Assembly (NCBI GenBank): GCA_009833045.1
Contig: WUUP01000002.1
Span: forward strand, 124,001-188,000
From: Saprospirales bacterium GYS_P2D
GTDB taxonomy: Bacteria; Bacteroidota; Bacteroidia; Chitinophagales; Saprospiraceae
Length of the DNA stretch: 64,000 nt
Direction: 5' to 3'
Positions 1-64,000 of the stretch are shown here, piece by piece (the first letter of the stretch is position 1; every line of letters begins with the position of its first letter). The translations under genes were made by a program, and so were the position numbers. The notes under the pieces were generated by a model. It did no database searches and was not told the DNA's origin. It worked only from the letters and a program-made list of their open reading frames with translations.

Positions 1-1190
1 CCAAAGAAATCTTGTAGTCTTCTACACGCATCCATGAGATTCTCTTCAGAGGCAGCATAAGAGAGTCTAATACAGTTTGGCGCTCCAAAAGCAGCACCGC
101 TCACAGTGGCTACATAGGTCTTATCCAATATCTGTTCAGCTAAAACATCTGAATTTTCAATGACCACACCATCAATACTTTTACCAAAGAAATTGCTACA
201 ATCAGGGAAAATATAGAATGCTCCCTGCGGCACGCTCAACTTCAGACCTTCAATTTTGCTGAGCTCAGTGATGACCATATCTCTTCTTTTCAAGAAGACG
301 TCTTTCATCAGAGCAGGCTCATCAGTCTCAGTCTCAAGAGCAATGGCTGCGGCTTTCTGTCCAAATGCTGTAGCTCCAGAGGTAACCTGGCCTTGGATCT
401 TAGCACATGCTGAGGCGATCTCCTTAGGAGCAGCGATATATCCTAACCTCCAACCAGTCATAGCGAATCCTTTGCTCATGCCATTCACTACGATGGTGCG
501 ATCTGCTACATTCTTATTCTCTGCGATGGACACATGCTCACCACTGTACACTATGTGCTCATAGATCTCATCAGAGATGATGTAAGTATTCTCGTATGGA
601 GCGATCACATCTGCTATAGCTTTGAGCTCCTCACGAGTGTAAACCGATCCTGTAGGGTTGCACGGAGAAGAAAATAGAACAAACTTAACTTTGTCGTGCA
701 TTACTGCTTTTACTTGCTCTGCAGTCACTTTATAGTCATTCTCTACACTCGCTTCCACACATATTGGATTGCCTCCTGCGAGCTTTACGATCTCGATATA
801 TGACACCCAGTAAGGCGTGAATATGATGACATCATCATCTTTATTGAGCATGGCTTGGCAGAGGTTAGAGATACTCTGTTTAGCCCCATTACTTACTACT
901 ATGTTAGCTATGCCGTAGTCGAGGCCATTATCTCGTTTCAGTTTTTTGACTATAGCTTCTCTATACTCGACCAGTCCCGGCACAGGTGTATAGTGAGTAT
1001 ATCCATCATCGAGAGCTTGCTTAGCTGCATCAATGATAAATTTTGGTGTATCAAAATCGGGCTCTCCAACAGATAGGCTAATTACATCTTTCCCTTCTGA
1101 TTTAAGATCTCGAGCGAGCTGTGACATTTTCAGTGTAGCTGACTCAGCCAGATTTAATACATAATCTGAAAGAACATTTTTCTTTGACAT
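1..1190 (-). CDS. Aspartate aminotransferase-like class I PLP aminotransferase (partial, C-terminus off the window edge)
   Basis: PLP-dependent fold type I aminotransferase, closest to the Ib group of aspartate aminotransferases, which exchange an amino group between aspartate and 2-oxoglutarate in the cytoplasm (family knowledge). Read from ATG at 1190, about 396 codons are visible and only the last few residues should be missing. Visible landmarks are SLSVGEPDFDTP near the N-terminus, HYTPVPGLVEYREAI, a SSPCNPTGSVY segment, the Schiff-base lysine in GMSKGFAMTGWRLGY (about K240) and the carboxylate-binding arginine in RLSYAAS near the end. Exact substrate is not decidable from sequence; aromatic or prephenate activity is possible in this group. 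Confidence 0.9.
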   Translation of the reverse strand, partial: MSKKNVLSDYVLNLAESATLKMSQLARDLKSEGKDVISLSVGEPDFDTPKFIIDAAKQALDDGYTHYTPVPGLVEYREAIVKKLKRDNGLDYGIANIVVSNGAKQSISNLCQAMLNKDDDVIIFTPYWVSYIEIVKLAGGNPICVEASVENDYKVTAEQVKAVMHDKVKFVLFSSPCNPTGSVYTREELKAIADVIAPYENTYIISDEIYEHIVYSGEHVSIAENKNVADRTIVVNGMSKGFAMTGWRLGYIAAPKEIASACAKIQGQVTSGATAFGQKAAAIALETETDEPALMKDVFLKRRDMVITELSKIEGLKLSVPQGAFYIFPDCSNFFGKSIDGVVIENSDVLAEQILDKTYVATVSGAAFGAPNCIRLSYAASEENLMDACRRLQDFF

Positions 1191-1304
1191 GACGAACGAT
1201 TTAATAATCAGCTATCAAAAGTATATATAGTAATATCAATAAATACACAAAAACATTAATAATTTGCAGCCGATTTTGAACAGAAAAAATAATCACACGG
1301 CGCA

Positions 1305-1835
1305 ATGGTAAGTAAGGGAATTCAGACTGATATCGAAACCATCCAAATCTATGTTACAGGTGGGACATTTGACAAGGATTATAACTATATCACAGGAGAA
1401 CTTTACTTCAAGGACACACATCTGACTGAGATGATAAATCGGGGCAGATGCTCAGTGCCCGTGGATGTAAAAACGCTCATGATGGTCGATAGTCTCGAGA
1501 TGGGGGACAAGGAGCGCCATATCATGAGCTATAATTGCCAAGAATGTCCATATTCTAATATCATCATCACTCATGGCACTGATACGATGTCAACCACAGC
1601 CAGCTATCTTGCCGCACAAAAAATAGAAGGTAAAACAATAGTACTGACAGGTGCAATGATACCATATGCATTCGGATCCTCTTCAGACGGATTCTTTAAT
1701 TTAGGTAGTGCTATGGCATTTGTTCAAGTTTTGCCACCAGGAGTATATATTTGTATGAATGGACGATACTTCAACGCAAATGAAGTCGTTAAAAACCGAA
1801 GTACGGGATATTTCCAATCTCAACCTGCTGAATAG
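1305..1835 (+). CDS. Single-domain asparaginase-like protein
   Basis: A 176-residue protein equal to only the N-terminal domain of L-asparaginases. It shows the first active-site threonine region (YVTGGTFDKDY, about residues 16-26) and the second (ITHGTDTMSTTASYL, about residues 87-101), plus TGAMIPYAFGSSSDGFFN. The C-terminal domain of ordinary asparaginases (about 330 residues in total) is absent, and the frame closes cleanly, so this looks like the short asparaginase-domain family rather than a truncation. Whether it hydrolyses asparagine is unknown. It stands alone between a divergent aminotransferase and an outer-membrane gene; the neighbouring aspartate aminotransferase makes a link to Asp/Asn metabolism possible but unproven. 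Confidence 0.75.
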   Translation: MVSKGIQTDIETIQIYVTGGTFDKDYNYITGELYFKDTHLTEMINRGRCSVPVDVKTLMMVDSLEMGDKERHIMSYNCQECPYSNIIITHGTDTMSTTASYLAAQKIEGKTIVLTGAMIPYAFGSSSDGFFNLGSAMAFVQVLPPGVYICMNGRYFNANEVVKNRSTGYFQSQPAE

Positions 1836-1921
1836 TTTCCTATCCATGTGATGATTACATATTAAAAATAGTTAGTATGCAATCAATTACTTATTTTTGA
1901 TCGAATTTATCAATATAAGAT

Positions 1922-3790
1922 ATGAGAAAATCAATCTTACTATTCGTAGTAGTTACTTTATTTTGTTGGACACAGGGGTATAGTCAGGACGACATGAGCT
2001 CGACTGATGATATGGAGACCAGCAAAAAAATGAAAGCAGACAACGATATAGGTCTGTCTGTTAAGGCTTTAGCCCTTGACTACATTTCACAAAACGGCGG
2101 ATCTTTTACCGCTTACAATAAGTATCATACGGGTTTGGAGATCGCTCTGCTTAAAAAGCTCACAGATAATATAAATCTCTCTGTACCGCTAAAGATAGCC
2201 ACTGTACAAAACTTCACAGATATTGACGAGCTACACTATGGTCTTGTATCCATTGATGGTACAATCCAATATCAATTTGTCAGAGATGGTGCTAAGGTTA
2301 TCCCTTATCTTATGGGTGGTGCTGGATATGTATACGAGGTAGAGGGTACTTCTCATTTACAGATCCCAGTAGGCTTGGGTTTCAATTTCAGAATACATGA
2401 TAGAGCTTTTATCACATGGCAATCTGAATATCGATATGCCCTTGAGGATAATCGAAATAACCTTCATCATGGTTTAGGATTCACCTATTTCTTAGGACCT
2501 AAGGATCCTCCTAAGATGGAAAAAGAAGAAATGGAAGAGGAAGAAGAAGCTCTCGATAGCGATGGAGATGGCATCATTGATGAGCTCGATCTATGTCCTC
2601 AAGAAGCGGGACTCGAAGAGCTCGATGGATGTCCTGATAAAGATGGTGATGGTATAGCTGACTACAAAGATCTATGTCCTGATCAACCTGGAACTATGGA
2701 GATGAAAGGATGCCCTGATACTGATGGCGATGGTGTCGCTGACAATGAAGATGAATGTCCTAATATGATGGGAGATAAGGAAAATAATGGCTGCCCAGGT
2801 AATGATGCTGATGATGATGGCATACCAAATGATCTGGATAGATGTCCTACTGTCGCCGGTCCTGCGACTAACGGTGGATGTCCTGAGTTGGATACAGATG
2901 GTGACGGAGTCCCTGATAACATAGACAACTGTCCTAATACTCCAGGATCGAAAAATACACTCGGATGTCCAGATCAAGATGGAGATGGAGTCCCTGATAG
3001 TAATGATAACTGTCCTACGGTAAAAGGATCAGCACTCAATGCAGGATGTCCTGACGCTACTGGCTCAGACTCGGATGGAGATGGAGTCCCTGACTCAGTA
3101 GATCGATGTCCTAATCAACCAGGACTATCTCTCTATAGTGGCTGTCCAGATACAGATGGTGATGGTGTAGACGACAGTCAAGATAACTGTCCAAACGAAC
3201 CTGGTTTACTCTCTAATCAAGGATGCCCAAGTACTACTGGAGCAAATAGTCAAGTAGATACAGATGGCGATGGAGTAGTAGATAGCCAAGATAACTGCCC
3301 TAATCGTCCTGGATTAGCCGTATATGGTGGCTGTCCGGATAGCGATGGCGATGGTATCGATGATAGTAGAGATAGATGCCCTAATGCAGCAGGCCCAGTA
3401 GATACAGGTGGATGTCCGGAGATCGCTGCCAGTGATCGTCGTATCCTCGAGATAGCTATGAGATCTGTACAGTTTGAAACAGGTAAGGCAGAGATCAAAG
3501 CTGAATCATTTAACATACTCGCCCAGATTGCTGAGATCATGAATAGATACCCAGACTTCAATCTATCAATCGAAGGTCATACCGATGATCAAGGAAGTGC
3601 CATAGCTAACCAACAGCTCTCAGAAAGAAGAGCTAAGGCTTGTTACAATTTCTTAGCCAGCTCTGGTGTAGCTCGAGAGAGAATGTCATATGCTGGATAT
3701 GGTGAGTCAAGACCTATAGCTACAAATCAGACTATCTCTGGTCGTACATTGAATAGAAGGGTAGAGTTCGCTCTGATACCACGCAACTAA
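1922..3790 (+). CDS. OmpA-family outer-membrane protein with thrombospondin type 3 repeats
   Basis: A 622-residue envelope protein. Residues 1-21 form a signal peptide ending GYSQ. Residues about 40-195 look like a small beta-barrel with alternating hydrophobic strands (VGLGFNFRIHD, HGLGFTYFLG). An acidic Glu-rich linker follows, then residues about 210-505 hold a series of calcium-binding TSP3-type repeats of the pattern DSDGDGxxDxxDxCP. The C-terminus (about 506-622) is an OmpA peptidoglycan-binding domain with SIEGHTDDQGSAIANQQLSERRA and a closing NRRVEFALIP. Such proteins anchor the outer membrane to peptidoglycan (family knowledge). Single gene, followed by a strong terminator. Confidence 0.93.
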   Translation: MRKSILLFVVVTLFCWTQGYSQDDMSSTDDMETSKKMKADNDIGLSVKALALDYISQNGGSFTAYNKYHTGLEIALLKKLTDNINLSVPLKIATVQNFTDIDELHYGLVSIDGTIQYQFVRDGAKVIPYLMGGAGYVYEVEGTSHLQIPVGLGFNFRIHDRAFITWQSEYRYALEDNRNNLHHGLGFTYFLGPKDPPKMEKEEMEEEEEALDSDGDGIIDELDLCPQEAGLEELDGCPDKDGDGIADYKDLCPDQPGTMEMKGCPDTDGDGVADNEDECPNMMGDKENNGCPGNDADDDGIPNDLDRCPTVAGPATNGGCPELDTDGDGVPDNIDNCPNTPGSKNTLGCPDQDGDGVPDSNDNCPTVKGSALNAGCPDATGSDSDGDGVPDSVDRCPNQPGLSLYSGCPDTDGDGVDDSQDNCPNEPGLLSNQGCPSTTGANSQVDTDGDGVVDSQDNCPNRPGLAVYGGCPDSDGDGIDDSRDRCPNAAGPVDTGGCPEIAASDRRILEIAMRSVQFETGKAEIKAESFNILAQIAEIMNRYPDFNLSIEGHTDDQGSAIANQQLSERRAKACYNFLASSGVARERMSYAGYGESRPIATNQTISGRTLNRRVEFALIPRN

Positions 3791-3806
3791 AAGAAATAGG
3801 TAGCAT

Positions 3807-3849
3807 AAAAAAGCAAAGGCTCGGCAGTATCGCCGAGCCTTTGCTTTTT
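3807..3849. terminator. Bidirectional Rho-independent terminator
   Basis: A long perfect hairpin: the arm ending GGCTCGGC pairs with GCCGAGCC around a six-base loop at 3826-3831. An A-run precedes it and a T-run follows it. It serves the OmpA gene on the plus strand and purE on the minus strand, which end on either side. Confidence 0.9.
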
Positions 3850-3875
3850 ATATATTCTTTTTAAAGAGATTTCTA

Positions 3876-4379
3876 TTAAATCTCTTTCTGATTCTTCAGT
3901 GTTTCGACTTGGGTGAGTACTTTTTGGGTTTGCTTTTCTCTCACAGCCTTATACTTCGATTTGATCTCTTGATCAGAGATGGCTAAGATCTCGGTGGCCA
4001 ACATTCCTGCATTCTTAGCAGCATTGAGCGCTACAGTAGCTACAGGTATGCCATTAGGCATCTGAAGAATACTTAGTACTGAATCCCAGCCGTCGATGGA
4101 GTTAGATGATTTAATAGGTACACCTATCACTGGGAGAGATGTCAATGATGCTACCATGCCTGGCAAATGTGCAGCTCCACCAGCTCCCGCTATTATTACT
4201 TTGATCCCTCTTCCTTCTGCCTCTTTAGCGAAAGTGAACATTCTATCTGGAGTCCTATGCGCTGAGACGACAGTGATCTCATAGGGTATTGATAGATTGT
4301 CCAAAAACTCGGCGGCCTGAGACATGACAGGAAGATCAGAAGTGCTTCCCATAATGATGCTTACGATTGGTGTACTCAT
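3876..4379 (-). CDS. purE: N5-carboxyaminoimidazole ribonucleotide mutase PurE
   Basis: Cytoplasmic class I PurE, converting N5-CAIR to CAIR in purine biosynthesis. At 167 residues it has the usual length. The N-terminus shows [15 protein letters not shown] and SAHRTPDR (the phosphate and substrate loop), followed by [16 protein letters not shown] and the conserved GVPI segment. It is translationally coupled to purK: its ATG at 4379 overlaps the purK stop by four bases (ATGA). The pair makes the ATP-dependent two-enzyme route from AIR to CAIR. Confidence 0.97.
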
Positions 4380-5518
4380 GATTTAGTGACTGCTTTTATA
4401 GTTTTTACTACTGTTTCGTATTTCTCTTTTAGGCGGTCTATATTACTATCCGTGATAGTGATATGACCCATTTTTCGATTTGGTTTGGTTTCTGCTTTTC
4501 CATATATATGGACATGTACTCCTGAGATGGATAAGATCTCATTTAGCCCTTCATATACCACCGGACCTACATGACCTTCTTCTCCCAGGAGGTTGATCAA
4601 TATAGAAGGTGTCATCGTAGCAGGATCACCTAAAGCTAACCCAGATATCGCTCTTAGGTGATTTTCGTACTGAGAGCATTGTGAAGCTTCTATCGTGTGA
4701 TGACCACTGTTGTGTGGCCTTGGTGCCACTTCGTTAATCAGTATCTCACCATCTTGATCCAAAAACATCTCAATGGCTAAAAGACCAACGATCCCAAGCT
4801 TCTTTGATAATGAGACAGCTAAGTCTTTAGCAGCAGTGACTTGCTCAGCATTGATATCAGCTGGTTCTATCTGATATTTGAGGATATTATTGACAGGGTC
4901 AAATACCATCTCTACCGGATCGTAGGCTATGATGTTTCCAGATGGATCAGAGCATGTGATGACAGCGATCTCCTTATCTATAGCTACTTTTTCTTCTATC
5001 AAAAAGTCAGCTTGAAATGCTGTATTAAAATCAGAATCTGTTTTTAATATATTCACTCCTCGTCCATCGTAACCACCTTTTCTGATTTTTTGCACTACTG
5101 GTAGAGTCCATTCACCTTTTGACAGATCAATTTTAAAATCCTCTATAGTCTTATAATTTTTAAATCTACTCGAAGCAAGCTTATTATGCTCATAAAACTT
5201 CTTTTGGAGTCCCTTATCTTGAATCATAGCTATCAGATGAGGCTGGGGATAGATTTTGACTCCTTCTGATTCTAAATCTTTTAGAGCATCAACATTTATT
5301 TTTTCGATCTCTATAGTCACCACATTCATGTCCCTACCAAACTTCATGACCTGATCATAATCCATGAAATCACCAATATGGTACTGCTTACAGATCTTAG
5401 CAGCAGGGCCATCAGACATACTATCCATCAGGTGCATATCAAGTGCCAAATTCGCTCCAGCGAGATAAAGCATTTTACCTAACTGTCCACCTCCCAATAT
5501 TCCAATAGTATCGCTCAT
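4376..5518 (-). CDS. purK: N5-carboxyaminoimidazole ribonucleotide synthase PurK
   Basis: ATP-grasp enzyme that carboxylates AIR to N5-CAIR using ATP and bicarbonate. I place the start at ATG 5518, giving [17 protein letters not shown], the usual PurK N-terminus; an in-frame ATG 12 codons upstream (5554) adds a non-conserved stretch lying in the short divergent spacer to the dihydroorotase. ATP-grasp features include [25 protein letters not shown] and [11 protein letters not shown]. First gene of the purK-purE pair, with a four-base overlap to purE. Confidence 0.95.
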
Positions 5519-5560
5519 ATGATTATCTTGACCTCTCAAATAAAAACCGTACAATAAACG

Positions 5561-6895
5561 ATGGCGAAAATATTAATAAAGAATGGCTTAGTAATCAATC
5601 GTGGAGTATCATCTTATCAGGATGTATTAATCATAGACGAGAGAATTGATAAAATAGCCAGTTCTATTGATACGGATGCTGATAAAGTCATAGATGCGCA
5701 AGGCAAATGGATCATACCTGGTATCATTGATGACCAAGTGCACTTTCGTCAGCCAGGACTCACTCATAAAGCCAATATCTATACCGAGTCTCGAGCTGCG
5801 TTAGCCGGAGGTGTGACTTCATTCATGGAGATGCCGAATACAAAACCTACCGCCACTACTCAAAAAAGACTGGAAGAAAAGTATGTCACCGCTAAGGCCT
5901 CAGCTATCACTAATTACTCATTTTACATGGGAGCCACAAATGAGAATATAGAAGAAGTCCTCAAAACTGATGCGGAAAATGTCTGTGGCATAAAAATTTT
6001 CATGGGATCCAGTACGGGTAATATGCTCGTAGACGATGTAGACACCCTCGAAAACATATTTAGTAAAGCACATATGCTCATCGCAACACACTGTGAAGAT
6101 GAAGAGACCATTAGGTCTAACATGGCTACTTACAAAGCAAAAAACATTGATCTGGACGCATCTTATCACCCAATCATCCGATCACGAGAAGGATGCTATA
6201 TATCCAGCTCTAAAGCAGTAGAGCTCGCTAAAAGAAATGGTACAAGGCTACATATACTACATATCAGTACCAAAGAAGAGTTGGACCTTTTTAACAATGA
6301 TCTGCCACTTAAGGATAAAAAGATCACCTCAGAAGCTTGTGTGCATCACTTGTTCTTTAATGATCAGGACTATCAAAAGCTGGGTAACAAGATCAAGTGT
6401 AATCCTGCTATCAAAGAAAAAGCTGATGCTGATGCTATATTTCAGGCAGTACTTGACGACAGAATAGATGTGATCGCTACCGATCATGCTCCTCATACGA
6501 TCGAAGAAAAAAGTCAAGATTATCTCACTGCACCCAGTGGTCTACCACTTATACAGCATAGTCTGAATGTCATGATGGACTTTTATCATCGAGGTATGAT
6601 CTCCAAGGAAAAGATGATCGAAAAAATGTGCCATCATCCTGCAGAGCTCTTCAGAGTGATAGATCGTGGATATATCGAGGAAGGACAGTATGCTGATATC
6701 GTGATAGTAGATCCAGAAGAAGAACATGTCATCGAGGCCAAAGATCTATTCTACAAATGTCAATGGTCACCTCTCGAAGGATATCGTTTTAAAGGAAAAG
6801 TAAAACAAGTATTCGTGAATGGTACACGAAAATATCTCAATGGAAGAATCTTAAACCAGACTTCAGGTATGAGAATGAAATTCAGAGTAGACTAA
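5561..6895 (+). CDS. pyrC: Dihydroorotase
   Basis: Zinc amidohydrolase of pyrimidine biosynthesis, interconverting carbamoyl-aspartate and dihydroorotate. The 444-residue length and the sequence fit the class I type. The first metal motif is modified to DDQVHFRQPG (H and R kept); EMPNTKPTATT is the substrate loop. A lysine in GIKIFMGSSTG is in the place of the bridging carboxylated lysine. ATHCED, LHILHIST and ATDHAPHT supply further metal ligands. Divergent from purK with about 40 bp between starts; its stop overlaps the convergent ribH stop by four bases. Confidence 0.93.
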   Translation: MAKILIKNGLVINRGVSSYQDVLIIDERIDKIASSIDTDADKVIDAQGKWIIPGIIDDQVHFRQPGLTHKANIYTESRAALAGGVTSFMEMPNTKPTATTQKRLEEKYVTAKASAITNYSFYMGATNENIEEVLKTDAENVCGIKIFMGSSTGNMLVDDVDTLENIFSKAHMLIATHCEDEETIRSNMATYKAKNIDLDASYHPIIRSREGCYISSSKAVELAKRNGTRLHILHISTKEELDLFNNDLPLKDKKITSEACVHHLFFNDQDYQKLGNKIKCNPAIKEKADADAIFQAVLDDRIDVIATDHAPHTIEEKSQDYLTAPSGLPLIQHSLNVMMDFYHRGMISKEKMIEKMCHHPAELFRVIDRGYIEEGQYADIVIVDPEEEHVIEAKDLFYKCQWSPLEGYRFKGKVKQVFVNGTRKYLNGRILNQTSGMRMKFRVD

Positions 6896-7410
6896 AAACT
6901 AATGGTACCTGCTTTATTAGACAGTTTTTGCTTCAGGCTCAGCATTTTGAGAGCAGCCTGGGCAGACTCCTCACCTTTGTTACCATGAGCCCCTCCAGCT
7001 CGCTCTATAGCTTGTTCTTTAGTATTAGTAGTCAGTACACCAAAGATCACAGGAGTGCTGCTGACAAGGCTGAGATGGCTTATATTGCGAGCTATTGTAT
7101 GATTGATATAGTCATCATGCTTTGTTTGGCCTTGTATCACACAGCCCAGGCAGATGACAGCATCTGGCTTCTGTCTACTCGCCAGCAAATACTTAGCACC
7201 AAGAGGTAGCTCGTATGATCCTGGTACTGTATAGATTTCTATGTTTTCAGGATCGATACCTATAGAAAGTAGAGAATCCTGACACGACGAGACGAGACTC
7301 TCGATGATATCAGGATTCCATTCTGTGCGGACGATTCCGATTTTTACTTTCTCAAGATCCTTAATAGGGTACTCTTCTAATGAAAATTCCTGATAAGTAG
7401 GGATCGCCAT
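6892..7410 (-). CDS. ribH: 6,7-dimethyl-8-ribityllumazine synthase RibH
   Basis: Penultimate enzyme of riboflavin synthesis, condensing 5-amino-6-ribitylaminouracil with 3,4-dihydroxy-2-butanone 4-phosphate. The 172-residue protein shows VRTEWNPDI (aromatic substrate contact), VPGSYELPLGAKYL, CLGCVIQGQTKHDDYI with the catalytic His region, and GVLTTNTKEQAIERAG. It lies 11 bp downstream of the TPR membrane protein gene, so the two are probably co-transcribed. Confidence 0.96.
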   Translation of the reverse strand: MAIPTYQEFSLEEYPIKDLEKVKIGIVRTEWNPDIIESLVSSCQDSLLSIGIDPENIEIYTVPGSYELPLGAKYLLASRQKPDAVICLGCVIQGQTKHDDYINHTIARNISHLSLVSSTPVIFGVLTTNTKEQAIERAGGAHGNKGEESAQAALKMLSLKQKLSNKAGTISF

Positions 7411-7421
7411 TGTTGTAATAT

Positions 7422-8093
7422 TTACTTGAGTAGACCGATATATTTCTGCGCCTCCGCAGCTTCAGCAGAATCAGGAAAATCAGCCGCTAATCTGTCAAAA
7501 GCCTTCTTTGCTTTATCTGCTTGTCCTTGCTTCTGTGCTAATAGACCTAATTTATATAGATAGTAAGGTACTAATACATCAGTATCTCCTGATGATGCCT
7601 TGCTATACGCAGATATAGCTTTGTCATATTCTCCCAACTCTGAGTAAGCATCACCAAGTGCTCCATATTTAGTGATAGAAGTGATAGCTCCTTTTTCATT
7701 GTGGGCATTGAGATATGACACAGCATCCTCAAATCGTCCTAAATTCAGATATGATATACCAGCGTAATACTTTGCTAAGTTAGCCGTCTTCGTACCACCA
7801 TAACTGTCTATGATATCGAGAAGTCCATCGTAGCCTCCACCTGGCGCCTCAAGTGCCAATGCAAATGAATCTTGTTGAAACTGTTGTTCTGCCTTGAAGA
7901 TTTGCTCAACAGCTGCTTTCTCACGAGGAGCTTGATACAGATACTTATATGCTAAGTATGCGCCGATCAAAAGCAAAAATACAGCCGCACCACCTATGAT
8001 GGTCATCTGACTATTGTCCAAAAATCCTTTCTTGTCACCTACGACCTCTTCTACTATTATCTCTTCGTCTTGAGTTTCTCTACTCTTTGCCAT
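7422..8093 (-). CDS. TPR-containing single-pass membrane protein (YfgM-like)
   Basis: A 223-residue protein with an acidic cytosolic N-terminus, one transmembrane helix at about residues 30-50 (IIGGAAVFLLLIGAYLAYKYL) and a C-terminal helical region with tetratricopeptide repeats (for example YGALGDAYSELGEYDKAISAYSK read as two adjoining helices). The layout matches YfgM-like proteins, which present TPRs on the periplasmic face near the translocon (family knowledge). It sits directly upstream of ribH, a neighbourhood frequent in Bacteroidota. Specific role here is unknown. Confidence 0.8.
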   Translation of the reverse strand: MAKSRETQDEEIIVEEVVGDKKGFLDNSQMTIIGGAAVFLLLIGAYLAYKYLYQAPREKAAVEQIFKAEQQFQQDSFALALEAPGGGYDGLLDIIDSYGGTKTANLAKYYAGISYLNLGRFEDAVSYLNAHNEKGAITSITKYGALGDAYSELGEYDKAISAYSKASSGDTDVLVPYYLYKLGLLAQKQGQADKAKKAFDRLAADFPDSAEAAEAQKYIGLLK

Positions 8094-8176
8094 TATTCAA
8101 AATTTGCGCAAAAATATAATATTATTCAATTCTTGAAACTATTAAGGAGTCATATTCAAGTCAATATTCATATAAT

Positions 8177-8208
8177 AAAAAAGAGAGCCAAATTCCTTCG
8201 ACTCTCTT
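8177..8208 (-). terminator. Rho-independent terminator downstream of pdhA
   Basis: On the minus strand AAGAGAGTC and GGCTCTCTT form an imperfect hairpin followed by a run of T. It lies about 30 bases after the pdhA stop. Confidence 0.6.
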
Positions 8209-8238
8209 CCTTTACTTTTTATTAGAATCAGACATAGA

Positions 8239-9276
8239 TTAATCCCTGATAAAAGGATAGTCTTCCTGTACATAATTATGCGTATAAAGCTCAGAAGGAT
8301 CAGGAAGAGGGGAGTTTTCTGCAAACTCTGCTGCATCTTCTATTTCTTCTTTGATTTTTGCCTTGATCGCATCGATTTCGTCTTGAGTGGCGATTTTATC
8401 ATTAATGATTTTTTCTTCTGTCACTACGAGTGGATCCAACTGCTTATAGCTTTCCAGCTCCTCTTTCGTACGATACTTAGCAGGATCCGACACCGAATGC
8501 CCTCTATATCTGTAGGTCTTGATCTCAAGGAAGTATGGCCCTTTACCAGCTCTGATATGATCTGCCGCTCTCTGTAGTGCCTCATGTACACTCTCTGGAG
8601 ACATGCCATCTACTGCTTCATTAGGCATATTGAATGCATCTCCTACTTGATGTATCTCTGTGACATTACTCGTACGCTGTACAGATGTTCCCATCGCATA
8701 TCCATTGTTTTCACAGATATAGAGTACCGGCAGATTCCAAGCCATTGCCATATTAAATGACTCATACAGTGCGCCCTGTCGAGCTGCGCCATCACCAAAC
8801 ATAGTTACGGCTATATTCTTAGTACCTCTATATTTTTCAGCGAAACCAATACCTGTACCGATAGGAATTTGTGCACCTACGATTCCGTTTCCGCCAAAAT
8901 AATTAAGTTCTTTTGAGAAAAAGTGCATTGAACCACCTTTCCCTTCTACGCATCCGGTAGCCTTACCATATAGCTCAGCCATACATGCTCGTGATGTCAA
9001 TCCTCTCGATAAAGCAATACCATGCTGACGATAAGCGGTCACTACTTTGTCCTCTGGAGTGAGGGCCGATACCATACCTGCAGTGATGGCCTCCTGTCCG
9101 ATGTATACGTGACAAAATCCTCTGATTTTTTGTTGAGAATAGGCCATGAGGGCTCTCTCTTCAAATCTTCTGACTCTGAGCATGATCTCATACCACTGTA
9201 GATACGTCTCTTTAGTAAAGCCTTTCTTCTTCGTCACACGCTTTGTCGTGGTCTTCTTTTTTGTTGCTACCGCCAT
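8239..9276 (-). CDS. pdhA: Pyruvate dehydrogenase E1 component subunit alpha
   Basis: Thiamine-diphosphate subunit of the pyruvate dehydrogenase complex, decarboxylating pyruvate and passing the acyl group to E2 lipoyl domains. I use ATG 9276 (MAVATKKKTTTKR, a Lys-rich head) rather than the upstream in-frame ATG at 9324, whose extra hydrophobic residues are not family-like. The TPP motif is GDGAARQGALYESFNMAM followed by LYICENN. Other marks are YIGQEAITAGM, GKGGSMHFF and the phosphorylation-loop-like YRYRGHSVSDPAKYR. The E1 beta and E2 partners are not in the window. A TATTTTTG box at 9307-9300 could be a -7 element. Confidence 0.94.
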   Translation of the reverse strand: MAVATKKKTTTKRVTKKKGFTKETYLQWYEIMLRVRRFEERALMAYSQQKIRGFCHVYIGQEAITAGMVSALTPEDKVVTAYRQHGIALSRGLTSRACMAELYGKATGCVEGKGGSMHFFSKELNYFGGNGIVGAQIPIGTGIGFAEKYRGTKNIAVTMFGDGAARQGALYESFNMAMAWNLPVLYICENNGYAMGTSVQRTSNVTEIHQVGDAFNMPNEAVDGMSPESVHEALQRAADHIRAGKGPYFLEIKTYRYRGHSVSDPAKYRTKEELESYKQLDPLVVTEEKIINDKIATQDEIDAIKAKIKEEIEDAAEFAENSPLPDPSELYTHNYVQEDYPFIRD

Positions 9277-9423
9277 ACCTTTTCCAAATTTAATTGGCGC
9301 AAAAATAAAAATAATAACCGTCAATAATAATCCAACACCAATATATCGTAATAAACGAATCGCACATACATATTGTTTTTACATATTAGGGCACTATGGT
9401 GCAATCTTCGCACATTTGCAAAA

Positions 9424-10515
9424 GTGAAAATCAAGCATTTACATATTGTCAATTTTAAAAGCTACGCTGTGGCTAAGTTGGATTTTGATAAGAAAATCAA
9501 TCTCCTTTATGGCAAAAATGGAAGTGGAAAAACAAATCTACTTGATGCTATTCACTATATGAGCTTAGCCAAAAGTTACTTCAGCATGACAGACAAGATG
9601 CTCATCAAAGAAGGAGAAGAATACCTGAGGCTCACAGGGAAGATCCAGCATGATGGCAATATCCAAAGTATCATCATCAAATATCCGCTCGGACAAAGAA
9701 AAACAATAGAAGTTCAAAAAAACAGACTAAATAACTCCAGTGAATTAGTCGGAGTATTACCTGTAGTGTTTATCGCTCCAGATGATATCTCAATAGTGAA
9801 TGGTGGTAGCAAAGAGCGACGGGATTTTGTCAATCGGATCCTCTGTCAGTCCAATCCACAATACCTCCGACAGCTAATCAGATATAACCGAGTACTGACT
9901 CAAAAGTCGTCACTACTCAAGAGCGGCAAGATTGACTATACTCTCTTGGATACATATAATGCTGATCTCATATCAACAGGCAGCTATATTCATGCGTGTC
10001 GTAAAAATTTCATTTCTCCTTTCATTGATTTTTTGCAACAAAACTATGCGGATATCTCTGATGGTGCTGAGCAAATAGATATACAGTATATAACTCAATA
10101 TGATGAGGCAGATATCAAAAACGCCTATGAAAATATCCTCAGAGAAGAAGTATACTCTAAGCGAGTACTAATTGGTACTCATAAAGATGACTTTGACTTC
10201 ATCATCAATAATAAGCGCCTCAAAAAATACGGCTCTCAAGGCCAGATTAAGTCATTTTTGTACGCTCTCCGGATCGCCGAATATACCTATATAGAGACTC
10301 AGTTGGGCAAAAAGCCAATATTGATCCTAGATGATTTTTTCGAAAAATTGGATAGATCTCGCCTTAGTCATCTGATCGAGATGATAAATAAGGATACATT
10401 TGAGCAAATATTTCTCTCTGATACAGAACTTGATAGGTCAAAAACGCTGTTTGATGATAGAGGTATAGATTATCAAGCCTTTCGAGTGATAGAGGGGCAG
10501 ATCGCTTCCGATTAA
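9424..10515 (+). CDS. recF: DNA replication and repair protein RecF
   Basis: SMC-like ATPase that loads RecA at gaps with RecOR. I choose the GTG at 9424, giving MKIKHLHIVNFKSY, the standard RecF N-terminus; the ATG at 9373 would add 17 non-conserved residues. Walker A is GKNGSGKT (about residues 30-37), the signature region includes QGQIKSFLYALRIAE, and Walker B is PILILDDFFEKLD. About 363 residues is the normal RecF length. The next gene encodes a DUF721 protein 26 bp downstream, a common Bacteroidota pairing. Confidence 0.95.
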   Translation: MKIKHLHIVNFKSYAVAKLDFDKKINLLYGKNGSGKTNLLDAIHYMSLAKSYFSMTDKMLIKEGEEYLRLTGKIQHDGNIQSIIIKYPLGQRKTIEVQKNRLNNSSELVGVLPVVFIAPDDISIVNGGSKERRDFVNRILCQSNPQYLRQLIRYNRVLTQKSSLLKSGKIDYTLLDTYNADLISTGSYIHACRKNFISPFIDFLQQNYADISDGAEQIDIQYITQYDEADIKNAYENILREEVYSKRVLIGTHKDDFDFIINNKRLKKYGSQGQIKSFLYALRIAEYTYIETQLGKKPILILDDFFEKLDRSRLSHLIEMINKDTFEQIFLSDTELDRSKTLFDDRGIDYQAFRVIEGQIASD

Positions 10516-10541
10516 ACATCACTTCAATAAAACCCCAATAT

Positions 10542-10820
10542 ATGGATCAACATATCAAGGACGTACTCAAAAACTATGTAGATAATAGTAAAATCAAAAA
10601 AGGGTACTATTCTAATAAAATAAAGGCATATTGGTATGAGTCGATGGGAGAGAGCATCACCAGTCGCACTACTGATCTATATCTCAGAGGCACTACACTT
10701 CATGTATTAGTGAGTTCAGCACCACTTAAAAATGAACTTTTTAATCATCGAGATAAGATCATGAGTAGGATCAATGAATACCTCAATGAAGAAATCGTAC
10801 AAGAGGTTCTCATCAAATAA
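10542..10820 (+). CDS. DUF721 domain protein (DciA-like)
   Basis: A 92-residue protein of the DUF721 family, related to DciA, which assists replicative helicase loading in bacteria lacking DnaC or DnaI. Visible features are the helical start (IKDVLKNYVDNSKIKKGYY), the central WYESMGESITSRT and a beta segment with LHVLVSSAPLKNELF, typical of the KH-like fold. It follows recF closely and precedes a terminator. A direct helicase-loading role is an inference from the family. Confidence 0.8.
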   Translation: MDQHIKDVLKNYVDNSKIKKGYYSNKIKAYWYESMGESITSRTTDLYLRGTTLHVLVSSAPLKNELFNHRDKIMSRINEYLNEEIVQEVLIK

Positions 10821-10849
10821 AGCCATTCAATAAAAAACCACGATTTAAT

Positions 10850-10888
10850 AAAAAGGCCCACTGAATAAAGTATTCAATGGGCCTTTTT
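10850..10888. terminator. Bidirectional Rho-independent terminator
   Basis: A hairpin with arms around GGCCCACTGAATA and TATTCAATGGGCC (one mismatch), preceded by an A-run and followed by a T-run. It sits between the convergent DUF721 and subtilase genes and can serve both strands. Confidence 0.88.
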
Positions 10889-10914
10889 TAGGACGGCGCA
10901 ACAGCACGATACTG

Positions 10915-12597
10915 TTACGCTCTTATTTGCTTTGTTTTCTTTACTTTTTTCTTGCCCTTAGTTACTGCTGCTTTGATAAATGCTGACTTGAGATCTACTA
11001 TCCCTCCAGACACTGATAGCTCAGAAAATTTAACCATCTTATCATCTGAGCCAGGCTCTACCACTTCTATAGCGAGTGGTGTAGAAGAATCAACTAACAC
11101 TTCCTTGACCTGCTCAGCTGTGAGACTTGGGAAATACGATCTTATCATAGCAGCTACGCCAGCGACTACAGGAGCAGCCATACTCGTCCCTTGCTGCACT
11201 TCATAGCTATTGTCTGGTGTGGTCGATAGCATAAACTCTCCAGGAGCAAATAAGTCTACATCTTCTTTTCCGAAATTAGAAAAACTCGCCACCATGTTCT
11301 CCGACTTTATATTTGATGAAGCACCTACGCTGATCCAGTTTTTAGGCTTTTTCTTCTTCCAAAAGAGGAAGCCTTTTGGCTTTTTATAATGATCATTGGG
11401 AAAATTAGCTGAGGTATCGATATTCTCACCACTATTACCAGATGCATGGACTAAGAGCACATCATTTTTCTCTGCGTATCGGACAGCATCATCCACATAT
11501 TGCTTTTGAGGAGAGTGCCCTTTGCCAAAGCTCATATTGATGACCGACGCACCGTTATCTACAGCATATCTTATTGCATTAGCTACGTCTTTATCTCTTT
11601 CATCGCCATCCGGCACTGCTCTTAATACCATGATCTTTACATTATTGGCGACACCATTGATACCAATATCATTGTGACGCTCAGCAGCTATGATACCAGC
11701 TACGTGTGTGCCATGCATAGCATCAGGACCTTCTACGCTATTATTGCCATAGTACCGATCTGACAAGTCGTCATAGTCATCTCCTACGATGTCTCTTGGG
11801 TCAAAATCTGGATTGTAGTTGTATTTGAATTTTGCCTCGAAGTAATCTTGCGAATCAAGAAGATCTCCCAAAATAATGGCTCTGACCTCAGACATTTGAG
11901 GGATATATCCCAACTCAGCGCTAAGCGCATTGACGATATTAGCAGCTATCATACTATTGCGATCAGCCTCCATGACTAAGGAATCAACCGTACTCGCTGT
12001 GATACCCGACTCCCCAGCAAACTCTTCTAAATGATCTAAAACCTCACTAAACAGAGCTACCGTAGCACTCATTTCTTCATAATTCCTTTTGGCACTTGCT
12101 ATATCCTTTTCTATCTCCTTGCCCCATTCTACGTACTGATTATAGTCTTTGAGATCATCTTTGCTCAGTTGAGATGGATCCTCTACATTTTTAAATCTGT
12201 CTCTCAGTGCCGCATATAGGCGTGTCATCTCGTAAGTATCAGCATCTACTTGCGACCCATTAGGTCCTCCAATGAAATTCCATCCATGGATATCGTCCAC
12301 GTAGCCATTATTATCATCATCGATACCATTGTCTGGTATTTCGTCAGTATTATTCCAGATCACATCATCGAGATCTTCATGCTCTATATCTACACCTGAG
12401 TCGATGACTGCTACGACTACCGTTTGACCTTGTTTCCCTTTTACCACATTCTCGTAGATGTAGTCAGTACTGATATTGAAAGGAGTCTCTTCGGTCTTCA
12501 GTCCGTGATACCAATTGGGACTACTATTTTGTGCGGAGATGAAATAACTTAGACCTAATAAAATGGATAGAGAAAAAAATACTTTGTTTTGCATCAA
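10915..12597 (-). CDS. Secreted subtilisin-like serine peptidase (S8 family)
   Basis: A 560-residue exported protease. The signal peptide ends around residue 22 (SYFISAQ). The catalytic triad is visible: Asp in VVVAVIDSGVDIEHED (about D66), His in MHGTHVAGIIAAE (about H297) and Ser in QQGTSMAAPVVAGVAA (about S472). The oxyanion Asn region reads LLVHASGNSGEN. About 230 residues separate the Asp and His motifs, far more than in subtilisin. The insert is largely helical and charged (LSKDDLKDYNQYVEWGKEIE) and may be a regulatory or structural module. The C-terminus is basic (KGKKKVKKTKQ) and has no clear sorting domain. Monocistronic. Confidence 0.92.
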   Translation of the reverse strand: MMQNKVFFSLSILLGLSYFISAQNSSPNWYHGLKTEETPFNISTDYIYENVVKGKQGQTVVVAVIDSGVDIEHEDLDDVIWNNTDEIPDNGIDDDNNGYVDDIHGWNFIGGPNGSQVDADTYEMTRLYAALRDRFKNVEDPSQLSKDDLKDYNQYVEWGKEIEKDIASAKRNYEEMSATVALFSEVLDHLEEFAGESGITASTVDSLVMEADRNSMIAANIVNALSAELGYIPQMSEVRAIILGDLLDSQDYFEAKFKYNYNPDFDPRDIVGDDYDDLSDRYYGNNSVEGPDAMHGTHVAGIIAAERHNDIGINGVANNVKIMVLRAVPDGDERDKDVANAIRYAVDNGASVINMSFGKGHSPQKQYVDDAVRYAEKNDVLLVHASGNSGENIDTSANFPNDHYKKPKGFLFWKKKKPKNWISVGASSNIKSENMVASFSNFGKEDVDLFAPGEFMLSTTPDNSYEVQQGTSMAAPVVAGVAAMIRSYFPSLTAEQVKEVLVDSSTPLAIEVVEPGSDDKMVKFSELSVSGGIVDLKSAFIKAAVTKGKKKVKKTKQIRA

Positions 12598-12715
12598 ATC
12601 AATTTAAAATCAAATACATCCACATTTTCCTTGCTTAGATACTATCATGTGTAATCTGTGGATCAAAACAGCGTTTCTGAAAAGGCCGCAAAAGTAAATA
12701 AAATATAAACGTCAC

Positions 12716-14587
12716 GTGGCAGAAAATTCTATCGCCTACGCTCATAAAATCCTGTTAAAATACTGGGGATATGCCAGTCTGCGACCAAAGCAACAAGAGG
12801 TGGTCAGTGCATTACTGGAGGGTAGGAGTGTAGTAGCATTGCTACCTACAGGTGGTGGCAAGTCTATATGCTACCAAGTACCCGCCATGATGACAGAGGG
12901 ACTTACGATAGTCGTCTCACCTCTGATATCTCTGATGGAGGATCAGGTCGAACATCTCAAGCGTATAGGGATTAAGGCTGAAGCCATTCATTCTGGTCAG
13001 AGTTCTTTTGACATCGACAGAATATTAGAAAACTGCCGATTTGGGGCTGTCAAAATGCTTTATGTATCTCCTGAGCGACTAGCCTCTGAGATGTTTCTCC
13101 AGCGGATCATGTACTGTCGGATTGATCTCGTAGCCATAGATGAGGCGCACTGTATATCTCAGTGGGGACATGACTTTAGACCTTCTTATCTTAATATCCG
13201 TGACTTCATAGGTGCTATGCCTGGGGTCGGACTGATCGCTCTCACAGCCTCAGCGACTCCTGTAGTGATCCAAGAGATCATCGAGCTGCTCGACCTGCAG
13301 CAGCCAGCATTGATACGAGATAGCTTCAATCGAGAAAACCTCAAAATAAGGATCAATAAAACAAACACAAAGATCAATGACCTCCTAAATAGCGTGGCCA
13401 TCGCCCTTGGAAAAACCATCATTTATTGTCGTAGTCGTCGTCAGGTACAGATGATAGCGGAGAGTCTGCAGCGAGAGGGTATTCGGGCAGAATACTACCA
13501 TGCAGGTCTGGACTATAAGCTAAAGAGTAAAATCCAAGAAAAATTTAAGACAGGTAAAATAAACTGTATCGTAGCCACAAATGCCTTTGGTATGGGTATC
13601 GATGTGAATGATGTAAGACAGGTATACCACTATGGATTACCGCCTTCTATCGAAGAGTATTATCAAGAGATCGGTAGAGCCGGTCGAGACGGACACAGTT
13701 CGATAGTGAGTATGTACTATGACCAGTCTGACGTCCGAAGATTGGAGGAGAGCTTGACCATCGACTATCCGATAGTTGATACATTAGTCCATTACTATAA
13801 ACTGCTACATGTACACTATGGTATAGAAATAGACCAAGGAGAAGGGCGAAACATTGCTTTTGACATATATGATCTGGCTCAGAAGTATAGCCTGAATGCT
13901 AAAGTAATGAATGGTATCGTCAAGGCATTAGGCTTTATAGGAGTACTATCCATCATTTACAATCCTAAACCCGTTTTCTTCGTCAAGTATCTGCTACGTC
14001 ACCGTGACTTACACTCTATCCAGCTCGATCAAGATGCTGACCAGTTATGTCAATATTTAATGCGCTCTTATGAAGGGATCTGGGATCAATGGATCAAAAT
14101 AAAAAGTAAAAAAGTACCTAAACGATACCATAAAAACGAAGAGTTACTCGAGGCTGACCTTACTGAATTGAGGAAAAAGGGTGTCCTAAGGATGTATAAA
14201 ATGGATGCTGGGCCAAGAATAGTATTTCTCCAAAACAGATTAGCGAGTAGAGATGTCGATAAGCTATTCTTAAACTATAATGCACTCAAGGAACGAAAGG
14301 CAGATCGCATTAAAGGAATGCTATCCCTACTGGCGACAGAAGACTGTCGAATGGCTAATATGTTAGCCTACTTTGGAGAAGAAGAGTTAAGCCCATGTGG
14401 TCAATGTGACAACTGTACTGAGGCTCAGCAGGTCATATATAGCAAAAAAGAGATTATGGCCATGTCTGACGATCAGATCAAAGCGCTACTGTCTCATGCT
14501 CAGCGCACTAAAAATCTTGAGCTACTATCACTCCTCCAAGAGCTCTATAGCGAGGGTCTCATATCCCATACTAGCATCACCTCATGA
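12716..14587 (+). CDS. recQ: ATP-dependent DNA helicase RecQ
   Basis: 3'-5' superfamily 2 helicase of recombination and repair. It starts at GTG 12716. Walker A is LLPTGGGKS (about residues 42-50), the DEAH box is AIDEAHCISQWGHDFRPSY (about 140-158), motif III is ALTASATP, and motif VI is QEIGRAGRDG. The RQC zinc-binding cysteines are visible near residues 543-564 (LSPCGQCDNC). At 623 residues I see no convincing HRDC domain, so this is a short RecQ. The downstream glycosyltransferase gene overlaps its stop by four bases. Confidence 0.94.
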   Translation: MAENSIAYAHKILLKYWGYASLRPKQQEVVSALLEGRSVVALLPTGGGKSICYQVPAMMTEGLTIVVSPLISLMEDQVEHLKRIGIKAEAIHSGQSSFDIDRILENCRFGAVKMLYVSPERLASEMFLQRIMYCRIDLVAIDEAHCISQWGHDFRPSYLNIRDFIGAMPGVGLIALTASATPVVIQEIIELLDLQQPALIRDSFNRENLKIRINKTNTKINDLLNSVAIALGKTIIYCRSRRQVQMIAESLQREGIRAEYYHAGLDYKLKSKIQEKFKTGKINCIVATNAFGMGIDVNDVRQVYHYGLPPSIEEYYQEIGRAGRDGHSSIVSMYYDQSDVRRLEESLTIDYPIVDTLVHYYKLLHVHYGIEIDQGEGRNIAFDIYDLAQKYSLNAKVMNGIVKALGFIGVLSIIYNPKPVFFVKYLLRHRDLHSIQLDQDADQLCQYLMRSYEGIWDQWIKIKSKKVPKRYHKNEELLEADLTELRKKGVLRMYKMDAGPRIVFLQNRLASRDVDKLFLNYNALKERKADRIKGMLSLLATEDCRMANMLAYFGEEELSPCGQCDNCTEAQQVIYSKKEIMAMSDDQIKALLSHAQRTKNLELLSLLQELYSEGLISHTSITS

Positions 14588-15693
14588 GTCAAAATACATC
14601 ATATGATCATATCCTATTAGTCACTAATGATCTGACCCACGATCGACGAATGATCCGTATCTGCGAGACATTAGTCGCTGCTGGTAAAAAAGTATTATTA
14701 GTCGGACGAGAACAACGTGAAAGTAAAGCTTTGTCAACTCGATCTTTTGACCAAAGCAGAGTAAAATGTAGATTTCGCTCTGGGCTTTTATTCTATCTTG
14801 AGATAAACATCAGACTGGCATGGGCGGTGAGATCATTAAAATACAAAACCATCACTGCAAATGATCTCGACACTCTACTACCGGCTTACATATCTGCTAA
14901 ACGCTCAGGAAATGCTCTGCTTTTTGATGCGCATGAGCTATTTATAGATGTCCCAGAGCTCATCGATCATCCTATCAAAAGATGGATATGGAAGATGATA
15001 GGACTGAAGATAATACCTCATACCACAGCTCGATATACGGTAGGACATGAGCTATCTCGTATACTTCACCAGCGATATGGTAAGACCTTCGAGATCATCA
15101 GAAATGTCCCAAAGAAATGTAATGATACGCCTCATTATCATCGCAATGACGCATTCACAATAGCCTATCTCGGTGTGCTCAATGTAGATCGTGGACTAAT
15201 TGCTTTATTGACAGCAGTCAGCCAGATAGATCACATACGCATCGACATCATAGGGGACGGAGTCATGAGAACCAAACTCGAACAACTCAGTGCTGAATAT
15301 GAGCTTCAAGATCGGGTCATCTTTCATGGAATGTTGACACCTGAAAAATTTCGCCCACTCCTCTGTAGCGCTCACTTAGGATATAATGTGCTCAATCCCA
15401 CATCGGCTAATTATAGGTATTCATTAGCTAATAAATTTTTTGACTACATCAGTCATGGACTACCCGTCATCGTCACTGACCTACCAGAATATCGCACTAT
15501 TATAAATGACATTGACTGTGGATATTTCATACCAAAACATCAAGCAGAAACTCTAAAAGTGACACTACAGCACATTATATCCCATGAAGAAGAATGGCAG
15601 CAAAAGGTCAAAAACTGTGATATAGCAGCACAAAAATACAATTGGGAAAATGAGGCTCAAAAACTGCTAAAACTGTATAAATACCAGGCTTAA
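14584..15693 (+). CDS. Glycosyltransferase, GT4-like
   Basis: A 369-residue GT-B fold glycosyltransferase. The N-terminal half has LLVTNDLTHDRRMIRI and FDAHELFIDVPEL. The C-terminal nucleotide-sugar half has AYLGVLNVDRGLIALL, IDIIGDGVMRTKLEQL and the family 4-like sequence LANKFFDYISHGLPVIVTD. Sugar donor and acceptor are unknown; surface polysaccharide or glycolipid synthesis is the usual role. It is translationally coupled to recQ by an ATGA overlap, an unusual functional pairing that probably reflects shared transcription only. Confidence 0.82.
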   Translation: MSQNTSYDHILLVTNDLTHDRRMIRICETLVAAGKKVLLVGREQRESKALSTRSFDQSRVKCRFRSGLLFYLEINIRLAWAVRSLKYKTITANDLDTLLPAYISAKRSGNALLFDAHELFIDVPELIDHPIKRWIWKMIGLKIIPHTTARYTVGHELSRILHQRYGKTFEIIRNVPKKCNDTPHYHRNDAFTIAYLGVLNVDRGLIALLTAVSQIDHIRIDIIGDGVMRTKLEQLSAEYELQDRVIFHGMLTPEKFRPLLCSAHLGYNVLNPTSANYRYSLANKFFDYISHGLPVIVTDLPEYRTIINDIDCGYFIPKHQAETLKVTLQHIISHEEEWQQKVKNCDIAAQKYNWENEAQKLLKLYKYQA

Positions 15694-15846
15694 CATGACA
15701 AAGCTTGTCGTCTTTTATAAATATCAATGTTAAGCAAGTTTTAAATTATTGGTATGCTTTATTATTTTTAGCATTTTTATTTCGCATTGATCACTCAGAT
15801 CAGCTAAAAAGAGGGCAAATAAAATCTTTAATCAAATAAATAGTAA

Positions 15847-16656
15847 ATGAAAAAAAGTATCATTAAAATGAGTGCTATGGCATTTGCATTTTTTGCTTTG
15901 ACGGCGAGTACGATCCAAGCACAAGATGCGCCTACTGCTGCCGGCACATACAATGACGGATTAGCACAGCTCAAGGCAAAGGACTACGAGAATGGTCTAA
16001 TGAATATGGAGAAAGCATTAGAGTTGGCTACAGCTGACGAAAATGAACAAATCATAGGCCTGGCTAAGAAGAATGGAGCTATAGCCGCCTACAATGTGGG
16101 AAATGCCAAAAGAAAAGCAAAAGCCTATGACGAGGCAATGAGCTACTACAACAAAGGAATCGAACTAAGCCCAAGCTACTCATCTAACTATGAAGGCATA
16201 GCCAGAGTACATGAAGATAAAGGTGATAAAGTAGAAGCAGTAAAAGCCTATATCGTAGCTGCTCAAAAAGCAGAAGAAACCGATGATGCCAAAAAAGCAG
16301 TAAGCCGATATAAAAAAGCAGAAGTCTTAACCGGAAAAACATATGTAGGTAAAGACTACACAACTGCTATAGAAATGGCGAAAGCCTATACTGCAGCAAA
16401 ACAAGATAATGCCGAGGTATACTACTACCTATCACGCTCTCAGGCTGCAGCAGGTAGTGGTGATGATGCTATCGCCAGTATGGAGATGGCTATCAGTAAA
16501 TCAGGTGATGCTGTACCTGACAAGTACACTTTTTATCTCGCAGAGCAACTTGAGAAAGCTGGCAAGAACGCTGAGGCAGCGGCTGCGTATCGCAAAGTAA
16601 CAGAGGAAAAATACAAAGCTCAAGCAGAATATAGAGCTGGACAACTCGGAGGATAA
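15847..16656 (+). CDS. Exported TPR protein
   Basis: A 269-residue protein with an N-terminal signal peptide (FALTASTIQAQ, cleavage near residue 25) followed by tetratricopeptide repeats across almost its whole length, for example YNDGLAQLKAKDYENGLMNM, YDEAMSYYNKGIELSPSYSS and DDAIASMEMAISKSG. Ala-, Lys- and Glu-rich. A periplasmic scaffold role is the safest statement; no enzymatic domain is seen. It has its own terminator and is probably monocistronic. Confidence 0.8.
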   Translation: MKKSIIKMSAMAFAFFALTASTIQAQDAPTAAGTYNDGLAQLKAKDYENGLMNMEKALELATADENEQIIGLAKKNGAIAAYNVGNAKRKAKAYDEAMSYYNKGIELSPSYSSNYEGIARVHEDKGDKVEAVKAYIVAAQKAEETDDAKKAVSRYKKAEVLTGKTYVGKDYTTAIEMAKAYTAAKQDNAEVYYYLSRSQAAAGSGDDAIASMEMAISKSGDAVPDKYTFYLAEQLEKAGKNAEAAAAYRKVTEEKYKAQAEYRAGQLGG

Positions 16657-16684
16657 CCCTTCTCTTTCTTCTTAATCGAAATAG

Positions 16685-16724
16685 AAAGAGGGTAAAGATC
16701 ACTTGATCTTTACCCTCTTTTTTA
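16685..16724. terminator. Rho-independent terminator between convergent genes
   Basis: AAAGAGGGTAAAGATC pairs with GATCTTTACCCTCTTT around a very short loop, followed by a T-run on the plus strand. The A-run on the other side is weaker, so minus-strand use (for DUF3078) is less certain. Confidence 0.88.
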
Positions 16725-16741
16725 TGCCTTAGTTGTAAGGA

Positions 16742-17653
16742 TTAAAACTTAATAGTCGCACCCAGCCCCAGCATCTGCATGAACTGGAGATTGCTATCAC
16801 TCTCTGTGATATCCGATGTGCCATCACCATTGACATCCTTGAGATAGTCGAGATCCACATCCTTATCAAATATGAGCTGCGTCTGTAGCGACATCGCCAG
16901 CCAGTCATTAGCATGTATGTTGAGACGTCCTCGCCAGTACAGATCCAGTGTGCCAAAGTCCTCCAAGTAATTAGTAAAGACTAAAAGGTGTGTACTCAGC
17001 TCAGTACGGTCAAGTATTTCTTTTTCGTATGAGAGTCGTAGGTAGGCGCCCAGCTCATTTCGCATCATTTTACCTTCTTCGATACCATAGTTAGTCTCAT
17101 CGACTTCATCATCCATCACGATCGTCTGCTTTCCTGCCACAGGAGAGATATCAGCATGCACAGTCAGACTATCACTATGATACTCGAGACCAAATCCTGT
17201 AGTGAGATATCCTGGGGCAAAGAAATTAGACTGCTTGGCTCGCATCGGATCAGTCTCGTCCACCTCGTAATAGGTAGGAGAGGCCTGAGTCAGCACATCT
17301 GTAAAAAAAGTGATCTGAGTATTCTCGCCTTGTCGTTTTCCGACACGTGTGAGTAGTGAGAGTATATCTTGAGTCTTGATGACTCCATCTTCTTCAGCAA
17401 TATTAGCTACTCCGAAGTTTTGGTTATAAGCTGTATTAAATGTCCAATCTTCTTGCTTATAGTCAGCTCTGAAGTCTATTGATGTACTCAGCGCTATTGA
17501 GTTTCGTCCGCCAGCTGCCCAGTTATCATAGTGAGCCTGATTAAACTGTAGCATCGGCTGAAAGTGAATTTTCCAATAGGAGGTAGAGTCATTCCCATTA
17601 TTTGCGATAAGCAGAGAAGGAAGACATAGCAGTTCAAAGAATAAAGATTTCAT
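16742..17653 (-). CDS. DUF3078 domain outer-membrane protein
   Basis: A 303-residue exported protein of the DUF3078 family, widespread in Bacteroidota and of unknown function. It has an N-terminal signal (LLCLPSLLIAN) and the family motif region FNQAHYDNWAAGGRNSIALS. Repeated amphipathic beta-strands run through the rest and it ends with an aromatic C-terminus (LGATIKF), typical of an outer-membrane beta-barrel. The DUF2147 gene lies upstream on the same strand, with 52 bp between them. Confidence 0.82.
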   Translation of the reverse strand: MKSLFFELLCLPSLLIANNGNDSTSYWKIHFQPMLQFNQAHYDNWAAGGRNSIALSTSIDFRADYKQEDWTFNTAYNQNFGVANIAEEDGVIKTQDILSLLTRVGKRQGENTQITFFTDVLTQASPTYYEVDETDPMRAKQSNFFAPGYLTTGFGLEYHSDSLTVHADISPVAGKQTIVMDDEVDETNYGIEEGKMMRNELGAYLRLSYEKEILDRTELSTHLLVFTNYLEDFGTLDLYWRGRLNIHANDWLAMSLQTQLIFDKDVDLDYLKDVNGDGTSDITESDSNLQFMQMLGLGATIKF

Positions 17654-17705
17654 ATTTCGGTATAGTGTAGTTGATTGATGTTTTATGCTTGATTTGGCCG
17701 TCAGC

Positions 17706-18134
17706 TTACTTGACCCGCAGCCATGTCTGTGTACGTCCTAACGCCGGCATGCCTATATAGCCTCTGACTTTGAGTGTATTCTGATCAGCCAGAGACACTT
17801 TACACTTATAGGTTTTACCATTTTCTGGATCGAGGATCCGACCTCCGGTCAGTTCATTGCCATCTTCCTCAAGGTTCCACAGGATTTCCATTCCGATGAG
17901 GGGTTTATCTTTTTTGTCATCACTACATAGATCACATACCGTATCTTCTTGGACATCAAAAAGTTTGATGATTTTGCCTGAGTATGTGCCGTCAGATTTA
18001 GGTGAGATATCAATGTATGCGGTCGGCTGACCATCCTTATCATCAATCGATTGCCAAGTACCAGCCATATCATTTTGGCTATAACCAATACAGAAAAGAC
18101 AAAAGCTGAGCCAGGTGAGAATATACTTTTTCAT
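17706..18134 (-). CDS. DUF2147 domain exported protein
   Basis: A 142-residue secreted protein with a signal peptide (FCLFCIGYSQ) and a single DUF2147 domain: MAGTWQSIDDKDGQPTAYID, GKIIKLF, a Cys pair (VCDLCSDD), GGRILDPENGKTYKCKV and LKVRGYIGMPALGRTQTW. Members are small periplasmic beta-barrel-fold proteins of unknown role. Confidence 0.85.
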   Translation of the reverse strand: MKKYILTWLSFCLFCIGYSQNDMAGTWQSIDDKDGQPTAYIDISPKSDGTYSGKIIKLFDVQEDTVCDLCSDDKKDKPLIGMEILWNLEEDGNELTGGRILDPENGKTYKCKVSLADQNTLKVRGYIGMPALGRTQTWLRVK

Positions 18135-18221
18135 GATTACTTGCGGATTTCCTCCTACAATTAACGTAAATTCTACAATTATAAATTGTACAAACCTTTA
18201 AGAAAATGTGATCGCTAAAAA

Positions 18222-19034
18222 TCAGATATCTCGCTTCATGAAGCTATAATAGGCCACACCTAAGAATATGGCTATCCAAACAATCGATCCAATAGTTGCC
18301 TGAGAATAAGTCAATAGAAAGCTAAAATCTAAATCCTTCTTAGGCACCATATCTGCAAATCGATACAACGGAAAAGGCATGAGATCCTCTATACAGTTGG
18401 ACGGATAGTAGTTGATAGTATTATTCTGAATCACCCGAAAATGTACAGCCCATTTGATCAAAGGCTCAAGCATGATCATATAGCAGAGATAAAGCAGCAC
18501 TGCTACTCCAGAGCGTCTGATGACGAAACCGCAAAACAAACCGAAGCTCATATATCCTATACTCATTAAGAAAAAGCGAGGAATGGCCCAACTATTATAA
18601 AATGCATCTGACATCGTCCAGCCCTCTGTATGATACATACCAATGCCAAGACAGATGACTGTATAGAGTAGAGTAGCAGCTATAGCTAATGCAACTACCG
18701 TAATGACTTTAGACAGGTAGTATTGCTGACGAGTCATACCCGTGATGATGTTTTGCCGAAAGGTCTTATATCCCACTTCATTGACTACAATGAAAACGGA
18801 AATCAAACCTAAAAAGAAGAAAACCAACCAATTACCAATGTATCCCTGATAATCCCAAACCATAGGGAAAGTAAAAAACACCTCATTATTCGGGAGTGGT
18901 GGAGGTACATCTTTAAATTCTTTGCCTATAAAAATGACTGTAGGCATCGTGAGTAAAAACATGAATACTAACAACGAGATGACAGCATTCTTCTTAAACT
19001 TGGTATATTCTAATCGTAATAATTTAATAATCAT
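18222..19034 (-). CDS. ABC-2 type transporter permease
   Basis: A 270-residue integral membrane protein with about six hydrophobic helices (for example VISLLVFMFLLTMPTVIFIG, WLVFFFLGLISVFIVVNEVG, VVALAIAATLLYTVICLGIG). It lies 10 bp downstream of an ABC ATPase gene and is clearly its membrane partner. The substrate is not predictable. Confidence 0.85.
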   Translation of the reverse strand: MIIKLLRLEYTKFKKNAVISLLVFMFLLTMPTVIFIGKEFKDVPPPLPNNEVFFTFPMVWDYQGYIGNWLVFFFLGLISVFIVVNEVGYKTFRQNIITGMTRQQYYLSKVITVVALAIAATLLYTVICLGIGMYHTEGWTMSDAFYNSWAIPRFFLMSIGYMSFGLFCGFVIRRSGVAVLLYLCYMIMLEPLIKWAVHFRVIQNNTINYYPSNCIEDLMPFPLYRFADMVPKKDLDFSFLLTYSQATIGSIVWIAIFLGVAYYSFMKRDI

Positions 19035-19044
19035 GGCTCTCGAT

Positions 19045-19938
19045 TTAGGCGTTTTGGGTGATGGCTAAGAATTCTTCTTCGAGGCGTCTCTTACGAGCTA
19101 CGAGTCGTGTCAAAATGATTCCTCTCTCAAAAAGTGAACGATTCAGCTCCTCGACACTCATCTGATCTTCGTCTAATAAGCATTCTACCCAATGCTCCTT
19201 GTCCGATATAGCTGACACAGTAGACATTTCATGAAGAGCATGCGTCAGAGCTATTTTGTCACCACTATTGAGCTCAAGTGTCACATCATCATTGAGTATA
19301 GCGCCGACTGGCCCTGTAGCGAGTAGTTTTCCATTTTTGATGATGGCGACATGACTACAGATCTTTTCTACTTCGTCGAGTATGTGAGAGGCCATGATCA
19401 CCGTATTGCCCATATCAGCTATACGCTTGAGGATATTTCTCACCTCTGCGATACCCTGCGGATCTAGGCCATTAGTAGGTTCGTCAAAGATGAGCACCTT
19501 AGGATCACCGATCATAGTAGCCGCTATCGCCAGTCGCTGCTTCATCCCTAATGAGTAGGTCCTAAAGGCAGATTTCTTACGATGAGCCAGATTGACTATC
19601 TCCAGTAGCTCATTAAAATCTTGTTTTTTTACTCCTTTGATTTGTCTGACTATCTCGAGATTCTCCTCAGCATTGAGATACGGATAGAAGTTAGGAGTTT
19701 CCAGTATTGCTCCAATATGTAATCTTGCATGATCCCCATGCTGACCGTCAAACCATTGATAGGAGCCTTCATCCTGTCTAAGAATATCGAGGATAATACC
19801 GAGAGTAGTAGTTTTTCCACTACCATTGGGCCCCAATAGGCCATACACATTGCCTGGATCTATGGTGAGATTGAGATTATCTACTGCTTTTATTTTGCCA
19901 TATCGCTTAGTAAGATTATCGATTTGAAGTACTGGCAT
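19045..19938 (-). CDS. ABC transporter ATP-binding protein
   Basis: A 297-residue ATPase of the ABC-2/multidrug exporter type. Walker A is LLGPNGSGKTTTLG (about residues 34-47), the signature is YSLGMKQRLAIAATMIG, Walker B is VLIFDEPTNGLDP, and the switch His is in MASHILDEVEK. The C-terminal ~80 residues form the extra domain common in this group. First gene of the ATPase-permease pair; a divergent spacer separates it from the his leader. Confidence 0.92.
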   Translation of the reverse strand: MPVLQIDNLTKRYGKIKAVDNLNLTIDPGNVYGLLGPNGSGKTTTLGIILDILRQDEGSYQWFDGQHGDHARLHIGAILETPNFYPYLNAEENLEIVRQIKGVKKQDFNELLEIVNLAHRKKSAFRTYSLGMKQRLAIAATMIGDPKVLIFDEPTNGLDPQGIAEVRNILKRIADMGNTVIMASHILDEVEKICSHVAIIKNGKLLATGPVGAILNDDVTLELNSGDKIALTHALHEMSTVSAISDKEHWVECLLDEDQMSVEELNRSLFERGIILTRLVARKRRLEEEFLAITQNA

Positions 19939-20055
19939 TGATCGTTTTTGTTTTGATTGGTCAGTAAGATAGTGATCCTATATCTTCCTCCATATGGATT
20001 TAGATAAAACCAAGCAGATCTACGATAAGATGACAAGTTGTGGCTGGTCCAATGA

Positions 20056-20084
20056 TTGTCAATTCATTTGTACAGCTAACTTTA
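20056..20084 (+). promoter_or_regulatory. Putative Bacteroidota-type promoter of the his operon
   Basis: TTG at 20056-20058 and TAACTTTA at 20077-20084 are 18 bases apart and resemble the phylum's -33 TTG and -7 TAnnTTTG elements. They would start transcription about 50-60 bases before the leader peptide. Position and context support it; the -7 box has one mismatch. Confidence 0.4.
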
Positions 20085-20146
20085 ATTCAACATTAAAATC
20101 TGAACCATCGTTATGAAATATTATTAAAAGAACATATCATTGCGAC

Positions 20147-20203
20147 ATGAATACAAAAGGACATACTCATTTTCATCTTCATGGTCATTTGACTTTGGGG
20201 TGA
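20147..20203 (+). CDS. hisL: His operon leader peptide
   Basis: An 18-codon frame, MNTKGHTHFHLHGHLTLG then TGA, with five His codons (all CAT) inside nine consecutive codons at 20162-20188. It sits just ahead of a terminator hairpin and of hisG, the arrangement of a ribosome-sensing leader: uncharged tRNA-His stalls the ribosome within the His codons. Five alternating histidines in so short a peptide are very unlikely by chance in this context. The start lacks a strong Shine-Dalgarno, as is normal in this phylum. Confidence 0.88.
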   Translation: MNTKGHTHFHLHGHLTLG

Positions 20204-20279
20204 GCGTGTATTATGTCTGCTTTATAAAAGAATATCATTATTAATGCCCGCTTGCCCATACAGGACAAGCGGGTTTTTT
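20198..20279 (+). promoter_or_regulatory. His operon attenuator (antiterminator and terminator)
   Basis: The terminator has arms at 20247-20257 and 20263-20273 (core CCCGCTTG with CAAGCGGG) followed by a T-run. A competing strand, GGGTGAGCG at 20198-20206, overlaps the leader stop codon and can pair over nine positions (two G-U) with CGCTTGCCC at 20249-20257, inside the terminator's left arm. With histidine plentiful, a ribosome at the stop codon masks 20198-20206 and the terminator forms. Stalled upstream on His codons, it leaves the strand free and the antiterminator forms. The pairing was worked out by eye; no energies were computed. Confidence 0.85.
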
Positions 20280-20295
20280 ATTTATAAGAATTGAC

Positions 20296-21150
20296 ATGGG
20301 ACTTAACATTGCTATTCAAAAATCCGGAAGACTATTTGATGATTCTGTCAGCCTGTTGAAAGATGCGGGTCTGAAAATCGACAACTCAAAAGATCAACTC
20401 AAAGCTGCGGTACGAAACTTTGACGCTGAGGTACTCTTCCTCAGAAACTCCGATATACCGAAGTATCTCGCTGACGGTGTGGCCGATTTAGCTATCATCG
20501 GAGAAAATACATTAATAGAAAAAGAGGCGGATGTGACCTTCATGGACAAATTAGGTTTCTCTAAGTGTAGGCTCTCTATCGCAGGTCCAAAAGGAAGCAC
20601 CTATAACGGAATCCAAGACCTCCAAGGAAAAAGAATTGCTACATCATATCCCAATACCCTCAAAGCCTATCTTAAAGAACATAACATTGATGCACAAATA
20701 CATCTCATCTCAGGATCTGTAGAAATAGCGCCTAATATTGGACTGGCAGATGCTATCTGTGACTTAGTGAGTAGCGGAAGTACTTTATTCAAAAATGGAC
20801 TCGAAGAATGGGAAGTCATACTCAAGTCTCAGGCCGTCATCGCCATCAATAAAAACCTCTCACAGGACAAACTCGACTTAATAGATCAAATGATGTTCAG
20901 AGTGAGATCTGTGATGAAAGGGCGAAACAATAAGTACATCCTGATGAATGTCCCTAATGAGAGTATCCAAGCCGTCAGTGACATACTCCCTGTACTCAAG
21001 AGTCCTACAGTACTACCGCTAGTAGAAGAAGGCTGGAGCTCTCTTCATAGCGTGATCAGCGAGGATGATTTCTGGAGCGTGATAAATGAGCTCAAGGAGC
21101 TCGGAGCAGAAGGAATATTAGTAGTACCTATCGAAAAAATGGTAGTCTAA
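20296..21150 (+). CDS. hisG: ATP phosphoribosyltransferase HisG (long form)
   Basis: First enzyme of histidine synthesis, joining ATP and PRPP. At 284 residues it is the long form: a periplasmic-binding-protein-like catalytic part (NIAIQKSGRL, LADGVADLAIIGENT, the PRPP-binding ADAICDLVSSGSTLFKNGL) followed from about residue 210 by an ACT-like regulatory domain (YILMNVPNESIQAVSDILP). The long form is feedback-inhibited by histidine and needs no HisZ; none is seen. First structural gene after the attenuator, two bases before hisD. Confidence 0.97.
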   Translation: MGLNIAIQKSGRLFDDSVSLLKDAGLKIDNSKDQLKAAVRNFDAEVLFLRNSDIPKYLADGVADLAIIGENTLIEKEADVTFMDKLGFSKCRLSIAGPKGSTYNGIQDLQGKRIATSYPNTLKAYLKEHNIDAQIHLISGSVEIAPNIGLADAICDLVSSGSTLFKNGLEEWEVILKSQAVIAINKNLSQDKLDLIDQMMFRVRSVMKGRNNKYILMNVPNESIQAVSDILPVLKSPTVLPLVEEGWSSLHSVISEDDFWSVINELKELGAEGILVVPIEKMVV

Positions 21151-21152
21151 CA

Positions 21153-22448
21153 ATGATCAAACTAAAGATATACACTAATCCTGATCTATCGACACAGGCG
21201 CAGCTGGTCAAACGTCCTGCCATGGATGTATCTGCCTTGAGGGATATAATAGAGGGAGTATTCGCTGAGGTGAGTGCTCGTGGTGATGACGCTATTAGAG
21301 AATATACGGAGAAATTTGACGGAGTAGCTCTCTCAGATATACGTGTCAGCGCTGAAGAGATCCAGTCAGCTGCGGACTCTTTAGACCCCAAACTGAAAGA
21401 AAGCATCCAGATCGCCTATGGCAATATCAAGCGTTTTCACGAGTCACAGCAACTCAAGGCAGAAAAAATCACTACCACATCAGGCGTGACCTGCTGGCAG
21501 GAGAGTAGAGCCATCGATAAAGTCGGGCTCTATATACCTGGTGGCACAGCCCCATTGTTTTCGACAGTACTCATGTTGGCTATACCTGCACAGATAGCAG
21601 GCTGCGAAGAGATCATCCTATGTACTCCTCCGTCTAATAGTGGCTCCGTGAATCCTGCAATCCTGTATACTGCTCAGCTATGCGGTATCACCGCCATCTA
21701 CAAGGTGGGTGGCTCACAAGCCATAGCAGCAATGGTGACAGGCACAGAAAGCGTACCCAGCGTCTATAAGATCTTTGGCCCGGGAAATCAGTATGTCACA
21801 GCAGCTAAAATGAAGGCCCTTGACTATGGAGTGGCTATCGATCTACCCGCAGGTCCGTCAGAAGTCTTAGTATTTGCTGATGAAAGCGCTGATCCAGCAT
21901 TTGTAGCATCAGATCTCCTGTCTCAGGCGGAGCATGGAGTGGATAGTCAGGTAGTATTCGTCACGACTGCTCCAGATCTGCTGCCACGAGTAGAGGTAGA
22001 GATCGAAAGACAGTTAGAGAATCTACCAAGAAAAGACATTGCTGCCAAGGCTCTTGATAATTCTTTTGCAGTAATATTTGATGATGATCAAGGCGCCTAC
22101 CAGTATATCAACTACTATGCACCGGAGCACTTCATTATCTCATCCGATGATCCGGATCAGTACATATGCATGACGCAGAATGCTGGCTCAGTATTTTTAG
22201 GTCATATGACGCCTGAGAGTGCTGGAGACTATGCCTCTGGGACTAATCACACACTCCCTACATCGGCCTATGCCCGATCTTATAGCGGAGTGTCGCTGGA
22301 CTCATTTATGACTAAGATCACCTTTCAGAAGATCACCGATGAGGGCATGAGAGCTATCGGCCCCGCCATCATACGCATGGCAGAAGAAGAAAAATTAGAA
22401 GGACATGCCAATGCGGTCCGATTGAGAATGAATAAGCTTAACGCATGA
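21153..22448 (+). CDS. hisD: Histidinol dehydrogenase
   Basis: Zinc enzyme performing the last two NAD-dependent oxidations, from histidinol to histidine. The 431-residue protein shows GLYIPGGTAPLFSTVLMLAI, KVGGSQAIAAMVTGTESVP, FGPGNQYVTAAK, DLPAGPSEVLVFAD, LLSQAEHGVDSQV and the metal and base region APEHF with ESAGDYASGTNHTLPT. All family landmarks are in order. The stop overlaps the hisC start by four bases. Confidence 0.97.
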   Translation: MIKLKIYTNPDLSTQAQLVKRPAMDVSALRDIIEGVFAEVSARGDDAIREYTEKFDGVALSDIRVSAEEIQSAADSLDPKLKESIQIAYGNIKRFHESQQLKAEKITTTSGVTCWQESRAIDKVGLYIPGGTAPLFSTVLMLAIPAQIAGCEEIILCTPPSNSGSVNPAILYTAQLCGITAIYKVGGSQAIAAMVTGTESVPSVYKIFGPGNQYVTAAKMKALDYGVAIDLPAGPSEVLVFADESADPAFVASDLLSQAEHGVDSQVVFVTTAPDLLPRVEVEIERQLENLPRKDIAAKALDNSFAVIFDDDQGAYQYINYYAPEHFIISSDDPDQYICMTQNAGSVFLGHMTPESAGDYASGTNHTLPTSAYARSYSGVSLDSFMTKITFQKITDEGMRAIGPAIIRMAEEEKLEGHANAVRLRMNKLNA

Positions 22449-23479
22449 ACATAGAGCAACTGGTCAGAGCCAATGTCAGAAGCTTGGTACCTTTCAGTTC
22501 GGCTCGCTCTGAGTTTACAGGGACAGCTGAGGTATTCCTCGATGCCAATGAAAATCCCTATGAAAATGGCATGAATCGGTATCCTGATCCTTACCAAAAA
22601 GAGCTAAAACAGGAAATAGCTAAATGGAAAAACACCAAGGCTGAGTACATATTCTTAGGTAATGGTAGTGATGAGATCATAGATATATTAATACGAGTAT
22701 TTTGTACACCGACGGTCGATCGTATCAGATATATCCATCCGAGTTTCAGCATGTATCGTATTTCAGCAGAGATTAACGATGTCGACCGTATAGCTATACC
22801 ATTGACCACGGATTTTGGGATAGATGTCGAGGCCTGTCTCCGAGATCAGCAGCCAGAGGACAAGATTCTATTCCTCTGTTCTCCTAATAACCCAACTGGT
22901 AATAGCTATAGCCGTGAAATACTCGAAACGCTAATCAAAGGGTGGAAAGGAATAGTCGTCGTCGATGAGGCCTATATCGACTTTTCCGATGAGCCCTCGC
23001 TGATAGATAGTATCGAACAATACGACAATCTGGTAATACTACAGACTTTCTCAAAAGCTATGGGAGGAGCTGGTTTGAGATTGGGTATGGCTTTCGCCAA
23101 TGAAGAGCTCCTTAGCTACATGAACAAGATCAAAGCCCCGTACAATATAGGCACAGAGACGCAAAAAAGAGCTATGGAGCTACTCGCTAATCGATCTCAA
23201 ATCGACACTCAAATCCAAACCGTGCTCAAAGAGCGAAAGTCTCTAAAGACACAGCTGGAAGCTATGGACTTAGTACTCCAGGTGCATCGCAGCGATGCTA
23301 ATTTTCTCTTAGTCCAATTTGAAGATCCTATCCCTGTGATGCGTCACCTCATTGAGAAAGGTGTGATTGTCCGGGATAGAAGCAAAGAACCAGGCTGTAG
23401 TGGTTGTCTACGCTTTACTGTAGGACTACCCATAGAAAACAAAAGGCTCATCGAAGCCCTCAAAACATACAAATCATGA
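22445..23479 (+). CDS. hisC: Histidinol-phosphate aminotransferase
   Basis: PLP enzyme converting imidazole-acetol phosphate and glutamate to histidinol phosphate. The 344-residue protein has [51 protein letters not shown] and the Schiff-base lysine in [18 protein letters not shown]. The C-terminus holds a [10 protein letters not shown] arginine-region variant. Coupled to both neighbours by ATGA overlaps. Confidence 0.96.
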
Positions 23480-24600
23480 AAAAAGTATTATTCATAGATC
23501 GTGATGGGACCCTGATACGAGAGCCTCAGACAGACTATCAAGTAGATACTCTGGAGAAGTTTTCGTTTTATCCAGGTGTGATGACCTATCTCGGCCGTAT
23601 CGTGCAGGAACTCGACTATACACTCGTGATGGTCACTAATCAGGATGGACTCGGCACCGACTCCTATCCAGAGGATACATTCTGGCCGTATCAAGAGCTG
23701 ACAGTTGATACATTAGCTGGAGAAGGAATAGAATTCGGAGAGATTTGTATCGATAGGAGCTTTGAGAAGGATAACTCTCCCTATAGAAAGCCAGGCACCA
23801 AGATGCTGACTAAATATCTTAAAGGTGACTATGATCTCGGTAGATCTTACGTCATTGGAGATAGATGGAGCGACTCGATGCTTGCTAAAAATCTCGGAGC
23901 AAAAGGTATATTTCTCAACGAATATGAAGCTAAGACCGCAGAGACGCCAGCTGATCTCATAGATACAGTAGCTCTTAAAACCACCTCGTGGAAAGAAATC
24001 TACACAATGCTCAAAAGAGAAAATCGACTGAGCAGTATATCACGAGTGACCTCAGAGACTAAGATCGCAGTTCACTTAGATCTCGATGGTAGTGGCATGG
24101 CGGATATCGATACAGGTCTTCACTTCTTTGATCATATGCTCGATCAGATCGCTAAGCATGGTAACATGGATCTGATCATCAAAGTAGATGGTGATCTGGA
24201 GATCGATGAGCACCATACTATAGAAGATACAGCTATCACCTTGGGCAAAGCATTCAAAGAGGCTATTGGTAAGAAAGTAGGGATCAATCGATATGGATTT
24301 GCACTGCCTATGGATGACTGCTTAGCGCAAGTATTATTAGATTTTGGAGGTAGAGCGTGGCTGGAGTGGGATGCCACTTTCACTCGTGAAAAGATAGGAG
24401 ATGTACCGACAGAGATGTTTTATCATTTCTTCAAGTCATTCTCCGATCACGCCGAGTGTAATCTCAACATCAAGGCCGAAGGTGATAATGAGCACCACAA
24501 GATCGAGGCCATATTCAAATCATTTGCTCGAGCCATCAGACATGGCAAGTCACGAGATATCAATAGTGATGAGCTACCATCTACTAAAGGAGTATTATGA
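23476..24600 (+). CDS. hisB: Bifunctional histidinol-phosphatase / imidazoleglycerol-phosphate dehydratase
   Basis: Two-domain HisB of the enterobacterial type. Residues 1 to about 165 are a HAD phosphatase ([12 protein letters not shown] with the nucleophile aspartate, [27 protein letters not shown]). Residues about 185-374 are the dehydratase ([73 protein letters not shown]). Start set at ATG 23476, overlapping the hisC stop by four bases and starting directly at [11 protein letters not shown]; the in-frame ATG at 23404 lies inside hisC. Confidence 0.97.
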
Positions 24601-25187
24601 TCGTACTGATAGACTATGATGCAGGGAATACGTGCTCTGTGATGAATGCGCTGAAGCGACTTGAAGTAGACTTTGTCCTATCTGACGATCCAGAAGTGAT
24701 ACGTTCTGCCGAAAAGGTGATTTTTCCTGGTGTCGGTCATGCTAAGGCGGCTATGGATAGCCTCCGAGAAAAAGGACTTGTCGAAGTAATCAAAGGACTG
24801 ACGCAGCCAGTACTCGGTATCTGCGTAGGTATGCAGCTACTCTGCACTTCCTCAAAAGAGGGTGACGCCGACTGCCTCGATGTGATCCCGCTGAGAGTGA
24901 CAAAATTTGACGAAAATCCAGCACTCAAAGTGCCACATATGGGATGGAATACCCTGACTAATGTGCAGGATCACCCACTCTTTAAAGGAATAGAAAGCGA
25001 AGAGTACTTCTACTTCGTGCATTCGTACTATGTACCGCAGTCCTCATACTCGATAGCAGACTGTGAGTACGATTTGGAGTTTTCTGCGGCCGTGCAAAAA
25101 GATAATTTCTATGGGATACAGTTTCATGCAGAGAAGAGTGGGCCTATAGGTGCTCAATTATTATCTAACTTTATCACCCAGATATAA
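24597..25187 (+). CDS. hisH: Imidazole glycerol phosphate synthase subunit HisH
   Basis: Class I glutamine amidotransferase subunit that feeds ammonia to HisF. The 196-residue protein has [13 protein letters not shown], the nucleophile cysteine in [11 protein letters not shown] and the His-Glu pair in [10 protein letters not shown]. Start ATG overlaps the hisB stop by four bases. Confidence 0.97.
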
Positions 25188-25196
25188 GCTAATCGT

Positions 25197-25925
25197 ATGA
25201 AAATCATACCCGCAATAGACATCATCGACGGTAAATGTGTCCGACTCACTCAGGGCGACTATGGTCAAAAAAAGGTATATGATCAGAGTCCGCTCGAGGT
25301 CGCTCAAGATCTACATCGACGAGGATTCAAATATCTGCACATGGTCGATCTGGATGGCGCTAAATCAAGTGCTCCTAAGAATCTGTATACGCTCAATCAA
25401 GTAGCGCTGGATACTAATCTAAAGATTGATTTTGGAGGTGGAATAAAGAGTGAAGACTCATTGATCCAAGCATTTCGTTCAGGTGCAAATCAAGTCAATA
25501 TCGGTAGCCTTGCAGTCAGAAATCCTATACTGGTGAAGTTTTGGGTAATGAAATTTGGTGCGGATAAAATCATTCTCGGGGCTGACGTCAAAGACAATAA
25601 ACTGGCTGTACATGGCTGGCAAGAAGAAACAGATGTCGACATACTCGAATTCATCAATGACTACTCGGATGATGGCGCTGTTAACTTTGTCTGTACAGAC
25701 ATATCAAAAGATGGAATGATGCAGGGCTCAAGTATAGAGCTATACGATCGCATCTTGGACAACTTTCCTAAGATCAATCTCATCGCATCAGGTGGTGTAT
25801 CAAGCATCAGAGAGCTAAAGCAGCTGCAAGATCTCGGAGTACATGGTGCCATAGTCGGCAAAGCTATCTATGAAGGACTCATCGATCTGGATGAATTGAT
25901 GAGAGAATTTGGTGATCAACAATAA
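25197..25925 (+). CDS. hisA: Phosphoribosylformimino-5-aminoimidazole carboxamide ribotide isomerase HisA
   Basis: TIM-barrel isomerase acting before the HisH-HisF step. The 242-residue protein begins MKIIPAIDIIDGKCVRLTQGDYG (an aspartate base in the first strand) and has the phosphate-binding IDFGGGIKS and LIASGGVSSIREL loops plus FVCTDISKDGMMQG. Nine bases separate it from hisH. Confidence 0.97.
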   Translation: MKIIPAIDIIDGKCVRLTQGDYGQKKVYDQSPLEVAQDLHRRGFKYLHMVDLDGAKSSAPKNLYTLNQVALDTNLKIDFGGGIKSEDSLIQAFRSGANQVNIGSLAVRNPILVKFWVMKFGADKIILGADVKDNKLAVHGWQEETDVDILEFINDYSDDGAVNFVCTDISKDGMMQGSSIELYDRILDNFPKINLIASGGVSSIRELKQLQDLGVHGAIVGKAIYEGLIDLDELMREFGDQQ

Positions 25926-25928
25926 GAC

Positions 25929-26684
25929 ATGCTAACAAAAAGAATAATACCCTGTCTCGACATCAAAAATGGTCGTACAGTAAAAGGTGTCAACTTCCTC
26001 AATCTAAGGGATGCTGGAGACCCTGTCGAGCTGGCAAAGAAATATGCTCTCGAAGGAGCCGACGAACTGGTATTCCTCGATATCTCAGCCACTCAAGAAG
26101 AGCGTGAGACGATATATGACTTAGTCTATAGAGTCGCAGAACAGATCAATATTCCATTCACCGTGGGCGGCGGTATCGCATCATCAGACAAGGTCTCCAA
26201 GATCCTCAATAATGGTGCAGATAAGGTTAGCGTCAATAGTGCTGCTGTGTACAATCCTCAGATCGTAAAAGAGATATCTGACAAATTCGGGGCACAGTGC
26301 ATGGTCGTAGCAATCGATGCACGACATGTCGATGGACAGTGGCTCGTACATACCCACGGAGGATCTAAGCCGACAGAGCTGGAGCTATTTTCATGGGCTG
26401 AGAAGATGGAAGATATGGGAGCTGGAGAGATACTATTTACCTCAATGGACCATGATGGTACTAAAGAGGGATTTGCCTGCGAGGCACTCGCTGAGATGAG
26501 TAGTCGACTGACCATACCAGTGATCGCCTCTGGAGGAGCTGGAAAAATGGTAGACTTTAAAGAAGTTTTCACTGATGGAAAGGCAGATGCTGGACTCGCA
26601 GCCAGTATTTTTCATTTCAATGAAATCCCAATCCCTGAACTAAAAAGCTATCTGAAAGAAGAGGGTATATCCGTAAGAATCTAA
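25929..26684 (+). CDS. hisF: Imidazole glycerol phosphate synthase subunit HisF
   Basis: TIM-barrel cyclase that uses ammonia from HisH to make imidazole glycerol phosphate and AICAR. The 251-residue protein has [20 protein letters not shown] with the first catalytic aspartate, [39 protein letters not shown] with the second catalytic aspartate, and VIASGGAGK. Three bases after hisA. Confidence 0.97.
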
Positions 26685-26689
26685 TAAAA

Positions 26690-27289
26690 ATGAAAACAAT
26701 GAAATTTGATCCATCTACGGGACTGATCCCGGCTATCATACAAGATCCTGTGACAAATAAAGTCCTCATGATGGGCTATATGAATCAAGAGGCATTTGAT
26801 ATCACTATCAAAACTGGGAAGGTGACTTTCTGGAGTAGATCTCGAAATGAGCTCTGGACCAAAGGAGAAACCTCCGGCAACTACCTGCATCTCAAAAGCT
26901 ACAAGCTGGACTGTGATAAGGACACCCTCTTGATCAAAGCACGCCCTGATGGCCCCACCTGTCATACTGGCGCTGATACTTGCTGGGATGAGAGCAACTG
27001 TACTGGGTCAGGAGCCTTCCTCGACTATCTTGAGAGCGTGATCGTCGATCGCTATGAAAATCGTGGCGAAAAATCTTATACCGCTTCCTTATTTGACAAA
27101 GGCACCAATAAAATCGCTCAGAAAGTAGGCGAAGAAGCGGTAGAACTCGTCATCGAAGCAAAAGATGATAATGATGAATTATTCATCGGAGAGGCGGCGG
27201 ATCTCATGTTTCACTATTTAGTACTACTCAAGGATAGAGGTCTCGGCCTAAAAGATGTAGTCAAAACGCTGAAAGAACGTCATGGGTAG
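26690..27289 (+). CDS. hisIE: Bifunctional phosphoribosyl-AMP cyclohydrolase / phosphoribosyl-ATP pyrophosphatase
   Basis: Fusion of HisI (about residues 1-105) and HisE (about 110-199), catalysing steps 2 and 3. The HisI part has MMGYMNQEAFD, TFWSRSRNELWTKGETSGN and the zinc cysteines in CDKDTLL and GPTCHTGADTCW. The HisE part has KVGEEAVELVIEAKDDND and EAADLMFHYLVLLKDRG. An alternative start three codons downstream (ATG 26699) is possible. Last gene of the operon, which thereby encodes every enzymatic step of histidine synthesis. Confidence 0.96.
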   Translation: MKTMKFDPSTGLIPAIIQDPVTNKVLMMGYMNQEAFDITIKTGKVTFWSRSRNELWTKGETSGNYLHLKSYKLDCDKDTLLIKARPDGPTCHTGADTCWDESNCTGSGAFLDYLESVIVDRYENRGEKSYTASLFDKGTNKIAQKVGEEAVELVIEAKDDNDELFIGEAADLMFHYLVLLKDRGLGLKDVVKTLKERHG

Positions 27290-27334
27290 CAAATCTCATG
27301 TGAAAATTGTAAATTTATAGTATTGAAAAATGAG

Positions 27335-27355
27335 GAGGGAGCGGCTAACTCCCTC
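27335..27355 (-). terminator. Weak hairpin, possible minus-strand terminator
   Basis: GAGGGAG at 27335-27341 pairs perfectly with CTCCCTC at 27349-27355. On the minus strand a short T-rich stretch (CTCATTTTTC) follows; the plus strand has no T-run. It lies just downstream of the candidate minus-strand small gene at 27362-27472. Confidence 0.45.
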
Positions 27356-27361
27356 GACGAA

Positions 27362-27472
27362 TCATCTGCGGCCTCTGCGATACGCTAATATCGCAATAAC
27401 AAGGAGAGCAAATGACACCAACAATTGAATACCTGGTATCCAAACTGTTGGATTTAAAAAGACTACAATCAT
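27362..27472 (-). CDS. Candidate small single-pass membrane protein (36 residues)
   Basis: Starting at ATG 27472, a 36-codon frame encodes a protein with a polar start, a long hydrophobic helix (GIQLLVSFALLVIAILAY) and a basic tail (RRGRR) that ends at TGA, giving a classic N-out or stop-transfer topology. It fills most of the gap between hisIE and the transporter gene and is followed by a hairpin with a T-rich tail on the same strand. I do not recognise a family. Such short hydrophobic proteins include accessory subunits and type I toxins; no antisense RNA is demonstrated. It may also be chance, since A+T-rich DNA gives hydrophobic frames easily. Confidence 0.35.
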   Translation of the reverse strand: MIVVFLNPTVWIPGIQLLVSFALLVIAILAYRRGRR

Positions 27473-27510
27473 AATCTTTTAAATCGTCTACTCACTTTTC
27501 AATAAAACAC

Positions 27511-27541
27511 AAAGGATAGCGAAGGTCGCTGTCCTTTTTTT
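27511..27541 (+). terminator. Rho-independent terminator after the his region
   Basis: AAAGGATAGCGA pairs with TCGCTGTCCTTT (one G-T) around a three-base loop, followed by seven T. It lies about 220 bases after hisIE and would stop his transcription before the pxp cluster. The intervening stretch holds only the small minus-strand candidate. Confidence 0.8.
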
Positions 27542-27598
27542 GTTTCAAATATATCCATCTCTCTAATAAAGCATGGCTTCTTAACTATCTTGTGTCTG

Positions 27599-28810
27599 AT
27601 GAGCATACTTAAGACATTAAAGCGGATAGGACCAGGGGCTATAGTAGCTGCGGCTTTTATCGGGCCAGGTACTGTAACCACCGCTACTAAGGCTGGTGCG
27701 GCGCATGGCTTTGTATTACTTTGGGCCATATTATTCAGTACTGTAGCTACGATCATACTGCAGGAGATGTCGGGACGTCTGGGAGTCGCCGCTCAGCAAG
27801 GACTTGGAGAAGCTCTTATTACTAAAGTCTCACAGCCAGTATTCAGATATATACTCATAGGTCTTGTCTTGACGGCCATCGTCATAGGTAATGGCGCTTA
27901 CGAAGCTGGTAATCTGACTGGTGCAGCTTTGGGATTCACTCATATAGAAGGGATAGGGCATTGGCCTATTATCTTTATCGCTGGATGTGCTGCCGTCTTA
28001 CTTTTCACAGGGAGCTACAGAGTCATTGAGAAAGCCCTCATTGGATTAGTTTGTACACTGGGGTTAGTATTCTTGATAAGCGCCATAGCAGTCAGCCCAC
28101 CGATCTTAGAAGTGCTTAAGGGATTGTTCACCCCTAAAATCCCAGCCAACTCTCTGATGATCGTCGTCGGCTTAATCGGCACCACGGTAGTCCCCTATAA
28201 TCTTTTTTTGCATGCCAGCATATCTAAACGAAAATGGGATCAAGATGAAAATATAAGTGATCAGCGCATGGACACTATACTCTCTATCGGCCTCGGCGGG
28301 CTGATCACTATGTGTATCATGATATCTGCCGCTATGAGCCTTCATGGGACAGACATAGAGGTGACAGGGATGAGCTCATTATCTGTGGGCTTACAAAGCT
28401 TACTGGGCGATTATGCCATATACTTCATGACTTTAGGCTTTCTGGCAGCAGGACTCTCGTCTGCGATCACAGCTCCATTAGCATCTGCATATGCCGCTTC
28501 AGAATTATTGAAATGGGGTGACTGTAGTCGCAGTTGGAGGTTTCGATTAGTATGGGGCGGTATACTGATACTTGGGCTATTGCTCAGCCTATTGGGTATA
28601 CGTCCGACGGAGCTCATTCTCTTGGCCCAATTCACTAATGGGCTACTACTACCCATCATAGCGATCATCCTCATATGGATCGTGAATGATAAAGTGATTA
28701 TGAAAGAACATACCAACTCAAGACTTCAAAATGGACTAGGTATCGTGGTCATCGGTATCACGATCATGCTGGGTGCTAAAAGTATCATGAGCGTAATGGG
28801 ATGGATATGA
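27599..28810 (+). CDS. NRAMP-family transporter with non-canonical substrate motifs (pxp-linked)
   Basis: A membrane protein of about 403 residues and 11 hydrophobic helices with the LeuT-like NRAMP fold. Start at ATG 27599 (MSILKTLKRIGPG); a TTG three codons upstream is possible. Canonical NRAMPs bind metal through DPGN in helix 1 and MPH in helix 6. Here the helix 1 sequence is IGPGTVTTATKAG (GPGT at about 22-25) and the helix 6 sequence is VVPYNLFLHAS (about 197-207), so the Asp, Asn, Met and His are all replaced. It directly precedes and overlaps pxpA, as NRAMP-like ycsG neighbours ycsF in Bacillus. Uptake of 5-oxoproline or a related amino acid, rather than metal, is my inference. Confidence 0.85.
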   Translation: MSILKTLKRIGPGAIVAAAFIGPGTVTTATKAGAAHGFVLLWAILFSTVATIILQEMSGRLGVAAQQGLGEALITKVSQPVFRYILIGLVLTAIVIGNGAYEAGNLTGAALGFTHIEGIGHWPIIFIAGCAAVLLFTGSYRVIEKALIGLVCTLGLVFLISAIAVSPPILEVLKGLFTPKIPANSLMIVVGLIGTTVVPYNLFLHASISKRKWDQDENISDQRMDTILSIGLGGLITMCIMISAAMSLHGTDIEVTGMSSLSVGLQSLLGDYAIYFMTLGFLAAGLSSAITAPLASAYAASELLKWGDCSRSWRFRLVWGGILILGLLLSLLGIRPTELILLAQFTNGLLLPIIAIILIWIVNDKVIMKEHTNSRLQNGLGIVVIGITIMLGAKSIMSVMGWI

Positions 28811-29547
28811 AGAAACAGATCGATATCAACTGTGACATGGGCGAATCCTATGGTCGCTATCAAATAGGAAATGATGGGGCGATCATGCCCTATATCACTT
28901 CGTGCAATATTGCCTGCGGTTTTCACGGTGGTGATCCTGTGACTATAGAGCGTACGATTGATCTTGCACTGATGCATGAAGTACGCATAGGGGCACACCC
29001 CGGATATCCAGACCTTCAGGGTTTTGGTAGGAGAGAGATGGCTATGAACGACGCTGAACTCAGCTCTGCTATCAAATATCAAGTCGCTGCTATCAAGTCA
29101 CTCACCGAGAGTAAAGGCGGTAAACTGTCTTATGTCAAACCACATGGAGCTCTCTATAACAAAATGGCAAAAGAGCCTCATACCGCAATCGTCGTCATCA
29201 ATGCCATAAAGTCGATTGATCTCAATCTGAGCATCATGGGTTTAGCTCATAGTGTCGTGGAGTCCATAGCCAGTGAAGCTAATATGCCTTTTATAGCGGA
29301 AGGATTTTTAGATCGACGCTATCTGAATCGTACAAAACTACTACCGAGGAATCGGCCTAATGCAGTAATAAACGACTCACAGGAATGTATCAAACAGCTG
29401 AAACTCATGCTAAATGGCAATCTAACTACAACTGAAGGCATAGTTGATGTGTCAATAGAATCATATTGCATACATGGCGATAATCCTTCATGTATTGCTT
29501 TACTTAAATCAATTCATGCTTTTATACATGAAGAAAAAAATAATTGA
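28807..29547 (+). CDS. pxpA: 5-oxoprolinase subunit A (LamB/YcsF family)
   Basis: Subunit A of the ATP-dependent prokaryotic 5-oxoprolinase, which opens 5-oxoproline to glutamate. About 246 residues with the family start KQIDINCDMGESYGRY, then ITSCNIACGFHGGDP, IGAHPGYPDLQGFGRREM, YVKPHGALYN and FIAEGFLDRRY. ATG 28807 overlaps the transporter stop by four bases; ATG 28801, two codons earlier, is equally in frame. Confidence 0.94.
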   Translation: MKKQIDINCDMGESYGRYQIGNDGAIMPYITSCNIACGFHGGDPVTIERTIDLALMHEVRIGAHPGYPDLQGFGRREMAMNDAELSSAIKYQVAAIKSLTESKGGKLSYVKPHGALYNKMAKEPHTAIVVINAIKSIDLNLSIMGLAHSVVESIASEANMPFIAEGFLDRRYLNRTKLLPRNRPNAVINDSQECIKQLKLMLNGNLTTTEGIVDVSIESYCIHGDNPSCIALLKSIHAFIHEEKNN

Positions 29548-29561
29548 TTGATCAATCTAAA

Positions 29562-30287
29562 ATGTCTGATATACGCTTAATCACATATGGAGAGTCTCAT
29601 GTACTCTTAAAAATGGAACAACGCATAGATCCAACTATTAATGGCACTATACATAGACTAAGTCGATTCATTTTAGATCGATTTCGAGGTTTTGTGCTCA
29701 GTTGCACTCCTTCATATTGTAGTTTGCTCATCAGTTTTGATCATTCCAAGGTCAATGCAAAAGCACTCATCTCCATGCTCAATCAGGTACTCCAAGATAC
29801 CGATCTGAGTAGAAAGCCGCTTGATTCTAAAAAGTATTTACTACCCGTATGCTATGACTTGACATTTGGTATAGATCTGAGATCGCTATCAAAGACACTC
29901 TCTCTGAGTATTGAGGAGATCATCCGTATCCATTGTACTCAGACCTATCTAATCTATATGAAAGGCTTCTTGCCGGGATTCTTGTATTTGGGAGAGGCTG
30001 ATGGACGAATCGCTGCAAATCGCCATGATGTACCCCGCAAAAAAGTAAAACAAGGCAGCGTAGGACTGGCTGGTAGACAAACAGGTATTTATCCAAGTAA
30101 TGCACCGGGAGGATGGCAGATCATAGGATCTTGTCCGATACCATTGATACAGTGGGATAGTCCTGAACTCTCCATATTCAATGCTGGAGATCAGATTAAA
30201 TTCAAATCCATAGATATTTCGGCACATGCTGCTATCGAGAAGGAGATAAAAATGGGAACTTTTGATTTTCAAAGTCTGAGTATATGA
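29562..30287 (+). CDS. pxpB: 5-oxoprolinase subunit B (KipI family)
   Basis: Subunit B of 5-oxoprolinase, carrying the carboxyltransferase-like domain also seen in KipI and allophanate hydrolase. The frame shows YDLTFGIDLRSLSKTLSLS, YMKGFLPGFLYLGEAD, RHDVPRKKVKQGSVGLAG and TGIYPSNAPGGWQIIG, the conserved core. ATG 29562 is preferred; a TTG at 29544 would overlap pxpA. Its stop overlaps pxpC by four bases. Confidence 0.93.
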   Translation: MSDIRLITYGESHVLLKMEQRIDPTINGTIHRLSRFILDRFRGFVLSCTPSYCSLLISFDHSKVNAKALISMLNQVLQDTDLSRKPLDSKKYLLPVCYDLTFGIDLRSLSKTLSLSIEEIIRIHCTQTYLIYMKGFLPGFLYLGEADGRIAANRHDVPRKKVKQGSVGLAGRQTGIYPSNAPGGWQIIGSCPIPLIQWDSPELSIFNAGDQIKFKSIDISAHAAIEKEIKMGTFDFQSLSI

Positions 30288-31138
30288 GTGTACGTATCAT
30301 TAGTACTGGACTTTATACCACTATCCAAGATGCTGGACGAGCGGGATATGCTCATCAAGGTATACCTCCTGGCGGAGCTTTAGATCTCCCTTCATATCAT
30401 CTATCTAATACACTGATTAACAATGATATAAGCCAATGCGCATTAGAAATCACTTTAAGTGGGCCCAAAATTGAATTTCTCGATGACCATATCATAGGTC
30501 TGTCAGGAGCAGATCTCTCACCAAAGATAAATGGTGAAGCTATAACAATGAATCAAAGTCACTCTATCCCTCGAGGGAGTGTACTGAGCTTTGGGAGGCC
30601 ACTATCTGGCTGTAGAGCTTATCTCTCCATCAGCGGTGAGTGGGATATACCGTATTGGCTCGGGAGTGTATCTCCGATGACCTACGGGGAGTGTCCCGTC
30701 AATAAGACCTCCATACTGACAAAGGACCAAATCATACCTATAGTAAGCACGAATCTAAGGAGCGCATCCGTAGCACTTTCAGGTAGGAAGTTTTCTAATG
30801 AATTAGAAGTAATGCTCGGGCCTGAGACAGAAGAGTTTTCCTCACAGGCATTGAGTACATTATTTAGCGAAAGCTATATGGTCACCGATTCTGCGAATCG
30901 TATGGGCTATCGACTCAGCGGTCCTACTATAACCGTCCCAGACTACCAGCTCATATCATCACCTGTCATACCGGGCACGATGCAGGTCAATAGTCAAGGC
31001 CAGATCATCATCACACACAGAGATGGACAGACGACAGGAGGCTATCACCGGATTGGCGTACTCACAGAGCAGAGCCTTAATGACTTAGCACAGCTAAAGC
31101 CACGAGACACGCTGACTTTTAAATCATTGATGACTTAA
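30284..31138 (+). CDS. pxpC: 5-oxoprolinase subunit C (KipA family)
   Basis: Subunit C of 5-oxoprolinase. The 284-residue protein begins with IISTGLYTTIQDAGRAGYAHQGIPPGGALD and contains ALEITLSGPKIEF, LSGADLSPKING, GCRAYLSISGEWD and, near the end, SPVIPGTMQVNSQGQIIIT with DGQTTGGYHRIG, all family marks. ATGA overlap with pxpB. Its stop codon overlaps that of the convergent corA by four bases. Confidence 0.93.
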   Translation: MSVRIISTGLYTTIQDAGRAGYAHQGIPPGGALDLPSYHLSNTLINNDISQCALEITLSGPKIEFLDDHIIGLSGADLSPKINGEAITMNQSHSIPRGSVLSFGRPLSGCRAYLSISGEWDIPYWLGSVSPMTYGECPVNKTSILTKDQIIPIVSTNLRSASVALSGRKFSNELEVMLGPETEEFSSQALSTLFSESYMVTDSANRMGYRLSGPTITVPDYQLISSPVIPGTMQVNSQGQIIITHRDGQTTGGYHRIGVLTEQSLNDLAQLKPRDTLTFKSLMT

Positions 31139-32193
31139 AGCCATTTTTTTCGCTTGAATAGAAGGATCAATATGATCGTGATGACGATCATGATAGCCCA
31201 AAGTACGTAATAGCTATATCGCCATTGCAACTCTGGCATGTGCTGAAAATTCATCCCATAGATACCTGCTAAGAATGTCAAAGGAATAAAAATCGTAGAC
31301 ACCAAGGTCAACACCTGCATGACCTGATTCATCTTGAGACTGACCTCACTGATATACAGATCTTGCAGACCATTGATGATATCTCGGTATGTATCTACCG
31401 TATCCATCACCTGTATGGTATGGTCATATAGATCTCGGATAAAGGCATTCGTCTGTGGTTCAATGACGGGATTTTCAGACTTACTAAATCTACTGATCGC
31501 CTCTCTGAGTGGATAGATCGATCTTCTGGTGACCAGCAGCTCTTTCTTGAGCATATGTATCTCAGATTTATTGAGATTAGCCTGTTCTACCATGAGACGA
31601 TCTTCTACATGCTCTATCGCTTCCTCGATTTTGTCTAAGACATCAAAGTATTCATCCACTATTAGATCTGCCAAAGCATAGGTGAGATAATCAGCACCTT
31701 TCTGATTAATACGAGCTTTCTGAGTCTTGATACGATCCCTGACAGCTTTGAATAAATCACTGTCTGACTCCTGCACACTAATGACCAATCCTTTTCTGAA
31801 AAATATAGCGACATGCTCGATGCCTATTTTCTTCTTGTTTGGATCAAACGAGATAGCCTTTAGTGTGAGAAAAGCACTCTCATCATACTCTTCGTACATC
31901 GGGCGCTGCTCAGTATTAGGGATGTCCTCGAGGATCAGTGGATGTATCCTAAATTCTTTACCCAGTCGCTCTATGATACTGATATCATGCATACCTCGGA
32001 TATCATACCAGTCTACTTGATCGACCTCGGAGTATGGGATTTCTTGTATAAGATCAGACATGAAGTCCTCTTCTACGATATCCTGACCATCGTACTTGAG
32101 ATAGTGCAGCTGCGTAGTTTCAACCTTTCTATTGCCCGTGAAGACTATCGAGCCAGGAGGAAGTCCCTTTTTGCGCTTCTTAGTTTTTGCCAT
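31135..32193 (-). CDS. corA: Magnesium/cobalt transporter CorA
   Basis: Pentameric divalent-cation channel of the CorA family. The 352-residue protein has a large cytosolic N-terminal part (IRGMHDISIIERLGKEFRIH, EDIPNTEQRP), a long coiled helix, and two C-terminal transmembrane helices. The selectivity-filter GMN lies at about residue 314 in AGIYGMNFQHMPEL, and the basic tail is KRKKWL. Three bases downstream of the start of the co-oriented 976-residue outer-membrane gene's end, so they are probably co-transcribed. Confidence 0.95.
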   Translation of the reverse strand: MAKTKKRKKGLPPGSIVFTGNRKVETTQLHYLKYDGQDIVEEDFMSDLIQEIPYSEVDQVDWYDIRGMHDISIIERLGKEFRIHPLILEDIPNTEQRPMYEEYDESAFLTLKAISFDPNKKKIGIEHVAIFFRKGLVISVQESDSDLFKAVRDRIKTQKARINQKGADYLTYALADLIVDEYFDVLDKIEEAIEHVEDRLMVEQANLNKSEIHMLKKELLVTRRSIYPLREAISRFSKSENPVIEPQTNAFIRDLYDHTIQVMDTVDTYRDIINGLQDLYISEVSLKMNQVMQVLTLVSTIFIPLTFLAGIYGMNFQHMPELQWRYSYYVLWAIMIVITIILILLFKRKKWL

Positions 32194-32196
32194 GAT

Positions 32197-35127
32197 TTAT
32201 TCTGTGATACTGATGACGAAAAAATCAAACTGATGTCTATTACCTGCTGCAAAATTTTCATTTAGCAGATAGCTATAGCGTACTCCAAAGTCAATCTCTA
32301 ACAATCTGAAAGCTCGAATATCAAAGCCCAACTCAAATCCTACAGAGCTCATATTTTGTGTGGTCGAGTTAAATGGAAAATCATTTACTCCAAAACTACC
32401 ATAATCATAAAAAGCATTTCCCTTCACACGTTTAATAAAAGCTAATCCTCCTAAAGCTCTATCTGGATACCATATAGGAAAACTATAATTGAACCCTAAC
32501 TTAAAATAATCATCTCGCCGCAAGCTAAAACTATAGCCTCTCGGATAGATGAATATGTCAGAGTATCGATAGCCAGAGGTGATCGACTCCGACATATACA
32601 TAGTATTGATGTAGAAACTATGATTTCGGCGAAAGCCTGGCAAATAGAAATCCGATCGAATCCTGATATTATCTCCGCCCACTCTCTCATTACTGAGATT
32701 ATCACGACGTAGAATATCCAGCGTAAATCCCAATCGACTATTCAGATTTTGATAGCCTCTGAGCTTTAGCATCTGTAATGACAATCGTGTCTGCAGACTA
32801 TGTATGGATTCATTTGCTATTGGCGCCTTGTATAGATTTTCGACTTGACCCCTCACAGAATTGCTAAACGCTATGGTATCGGCACTCAAAATCTCAGGAG
32901 CGAAATCTCGATCTAAGGAAGTTTGGATAAATTGATACTGACCGGATAGGGATATCCGATTAGACCATTGGCCTTGAGAGAAATTATAAGGTAAAGTGAT
33001 CCCCGCCGCTAATCGTCTTTCGTCCCACTCATTAACATATACCCGCTGGATAAAAGAAGAGTCTGTCTCCGCAGCGAAATCATATGTCAAGGCATTTCGC
33101 TCATACTTAAAATAGCTCAGATCTATGATCGGATAGAGCTCTGCATACCGTAGACTGGCTCCATATCTGAATTCATCCTCGTTATAGTTATAATGGCCAC
33201 TGAGCTCCGCAGAGAGCGTCCCAAATTTGTTGTCACTCAGCAATGACAGACTTACTTCAGGGTCATTCCATTGAGGCAGTAGACTGTGAGGATTGAGCAG
33301 GCCCGATAGCTTATTGAATTTTTTCACTTCGCCATCAGGCAGATTTATATTACGACTGAGGTTTAGCTTAGTTTCTTGAGCTTCATTTCTCAAATAGTAT
33401 AGCTGCGGACTTTGGCTCTGATCTACAGATCTTATTGGGCTGATGCGCTCCATAGAGAGATCATATCCCATCGTGCTAAACTCACTGTAGAGCAATCGCT
33501 CTCCATCCTGAGTTACCTCTGGCTGAAAAGCGCCTAATACAGACTGGGTCAAGACCTCGTACTGAGATCCATCAATATTTATTCGGGCTATCTGGCTCAC
33601 TTCATTGACGCTATGAGCGAAGTATAGGTGCCCGTCATGATAGCTCAGATGACTGATATGGTCGATGGTAGGAGAGAGTATTACGGACTGAGTCCCATCC
33701 TGCGTATTGATAATATGGATAGCATTTTCACCATCAGCAGTGTGGACATATGTGATGGTAGCATCACTGACATACACTGGATAGCTGAGCTCAGCATAAC
33801 TCGCAGGGCCTGTATATAGCATATTTCCAGTACGGCTATCTATGGTGACTATCCGCTTACGCAAATCTCCTAATACCTCTATTGCTACGATAGCACTACC
33901 ATCAGGGGAGTACGACGGAGAAAACAAGCGCTGCTTGTTAGTCAGTCGAGTCTTCTTGCGCTCTGAGATGTCATAGCTGACGATGTCAGAGTAGTTTCGA
34001 TTAGTCCAACGAGGATCAAAGGCCAACTCCGACCAGACTACTCGGTCGCCCTGAGCTGATAGCGTACTCAGCTGTCTATCCAGTAGTATGCCCATATCAC
34101 AGAGGCGACGCTCTATACCACTCTCACTCATCAGATAAAGCTCATATACTCGGTCATATCCAGACCTGATCACGGCTATGTCGCCTGATCCTACGACAGC
34201 AGCTGCATTATAGTGCTGTACAGTAGTCTTGGGCTTTTTGTTGATCTGCGGAGTATCGGACTTATGTCGAATATCAGATGAAGACCACTTATCTCCGAGG
34301 TCGTCCAGCATCGCTTCATACATAGTCGCTGGTGACATACCTGTACGACGCCTCAGACTCCGAGCAAATGGGATAAACAAACCTCGATATCTCACGGCAT
34401 CATCCGCTACCTGCTGCCATAGATCCGCACCATACTCTTGGCGACCGTAGGATAGCAGATTGTACCCAAGTGGATACCAAGATGGGACAAAATCTTTAAA
34501 TGATCCTGCTCCTGCTTTTTCATATCCATACCTCTTGCCCTCGTGTAGAAGCGCATGATACTCCATATTAAACTCTGGGAACCTACCTCGTCCACCCTGA
34601 GTCAAGGCCGTCTCTGCGATCACAGCATCTCCTTCAAAATACCATCTCGGCAATGCTGTAGCCATCATGCCTCCCCATGCCCATGAGCCTAATATGTTTT
34701 TGACAGTTTTCGTGATGCCCTTAGTTGCATTTGCAAATTGCTCTACGTGACGATACTCATGTATAGTGAGTTCATCCACCCAGTCGAGCGGACTCTTGTA
34801 CTGAGGAGTGACCGTATAAAACTCTGATCTAAATGGTCCCACTGTCACAAAAGCATTTGACCTTACATTTTCTGGATGAAGTAGGATAGTGATCTTATGC
34901 TTTTCATCACCTATGGATGGGCTCTGTCGATCATAGATATCTGTAGCCAGCTGAGCTACTCTGAGTCCTATGCTATCGATCTCCTGTGGAAAAACTACCT
35001 GAATCTTATCCGTATTAATTTGCTCCCAGGACCAAGAAAAGGGGTTGCTTCCTATAGGATTAGCAGGTATCTGAGCGATACCGAGGTAAGGCAATAAGGA
35101 ACATAATAAAGCGAAGCTAAATCGCAT
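32197..35127 (-). CDS. Metallopeptidase-like / TolB-like propeller / beta-barrel outer-membrane protein
   Basis: A 976-residue exported protein (signal peptide to about residue 18). Residues about 25-270 look like a gluzincin: HEYRH at 123-127 and a third-ligand motif PRWYFEGDAVIAE with E165. Residues about 300-560 contain TolB/PD40-like propeller repeats (LFSPSYSPDGSAIVAIE, QPEVTQDGERLLYSEFS). The last ~370 residues alternate aromatic and polar strands and match an outer-membrane beta-barrel (LGFNYSFPIWYPDRALGG, FGVRYSYLLNENF). The protein probably sits in the outer membrane with the propeller and peptidase-like parts attached. Activity is inferred from motifs only. Confidence 0.8.
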   Translation of the reverse strand: MRFSFALLCSLLPYLGIAQIPANPIGSNPFSWSWEQINTDKIQVVFPQEIDSIGLRVAQLATDIYDRQSPSIGDEKHKITILLHPENVRSNAFVTVGPFRSEFYTVTPQYKSPLDWVDELTIHEYRHVEQFANATKGITKTVKNILGSWAWGGMMATALPRWYFEGDAVIAETALTQGGRGRFPEFNMEYHALLHEGKRYGYEKAGAGSFKDFVPSWYPLGYNLLSYGRQEYGADLWQQVADDAVRYRGLFIPFARSLRRRTGMSPATMYEAMLDDLGDKWSSSDIRHKSDTPQINKKPKTTVQHYNAAAVVGSGDIAVIRSGYDRVYELYLMSESGIERRLCDMGILLDRQLSTLSAQGDRVVWSELAFDPRWTNRNYSDIVSYDISERKKTRLTNKQRLFSPSYSPDGSAIVAIEVLGDLRKRIVTIDSRTGNMLYTGPASYAELSYPVYVSDATITYVHTADGENAIHIINTQDGTQSVILSPTIDHISHLSYHDGHLYFAHSVNEVSQIARINIDGSQYEVLTQSVLGAFQPEVTQDGERLLYSEFSTMGYDLSMERISPIRSVDQSQSPQLYYLRNEAQETKLNLSRNINLPDGEVKKFNKLSGLLNPHSLLPQWNDPEVSLSLLSDNKFGTLSAELSGHYNYNEDEFRYGASLRYAELYPIIDLSYFKYERNALTYDFAAETDSSFIQRVYVNEWDERRLAAGITLPYNFSQGQWSNRISLSGQYQFIQTSLDRDFAPEILSADTIAFSNSVRGQVENLYKAPIANESIHSLQTRLSLQMLKLRGYQNLNSRLGFTLDILRRDNLSNERVGGDNIRIRSDFYLPGFRRNHSFYINTMYMSESITSGYRYSDIFIYPRGYSFSLRRDDYFKLGFNYSFPIWYPDRALGGLAFIKRVKGNAFYDYGSFGVNDFPFNSTTQNMSSVGFELGFDIRAFRLLEIDFGVRYSYLLNENFAAGNRHQFDFFVISITE

Positions 35128-35292
35128 AAAGTAGTTTTAGAGCAAAATAGTAAAGTTGATATCACCATCCAATTATTGTGAACGATCGCAACTATCTTTC
35201 AAATGTAACAAGGTGTCATTGGATTATTAAAATGCTAAATTCACTATCCATTACTCTGCTGCTTTACTATATTGAGTAGACATTTCTCATCT

Positions 35293-36612
35293 ATGCATCA
35301 CTTTTATCGTCTATTTCTTTTTTTGACTGTAGTCAATTGGGTAGCATGTCGCTCTGCATCAGTCATCACCCCTGATACTGATACTGAGCAAAGTATAGCT
35401 GCACTTATCGCCAATCATCCATCACTTCAGGATCATTTTGTAGGCTTCGTACTCCAAGACGATGCTGGCCGAGAACTCGTGAATATCAATGGAGATATGC
35501 GATTCACTCCTGCGTCCAACATGAAAATCTATACGCTATATGCCTCTCTCAGCATGCATCAAGGCAGCATGAAGGCACTGGACTATCGCACCAGCGGTGA
35601 TAGCCTGATCATACGAGGCACTGGAGATCCTTCTCTCCTTGGGCGATTTGATCTGGATAGTATGGTCTATGATTTTCTGAGGGATCATCCAGGGGATATC
35701 TATCTCGTCGATCAGACTGTGCCAAGATTCGGTAGTGGATGGGCCTGGGATGACTACGCTTACTACTATCAGAAGGAGCTCAGTGCACTCCCCATATATG
35801 ACAACGCTGTCTGGGTATCTCGAGATAGTATGGGAGTTTTTCGCTATAGCGAATATGCATCGGCATGGATCACTCAGGACACTTTATCACATAGTCGGAT
35901 CAATAGGGGAGAGCTGGATAATGAGTACGTCATCAATCCCAATAAAGTAGATACTGGCCGCATACATGAGGCTCCTTTCTTTCATCATGATACAGTAAAA
36001 TATGAGCTGCTCAGTCGGGCATTAAACCGTCCCGTATACAAACTATCTGAACCAGATAACAAAGAGTATAATGCTCTCTATCACAATCCTCTGGATACAC
36101 TCTATAAGGCACTCATGATCGAAAGTGACAACTATATAGCAGAGCAGCTCATGATCAATCTTGCCCTATCAGACACCAGCTACACTGACTACAGACAGCT
36201 CATGCATGAGGTGGTCGACTCTGTATGGCAGAATCTCCCAGGAGATCTCAGATGGGTAGATGGATCTGGTCTGTCAAGATACAATCTCGTATCACCCCGT
36301 CAGACTATATGGGTCCTACAGCAGATCAGCAGAATTTGGACAGATGAGCAAATTAAGACCTACTTCCCCCATGATGATGCAGGGACTTTAGGCACCGCAT
36401 TTCGGATGCCTGCTGGCGGACAGCTTGATGAGCCATTCGTCTATGCTAAGACGGGCACACTGAGCAACAATCATAACCTTTCTGGCTATATCTACACTCG
36501 CTCAGGGAGTCGTTTGATTTTCTCATTCATGAATAATCACTACACCTGCCCAAAATCTGATATAGTAAAAGCTATGCATGATGTGCTATCGGAGGTGTAT
36601 TGGCAGATGTAG
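35293..36612 (+). CDS. dacB: D-alanyl-D-alanine carboxypeptidase/endopeptidase (PBP4 type)
   Basis: Penicillin-binding protein of the S13 family, trimming peptidoglycan peptides. Start at ATG 35293 gives MHHFYRLFLFLTVVNWVAC, possibly a lipoprotein signal; a TTG at 35272 adds seven residues. The active-site motifs are SNMK (S75, K78), DGSGLSRYN and KTGT in YAKTGTLSNNHNLSG. The 440-residue length is typical. Monocistronic, convergent with the next small gene. Confidence 0.93.
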   Translation: MHHFYRLFLFLTVVNWVACRSASVITPDTDTEQSIAALIANHPSLQDHFVGFVLQDDAGRELVNINGDMRFTPASNMKIYTLYASLSMHQGSMKALDYRTSGDSLIIRGTGDPSLLGRFDLDSMVYDFLRDHPGDIYLVDQTVPRFGSGWAWDDYAYYYQKELSALPIYDNAVWVSRDSMGVFRYSEYASAWITQDTLSHSRINRGELDNEYVINPNKVDTGRIHEAPFFHHDTVKYELLSRALNRPVYKLSEPDNKEYNALYHNPLDTLYKALMIESDNYIAEQLMINLALSDTSYTDYRQLMHEVVDSVWQNLPGDLRWVDGSGLSRYNLVSPRQTIWVLQQISRIWTDEQIKTYFPHDDAGTLGTAFRMPAGGQLDEPFVYAKTGTLSNNHNLSGYIYTRSGSRLIFSFMNNHYTCPKSDIVKAMHDVLSEVYWQM

Positions 36613-36624
36613 TATCGTGATTGA

Positions 36625-37134
36625 TTAGAAGTCAGTAATGTCTTTATTTCCCTCACTACTACTGGATTCGCTCTTATCGATCAACTCTACTTCAAAGTCT
36701 CCACTACGCTGCTGGCGGTAAATCACCAATACTTCTGGACGTTCCCAGATCTTAGTCACATCATATGCCGTGATGAAATGATCGGTCTGCTGGCCTAAGC
36801 GATTTTCAAGGATCTCGCTCATATCCTCGTTATATTCATCAGAACCTTTCAGAGTGATCTGTGCGAGCTCGTCATCACGATTGAAGATATAATAGATATT
36901 TTTTAGTTGAGCATTACCGATTATCAAATTGTCTTCAGCTCTGATATAGACATCTCGAGATCCAGACTGGTCTATCTGTACAAGATCTGCAGTCTTTCGA
37001 TTATCAAATCGAACCTGATCAATGGGAGTACCAAATGTCACACCTCGAAAATCATCAACAGGATCAAAGTCCTGCGCAAATAGAATAGTGCTACAAAATA
37101 GGGTAGAAAGGATTAGGATAATTTTTTGTCTCAT
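36625..37134 (-). CDS. Hypothetical exported protein
   Basis: A 169-residue protein starting at ATG 37134, with a clear signal peptide (MRQKIILILSTLFCSTILFA). An in-frame ATG at 37197 would place 21 polar residues before the signal and is unlikely. The mature part begins DFDPVDDFRGVTFGTPIDQV, has mixed alpha/beta character, and ends in a Ser-rich acidic tail (SESSSSEGNKDITDF). I do not recognise a family. It lies between dacB and the repeat array. Confidence 0.7.
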   Translation of the reverse strand: MRQKIILILSTLFCSTILFAQDFDPVDDFRGVTFGTPIDQVRFDNRKTADLVQIDQSGSRDVYIRAEDNLIIGNAQLKNIYYIFNRDDELAQITLKGSDEYNEDMSEILENRLGQQTDHFITAYDVTKIWERPEVLVIYRQQRSGDFEVELIDKSESSSSEGNKDITDF

Positions 37135-37226
37135 TTTTTTCTTTTGAGACGAGATGAGAGGCAGATTTTGTTCTCTTGCATGTATGAGCATTCTCACTAA
37201 GATTATGACTCTTAGTGTGCTGTAGT

Positions 37227-38086
37227 CTCGTAGCGAGATCCACCAAATTTTAGAAATTTGTTAGATCTGGTCAGGAGCTCAAGGATAAATTGATCCTTTT
37301 TTTCGGCTATCGAACCCTCCGCCCTTCGGGCACCTCCCTTAAAATGGAGGACATATTATGCTCTTCATTTTTCACTTTAAACGAAAAGTATCATCCTTCT
37401 TTTTCAGAGAAGGACTAGAGGATGAGTTGCAAGGCTGGAAGTAAGCGCCGCTCTAACTGCTTACAGAATTGGTAATTTAATACTGCGATGTTAAAATATA
37501 TCTCCCTCGTGCCTTACTCGACATGACAGCAAGGTTTGAAAAGGACGGACGAACTCGCAGCAAGATCTGCCATAATTTTGGAAATTTGGCCGATCTGGTC
37601 AAGGGCTCAAGCTAAAATGATCCTATATTTCTGCCTTCGAACCCTACGCCTCTCGGGCACCTCCCTTAAAATGGAGGACATGTTATGCCCTTGATTTTTC
37701 ACTTTAAAACCAAATGTAACACCCTTCTTTCTCGAGAGAAGGACGGGAGGATGTGTTCAGTGGCTGAAAGTAGGATCCGCTCTCACTGCGTATAGATTCA
37801 TAGAGTCGTTCTGCGATGTCAAAATATATCTCCCTCGTTCCTCGCTCGATATGACAACAAGGTTTGGAAAGAACGGACGAACTCGCAGCGAGATCTGCCA
37901 AAATTTTGGAAATTTGGTAGATCTGGTTAGAGGCTCAAGCTAAAATGATCTTTTATTTCTGCTTTCGAACCCTCCGCCCTTCGGGCACCTCCCTTAAAAT
38001 GGAGGACATGTTATGCTTTTAATTTTTCAATTGAAAACCAAATGTATCATCCTTCTTTTTCAGAGAAGGAATGGAGGATGAGTTCG
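37227..38086. repeat. Tandem array of a ~328-bp structured repeat (2.6 copies)
   Basis: Three units start at 37227, 37554 and 37882, each at a CTCG(C/T)AGCGAGATC-like segment, so the period is 327-328 bp; the third is cut after about 205 bp. Each unit has, in order: an imperfect hairpin around AGATCTGCCAAA and AAATTTGGTAGATCT (37891-37924 in unit 3); CCCTCCGCCCTTCGGGCACC with the mini-hairpin GCCCTTCGGGC inside CCTCC and GGAGG; then a CATCCTTC...GGATG hairpin. Units 1 and 2 add a linker ending TATCTCCCTCGTTCCTCG-CTCGATATGACA, framed by TGTC and GACA. No transposase is present. Frames crossing the array look non-coding. With flanks, 37135-38283 holds no gene. Confidence 0.9.
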
Positions 38087-38283
38087 ATAAAATAAGCTCG
38101 TTATTTTATCCCATTAGAAAATCCCAGCTTTGAAAATCAATGTGGCTTTTGTCAGTCTAATATCTTTCCTTAAATTTATGTTAAGAAAGTAATATGTAAG
38201 CCGAATACCTAATTCTCTTATGTATTATTGTGTCATACTGTTAGAAGCCGACTTTAGAATTTCATTTATCACTTTGGCGCACG

Positions 38284-39273
38284 ATGACATTTATTACACT
38301 TCTTAGATTCATTTTACCTCTTTTCGCACTCTTGACATTTAGTCATAGCACAGTAGGCCAGATAGTCACTGAGACTTTTCCGGTTAAGACCGACAGCCTC
38401 GATGTATTCTTTGAAAAAATTGTTCTCGATGGACATATCTCATACCGAAATGAGAGTACTAACGAAATAATAAGCGAACAAGACTACATAACTCTTTGCG
38501 GAGCAGATACACATGTACATGATCAATTCACTACACATGACTACTGGCTCTGTGATAGAGTGAATCCCTATCACGATGTAGATCTACCCACTCCATTTAT
38601 GATCAGTTTTGATCAGACTCATTTTACGCATCCTGTGGATGGAGAAATAGTGATCACCTCAAGATTTGGCCGTAGAAGGAGAGGGCCCCATCGAGGACTG
38701 GACATTGATCTCGTCACCGGAGACATAGTACGATCTGTGCTACCAGGTAAGGTACGTTTCGTCGGTTACAGTAGGGGGCATGGCAAAACAGTGGTAGTAC
38801 GACATGCCAATGAAGTAGAGACCGTATATGCACACCTATCCGCATATGACGTAAAAGTAAATGATATCATCAGCGAAGGGCAAATCATAGGTAAAGGAGG
38901 AAATACTGGAAATAGTCGTGGTAGTCATCTGCACCTCGAAGTGCGCTATAAAGGTGTATGCATTCATCCGGAATATGTATTCAATTTTGACGGAAGTCAA
39001 TCTATCAGAAGTATGGATCTCTGGGTCACTAATGGCTGGAAGTCGCCCCGTATGCACAGCTCATACAGAGAGAGTGACCTGACACCACTTGTCACTGAGT
39101 CTGATGCGATAGCCTCTCAAGATGCAGAACCACGCTATCATAGAGTGGTCAGAGGTGATACGCTCTCAGGGATCGCTCGTAGCTATAGTCTTGGTCTAAA
39201 GGACCTATGTGATATCAATCGTATCTCAAAGAACTCTATATTGAGAATAGGGCAAGTCATACAAGTGAGATAA
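38284..39273 (+). CDS. Secreted M23 metallopeptidase with C-terminal LysM domain
   Basis: A 329-residue peptidoglycan hydrolase-like protein. The signal peptide ends near residue 26 (HSTVGQ). The LytM/M23 domain spans about residues 118-240, with zinc motifs HRGLDID (about 136) and HLHLEV (about 214). The C-terminal LysM (about 283-329) reads YHRVVRGDTLSGIARSYSLG...LRIGQVIQV. All ligands are present, so endopeptidase activity is plausible. Its TAA overlaps the following padR start by one base, making an operon with a regulator and a second M23 peptidase. Confidence 0.92.
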   Translation: MTFITLLRFILPLFALLTFSHSTVGQIVTETFPVKTDSLDVFFEKIVLDGHISYRNESTNEIISEQDYITLCGADTHVHDQFTTHDYWLCDRVNPYHDVDLPTPFMISFDQTHFTHPVDGEIVITSRFGRRRRGPHRGLDIDLVTGDIVRSVLPGKVRFVGYSRGHGKTVVVRHANEVETVYAHLSAYDVKVNDIISEGQIIGKGGNTGNSRGSHLHLEVRYKGVCIHPEYVFNFDGSQSIRSMDLWVTNGWKSPRMHSSYRESDLTPLVTESDAIASQDAEPRYHRVVRGDTLSGIARSYSLGLKDLCDINRISKNSILRIGQVIQVR

Positions 39274-39605
39274 TGGACTCAAATAAAAAATTTCTCAATG
39301 GGACACTGAATACCATAGTGCTGGCTCTGCTCCGTGAGAATGGCAAAATGTATGGCTATGAGATCTGTCAGCTCACCAAAGAGAAAACAGATAATAAAAT
39401 CCTACTCACTGAGGGGGCGATCTATCCGACTCTCCATCGACTCGAAAAAGATGGCCTCATCATCTCGTCAAAAGAAAAGGTAAATGGCCGTACCCGAAAA
39501 TACTATGCGATCAATCAAAGCTCACTCCAAGAAGTAGAATCGCAAATCGATCTACTCAGCCAGTTTACTGGACACCTACGCTCACTGCTTAATCTCACGA
39601 CATGA
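39273..39605 (+). CDS. PadR-family transcriptional regulator
   Basis: A 110-residue winged-helix regulator of the PadR group: LNGTLNTIVLALLRENGKMYGYEICQ (split across helices), ILLTEGAIYPTLHRLEKDGLI with the recognition helix, and a wing SSKEKVNGRTRKYYAIN. Short C-terminal dimer helix. It is embedded between two M23 peptidase genes with one-base and four-base overlaps, so it very likely controls this operon, as PadR genes often regulate the gene that follows. Confidence 0.93.
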   Translation: MDSNKKFLNGTLNTIVLALLRENGKMYGYEICQLTKEKTDNKILLTEGAIYPTLHRLEKDGLIISSKEKVNGRTRKYYAINQSSLQEVESQIDLLSQFTGHLRSLLNLTT

Positions 39606-40333
39606 TCCCTTCTGCTGCCATCATATCAATCATCGTAAAAGCTCTACGTTCAGCGGGTGTCCGGGATGCTGAGATCTTAGAGGAGATGGTGGATCACTAT
39701 CTTATCGTAATAGAAAATGAAGTGGCTAATGGAGCTACAGAGGCGGAGGCGATACAACATACGATCAATCAAATCCAAACAACCAACCTATCAAATCTGA
39801 CGGTGAATAAAACTAAGAAATGGCCTTTTTTACTCTTTACTTTAATGTTCTTGACAGGAGGATATTCTTATCTATATCAACCATTTCCGGCTAAAAAACC
39901 ATTAGCTATAGCAGAGCTCACGACAAAAGTACAATCGCCACCAAAAGGATGGCCAATCGCAGAACCCAAGGCAGAAATCTCTTCTCACTTTGGATTGAGG
40001 AAACATCCTGTCACAGGAGCAAAAAACTATCATAGAGGTATAGATATCAAAGCACCAATAGGCACACCAGTATTAGCCACTGGTGATGCTACCGTCAAGA
40101 AAGTAGGCTACAACCAAAAGGCTGGTCGCTTTATCATACTACAGCACGACGATCGATATACCACTAAGTACTTCCATCTATCTGCCATCTCAATATCAGA
40201 AGGTGATACCGTCCATAAAGGTGACACCATAGGTGTATCGGGCAACTCAGGGATGAGCAGCGCCCCACATCTGCACTACGAGATCATCGATCAGGATGCA
40301 GCTATCGATCCTATCGAGTGTATAGGAGTGTAG
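39602..40333 (+). CDS. Membrane-anchored M23 metallopeptidase with PadR-partner-like N-terminal segment
   Basis: A 243-residue protein. Residues 1 to about 60 form a helical segment with the pattern EILEEMVDHYLIVIENEVANG and ATEAEAIQHTINQIQ, resembling HAAS-type domains usually encoded next to PadR regulators. One transmembrane helix follows (WPFLLFTLMFLTGGYSYLY, about 73-92). The periplasmic M23 domain shows HRGIDIKAPIG (about 143) and HLHYEI (about 223). Its start overlaps padR by four bases. The combination suggests a cytosolic sensing or anchoring part tied to a cell-wall peptidase. The HAAS assignment is by pattern only. Confidence 0.85.
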   Translation: MIPSAAIISIIVKALRSAGVRDAEILEEMVDHYLIVIENEVANGATEAEAIQHTINQIQTTNLSNLTVNKTKKWPFLLFTLMFLTGGYSYLYQPFPAKKPLAIAELTTKVQSPPKGWPIAEPKAEISSHFGLRKHPVTGAKNYHRGIDIKAPIGTPVLATGDATVKKVGYNQKAGRFIILQHDDRYTTKYFHLSAISISEGDTVHKGDTIGVSGNSGMSSAPHLHYEIIDQDAAIDPIECIGV

Positions 40334-40342
40334 TTCTTTAGT

Positions 40343-41116
40343 CTACCTGATCTTCCCTATGAATCCTTTCACTTTATTCTCCAGAGAATCATCTCCTTCG
40401 AGCGCTCGGATGAATGCACTCCCGATGATCGCTCCATGACTGTTAGCACAGGCAGTCTGATATGTCGATTTATCATGTATACCAAATCCTATCAATCGTG
40501 GAGACTTCAGATCCATCGCTGCGATCCGCTCAAAGTAAGCCTGCTGACTATCGCTGATATCACTCGCTGAGCCAGTTATGCTCGACTTAGATACCATATA
40601 GATGAAGCCACTGCTCAGTGCGTCCGCCTGACGGATACGATCCTCAGTAGTCTCAGGGGTGATGAGGAATGTCATCTTAACATTGTACTGATCAAATAGC
40701 TCCTGATAGTCTCTCTCATAGATACCCATAGGAAGATCAGGGATGATGAGCCCGTCGACTCCTGACTCCTGACAGTCCTGGAGAAATCGCTCAATACCAT
40801 ACTGCAGCATCTGATTATAATAGCCCATGAGGATGAGTGGTAGCGATACTTCTGCACGAGCAGTCTTGATCTGACGAAAAAGCGTCTGCAGCGTCATCCC
40901 ATTTTTGAGCGCTATAGAGCTACTGCGCTGTATAGTCTCCCCGTCCGCCATAGGATCAGAGTAGGGGACGCCTACCTCGATGAGGTCTACTCCAGCGTCA
41001 CTGAGATACTGTATGATAGTGGCAGTATCCTCGAGTGCTGGATGTCCCGCTGTGAAGTACACATTGAGGATATCCGATGATTTATCATTAAATAAGCTTG
41101 TCAGTCTATTTTCCAC
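40343..41116 (-). CDS. trpA: Tryptophan synthase subunit alpha
   Basis: TIM-barrel subunit that splits indole-3-glycerol phosphate to indole. The 257-residue protein shows VYFTAGHPALEDT, LIEVGVPYSDPMADGETIQRSS with the catalytic Glu and Asp, GLIIPDLPM, and IYMVSKSSITGS where many relatives have VSxxGVTG. GFGIHDKST forms the phosphate loop. Last gene of the operon; its start abuts the trpB stop. Confidence 0.95.
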   Translation of the reverse strand: MENRLTSLFNDKSSDILNVYFTAGHPALEDTATIIQYLSDAGVDLIEVGVPYSDPMADGETIQRSSSIALKNGMTLQTLFRQIKTARAEVSLPLILMGYYNQMLQYGIERFLQDCQESGVDGLIIPDLPMGIYERDYQELFDQYNVKMTFLITPETTEDRIRQADALSSGFIYMVSKSSITGSASDISDSQQAYFERIAAMDLKSPRLIGFGIHDKSTYQTACANSHGAIIGSAFIRALEGDDSLENKVKGFIGKIR

Positions 41117-42328
41117 TTATTGATCTGTTTTTTGTTCTCCAGATTGTTGATTGAGATATTCTGTGAAAGTCGCTAAATCCTTATCTCCACGACCAGAGAG
41201 ATTGACGATGACGATATCATCTTTTTTAAATTCCATCTTGTCCAGTACCGCAAAAGCATGTGCTGTCTCCAGTGCGGGGATGATCCCCTCGAGACGACAT
41301 AGCTCCAGTACTGATGCCAGTGCTTCTTCGTCAGTAGCACTATACACTTGTGCTCGGCCACTATTGATCAGATGAGCATGCTGAGGGCCTATGCCTGGAT
41401 AGTCGAGTCCCGCACTGATCGAGTAAGGCTCTACGATCTGTCCATCCTCGGTCTGCATGAGGAGCGTCTTGCTACCATGTATGATCCCCATCGATCCGAG
41501 TACGGATGTTGCTGCTGACTCTCCAGAGTCGATACCTTTGCCAGCTGCTTCTACAGCTATGATCTTGACAGATGGCTCATCCAGATAGTGATAGTAGGCT
41601 CCTGCGGCATTGGATCCACCTCCTACGCAGGCGACGATGTAGTCAGGTAGCTCTGTGCCTTCATGCTCCTGTAGCTGCCATCTCATCTCCTCAGAGATCA
41701 CAGACTGAAATCTCGCCACCATATCTGGATAAGGATGTGGGCCTACCACAGATCCGATGATATAGTGCGTGTCCTCTGGATTATTGATCCAGTCACGGAT
41801 AGCTTCATTAGTGGCATCCTTGAGGGTCTGACTACCGCTGAGAGCTGGTCGCACCTCTGCTCCGAGCATACGCATACGGGCTACATTAGGTGCTTGACGA
41901 GCGATATCGATCTTACCCATATAGACGATACACTCGATGCCCATGAGCGCACAGACAGTCGCTGTAGCTACACCATGCTGACCAGCACCTGTCTCTGCTA
42001 TGATGCGCTTCTTACCAAGACGCTGAGCGAGCAGGATCTGACCGATTGTGTTATTGATTTTATGTGCTCCAGTATGATTCAGATCTTCTCGCTTGAGGTA
42101 GATTTTGGCACCATACTTCTCTGAGAGACGCTTAGCATAGTACAGCGGACTCGGTCGGCCGACATAGTCTTTTAATAATGCTTGAAACTCCTCCTGAAAT
42201 TTATCCTCATATATGAGCTTCAGATAGTTATTCTTCAGATGCTCAATATTGCTATGTAGCATCTCAGGGATATAGGCACCGCCAAACTCCCCGTAAAATC
42301 CTGATTCATCTACTTGATACTGTGACAT
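41117..42328 (-). CDS. trpB: Tryptophan synthase subunit beta
   Basis: PLP enzyme condensing indole with serine. The 403-residue protein has [23 protein letters not shown], the PLP lysine in [29 protein letters not shown], and the phosphate-binding [10 protein letters not shown]. Sequence and length fit the standard TrpB1 that works with TrpA. One base before trpA. Confidence 0.97.
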
Positions 42329-42330
42329 GA

Positions 42331-42951
42331 TCAGTTATTCTTTATTTGATTTATAAATTCTTCTACCAGTCGGACATTCTTGACGCCTGGTTCATGTTCA
42401 AATCTGCTATTGATATCTACACCAGCGAATTTTGGATGCTGGATAGCTTTTATTTTTTCTACATCATCTGGACCGATCCCGCCAGCTAATAAGAATGGGA
42501 CCTCCCCTTCATATTCATCGAGCTTAGACCAGTCAAACTGCTCTCCTGAGCCACCATGTAATATTGTCTTAGTATCGAACAAGAAGTACTCACAGGAGCT
42601 ATATGGCATCACCGTAGCGAAGTCAAACTCTTGGTCTACACCAAATGCTTTGATTACCGGTGCTATCTCTTGTGCCTGCTGACAGAAGTCAGGTGTGACA
42701 TCGCTATGGAGCTGTAGATAGTCGAGCTCATCCTGTAGTGTATACTGCTCGAGCTCATATAGCGTAGGATCTACGAACACTCCGACACGCTTCACATTAG
42801 GATTTATATTAATTGATGTATTATCGATATATCGCTTAGACTCCCAATAGTAATTGATGCCAAGCATATCAATATTTAAGTTACTAACATCTACCATGTT
42901 TTTGGTACGGTTAATACCGCAGACTTTGATGAGTAGCTGAGAGTTATCCAC
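42331..42951 (-). CDS. trpF: Phosphoribosylanthranilate isomerase
   Basis: TIM-barrel isomerase converting PRA to CdRP. The 206-residue protein starts [17 protein letters not shown] with the catalytic cysteine, has [16 protein letters not shown], a [16 protein letters not shown] segment with the catalytic Asp, [12 protein letters not shown] and [16 protein letters not shown]. Two bases before trpB. About 70 bp separate it from trpC, the largest gap inside the operon. Confidence 0.95.
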
Positions 42952-43020
42952 AGATATTAAGATTATTTATGATGAGAATGTTAGAAAACATATTAGAATT
43001 AATTTTTATTAGTTTATCAA

Positions 43021-43827
43021 TTATATGTTTACTAACCTTTTTTGCATATAGCTCGATACCATTTCGGCGCAAGCCTGTCCCGGATCCTGCTGTTTCATGA
43101 ATTGCTCTCCGATCAAGAATCCTCTAAAGCCATATTCATAGAGCATCACGAGCGTATCCATCTTGCTTAGACCACTTTCTGCGATCTTAGGCACATCTGC
43201 CGGTAGCGCATCAAATAGCTTCTTAGAGCGATCATAGTCCACTTCAAATGTGGTAAGGTCACGATTGTTCACGCCTACCATCGATACGTGCTCGTCATAT
43301 TTATGCAGTTGCTCGTCAGAGTGCAGCTCCATAAGCACCTCCATACCCAGCTCTCGAGCCAGTTTCGCAAATTTTCGCACCTCAGCTGCAGTCAATATTT
43401 CAGCAATCAGTAAGATAATATCTGCCCCGATTGACTTGGCCTCGATGATCTGATATTCATCGATGATGAATTCTTTGCGTAATAGGGGAGTCTCAGGCAC
43501 TAATGATCTGACTCTTGTCAAGTACTCATTTTTTCCACCAAAGAAATGCTCATCTGTCAATACAGAAATAGCTCCAGCACCTCCTGCGACATAAGCAGGC
43601 ACCACTTCTTCTGGCTTTGCTTCGAGATTGATAGCTTGCTTAGAGGGTGATTTTCGTTTGAATTCTGCTATGACTCCAGATTGGTTCTCATCATTGAGTG
43701 TAGGAGCGAATGCATTACAGTTTCTATAAAAATACTTCGATGACTCCAGCTGAGAAAAGCTCTTAGTCTCCTTAGACTTAGATATTTCTTCTCGCTTATA
43801 CGCTACGATACGATCTAAGATATGCAT
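43021..43827 (-). CDS. trpC: Indole-3-glycerol phosphate synthase
   Basis: TIM-barrel decarboxylating cyclase. The 268-residue protein begins ILDRIVAYKREEI and shows VIAEFKRKSPSK with catalytic lysine, ISVLTDEHFFGG, LLRKEFIIDEYQI, ADIILLIAEIL, VGVNNRDLTTFEVD and IAESGLSK. It is five bases after trpG, exactly where trpD would be expected in the usual trpEGDCFBA order. Confidence 0.96.
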   Translation of the reverse strand: MHILDRIVAYKREEISKSKETKSFSQLESSKYFYRNCNAFAPTLNDENQSGVIAEFKRKSPSKQAINLEAKPEEVVPAYVAGGAGAISVLTDEHFFGGKNEYLTRVRSLVPETPLLRKEFIIDEYQIIEAKSIGADIILLIAEILTAAEVRKFAKLARELGMEVLMELHSDEQLHKYDEHVSMVGVNNRDLTTFEVDYDRSKKLFDALPADVPKIAESGLSKMDTLVMLYEYGFRGFLIGEQFMKQQDPGQACAEMVSSYMQKRLVNI

Positions 43828-43832
43828 AGGTC

Positions 43833-44408
43833 TTAGTTGCTGATATTTAAAAAATTACTCAACATCGTATCACCATCAGGAGTCAAGATCGACTCTGGGT
43901 GAAACTGTACGCCATAGACATCATACTTTCTATGTCGGATACCCATGATCTCACCCTTTTCATCCTCGCAGGTGACAAGTAGCTCTGCAGGAAGCGTATC
44001 CTTATCAATCACCCAGCTATGGTATCTTCCTGCTAAGAAATCTTCGCTGATATCAGTAAATATCGGACATGGTTGTGATATTTTAAACTCTGTCTGTACA
44101 CCATGATATACTTCTTCGAGATTACGTAGCTTAGCTCCGAATACTTCACCAATAGCCTGCAGACCCAGACATACTCCGAGTATTTTCTTGGTCTTATAAA
44201 ACGTCTTAATGACCTTCTTGAGATCGCCTGCTTCATCAGGGACACCAGGTCCAGGACTCAGGATGATATAGTCAAATGTATCCAAGTAGTCAAAATCAAG
44301 TTCATCATTTCGCTTGACTTCGATGGGATGATTCAATAGCTCCTGCACGGAGTGTACCAGATTGTAGGTGAATGAATCGTAATTATCTACTACTATTACC
44401 TTGTGCAT
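43833..44408 (-). CDS. trpG: Anthranilate synthase component II (glutamine amidotransferase)
   Basis: Glutaminase subunit supplying ammonia to TrpE. The 191-residue protein has VDNYDSFTYNLVH, ILSPGPGVPDEAG, the nucleophile cysteine in ILGVCLGLQAIGEVFG, and the His-Glu pair in VQFHPESILTPDG. It ends at the amidotransferase domain, so no TrpD is fused to it. Five bases separate it from trpE. Confidence 0.96.
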   Translation of the reverse strand: MHKVIVVDNYDSFTYNLVHSVQELLNHPIEVKRNDELDFDYLDTFDYIILSPGPGVPDEAGDLKKVIKTFYKTKKILGVCLGLQAIGEVFGAKLRNLEEVYHGVQTEFKISQPCPIFTDISEDFLAGRYHSWVIDKDTLPAELLVTCEDEKGEIMGIRHRKYDVYGVQFHPESILTPDGDTMLSNFLNISN

Positions 44409-44413
44409 GATGT

Positions 44414-45784
44414 TTATATTTTTTCGGCGAGCTCTATAGCAGATTTCAGCGCCGCTAATTTATTATTTACTTCTTGTAATTCGCTCTGCTCATCGGATTT
44501 GATGACGATACCAGCACCAGCTTGTCGAGTCAAACGACCATTTTGCGATAAAAATGAGCGGATAATGATCGCATGATTGAGATCTCCATTAAAATGAATC
44601 AACCCGATGCCGCCACCATAAAAGCTTCGTCCTTGAGGCTCGTACTCATCGATGAGTTGCATCGCTTTGATCTTAGGTGCTCCTGACAGCGTCCCTGCAG
44701 GAAATGTATCAGCGAATATGCGATAGTTCTTGCTCGATGGTCTGAGCTGGCCAGTCACCTTGGACACGAGGTGAAGGACATGGCTAAAGTATTGAACTTC
44801 CTTATACTTATCTACGGTGACTTTCTCCGTACTGCGGCTGAGGTCATTACGTGCCAGATCTACGAGCATGACATGCTCAGAGATCTCTTTAGGATCTGTC
44901 GAGAGCTTTTCTGCGAGAGCCGCATCACCGATTTTGTTGCCAGTACGACGAAAAGTCCCTGCGATAGGGTGTATCTCTGCTTTTCCTTCTTTGATGACCA
45001 GCTGCGCTTCTGGTGATGAGCCAAAGATCCTATAGTCCGCATAGTTAAAATAGAAGAGATATGGACTCGGATTGACCATACGTAGTGCCCGATAGAGATT
45101 GATCTCGTCTCCTTCAAAATCTGTGTAAAACTTACGAGACAATACGATCTGAAATACATCTCCTCTTTGACAGTGGTATTTCCCTTTTTTGACCATTTCG
45201 ACGTAGTCATCATCTGTCATATTAGAGTATTCTTCGCCGACTACGGCGAATGAATCAGGTGTGACATATTCATCCAGCAGCACTCTCTTGACCTCTGTGA
45301 TATTCGATTCTTCTCCTACAGGACAGTGCTCGATTAGGGTCATTGTATCATGAAAATGATCAATGATCACCATATTGCGATAGAAGTCATAGCGCAATTC
45401 AGGGATATCATCTGCCTTCTTGCTCTCATCCAGCTTGATGGTCTCGAAGTGTACTACCGCATTATATCCAGCATATCCTACTATGGCAGACTCTGCCAGA
45501 TGTCCTTTATCATCTGTAGACTCTATGGCATCCATGAATGCTTTGATCTCATCTGCGATTACAAAATCAGTCTTTTCTGTACCATGAGTACGCAGGACTC
45601 CATTCTCCAGAAATAGCTCAGCCAGCGAGTTAAAGCAGATATAAGACTTACTATCCTGAGAGCTATTGTAGATAGAGCTCTCGAGGAGGACAGTCTGACC
45701 ATATACCTTGCGAAGTTTGAGCAGTAGACTCACGGGAGTATGTAGATCACATATGAGATTTTCTGTGAGTGTAGATATTTTCAT
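44414..45784 (-). CDS. trpE: Anthranilate synthase component I
   Basis: Chorismate-using subunit of anthranilate synthase. The 456-residue protein has VLLESSIYN near residue 35, the LLES element tied to tryptophan feedback inhibition, and the chorismate core: FQIVLSRKF, FGSSPEAQLVI, HPIAGTFRRTG, HVMLVDLARNDLSR, FPAGTLSGAPKIKAMQLIDE and YGGGIGLIHFNGD. First structural gene after the attenuator. Confidence 0.97.
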   Translation of the reverse strand: MKISTLTENLICDLHTPVSLLLKLRKVYGQTVLLESSIYNSSQDSKSYICFNSLAELFLENGVLRTHGTEKTDFVIADEIKAFMDAIESTDDKGHLAESAIVGYAGYNAVVHFETIKLDESKKADDIPELRYDFYRNMVIIDHFHDTMTLIEHCPVGEESNITEVKRVLLDEYVTPDSFAVVGEEYSNMTDDDYVEMVKKGKYHCQRGDVFQIVLSRKFYTDFEGDEINLYRALRMVNPSPYLFYFNYADYRIFGSSPEAQLVIKEGKAEIHPIAGTFRRTGNKIGDAALAEKLSTDPKEISEHVMLVDLARNDLSRSTEKVTVDKYKEVQYFSHVLHLVSKVTGQLRPSSKNYRIFADTFPAGTLSGAPKIKAMQLIDEYEPQGRSFYGGGIGLIHFNGDLNHAIIIRSFLSQNGRLTRQAGAGIVIKSDEQSELQEVNNKLAALKSAIELAEKI

Positions 45785-45829
45785 TGTGTCGTTTATTCTC
45801 AGTTTACATTTTGATTTAGGCTATATGCC

Positions 45830-45869
45830 AAAAAAAAGCGGCTTGTCAGGAAATCGACAAGCCGCTTTT
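45830..45869 (-). terminator. Trp operon attenuator terminator
   Basis: On the minus strand AAAAGCGGCTTGTC (45869-45856) pairs perfectly with GACAAGCCGCTTTT (45847-45834), followed by a run of T to 45830. It lies between the leader peptide and trpE, where a terminator can only be regulatory. A possible antiterminator pairs GTAAGC (45895-45890, starting in the leader stop codon) with GCTTGT (45862-45857) over six positions, two of them G-U. The CACCA at 45890-45886 can also pair with the tandem TGG codons as a pause hairpin. Confidence 0.85.
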
Positions 45870-45894
45870 GTATCTTTTCAATAGATGGTGCTTA

Positions 45895-45963
45895 CTACGT
45901 TCCCGTATGTTCCGATGTATTAGTATGCCACCACCAAGATTTGAAAATCATAATCATAATCAT
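45895..45963 (-). CDS. trpL: Trp operon leader peptide
   Basis: A short minus-strand frame ending at TAG 45897-45895 and containing three consecutive TGG codons (45936-45928). Three in-frame ATGs (45963, 45957, 45951) begin it; the shortest gives MIFKSWWWHTNTSEHTGT. Given the promoter position, 45957 or 45951 may be the real start. Consecutive tryptophans just before a terminator hairpin and trpE define a tryptophan-sensing leader: scarcity of charged tRNA-Trp stalls the ribosome on the TGG run. Confidence 0.88.
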   Translation of the reverse strand: MIMIMIFKSWWWHTNTSEHTGT

Positions 45964-45969
45964 TGAACA

Positions 45970-46000
45970 CAAATAAAATGAGATTCTCCGAAAATCCCAA
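45970..46000 (-). promoter_or_regulatory. Putative trp operon promoter
   Basis: On the minus strand TTG (46000-45998) and TTTATTTG (45977-45970, one mismatch to TAnnTTTG) are 20 bases apart. It would start transcription within a few bases of the leader ATGs and abuts the end of the upstream AsmA-like gene. Confidence 0.4.
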
Positions 46001-49000
46001 TTAATTATCTTTCTTCTTTTTGAAAATATCGATTTTGATCTTGTCTTTGAGTTTATCAATCTTTTCCTTTTGATCACCAAATAGATCATCCAGCTGGGTC
46101 GAGAGCGAGTCGGTATTACCCGCCTTGAGACTATCGAGTATACCAGTCGCTTTTTCCTCGAGCTCCTTCTTTTCTTGATCCACAGCAGTATTCACCGTAG
46201 ACTTGACTGAGTCTATCCGACTCTGAGCCTCGTCTTTGATAGCCTCTATAGTATCTTGTACGGTCGTCTTGACATAGTCTATCGTGTCACGGACTTTAGT
46301 CTCGACTTTTTCTTTTGTTTCTTCTGCTTTAGCCACAGCGGACTCCTTGATACTTTCGACTACATCCCCACGACGTAGTTGTACATCTTGGATTTTGATG
46401 GTGGGTTTGGTCAGAGAGCCTCCTACTTTGAGCACTAAGTCCAGATTGACATCATCAGCCAGACTTCTGAGTTCATTAGGCAGACTGAGTGTCTTAGTCA
46501 CGAGATCATAGACTTTGTCAATATTCACTTTATTCTTAGGGATAGAAAGTGTCATATCATAGTCGATCTCCTGCTTGAAACTATGACTGCCAGAGTAGGT
46601 CAGCTTAATATCTTCTCGCTGAAGTGACATTTTCTTGACGATCACCTTACCATCTTCGACTAAGAAGTAGCGCTTAGTGTCTTCTATTTTCCAGTCACGC
46701 TTAGGTAGCTTATTCCCTAAAAAGCTTAACACTGAATCTACAGGAACGAACGACTTAAACCCACTTCCCATGGTCTCTATCTCTCCAAAGGAACTAAGAG
46801 TATTTAAATCGGGCCAAAATTCTTCTGTCAATTCTGACTTCCACTGCAGCGTACCTGCATAGCGTCCCTCCAAATATTCTGCAAAAGGAATCAAATCCGT
46901 GAAAAAGAATAAATCTTTGACTGTCTCAGAGAATCCCAGATTGGATACATCGATAGATAGATCAATCACTGGACGTCCACCCGTCCCCTCATCAAATGTC
47001 CCTGTAAAAGCCACATCTCCTCCAAAGACATTAGCCGAATTAGTGATTTGTACCGCCTGATCTTTGATAGATATTTCTCCGAGGGCTTTTGCTAAATCTA
47101 TGGTCTTGAATGTTACTTTATCCGCATTGTAGTCCACATTGACAGCGAGATTGCCCGGAATCATGGACTCAGTACTTTTAGTCGTAGTGGCAGCAGCCTC
47201 CTCCGTCTCTAAGAATGAATCCAAGACAAACTCCTCTGATCTCACAATTAGATCACCTCGAAGGGTGTCGTTGTTAAGCCCATATTGCAGTACATTCTCA
47301 AAAGAAGCATCGCCTACTATCTTATTCCCATTAATAGATCCAATAGCGAAGTCTAATGTGGACTGATCGTCTCCGATCAATCCTTCTACTGCAATACCAC
47401 TGATCTCATAAGGAGGATAAATAATCTCTGCTATCTCAGCGTATGAATTAATCTTAATCGAAGGGATCACATACTGAGGGGCAATAGCCGTACTATCTAA
47501 AGTCGCTTGTGCAGCCATGGTAGGCATATCGATCTGAGCGATAGTCACGTTGATCGTACCCGTGATATCCACATCTGGCTGTATAGCAGATAGTGGATCA
47601 GCCACCGTCCCCTCGAGATCCAGATCATTGACACCCGGATAATAAAAGTCCTCCACAGTATAACGGAGTTCTCGATTATCGCCATTAGCAGTGATGGCTG
47701 CGATAGAGATCGTACCTGTTTCGCTATTTACATATTTGAAGTTCTGAAGATCGAGTACTGACTCAAACTCTCCAGCGCCTATGTCTATACGCTGACTCTT
47801 ATCATCTATGGTGGTCTCAGTCTTGAGCTGGACAGCCATCTGCCCGGATAGCTCCTCGACTCCATCCCAGTGAAATGCGTCATAAATATCCTTCAGATTG
47901 ATATCTCCATCCAGATCCAGTTTGACATCATTGCCATTACGCAGACTCACTGCACTGACATCTCCATTGAGATAGCTACTCCCGACTTTGACCTTCAGTC
48001 CATCGACATCTACTGTACTATACATAGTGGAGTTGCTATTATTTTTTGCCTGAAGAGCAAAGGATAAATCATCTATCGACTGATCCAAATCAGGATATCT
48101 TAGCTGAGCATCAGATACAGCGAGATCTATGCTATACTTGGGATATGCGGCAGCTGTATTACCACTTAGCTCACCGGCCAGCTTGAACGTTCCTTGGGTC
48201 ACTACATCCGCATACTGATTGCGATATACCTGAGGCAGTAGAGAAAACAACTGTCTCACAGTAGTAGCCGGAGAACTGAATGAGACATCATAGTCAGTAG
48301 TTTCTCCGACCTGCGCATCTGCATTCAGCATGATAGGTAGGTCATTGATTTTCACCTCACCATCGGCCACTGAGAATGCATCATAACTTTCATTGATATT
48401 GATTAATCCTTTAATCATCAAATCCATTGGGGTATTGAGTAGATCCACGACCACCTCGGAGCTCAGATCAGTAGTCATTTCAATAGCTCCAGACTTATAG
48501 GCCAGTACGCCTTCTGCATCAAGTCCTGCCAACTGATACTGATCTCCAGTCGACAAGTCAGAGTAGATCAGCTTGATATCTTCGAGCTCATAGCTATTGA
48601 TATTCACGCTGAGGTCTGATGAGCCTGCTGTTTCGGATTCATCAGATTCTTTCACGACAGTATAGTTATTCGTACCGTCTTTACGATTGATCACATGTAT
48701 CGTCCCATCTTTGAATATGATTTTCTCTATCTCAGGATTATCACTATTTCGGATAGCGTCCATAGCATTGAGCGCAGCGGTGAATTTTCCCAAAGCCACT
48801 AATGGCGCTTCATTATAGGTGCTGTCCGATATCACTATATCACTGAGAGTCAGTCCGACATGAGGAAAGGTTTTCAATAATGATATATCACTATCAGCAT
48901 AGTCCAACTGGACTGTTAGATTTTCTTCGATTTTATCGACTGCCTTTCGCACGAGCTTATCTTTATTCAGCTCGACATACAGCACTACGGCTGCCAATAG

Positions 49001-49042
49001 GAAGATGATAAATGCTGCTATTCTTAATATCCACTTTAGCAT
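46001..49042 (-). CDS. AsmA-family envelope protein with C-terminal coiled coil
   Basis: A 1013-residue protein with an N-terminal membrane anchor (residues about 4-25, ILRIAAFIIFLLAAVVLYVE) followed by a long beta-rich AsmA-like region with its typical opening (DYADSDISLLKTFPHVGLTL). AsmA-like proteins are inner-membrane-anchored proteins of the lipid-transfer bridge type, thought to act in phospholipid transport and outer-membrane assembly (family knowledge). Residues about 895-1010 form a charged helical tail (KAEETKEKVETKVRDTIDY), apolipophorin-like. Single gene, directly upstream of the trp leader. Confidence 0.85.
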   Translation of the reverse strand: MLKWILRIAAFIIFLLAAVVLYVELNKDKLVRKAVDKIEENLTVQLDYADSDISLLKTFPHVGLTLSDIVISDSTYNEAPLVALGKFTAALNAMDAIRNSDNPEIEKIIFKDGTIHVINRKDGTNNYTVVKESDESETAGSSDLSVNINSYELEDIKLIYSDLSTGDQYQLAGLDAEGVLAYKSGAIEMTTDLSSEVVVDLLNTPMDLMIKGLININESYDAFSVADGEVKINDLPIMLNADAQVGETTDYDVSFSSPATTVRQLFSLLPQVYRNQYADVVTQGTFKLAGELSGNTAAAYPKYSIDLAVSDAQLRYPDLDQSIDDLSFALQAKNNSNSTMYSTVDVDGLKVKVGSSYLNGDVSAVSLRNGNDVKLDLDGDINLKDIYDAFHWDGVEELSGQMAVQLKTETTIDDKSQRIDIGAGEFESVLDLQNFKYVNSETGTISIAAITANGDNRELRYTVEDFYYPGVNDLDLEGTVADPLSAIQPDVDITGTINVTIAQIDMPTMAAQATLDSTAIAPQYVIPSIKINSYAEIAEIIYPPYEISGIAVEGLIGDDQSTLDFAIGSINGNKIVGDASFENVLQYGLNNDTLRGDLIVRSEEFVLDSFLETEEAAATTTKSTESMIPGNLAVNVDYNADKVTFKTIDLAKALGEISIKDQAVQITNSANVFGGDVAFTGTFDEGTGGRPVIDLSIDVSNLGFSETVKDLFFFTDLIPFAEYLEGRYAGTLQWKSELTEEFWPDLNTLSSFGEIETMGSGFKSFVPVDSVLSFLGNKLPKRDWKIEDTKRYFLVEDGKVIVKKMSLQREDIKLTYSGSHSFKQEIDYDMTLSIPKNKVNIDKVYDLVTKTLSLPNELRSLADDVNLDLVLKVGGSLTKPTIKIQDVQLRRGDVVESIKESAVAKAEETKEKVETKVRDTIDYVKTTVQDTIEAIKDEAQSRIDSVKSTVNTAVDQEKKELEEKATGILDSLKAGNTDSLSTQLDDLFGDQKEKIDKLKDKIKIDIFKKKKDN

Positions 49043-49169
49043 ATGTTGGCTCTTTTATTCTGTATTGAGACGTCTCAATAGATCAAAATGATCAAAACAT
49101 TAAGAAATATTAACGGATATATCAGCTGCCGCATATGAGTAGAAGCACTTATTTTTGACTATTGCACAT

Positions 49170-50828
49170 ATGAATAAAGCCGACACGATCCTTCGCATTG
49201 CTCACTTCTCACTTAGCTTCTCACAGCAGCATACATCTGTGCAGGCTGTAGATGATATTAGTTTTTCTTTGTCTCGAGGACAAAGATTAGCAATAGTCGG
49301 AGAATCCGGTAGTGGAAAGACCGTAAGCTGTCTCTCTATACTCAATCTTTTTGACGAAAGTCCTATCGCTCACAGCAGTGGACAGATCCTGTATGAAGAG
49401 CGTAATCTCCTCGATACAAATGCACCGCTGATCAATAAAATACGTGGCAATAAAATCGCTCTCATATCTCAAGAGCCTATGAGTGCGATGAATCCAATCA
49501 CAAAATGTGGAAAGCAGCTGTCAGAGATGCTCAGACTGCATAGCAACCGACCTATAAACACGCATAAGAATCATATCCTTCAGCTACTCGAGCAAGTGCA
49601 ACTATCTGATCCAGAGCGCATCTATCAATCCTATTCTCATGAACTGAGCGGAGGGCAGCTACAGCGAGTACAGATCGCTATGGCACTATCGACTGATCCA
49701 GAGATCATCATCTGTGATGAGCCGACGACAGCTCTCGATGTCACCATACAGCAAGAGATACTGACTCTATTAGCTGAGCTGACTGATATGGAAGATACGT
49801 CGCTATTATTCATCTCACATGATCTGAGCGTCGTCACGCAGCTATGTGACTCGGTGATCGTCATGCATGAGGGGCGGATCGTAGAGCGAGGTCCACTGCC
49901 CGAGACATTTAGCCATCCTCAGCATGCCTATACTCGAGCGCTCCTGCAGTCCAGACCAACTATCAAAAATCAGAATAAAGTACTACCGACTGTCACAGAG
50001 ATCATCTCTGGTCAGTATCAGGAGCGGCCACGACCAGTCAGACAGCTGGGCGAGGAGCCTATCTTGACTGTGAAGAGTTTGACTAAGACTTTTGATAAGA
50101 AAAATCACTTATTCAGCAGATCCAGCCAGACGGTGGTGGCCACAGATGATGTATCATTCGAGCTCAGACGGGGTGAGGTGCTCGGCATAGTAGGAGAGAG
50201 CGGCTCTGGCAAGTCGACCATTGCTCGATGCATAGCAGGTCTCTACGAATATGAGGGACAAATCAGCTATCTGGGCAAAGCGGTCAATCCCAAGAGCTAT
50301 CAAGCTGACCTGGAATTGAGACAAAAAGTCCAAATGGTCTTTCAAGATCCCTACAGCTCGCTGAATCCCAAGATGAAAATAGGTCCGTCCCTCGTGGAGA
50401 TCATCCGACAGCACCAAAAAGTATCAAAGTCAGTAGCAAAATCAAAAGCTATCGAATGGCTCCATAGTGTAGGTCTCGACGAGACATATTACGACCGATA
50501 TCCCGATGGGTTATCTGGAGGTCAGCGACAGCGAGTATGCATCGCTAAGTGTCTCTGCACTCAGCCAGAAATACTCATCTGCGATGAGGCAGTATCTGCT
50601 CTTGATGTCTCTGTGCAGGCCTTGATATTAAATCTCTTAGATCAGCTCATCTACGAGCTTGGCCTGACCATCCTATTCATCAGTCATGATATCTCAGTGG
50701 TACGATATATCAGTGATCGAGTCCTCGTGATGAAAGAGGGACAAATCGTAGAATCTGGAGAGACTCACTCCGTATTAGATAGTCCGCAGAATGCCTATAC
50801 ACAGAGATTGGTAGATGCAGTGATTTGA
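49170..50828 (+). CDS. Fused double ABC transporter ATPase, dipeptide/oligopeptide type
   Basis: One chain with two ABC ATPase halves, like GsiA or YejF, energising uptake of peptides. Start at ATG 49170 (a TTG at 49155 adds five residues). Half 1: Walker A GESGSGKT (about 44-51), signature LSGGQLQRVQIAMAL, Walker B IIICDEPTTALDV. Half 2: GESGSGKST (about 341-349), LSGGQRQRVCIAKCL, ILICDEAVSALDV. Both His switches are present (FISHDLSV, FISHDISV). The permease and binding-protein genes are not adjacent, so the substrate cannot be read from context. Confidence 0.92.
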   Translation: MNKADTILRIAHFSLSFSQQHTSVQAVDDISFSLSRGQRLAIVGESGSGKTVSCLSILNLFDESPIAHSSGQILYEERNLLDTNAPLINKIRGNKIALISQEPMSAMNPITKCGKQLSEMLRLHSNRPINTHKNHILQLLEQVQLSDPERIYQSYSHELSGGQLQRVQIAMALSTDPEIIICDEPTTALDVTIQQEILTLLAELTDMEDTSLLFISHDLSVVTQLCDSVIVMHEGRIVERGPLPETFSHPQHAYTRALLQSRPTIKNQNKVLPTVTEIISGQYQERPRPVRQLGEEPILTVKSLTKTFDKKNHLFSRSSQTVVATDDVSFELRRGEVLGIVGESGSGKSTIARCIAGLYEYEGQISYLGKAVNPKSYQADLELRQKVQMVFQDPYSSLNPKMKIGPSLVEIIRQHQKVSKSVAKSKAIEWLHSVGLDETYYDRYPDGLSGGQRQRVCIAKCLCTQPEILICDEAVSALDVSVQALILNLLDQLIYELGLTILFISHDISVVRYISDRVLVMKEGQIVESGETHSVLDSPQNAYTQRLVDAVI

Positions 50829-50998
50829 GATTATGATGGCTGAATTTTCAGAAAGAAAATCAGTTCAAAAGAAGTTTTAACCCTAAATTGCTTGTTGGCT
50901 TTTTAGTCACTTTTTCAGTTCCAATTTTAAGATATATTAACTTTCCTGTAACCTTTTGAAACCTTTAAGCGTCTTTCTGATGTTGTAACTTTACTACT

Positions 50999-51208
50999 AT
51001 GAAAAAACGACCATTACAAAAGATCGGAGTAACATTCATTTTGATGTCTGTGTTGTTATTCAGTCTCTATGCGGCTGACATTTTTCCTAATTTCAATCCA
51101 GGCTCTATAAACAACGAATTATTAGAAATGTCTGTAGGAGACTCAGGGAGCTTCGAGCAGTTTATTTCTTTAGTTGTAAAAATGGTGAGTTATACTCTTC
51201 AGGCTTAA
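50999..51208 (+). CDS. Small hypothetical membrane or exported protein
   Basis: A 69-residue frame starting at ATG 50999 with a basic start (MKKRPLQKIG) and a hydrophobic helix (VTFILMSVLLFSLYAADIFP), then a polar tail rich in Ser, Asn and Gly. It could be a membrane protein or a short secreted peptide. A TAACTTTA box sits at 50986-50993 but too near the ATG for an ordinary promoter and without a well spaced -33 element. Its end overlaps the convergent fmt gene by 47 bp, which lowers confidence. No family recognised. Confidence 0.5.
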   Translation: MKKRPLQKIGVTFILMSVLLFSLYAADIFPNFNPGSINNELLEMSVGDSGSFEQFISLVVKMVSYTLQA

Positions 51209-52106
51209 TACCGTTTAGAAACGATCGGACATCCATTCGTTTTCTGCCCTCCAGTTGGATCTCTAATAGATCTATATATCCATTTTTCACTATTAGATGT
51301 AGATATTTCTTACCGTCAGTCACATAGGTGCCGAGCTCATGACCATGAAGTTCATCAGTATATCTTACCTTATATAGTTTTAGCTTTTTATCCCCGAAAG
51401 TAGTCCATGCCGTAGGGTAGGGACTGAGTCCTCGGATATAGTTGTACACTTCATAGGGTGAGCTGTTGAGATCAATCTGACAGTCATTATGAAAAATCTT
51501 TGGCGCCTTGCTCACTTTAGTCTCATCTTGCTCATGTAGTTCTATACTTCCACTCTCTATAGCTCTCACCGTCTGGAGCATCACAGCTGCTCCTGTCTCC
51601 ATCATCCTGTCATGCACCTCGGCTACTGTATCTGTCTTATAGATCGGCACTTTCACTTGATAGGCGATAGAGCCCGTGTCTATCTCATGCTTTAGCTTGA
51701 ATGTAGTGACACCCGTAAACTCCTCTCCTCGCATGATAGCCCAGTTAATCGGTGCAGCTCCCCGATAGGCCGGTAATAGAGAGCCATGCAGATTGTAAGT
51801 GCCAAGACGAGGCATATCCCACACGACCACAGGCAGCATCCTGAATGCTACTACGATCTGCAGATCCGCCTGTAAAGCTCGTAGCTCCTCGACGAATGCA
51901 AGGTCTTTTAGATTTGGCGGCTGCAGTATATTCAGACCTTGAGCAACTGCATACTTCTTGACATCTGACTGGATTACTTGCTTTCGGCCCCGACCGCCCA
52001 TCTTATCCGTACTCGTGATGACGCCTACCACATCATAGCCTGCCTCTAAAAGTGTATCCAATGTCGGCACTGCAAACTGTGGAGTCCCCATAAAAACTAT
52101 CTTCAT
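51162..52106 (-). CDS. fmt: Methionyl-tRNA formyltransferase
   Basis: Formylates initiator Met-tRNA using 10-formyl-tetrahydrofolate. The 314-residue protein starts MKIVFMGTPQFAVPTLDTL and contains the catalytic NLHGSLLPAYRGAAPINWAI and the folate-binding FKLKHEIDTGSI region, then the C-terminal OB-like domain from about residue 205 (IRGLSPYPTAWTTF). Typical length and order of motifs. Confidence 0.97.
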   Translation of the reverse strand: MKIVFMGTPQFAVPTLDTLLEAGYDVVGVITSTDKMGGRGRKQVIQSDVKKYAVAQGLNILQPPNLKDLAFVEELRALQADLQIVVAFRMLPVVVWDMPRLGTYNLHGSLLPAYRGAAPINWAIMRGEEFTGVTTFKLKHEIDTGSIAYQVKVPIYKTDTVAEVHDRMMETGAAVMLQTVRAIESGSIELHEQDETKVSKAPKIFHNDCQIDLNSSPYEVYNYIRGLSPYPTAWTTFGDKKLKLYKVRYTDELHGHELGTYVTDGKKYLHLIVKNGYIDLLEIQLEGRKRMDVRSFLNGIKPEEYNSPFLQLKK

Positions 52107-52197
52107 ATGCTGAGCTGTCTTTTACTGTTTAAGTATTCTTTAATAAAAATCAATGAGTGGCATTTGTGTCATATTGCAAAAAAAGGCGTCTAAAAGA

Positions 52198-52225
52198 TTG
52201 GAATTAATACAAACCACTACTTTTG
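52198..52225 (+). promoter_or_regulatory. Putative promoter of the OmpA-SPOR gene
   Basis: TTG at 52198-52200 and a perfect TACTTTTG (TAnnTTTG consensus) at 52218-52225 with a 17-base spacer, slightly short for this phylum. The gene begins at 52250. Confidence 0.45.
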
Positions 52226-52249
52226 CAATACTAAATCATCTTTGATAAC

Positions 52250-54223
52250 ATGCGACAAAATTCATCAATAATGTTGTGCTTTTCAAATCTCAACAGCTAC
52301 TTGTTTCTTGCCGTATTAATGTTAGCAAACACCGGCATATTTAGTCAGATCTCTATCGAGGGATATGTATACGAATCAGGCAACAGAGGATTCATCGAGG
52401 GAGCGGAGGTCGCTCTCGTATCAGATACCGAGATCATCGCTCGAGCTCAGACTAATCGTGTAGGACGTTACACTTTCGCCATCGATGAGGCTGGGAAGTA
52501 TGAGCTTTTCATTCTGAAAAAACCATACTTCGAGTCAAAAGAGACCATCTCTGTAAAAGACAATCCTAAACATAAGGTCTACCTCAAGCATGAGGTCACC
52601 CGTAAGCCTGGGTATGTATTTGAGCTGACCTTAGCGGAAAAAAATGCAGAGCCCGATGCTCCAAAGACAGCACTCAATGGAGCTCTCATCGAGGTCTATA
52701 ACAATACGACGATGGAAGAAGAGCTGGTCCTCCCAGCATTGACTAAACCCGAATTCGTCGTGAATCTCCTAAAAGGGAATCACTATACCATCCTCATCCG
52801 AAAAGAAGGATTTCTCTCTAAAAGAATGGAGGCATTCGTCGATGTAGACGGTTGTATCCTTTGTTTTGAAGGGATCGGACAAGTACAACCTGGAGTATCC
52901 GACAATCTCACCGAACAAAACAATGCCGGCGTCCTACTCGCTAATGTAGAGCTCGATAGATATCATGAAGGGAAAGTAATCGGACTGAATGACATTTATT
53001 ATGAATTTGGCAAAGCTGATATCACTACTGCGGCAAAAGAAGAACTGGATAACATAGTCACCTTCCTCAAGGACAATCCTAATATCACCGTAGAGCTGGG
53101 ATCACATACCGACTCTCGAGGCAAAGCTGCTGGCAATCTCAAACTCTCCGAAAAGCGTGCTCAAGTAGCTGCGAAATACCTCACTAATATGGGAGGCATA
53201 TCTTCAGATCGCATTACTGCAAAAGGATACGGCGAGACAAAACTCCTCAACGACTGTGATAACAATAGCGACTGTAGCGAAGAAGAACATGCTAAAAATC
53301 GTCGTACAGAGCTCACTATACTACAAGCATCAGCATTTGATATATCGACATCGCTCCGACAGATGAAGTCTATCGAGCTCATGGATCAGATATTAGCTAA
53401 TCTCGATAGAGCAGGACAGATCCAAGTAGGAGAGGGTGGAGATATAGCAGCCCTCATCGCTGATCGTGATAAGGTCATATACGGTAGCTCTAAAACCATA
53501 CAAGACATCGAAGACCTCATTGATCAAAATATCTCTAAAGCTGAGAGCACTGTAAAGCATTCGGAAAAACTTTTGGCACCAGCCCAAGAGGCAGAAGAAA
53601 ATATAATAGAAGAAGCTACTGAAACAAGCATAGAAGAAAAGGCACCTCCTGCCATCACCGAAAAAGTATTAGAAAACAGTTCAACCACCATAAAAGAAAA
53701 CAACCCTGCCAAGACCAATACTGATAAAACGCCCGTCATGTCTGAGCCCGTAGCGATGCCAGAGCAATACAAAGAGCCAGATCCTACAGATGTCCCAGCA
53801 GCTATAGAAGAGTCCCTTGCTCCAAAAGAATCAGCTCCCATAAAAACTGAGCAAAAAACTATCCCAACTACACCAAATGAACCTGTATCAGAAGAGGTGA
53901 CAGAATGGCTTAATGAGAAAGACCCTCTCAAAACAAATGTGGAAATCAGTGATGACATATCATCAAATGTCAAGGATATCGACAGCTACACAGGCTATAA
54001 GATAGTCATCCACTTCTCCAGATATCAGCTACCTGAGACTCACCAGCTCTATGAAGATCATAAAGACATAGTCGACTATATTACCGCAGATCAAAATCAT
54101 CTATATATGATAGGAGACTTTAAGACTAAGTCTCAAGCAGAGACCTATGTAAAGAGTAAGATCAGAGAAACCTATCCACATGCCTACATCGTAGGATTCG
54201 AAAAAGGGGTGCGAGTCTATTAA
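52250..54223 (+). CDS. OmpA-family protein with carboxypeptidase-regulatory-like N-terminus and SPOR-like C-terminus
   Basis: A 657-residue exported protein (signal to about residue 33, MLANTGIFSQ). Residues about 35-110 and 140-220 resemble CarboxypepD_reg beta-sandwiches (ISIEGYVYESGNRGFIEGAE, RVGRYTFAIDEAGKYELF). The OmpA domain at about 242-365 shows IYYEFGKADITTAAKEELD, ELGSHTDSRGKAAGN, LSEKRAQVAAKYL and NRRTEL. A long Pro/Glu-rich disordered stretch follows (about 440-570). The last ~80 residues resemble a SPOR-type fold (YKIVIHFSRYQLP, MIGDFKTKSQAETYVK). Both OmpA and SPOR modules bind peptidoglycan, so the protein may crosslink the wall at two points. Confidence 0.85.
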   Translation: MRQNSSIMLCFSNLNSYLFLAVLMLANTGIFSQISIEGYVYESGNRGFIEGAEVALVSDTEIIARAQTNRVGRYTFAIDEAGKYELFILKKPYFESKETISVKDNPKHKVYLKHEVTRKPGYVFELTLAEKNAEPDAPKTALNGALIEVYNNTTMEEELVLPALTKPEFVVNLLKGNHYTILIRKEGFLSKRMEAFVDVDGCILCFEGIGQVQPGVSDNLTEQNNAGVLLANVELDRYHEGKVIGLNDIYYEFGKADITTAAKEELDNIVTFLKDNPNITVELGSHTDSRGKAAGNLKLSEKRAQVAAKYLTNMGGISSDRITAKGYGETKLLNDCDNNSDCSEEEHAKNRRTELTILQASAFDISTSLRQMKSIELMDQILANLDRAGQIQVGEGGDIAALIADRDKVIYGSSKTIQDIEDLIDQNISKAESTVKHSEKLLAPAQEAEENIIEEATETSIEEKAPPAITEKVLENSSTTIKENNPAKTNTDKTPVMSEPVAMPEQYKEPDPTDVPAAIEESLAPKESAPIKTEQKTIPTTPNEPVSEEVTEWLNEKDPLKTNVEISDDISSNVKDIDSYTGYKIVIHFSRYQLPETHQLYEDHKDIVDYITADQNHLYMIGDFKTKSQAETYVKSKIRETYPHAYIVGFEKGVRVY

Positions 54224-54807
54224 TTAAGAGGAATACGTATCCGAGCGATGGTGATCTGAGTCGAAGCTAAGCTAAACGATGACTCAGTTACAGAGAATAT
54301 AGTCAGGTCCTCTGAGGTATCAAAATTAATCAAATGCCGATGTATGAATGCATCAAGCACATTGAGCAAGTGAGCACCTCCAACAAAAACCCATGCCAAT
54401 TCTTTCTGCTGCCGAGCCGACTGCGCTCCGGTAAAAACAGTACCTGTACTGGTCTGTCCGTCGCAGATTATGGCACTCGTATCAGTATCTCCCAATACTA
54501 ATGCAGTGTGGCAGTCATTTAGTCTATTATAGCTACTGATGCTATTGCTGAGATGATAGATGGCATATCCTTCTCCTGCCCAGACTAAAGGAACTTTCCA
54601 GTATGCTTTGTTGTAGATCTGTCCTCCTCCCGGAGCAATGAGAGAGTAGAGCGCAGCCTTGCCAGGCTCACCATAAAATACTCGCTTGAAGCTGCTTTCT
54701 TTCTTTTGTTTTTGTCGTGAGGGAGGCACACTCGAGGTAGCACGCTGACTATAGATCACAGAGCTGCTGAGCATCAATACCATACATAGTATTCCTCTCA
54801 TGCTCAC
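54220..54807 (-). CDS. DUF5683 domain protein
   Basis: A 195-residue exported protein (signal ending VIYSQ) with the DUF5683 signature AALYSLIAPGGGQIYNKAYWKVPLVWAGEGYAIYHL read across adjoining blocks, then FVGGAHLLNVLDAFIHRHL. Function unknown. In Bacteroidota it commonly follows parB, as here, where the parB stop and this start share one base. Convergent with the OmpA-SPOR gene with a four-base stop overlap. Confidence 0.85.
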   Translation of the reverse strand: MSMRGILCMVLMLSSSVIYSQRATSSVPPSRQKQKKESSFKRVFYGEPGKAALYSLIAPGGGQIYNKAYWKVPLVWAGEGYAIYHLSNSISSYNRLNDCHTALVLGDTDTSAIICDGQTSTGTVFTGAQSARQQKELAWVFVGGAHLLNVLDAFIHRHLINFDTSEDLTIFSVTESSFSLASTQITIARIRIPLN

Positions 54808-55697
54808 TACTCTTGTAGTAGAATATCCATGATTTCATTCAGCTCTTGATCTGACGAAAAGTTGATCTTGATGGATCCCTTTCCTTGATCAGATCGCTGT
54901 ATGGCGATCTTGGAGCCAATACGCTCAGCGAGGGCATCTTGATATTTTTTCACTTCAGGGTGGATCGCAGCAGGAGCAGATGCCCCTTTGGACTTCACTT
55001 TACTATCAGCCAAAAGCGCCTCAGTCGCTCTCACAGACAGCTCATGTGTCAGTATCTGATCGAGGATAGCGACTTGCTCTTCGACATTGGCTATACCTGC
55101 TAATACTTTAGCATGCCCGAGGCTTATCTTTTTGAGCTTCAGCGCCTTCTGGATAGAGGGAGAGAGCTTGAGGACACGTAGATGATTAGTGATAGAGCTA
55201 CGCTTCTTGCCCAGTCGCTCCGATAGCTCTTCATGCGTCAGGTCGCATTCATCGATGAGCTGCTGATAGCTGATAGCCACTTCGAGTGGATTAAGATCGG
55301 CCCGCTGGATATTTTCGAGGAGTGCCATCTCGAGCATACCCTGATCATCGGCCTCTCTGACGTAAGCAGGTATAGTCGTCAGACCTGCCAGCTGACTTGC
55401 TCTCCATCGACGCTCACCTGAGATGATCTGATACTTACGACTATTGAGCTTACGCACTGTGATCGGCTGTATCACTCCAAAAGTCTGTATACTCTCTTTC
55501 AGCTCTTGCAACTTCTCTTCGTCAAATTCTGTCCTCGGCTGAAACGGATTCGCCTCGATGGATTTAATGTCTATTTCCGCAGTACTACTTTCCGACTGAC
55601 TCGACTTATTATCCTTACTTGTCGGCGTATCACTTTCCATATTCGTCAATAGTGCACGAATACCCAGTCCCAGTTCTTTCTTTTTCGCTTTTGCCAT
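54807..55697 (-). CDS. parB: Chromosome partitioning protein ParB
   Basis: CTP-dependent parS-binding clamp of the chromosome segregation system. The 296-residue protein has the N-terminal IDIKSIEANPFQPRTEFDEEKL, the CTPase motif ISGERRWRASQLAGL, the helix-turn-helix region THEELSERLGKKRSSITNHLRVL and a C-terminal dimer domain (KGSIKINFSSDQELNEIMDIL). Six bases after parA. I saw no parS-like palindrome nearby, but did not search exhaustively. Confidence 0.96.
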   Translation of the reverse strand: MAKAKKKELGLGIRALLTNMESDTPTSKDNKSSQSESSTAEIDIKSIEANPFQPRTEFDEEKLQELKESIQTFGVIQPITVRKLNSRKYQIISGERRWRASQLAGLTTIPAYVREADDQGMLEMALLENIQRADLNPLEVAISYQQLIDECDLTHEELSERLGKKRSSITNHLRVLKLSPSIQKALKLKKISLGHAKVLAGIANVEEQVAILDQILTHELSVRATEALLADSKVKSKGASAPAAIHPEVKKYQDALAERIGSKIAIQRSDQGKGSIKINFSSDQELNEIMDILLQE

Positions 55698-55702
55698 TCA
55701 GA

Positions 55703-56488
55703 TTACGCTTCGATCTCTACTTTATCATTGTTATACTTCAAAAACTCGGTAGCCAGACTCAGGAAGTTTCTGGCTCCTTTGCTCGTCACATCATACATGA
55801 TGACCGGCTTGCCCACACTGGGAGCTTCACCGATCTTAGAGTTGCGATGTATGATGGTGTCAAATATGCGATCAGTGACCACGTCATATATTTGATCCAC
55901 TACGATATTGGCCATGCGAAGGCGCTTATCATACATAGAGAGGAGGATACCCTCGATCTCCAGTTTATTGTTAAACTGATTCTTAATACCAGCGATTGTC
56001 TTCTTGAGTTTGCTCAGGCCCGCAAGCGAGAATATCTCACACTGTACAGGGATGATCACAGAGTCAGCAGCAGTCAATGCATTGATCGTGATCAGTCCCA
56101 GAGAGGGTAGACAGTCGATCAGGATATAGTCATACTGATCTTTGATTTTCTTGAGACCTTTTTTGAGAGAATACTCTCGCTTATCCATTCCTACGAGCTC
56201 TATCTCCGCTCCTACGAGATCAATATTAGATGGGATGAGATCGAGATTGGGCACAGAGGTCTTGATGATCGCCTCTGGCATGAGATCAGGATCAACCAGA
56301 CAGTCATAAAGGCTGTATTCTACTTCACTCTCACTGATCCCTACACCGCTGGTAGTATTCGCCTGAGGATCAGAGTCTACGAGCAGGACTTTCTTATCCA
56401 GTACAGCGATAGCTGCTGCGAGATTGATAGCGGTAGTAGTCTTTCCGACACCACCTTTTTGATTTGCTATTGCTATTATTTTGCCCAT
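55703..56488 (-). CDS. parA: Chromosome partitioning ATPase ParA
   Basis: Soj-type Walker ATPase that moves ParB-parS complexes. The 261-residue protein begins GKIIAIANQKGGVGKTTTAI with the deviant Walker A lysine, then VLLVDSDPQANTTSG, DYILIDCLPSLG and VIIPVQCEIFSLAGL. No N-terminal DNA-binding extension, so a chromosomal type. Six bases downstream of the UPF0173 gene. Confidence 0.97.
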   Translation of the reverse strand: MGKIIAIANQKGGVGKTTTAINLAAAIAVLDKKVLLVDSDPQANTTSGVGISESEVEYSLYDCLVDPDLMPEAIIKTSVPNLDLIPSNIDLVGAEIELVGMDKREYSLKKGLKKIKDQYDYILIDCLPSLGLITINALTAADSVIIPVQCEIFSLAGLSKLKKTIAGIKNQFNNKLEIEGILLSMYDKRLRMANIVVDQIYDVVTDRIFDTIIHRNSKIGEAPSVGKPVIMYDVTSKGARNFLSLATEFLKYNNDKVEIEA

Positions 56489-56494
56489 ACTGAT

Positions 56495-57175
56495 TTATAG
56501 TTCGACTGATTCGCCGACTTCCATTAAGATTAGCTCCTTTCCAGCAGCTTTAAATTTTTCTATCGCTTCCTCTTTATTGATCTCTATATAGCCAAAGGTG
56601 TCGAAGTGACATCCGATGATCTTAGTACACTCGATGAAGTCTGATGCGATCAAGGCATCATCTACTCCCATGGTAAAATTATCACCGATTGGCAATATAG
56701 CTACCTCCAGGTTAGGGCAGGTCATGGGGATCAGCTTCATATCCATAGTCAGCGCCGTATCTCCAGCCATGTACATAGATATTTCATCATTCCAGATGAC
56801 GAATCCTCCAGGATTGCCCCCATAGCTACCATCAGGGAGTACCGATGAGTGAATAGCATTGACATACTTCACCGTGCCAAAATCAAAATTCCACTTGCCT
56901 CCATGATTCATTGGATGCCCTTTGATATCCTTTTTACCAAACCATTCTACGATCTCATAATTAGAGATCACAGTAGCTTCACTTCTTTTAGCTATACTTT
57001 CGGCATCAGCCACATGATCAGCATGTCCATGAGTGATGAGCATATAGTCACATGTGATATCATCCACATTTATGGCTTTCGCCAAAGGATTAGGACTGAT
57101 AAAAGGGTCACTAAGCAGCTTTTTGCCATTCAGATCGAATAAAAAGCCATTCTGACCTAAGTATGTGATTTTCAT
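56495..57175 (-). CDS. Metal-dependent hydrolase, UPF0173 (beta-lactamase-like fold)
   Basis: Metallo-beta-lactamase fold protein of the UPF0173 group. ATG 57175 gives MKITYLGQNGFLFDLNGKKL, the normal family start; the in-frame ATG at 57247 adds 24 atypical residues. Metal motifs are LITHGHADHVADAE, MNHGGKW, MYMAGDTAL and IGCHFDTFG. Substrate unknown. It leads the co-oriented parA-parB-DUF5683 group with a six-base gap. Confidence 0.9.
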   Translation of the reverse strand: MKITYLGQNGFLFDLNGKKLLSDPFISPNPLAKAINVDDITCDYMLITHGHADHVADAESIAKRSEATVISNYEIVEWFGKKDIKGHPMNHGGKWNFDFGTVKYVNAIHSSVLPDGSYGGNPGGFVIWNDEISMYMAGDTALTMDMKLIPMTCPNLEVAILPIGDNFTMGVDDALIASDFIECTKIIGCHFDTFGYIEINKEEAIEKFKAAGKELILMEVGESVEL

Positions 57176-57328
57176 GCTGATAAGGGATTTGATTATGCTT
57201 CTGCAAATAACCGTAAAAAATGGCGAAGATGGAAGTGTGCCTATCAATATAGAATCATTAATTCTATCACTGGGCTATGAGATACTATACTTACTTTTGC
57301 AGGGTTACGTATTGATTATCAGGTAGAT

Positions 57329-57358
57329 AGACCGCTATACTGAACTATATAGCGGTCT
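57329..57358. repeat. Perfect 11-bp hairpin upstream of lipB
   Basis: AGACCGCTATA at 57329-57339 and TATAGCGGTCT at 57348-57358 flank an eight-base loop. No T-run follows on either strand, so it is not a standard terminator. It sits between a perfect TACTTTTG box (57292-57299) and the lipB start at 57404, so it would be in the lipB leader if that box is a promoter. Confidence 0.6.
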
Positions 57359-57403
57359 CATCACTTAATAAGCAAGCGATCTATATCTATCAGCGGACAT
57401 CAC

Positions 57404-58096
57404 ATGGAGCAAGTATACTATCAATCTATAGGGACCACCCACAGCTACCAAGAAGTGTGGGATCTACAGACTCATCTGCAGCAAAAGCTCATACGAGCCA
57501 AGCGAAATGAGGAGCCACTACCACCTCACTACCTGCTGCTATGTGAGCATAGTCCCGTCTATACACTCGGCAAGTCGGGCAAAATCGATCATCTCAAGCT
57601 GTCTGAGCAGGAGATCGAGTCAGGAGATATGGAGTTTTTTAAGATTAATAGGGGAGGAGACATCACCTTTCACGGGCCTGGGCAAGTGACGGGATATCCG
57701 ATTTTTGATTTGGATAGATTTTATAATGATCTACATCGCTATGTCAGAGAGCTGGAGGAAGTGATCATCAGGACATTAGCCCACTATGGCATCGAGGGAG
57801 GGCGCATTGCTGAGTTTACTGGTGTATGGGTAGATATCGATAGTCCTCAAAAGCGTAAGATATGCGCCATAGGAGTACATATGTCTCGATGGGTGTCTAT
57901 GCACGGATTTGCGCTCAATATCAATACCGATCTGGGTTACTTCAATAATATCATCCCCTGCGGTATCGCCGATGATGACAAGTCTGTCACGAGTCTCAGC
58001 AAAGAGCTCGGTAGAGCTATAGAGATGCAAGAAGTCCAAGAGGTGATCAAGAAGCAATTTGCCGAAATATTTCAAATAGAATACATCCATGGATAG
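57404..58096 (+). CDS. lipB: Lipoyl(octanoyl) transferase LipB
   Basis: Moves octanoyl from acyl carrier protein to E2 and GcvH domains, ahead of LipA sulphur insertion. The 230-residue protein has LLCEHSPVYTLGKSG, INRGGDITFHGPGQVTGYPI, the catalytic lysine in KICAIGVHMSRWVSMHGFAL, and the catalytic cysteine in IIPCGIADDDKSVTSL. It overlaps the following pseudouridine synthase gene by eight bases. It serves lipoylated complexes such as the one using the pdhA product. Confidence 0.97.
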   Translation: MEQVYYQSIGTTHSYQEVWDLQTHLQQKLIRAKRNEEPLPPHYLLLCEHSPVYTLGKSGKIDHLKLSEQEIESGDMEFFKINRGGDITFHGPGQVTGYPIFDLDRFYNDLHRYVRELEEVIIRTLAHYGIEGGRIAEFTGVWVDIDSPQKRKICAIGVHMSRWVSMHGFALNINTDLGYFNNIIPCGIADDDKSVTSLSKELGRAIEMQEVQEVIKKQFAEIFQIEYIHG

Positions 58097-58655
58097 CTAT
58101 CTGATCTATAAGCCCTATCGGATGCTCAGCCAATTTACAAATGAGATCCCTGAGCACTATACCTTAGCAGATCTGGACTATAATTTTCCTCGAGATGTAT
58201 ATCCAGTAGGTCGACTCGATGCGGATAGCGAGGGGCTACTACTCCTGACTAATGATAAATCTCTTAATGCCCAACTACTATCTCCTAAAAACAAAAAACC
58301 AAAAACCTACTGGGCTCAGGTAGAAGGCGCACCGAGTATTCAGGACCTACATCCTATCACCCAAGGTCTCACCATCAAAATCAAACGAAAACCCTATCAG
58401 ACACTTCCTGCCGAAGTAAACATCATCCCTGCTCCTAATCTCCCAGAAAGGGATCCTCCTATACGCTATCGCAAAGCTATCCCGACTACCTGGCTATCGC
58501 TCACACTCATCGAGGGCAAGAATCGCCAAGTACGAAAGATGTGCGCTGCCGTAGGGTATCCAGTATTACGATTAGTCAGAGCGGGTTTTGATCAGTGGTC
58601 ACTGACAGATCCTCATTGGAGTATGATGAAGCCTGGGGATGTGGTGAGGGTGTGA
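58089..58655 (+). CDS. rRNA pseudouridine synthase (RsuA/RluE-like, no S4 domain)
   Basis: Isomerises a uridine in rRNA. The 188-residue protein has the catalytic-aspartate motif VYPVGRLDADSEGLLLLTND, then KTYWAQVEG, and the C-terminal LTLIEGKNRQVRKMCAAVGYPVLRLVRAGF. It lacks the N-terminal S4 domain of RsuA and RluB, which matches RluE-type enzymes (23S rRNA). The exact target is not decidable here. Confidence 0.9.
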   Translation: MDSYLIYKPYRMLSQFTNEIPEHYTLADLDYNFPRDVYPVGRLDADSEGLLLLTNDKSLNAQLLSPKNKKPKTYWAQVEGAPSIQDLHPITQGLTIKIKRKPYQTLPAEVNIIPAPNLPERDPPIRYRKAIPTTWLSLTLIEGKNRQVRKMCAAVGYPVLRLVRAGFDQWSLTDPHWSMMKPGDVVRV

Positions 58656-58781
58656 GGGAACAAGGGCGAGTTCTTTTTGATATTTAATTACTCTTCCTAC
58701 TTTCATAGTGCTGAAACGACAAATAATAATATCTGAAAGCACCAATTTCAATGTTACTAATTTGAATGAATTTAAGACCCC

Positions 58782-59123
58782 ATGAAAATTTCACCATTAA
58801 TCGTGCTGGTGATCTGTCTGATTGGATGTTTGGATCAGATCCAAAAAATGAAGTTTTGTCATTTAAAATACTATACCGAAGCAGATAGCTATGAACTAAC
58901 AGTTGAGAAAATAGAATTTCAAGGATCTTTCACCACTGTTAATGATTCAGTAATTTTTGTAGGAAATAAAAATTTAGAGCCACTGTATTTCAAAGTCGGC
59001 GATGTAGTCTATAAAAGTGCTCATGATAGTATCATTCATTATGTTAGATCAGACTCGATTTATTTAATTTCAAATTATGGGCATGAACAGAATGATGCTT
59101 ATATGAAATGGTTATGTGATTAA
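58782..59123 (+). CDS. Hypothetical lipoprotein
   Basis: A 113-residue protein with a lipoprotein signal (MKISPLIVLVICLIGC, lipobox LIGC at about residues 13-16). The rest is beta-rich and polar. Notably more AT-rich than the housekeeping genes upstream. First of three unrecognised envelope genes in this patch. Confidence 0.65.
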   Translation: MKISPLIVLVICLIGCLDQIQKMKFCHLKYYTEADSYELTVEKIEFQGSFTTVNDSVIFVGNKNLEPLYFKVGDVVYKSAHDSIIHYVRSDSIYLISNYGHEQNDAYMKWLCD

Positions 59124-59170
59124 AAAAGGCTTTAAACTTCAAATAGTGAATAGTCAACTAATTAGCGCTG

Positions 59171-59647
59171 ATGAATAAGACCGAAAGTAATTTTAATTAT
59201 TTCGTCTCTTTACATCAATTGTTCGGAGGTATTTTTGGAATAGGTTTTATAATATTTACCTCTTTGATTGAGTATTGGTCATTTTGGTCTTTACTATGCA
59301 TAGCCATTTTTACTTTCTCAATTGTAGCCGGGTATAAGTACTTTAATAAGTCTAAATATGGATTAGAATTTACAATGGCAAACTATTTCATTCAGGTTGT
59401 TGGATTCTCAGTTGGTGATACTATATCTTATACTTATAATCTGGGGCCATACGTTCAGTTGGGCTATGATTTTTCTGAATCATTCATCGTAGCAAATTTT
59501 GGCATAATGTCGGATTTTAGAATTATTTGGGGTAATGAGAGCTCTTACTGTGTTATGATCAATATCGTGGCTTTGGTTGTATTAATTTCTTTAATTTATG
59601 GAGACGAATTTTTAAAACATATTGATTTTGAAACTCCTCCATTTTAA
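59171..59647 (+). CDS. Hypothetical integral membrane protein
   Basis: A 158-residue protein with about four hydrophobic segments (LFGGIFGIGFIIFTSLIEYW, LLCIAIFTFSIVAGYKYF, MANYFIQVVGFSVGDTISY, MINIVALVVLISLIYG). No known motif. AT-rich. It follows the lipoprotein gene by 47 bp in the same direction and precedes an interspersed repeat. Confidence 0.65.
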   Translation: MNKTESNFNYFVSLHQLFGGIFGIGFIIFTSLIEYWSFWSLLCIAIFTFSIVAGYKYFNKSKYGLEFTMANYFIQVVGFSVGDTISYTYNLGPYVQLGYDFSESFIVANFGIMSDFRIIWGNESSYCVMINIVALVVLISLIYGDEFLKHIDFETPPF

Positions 59648-59668
59648 ACTTTTTGAGGCCCTTGCTAT

Positions 59669-59790
59669 CCTAAGTCTGTTATCATAAGACAAATAACAGA
59701 CAGCTGTTCGAATGTCTGTGACTTCGAATAAATATGTGCCTCACCAAGAGAGATATGAATTTGAAGTTTCAAACTTCAGATAGTGATGGG
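59669..59790. repeat. Interspersed repeat, second family, copy 1
   Basis: Shares with 60556-60657 the blocks CCTAAGTCTGT-ATC, then TTCG-ATGTCTGTGACTT-GAA, then TTCAGATAG-GAT. This copy carries an extra ~20 bases that create a perfect nine-base hairpin, GTCTGTTAT with ATAACAGAC. The two copies flank the lipoprotein gene at 59836-60534 in direct orientation. Confidence 0.6.
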
Positions 59791-59835
59791 AGCTAAAATT
59801 CATAGACAAATGGCAAAAAATAAAAAAGATAAGTA

Positions 59836-60534
59836 ATGGACTCTTTGAAGTGGATTAGTATTGCCGCTATATCATTATTTTCTTGTATGCCTAAACCTTC
59901 ATTAGAAGGTACTTATGAACTATACAATAGTGAAGGATGCAATAGAAACTTTCTAAAGTTAGAACACTGGACTTTTCCAATGGTAAGACAGCCACCTAAA
60001 ATATACTTTAGGGATGGTATTTTTATCAATCCACCTTATGTCAAAAATGGAAAACCATTATTCTGTATGTATAATAGGTCCTATAAGAAAATTGAATTAT
60101 GTGAAATAGGAAAGATTGATATGAGAATAGATGGTGATAAATTATTTTTGTCTAAAGAGGGCTGTATTCTAGAGTTTAGAAAATCTCGGGATTTTGATCA
60201 TTTTTCAGAAAATTCTCTATATACTATTAAGTTGGAAATGTTCGACTACGATTTAAACTTTATTGGATCAGAAGAGTGGATTAGGACCGATTCTACAGAG
60301 CATCTATTTAAGTTGGCTGAAGCTATTGGTATTCAACACATGGACAGAGTTCATGACGAAGGTCTTGCAGATGGAACAGAATATTGCCTAACTTTTAGTG
60401 ACAATTTTGACAATGAATATCGAACTGTCAGCTTTAATTCTATTCACACTCCTTATGAGATACATATTTTGTTGAGATATCTTATGTATGATCTTTATCC
60501 TAAAAACTTGAAAGCCAAACATTTGAGATATTAG
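59836..60534 (+). CDS. Hypothetical lipoprotein
   Basis: A 232-residue protein with a likely lipoprotein signal (WISIAAISLFSC, lipid-modified Cys at about residue 17). The mature region starts with a calycin-like opening (SLEGTYELYNSEGCNRNF) and continues beta-rich; several cysteines. Family not recognised. AT-rich and bracketed by two copies of a diverged direct repeat, which hints at acquisition or mobility, though no mobility gene is seen. Confidence 0.65.
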   Translation: MDSLKWISIAAISLFSCMPKPSLEGTYELYNSEGCNRNFLKLEHWTFPMVRQPPKIYFRDGIFINPPYVKNGKPLFCMYNRSYKKIELCEIGKIDMRIDGDKLFLSKEGCILEFRKSRDFDHFSENSLYTIKLEMFDYDLNFIGSEEWIRTDSTEHLFKLAEAIGIQHMDRVHDEGLADGTEYCLTFSDNFDNEYRTVSFNSIHTPYEIHILLRYLMYDLYPKNLKAKHLRY

Positions 60535-60555
60535 GATCTGATATAACACCCGATT

Positions 60556-60657
60556 CCTAAGTCTGTAATCGCTCTTCGGATGTCTGTGACTTAGAACTTA
60601 TATGATATCGGAACATGAGAAATATTCATGCGAAGTTGTAATTTCAGATAGCGATAG
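60556..60657. repeat. Interspersed repeat, second family, copy 2
   Basis: Partner of the repeat at 59669-59790, lacking its ~20-base hairpin segment. It reads CCTAAGTCTGTAATC, GGATGTCTGTGACTTAGAA and ATTTCAGATAGCGATAG in the same order. Confidence 0.6.
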
Positions 60658-60725
60658 ACGTCAGCATCACGGATTAGTACGGATGATTGGATTGCACCGA
60701 TTCCCACTATATGAAAGCGATCAGT

Positions 60726-61007
60726 ATCATCCTTCTTTTTCAAGAGAAGGACGGGAGGATGAGTTCGGTGACTAATATTTGGAAAAGAGCGGATGAATTC
60801 GTAGCGAGATCTGCCAAATTTTTGAAATTTGGTAAATCTGGTAAAGGGTCTCAAGCTGAAAATGATAATTTATTTCAGCTTATTAACCCTCCGCCCTTCG
60901 GGCACCTCCCTTAAAATGGAGGACAGTTTATACTCTTGATTTTACAATTGAAAACCAATTGTATCATCCTTCTTTCTCGAGAGAAGGACAGGAGTATGAG
61001 TTCGATG
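60726..61007. repeat. Solitary copy of the 37-kb structured repeat
   Basis: A 3' fragment of the unit (ATCATCCTTC to GATGAGTTCGGTG, 60726-60768), a short 27-base linker, then a near-complete unit from the GTAGCGAGATCTGCC segment (about 60800) through CCCTCCGCCCTTCGGGCACC to GAGTTCGATGG (61007). The ~128-base linker of the tandem array, with its TATCTCCCTCG element, is absent, showing the repeat is modular. The stretch 60535-61173 therefore holds two repeats and AT-rich DNA but no gene I can support. Confidence 0.88.
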
Positions 61008-61173
61008 GCAGATACTTGGCTCTTCATACAGTACTCCAGCATTAGTCTTCGATTATCATGAGCACCAAACACATTACACAATTATTTAATATATAAATAA
61101 CTCACTATAGCAATTATAAGAGTATAACTTCCTATTTTCGTAACATACATACAGGCGGAGAGTTTTAAAAAGT

Positions 61174-63975
61174 ATGAACCAAACGATATTACAAGGGATA
61201 AGAACAATACTGCTGAACATGACTCTGTCAGGAGTGCTACGAGCGCAGACAGACTGTGAAGTAACTTTGGCCGTAGAGCCAGCATCTGTATATCCAGATC
61301 AAGAAGAAATCTGCGTCAATGTCACGGTCAGAGGATTTGAAGATATATTGTCTATCGTGCAGCCGATATCCTATCCAGCGGAATATCTCAGCTACACGAG
61401 TATGAGCTACAGTGCACATGAGGGGATGACCGTCGACCAAGATACCACTGGTCTCATCGTCATCAAATGGGAAGATAATACGGGAGTAGGCGCTCAAAAT
61501 CTGGTAGAGGATACCGATATATTGATCACCCTGTGTTTTGAGGTGCTGGAGATCCCAGCGGATGATATACACATAGCTTTTGGAGACTATACGGATCGGT
61601 CTACTACGATCATCACCAGTAGCGAGCTATATGTCATGGAGCACTGTAGTATCGATGGCTATATCGAGGTGCCCTGTACTCGACAGCCTTTAGAGTTTAT
61701 TTTTAGAGACATCGTGGCACTTGATACATTTTGTGATATTAGCACGGGCTTTACTGAGCTCACGGCTTGGCGAAATGAGCATTTACTTCCATTTCATGTC
61801 AAGATCTATGCGGATAGCGTGCTGGAGGTAGATATGCTTTTTGACCATAGATATGACAAGCATTTCTGGGATTATCGCTATGATCAGCCCTACTATGTCG
61901 AAGTGACTAATCCAGCTGGCTGTATGACAGATACGACGATCACCTATCAACGTCACGAGGAGGGTGAGGTTCTGACGTTTAGCAGCCAAGATATAGGTCA
62001 CAGCTGCGAATATTCTAATAATGGGTATATCGAGTTTACTATGGGCTCAGGAGACTGGCCCAATACCTATGTACAGTGGGATCATGGGCCCGGATCTCCG
62101 TATACACGAGGAAATAGACCATATCGATTAGACGGGCTATCTGCGGGGACCTACTCTGTGACAGTATCTCATAGCAGCTGTGAGGTCAGAGGCACTTTCG
62201 TAGTGGAGAATATCCCACAGGTTGAAGTAAACCAAGATATCACACCTCCCCAATGTGGATCGTACGATGGGCGGATAGTCGTGACCGTGAGTCCCTCAGA
62301 CGACTACACCTATCAATGGAACATAGAGGACGGTGCTGATGGTCGATATTTTCGCAATGCCGGTATAGGTGTCTATGAGGTGGATATCATATCACCAGCA
62401 GGCTGCATCACGACAGAGCGAATAGTCATAGACACAGTCCAGCCTGTCACTATCGAAGTGTATGAGGACTACTCTGACTGTAGTCAAAGTAAGACGCTGA
62501 GAGCACGCCCCTCCTATGATGGAGGTCGACACCTACAGTATCACTGGAGTACTGGTGAGACGGAGCGAGCCTTTGATAGTGCCATCACTGTAGATGAACC
62601 TGGCATCTATTGGGCCTATGGAGACAATGGTGACTGCCTGAGTGACACTATCTATTATGAAATACTATTCGATAATATCAGCTACTATGAGCTGGATACG
62701 ATCATCGTGACACCTCCAGAGTGTCATGCCTCATCAGGTCGGGTGGAGTTCGTGATGGATCCTCCAGATGCCTATGATTTTTTGATAGGTCTGGATACCT
62801 ATAGTCATGAGATCATAGATGATATAGCCCCAGGAGAGCATGAGGTAGAAATCTATAATCCTTCTGGATGCAGCATACTGACTACTTTCACTATGCCTAC
62901 ACCTGTGGTCACTGAAGTATCGATTGACTCGGCACAGAGTACATTCGTTATATGCGAAGGGGAGAGTGCCTCCGTACATATACAGCACAATGGGGCCACA
63001 CTCAGAGATGGGGCTGGCAGAGAGCTTAGCTCACCGCTGCTACTTCCTGCTGGATCACACACGATCTATAGTGTCTCCTCCGATGGATGTAGAGATAGTA
63101 TAGAGATACAGATCGATGAAACTGTGAGCTTAGATTTTAGCTTATCATGGCTACTAGAAGATTTTCTCTGTGAACATGATGCGACAGCGATATATCCTTT
63201 TCACATCTCTGAGGATATCGGTCCAGATTGGATCATTAGTTGGAATGGTCAATTAACCGATTGGCAGTCAGAATTAAATGCTCACCCTGGTATTAACACT
63301 ATCGAGATCATTACTCCAGAGGGATGTGCCTATTATGACGAGCATGAGGTCACATCTCACGAGTTTGAAGGGACGATAGATACCACTCTATATGTAAAAG
63401 CTGGAGATATGCTACAGACCAGCATGTCACATATCGATGATGACTTCTTATGGTATATCGAGTGGACCGCCTCTGAGGAGGTAGTATGTCTCAATGATAC
63501 CTGCAATCAGATTCAAATCGTGCCAATGGATTCGTACAGCTATGAGTTTACTCTGATTGATACTTTTGGATGTATGACACTCGGAGCACTACAGGTCATC
63601 GTTGAGGAGCCTGACTCTATCATCATCGATACGATGACCGTGGATACATCGATCATGGATACTGTAATCGTAGATCCTCCTGTCATGGCAACTACTCAGT
63701 ACTACCTTCCCAACGCTATCCGCAAGGGTAGTGCACAGAATGGTGCGTTCTGCATTCATGCAAGTAGTGAAATAGTATCAGTGGAGAGTTTCTCATTATT
63801 TGATCGATGGGGAGGACGTAGAGCGCATGCCTCAGGGTTGATATCCGCAGGTCAGTTTTGTCTTGATGCTCAAGCTACAGAGGAGCTATCTACCGGCGTC
63901 TATGTCTATGCAGTGGTATTAGTGACCGATACCGGAGAGAGAGTGACAGCGACTGGAGATGTGACGGTGCTGTAG
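61174..63975 (+). CDS. Secreted multidomain protein with type IX secretion (type B) C-terminal domain
   Basis: A 933-residue surface or secreted protein. Weak N-terminal signal (ILLNMTLSGVLRAQ). Residues about 28-165 resemble a cohesin-type beta-sandwich (VSVYPDQEE-like opening, TGLIVIKWEDNTG, ITLCFEVLEI). The middle holds SprB/PKD-like repeats with paired cysteines (GLSAGTYSVTVSHSSC, AGIGVYEVDIISPAGC, APGEHEVEIYNPSGC). The last ~95 residues match the CHU_C/type B sorting domain: YYLPNAIRKGSAQNG, FSLFDRWGGRR, STGVYVYAVVLVTDTGERV. This directs export through the type IX system. Adhesion is plausible; no enzyme motif is seen. Confidence 0.88.
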   Translation: MNQTILQGIRTILLNMTLSGVLRAQTDCEVTLAVEPASVYPDQEEICVNVTVRGFEDILSIVQPISYPAEYLSYTSMSYSAHEGMTVDQDTTGLIVIKWEDNTGVGAQNLVEDTDILITLCFEVLEIPADDIHIAFGDYTDRSTTIITSSELYVMEHCSIDGYIEVPCTRQPLEFIFRDIVALDTFCDISTGFTELTAWRNEHLLPFHVKIYADSVLEVDMLFDHRYDKHFWDYRYDQPYYVEVTNPAGCMTDTTITYQRHEEGEVLTFSSQDIGHSCEYSNNGYIEFTMGSGDWPNTYVQWDHGPGSPYTRGNRPYRLDGLSAGTYSVTVSHSSCEVRGTFVVENIPQVEVNQDITPPQCGSYDGRIVVTVSPSDDYTYQWNIEDGADGRYFRNAGIGVYEVDIISPAGCITTERIVIDTVQPVTIEVYEDYSDCSQSKTLRARPSYDGGRHLQYHWSTGETERAFDSAITVDEPGIYWAYGDNGDCLSDTIYYEILFDNISYYELDTIIVTPPECHASSGRVEFVMDPPDAYDFLIGLDTYSHEIIDDIAPGEHEVEIYNPSGCSILTTFTMPTPVVTEVSIDSAQSTFVICEGESASVHIQHNGATLRDGAGRELSSPLLLPAGSHTIYSVSSDGCRDSIEIQIDETVSLDFSLSWLLEDFLCEHDATAIYPFHISEDIGPDWIISWNGQLTDWQSELNAHPGINTIEIITPEGCAYYDEHEVTSHEFEGTIDTTLYVKAGDMLQTSMSHIDDDFLWYIEWTASEEVVCLNDTCNQIQIVPMDSYSYEFTLIDTFGCMTLGALQVIVEEPDSIIIDTMTVDTSIMDTVIVDPPVMATTQYYLPNAIRKGSAQNGAFCIHASSEIVSVESFSLFDRWGGRRAHASGLISAGQFCLDAQATEELSTGVYVYAVVLVTDTGERVTATGDVTVL

Positions 63976-64000
63976 GGGAGGGAAGTAATTCCTAAATTGC

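Follow-up and report, generated by a model that had tools for sequence, protein, structure and literature searches.

In enterobacteria, the his operon is preceded by hisL, i.e. a leader encoding a peptide with His codons and folding into mutually exclusive protector, antiterminator and terminator structures. Candidate attenuators in Bacteroidetes/Chlorobi were reportedly already listed in a comparative study by Vitreschak and colleagues in 2004. Attenuators of his genes are also known from the Bacillus cereus group, Peptostreptococcaceae and Erysipelotrichales (PMC9413887). In Flavobacterium psychrophilum, a published account describes a structured element before hisG that has no Rfam hit and is conserved in Flavobacteriaceae, and proposes leader-peptide attenuation for amino-acid biosynthesis operons (PMC9723704). 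Furthermore, the Bacteroid-trp RNA (RF01692) of Bacteroidetes is predicted to act by Trp leader attenuation (PMC2864571; discussed in PMC6414381).

Here, we analysed a stretch of 64 000 nt from Saprospirales bacterium GYS_P2D (the window), in which the element before hisG is very likely a ribosome-mediated his transcription attenuator with the classic three-hairpin layout, i.e. a protector (1:2), an antiterminator (2:3) and a terminator (3:4). Like hisL, it has a His-rich leader peptide and exclusive protector, antiterminator and terminator pairings in front of a his operon; unlike hisL, it is shorter, has a simpler pairing chain and carries its stop codon in strand 2, and it shows no Shine-Dalgarno sequence, a possibly leaderless mRNA and no match to RF00514. 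It resembles the Firmicutes attenuators in its short His-run leader and its alternative terminator and antiterminator before his genes, although these belong to another phylum and the likeness is one of description (PMC9413887). The F. psychrophilum element shares the phylum, the gene and the lack of an Rfam hit, and the Saprospiraceae window adds the leader peptide, the pairings and their covariation, none of which features in the accessible part of that text (PMC9723704). Bacteroid-trp is likewise an amino-acid operon leader of the same phylum but, unlike the his leader, senses Trp. Therefore, the hisG attenuator belongs to a known kind, and the new architecture claimed for it in the original prediction fails.

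The his leader, its terminator and the operon

The leader is a short, putatively translated frame in which five of 18 codons specify His, as expected for a his attenuator; all five read CAT in the sequence, at 20162, 20168, 20174, 20180 and 20186 (Table 1). Together with the terminator, it lies directly before a complete histidine biosynthesis operon, hisG-hisD-hisC-hisB-hisH-hisA-hisF-hisIE (20296–27289), all genes of which score above the NCBIfam cut-offs. Ahead of the first gene, the terminator has the form of an intrinsic terminator and folds at −18.6 kcal/mol (z = −4.5 against shuffles). It was not detected by a sigma-70/terminator pattern scan, its 11 nt loop exceeding the limit of the tool. 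Regarding these elements, the original prediction had placed the 18-residue leader with its five His codons, the terminator and the exclusive pairing correctly, and its identification of a his attenuator is supported.

Table 1. Positions of the leader elements in the window
Feature	Position	Strand	Description	Basis
Candidate −7 promoter element	20135..20142	+	TATCATTG; 5/6 of the Bacteroidota consensus TAnnTTTG	Promoter-box scan
his leader frame	20147..20203	+	ATG 20147, MNTKGHTHFHLHGHLTLG, TGA 20201-20203	
Protector hairpin 1:2	20159..20218	+	His-codon stretch pairs with the stop-codon strand	RNA folds; covariation and permutation in relatives
Strand 2 (5' strand of the antiterminator)	20198..20206	+	GGGTGAGCG, holds the leader stop codon	
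Strand 3 (3' strand of the antiterminator)	20249..20257	+	CGCTTGCCC, overlaps the terminator left arm	Covaries with strand 2 in relatives
Intrinsic terminator 3:4	20247..20279	+	Stem CCCGCTTG 20247-20254 / CAAGCGGG 20266-20273, then TTTTTT	Sequence and fold; covariation in relatives
hisG	20296..21150	+	First gene of the operon	NCBIfam match above cut-off
Trp leader and terminator before trpE (45784)	45838-45963 (leader 45963-45895, terminator 45865-45838)	-	Peptide MIMIMIFKSWWWHTNTSEHTGT, WWW run, T8 tract	

Alternative pairings and ribosome position

The antiterminator consists of 9 bp, two of them G-U, and the strand plus its extension reached −17.4 kcal/mol in RNAduplex. Because strand 3 shares bases with the terminator left arm, 2:3 and 3:4 are mutually exclusive, as expected for an attenuator and as supported by folds, covariation and permutation. 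A transcript stopping short of the terminator right arm folds as the antiterminator, and the full leader transcript adopts the protector and the terminator together (−39.9 kcal/mol; z = −4.7), none of the shuffles being as stable. Pairings as good as 2:3 arose in 1 % of upstream-strand shuffles and with none of the terminator arms of other genomes, i.e. in a single-genome swap test that is diluted by clades with near-identical terminator arms and was therefore rerun on 15 dissimilar representatives, as given below.

A separate protector hairpin had been considered dispensable in the original prediction. However, the isolated region 20159–20219 folds into one long hairpin of −20.9 kcal/mol, with GGACATA and TATGTCT paired at the stem base and, above it, the His-codon stretch paired with the opposite strand, of which strand 2 and the stop codon are part. 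An equivalent 1:2 hairpin, as is characteristic of his attenuators, is predicted in nearly every relative and, as shown below, covaries across Bacteroidota. As a protector exists, the contrast that had been drawn with the enterobacterial his leader is largely gone. In folds of the growing transcript, strand 2 lies on strand 1 up to an end at 20255 and again from 20270, and for transcripts ending at 20260–20265 the equilibrium favours 2:3 over 1:2 (−24.9 vs −20.7 kcal/mol). In the same folds, 1:2 is complete around 40 nt ahead of the finished strand 3, so that a ribosome-free, i.e. untranslated, leader would probably terminate as well, depending on 1:2 forming first.

To simulate the influence of the ribosome, the RNA was masked up to and including the position 11 nt past the first base of the codon in the A site. 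For a ribosome at any of the five His codons (His6 to His14), strand 2 was free and P(2:3) was 0.99–1.00 before the terminator 3' arm emerged. A ribosome at codons 17–19, stop included, covered strand 2 and left the terminator alone, with P(2:3) 0.00 and P(3:4) 1.00 at the stop codon itself. For pre-terminator RNA at equilibrium and without a ribosome, P(2:3) was 0.92. The latter value, as well as the fact that the stop codon falls within strand 2, which the simulated ribosome covers there, would fit a reduced attenuator that has no protector, in which the stop-codon ribosome is the sole block of the antiterminator and an untranslated leader reads through. Such an arrangement is nevertheless very unlikely, given the strong predicted 1:2 in the window and in nearly all relatives, with compensatory changes, its formation ahead of strand 3 transcription and a placement of stop codon and strand 2 that varies among relatives.

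Under the classic attenuator, the following behaviour is inferred for the His-tRNA response, the kinetics and termination itself. If charged His-tRNA is scarce, the ribosome would stall on the His codons (20162–20188) and open 1:2, leaving strand 2 free to pair with strand 3; with 2:3 formed, no terminator would arise and the his operon would be transcribed. If His-tRNA is ample, the ribosome would reach the stop codon and cover strand 2, and 3:4 would stop transcription before hisG. Once the ribosome has departed, or if none was ever loaded, 1:2 would precede strand 3 and also favour termination. There would be two routes to termination, of which masking of strand 2 by the stop-codon ribosome is one. 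While the masking simulation upheld the original proposal of a stop-codon ribosome that hides strand 2 and frees the terminator, the restriction of termination to this route in that proposal is doubtful, as 1:2 would also protect the terminator in ribosome-free RNA.

Conservation and covariation in relatives

A short His-rich frame followed by a terminator within 130 nt was found before hisG in 117 of 130 Saprospiraceae regions, and eight further Saprospiraceae that the scan missed have both frame and hairpin by inspection, with a weaker T tract. Frame and terminator were also present at 75 of 80 named hisG loci of Saprospirales, Flavobacteriales and Bacteroidales, a set that shares a few contigs with the 130 regions (e.g. 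L004 and L131). Shuffled sequence gave a single positive (1/630), and when the same test was run for other amino acids, the runner-up to His (117 of 130) was Leu with 60. In a phylum-wide sample, 12 of 40 regions, counted whether or not hisG heads an operon there, were positive; these were mostly class-level relatives plus a few other families, and the element was absent from many.

Rfam gave no account of the element. RF00514 (His_leader) had no match in the window at the gathering score, in 20050–20340 at E-values up to 10 or in 20 relatives; RF01692 had none in the window and the T-box model none in the window or the relatives, both at the gathering score. The nearest model was the trpB motif (RF04312), rejected with 29.5 bits vs a cut-off of 59. 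Control of the operon by a metabolite-binding riboswitch or a T-box, with an accidental His-rich frame, can practically be dismissed, considering that no Rfam family, T-box included, reached the gathering score in the window or its relatives and that His-rich leaders occur far above chance frequency; we found no point supporting it.

Two loci, L040 and L193 (Phaeodactylibacter), keep the terminator, and no His-rich frame was found in them; L040 also keeps a tRNA-Phe gene. Possibly, the sensor was lost here and the terminator retained. Four other loci (L101, L103, L113 and L130) carry two successive units of His leader and terminator before hisG, around 170–210 nt apart, which are possibly tandem attenuators.

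Covariation was assessed in a MAFFT alignment (A2) of 55 relatives that does not contain the window, whose own support comes from its folds and from permutations in its nearest group. The protector had 81.1 % paired cells and 8 pairs changed on both sides, with a covariation score of 0.249 compared to 0.153 in shuffled and at most 0.157 in slid controls. For the antiterminator, 91.1 % of cells were paired and 5 pairs had changed on both sides (score 0.236; shuffled 0.173; slid ≤0.120), and for the terminator 99.7 % and 7 pairs, respectively (score 0.318; shuffled 0.157; slid ≤0.109). All three helices scored above all 500 shuffles, which leave relatedness in, and above every slid control. When arms were permuted among the genomes of the group nearest to the window, pairing was as good in 1 of 2000 cases for 2:3 (terminator arms) and in 0 of 2000 for 1:2 (protector arms); among the 15 dissimilar representatives, the counts were 0/2000 and 1/2000, respectively. 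RNAalifold returned no structure for the 1:2 part of the alignment, probably owing to a lower stem whose aligned position shifts from clade to clade, and explicit helices with permutation tests were used in its place. Direct observations comprise the elements in the sequence and their pairing, conservation and covariation. Since 1:2 covaries in the relatives, the layout follows the classic 1:2 / 2:3 / 3:4 scheme, and the covariation between strands 2 and 3 that had been put forward as a check was found in both the alignment score and the permutations.

A single exchange illustrates this. In a congener with 83 % HisG identity (L002), strand 2 reads AUGGUGAGCG and strand 3 CGCUUGCUAU, and the pair G198-C257 of the window is replaced by U-A. 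This pair lies outside the 8 bp terminator stem; therefore, its preservation is due to the antiterminator. One might instead suppose that the frame serves hisG translation by coupling or reinitiation and that the hairpin is a constitutive partial terminator without any switch, considering that hisG follows closely downstream of the hairpin and that leader frames are proposed, in general terms, to influence translation further downstream (PMC4833913). This is highly improbable, as it leaves the phylum-wide His enrichment of the leaders and the covariation of 2:3 without a role.

The relatives also show that a switch centred on the stop codon, as originally suggested, is no conserved rule, as strand 2 and the stop codon overlap in just 41 of 103 relatives. 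Measured to the centre of strand 2, the median distance is 20.5 nt from the last His codon upstream (sd 5.8) and 8 nt from the stop codon downstream (sd 7.9). The distance to the His codons varies less, in line with what the mechanism demands, and the centring on the stop codon in the window is incidental.

Transcript start and other leaders in the genome

Between the candidate −7 box and the leader ATG lie 4 nt, a spacing shared by the congener L002 (TATACTTG-CATT-GTG, by eye) as well as by L003 and L004. Judged from sequence, a −7-like box at this distance may put the transcription start at or beside the start codon. A Shine-Dalgarno-like 4-mer was present in just 2 of 117 leaders, and in many cases just a few nt separate a −7 box from the ATG, which suggests a very short or absent 5' UTR in his leaders. 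For comparison, leaderless mRNAs make up only around 4–6 % in mapped Bacteroidota (PMC7366714; PMC9723704).

In 45 of the 130 Saprospiraceae regions, the His leader is preceded by a tRNA-Phe(GAA) gene, mostly at a distance of 11–17 nt from the ATG (among others in L013, L020, L035, L036, L041, L052, L061 and L091); in the genome of the window, no tRNA-Phe gene was found at this site. This arrangement of genes suggests that tRNA-Phe and the his leader share a transcript and that tRNA processing would make the 5' end of the leader. It is tempting to speculate, though rather doubtful, that the attenuator acts on a (nearly) leaderless mRNA, with 70S ribosomes loading at the emerging start codon and, in many relatives, a 5' end processed from tRNA-Phe.

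The Trp leader and the strong terminator before trpE represent a second predicted leader-peptide attenuator in the window; the Rfam Bacteroid-trp model had no match to this leader. The leuA gene of the same genome showed no leader attenuator in front of it.

How amino-acid operons are regulated has received little study in Bacteroidota, and no Rfam model covers the his leader. The covariation supports classic leader-peptide his attenuation as standard in much of the phylum. If the leaderless or tRNA-processed reading were true, attenuation would be tuned to a phylum largely without Shine-Dalgarno sequences. Attenuation relies on a ribosome that closely follows the polymerase and would therefore imply local transcription–translation coupling in such a phylum.
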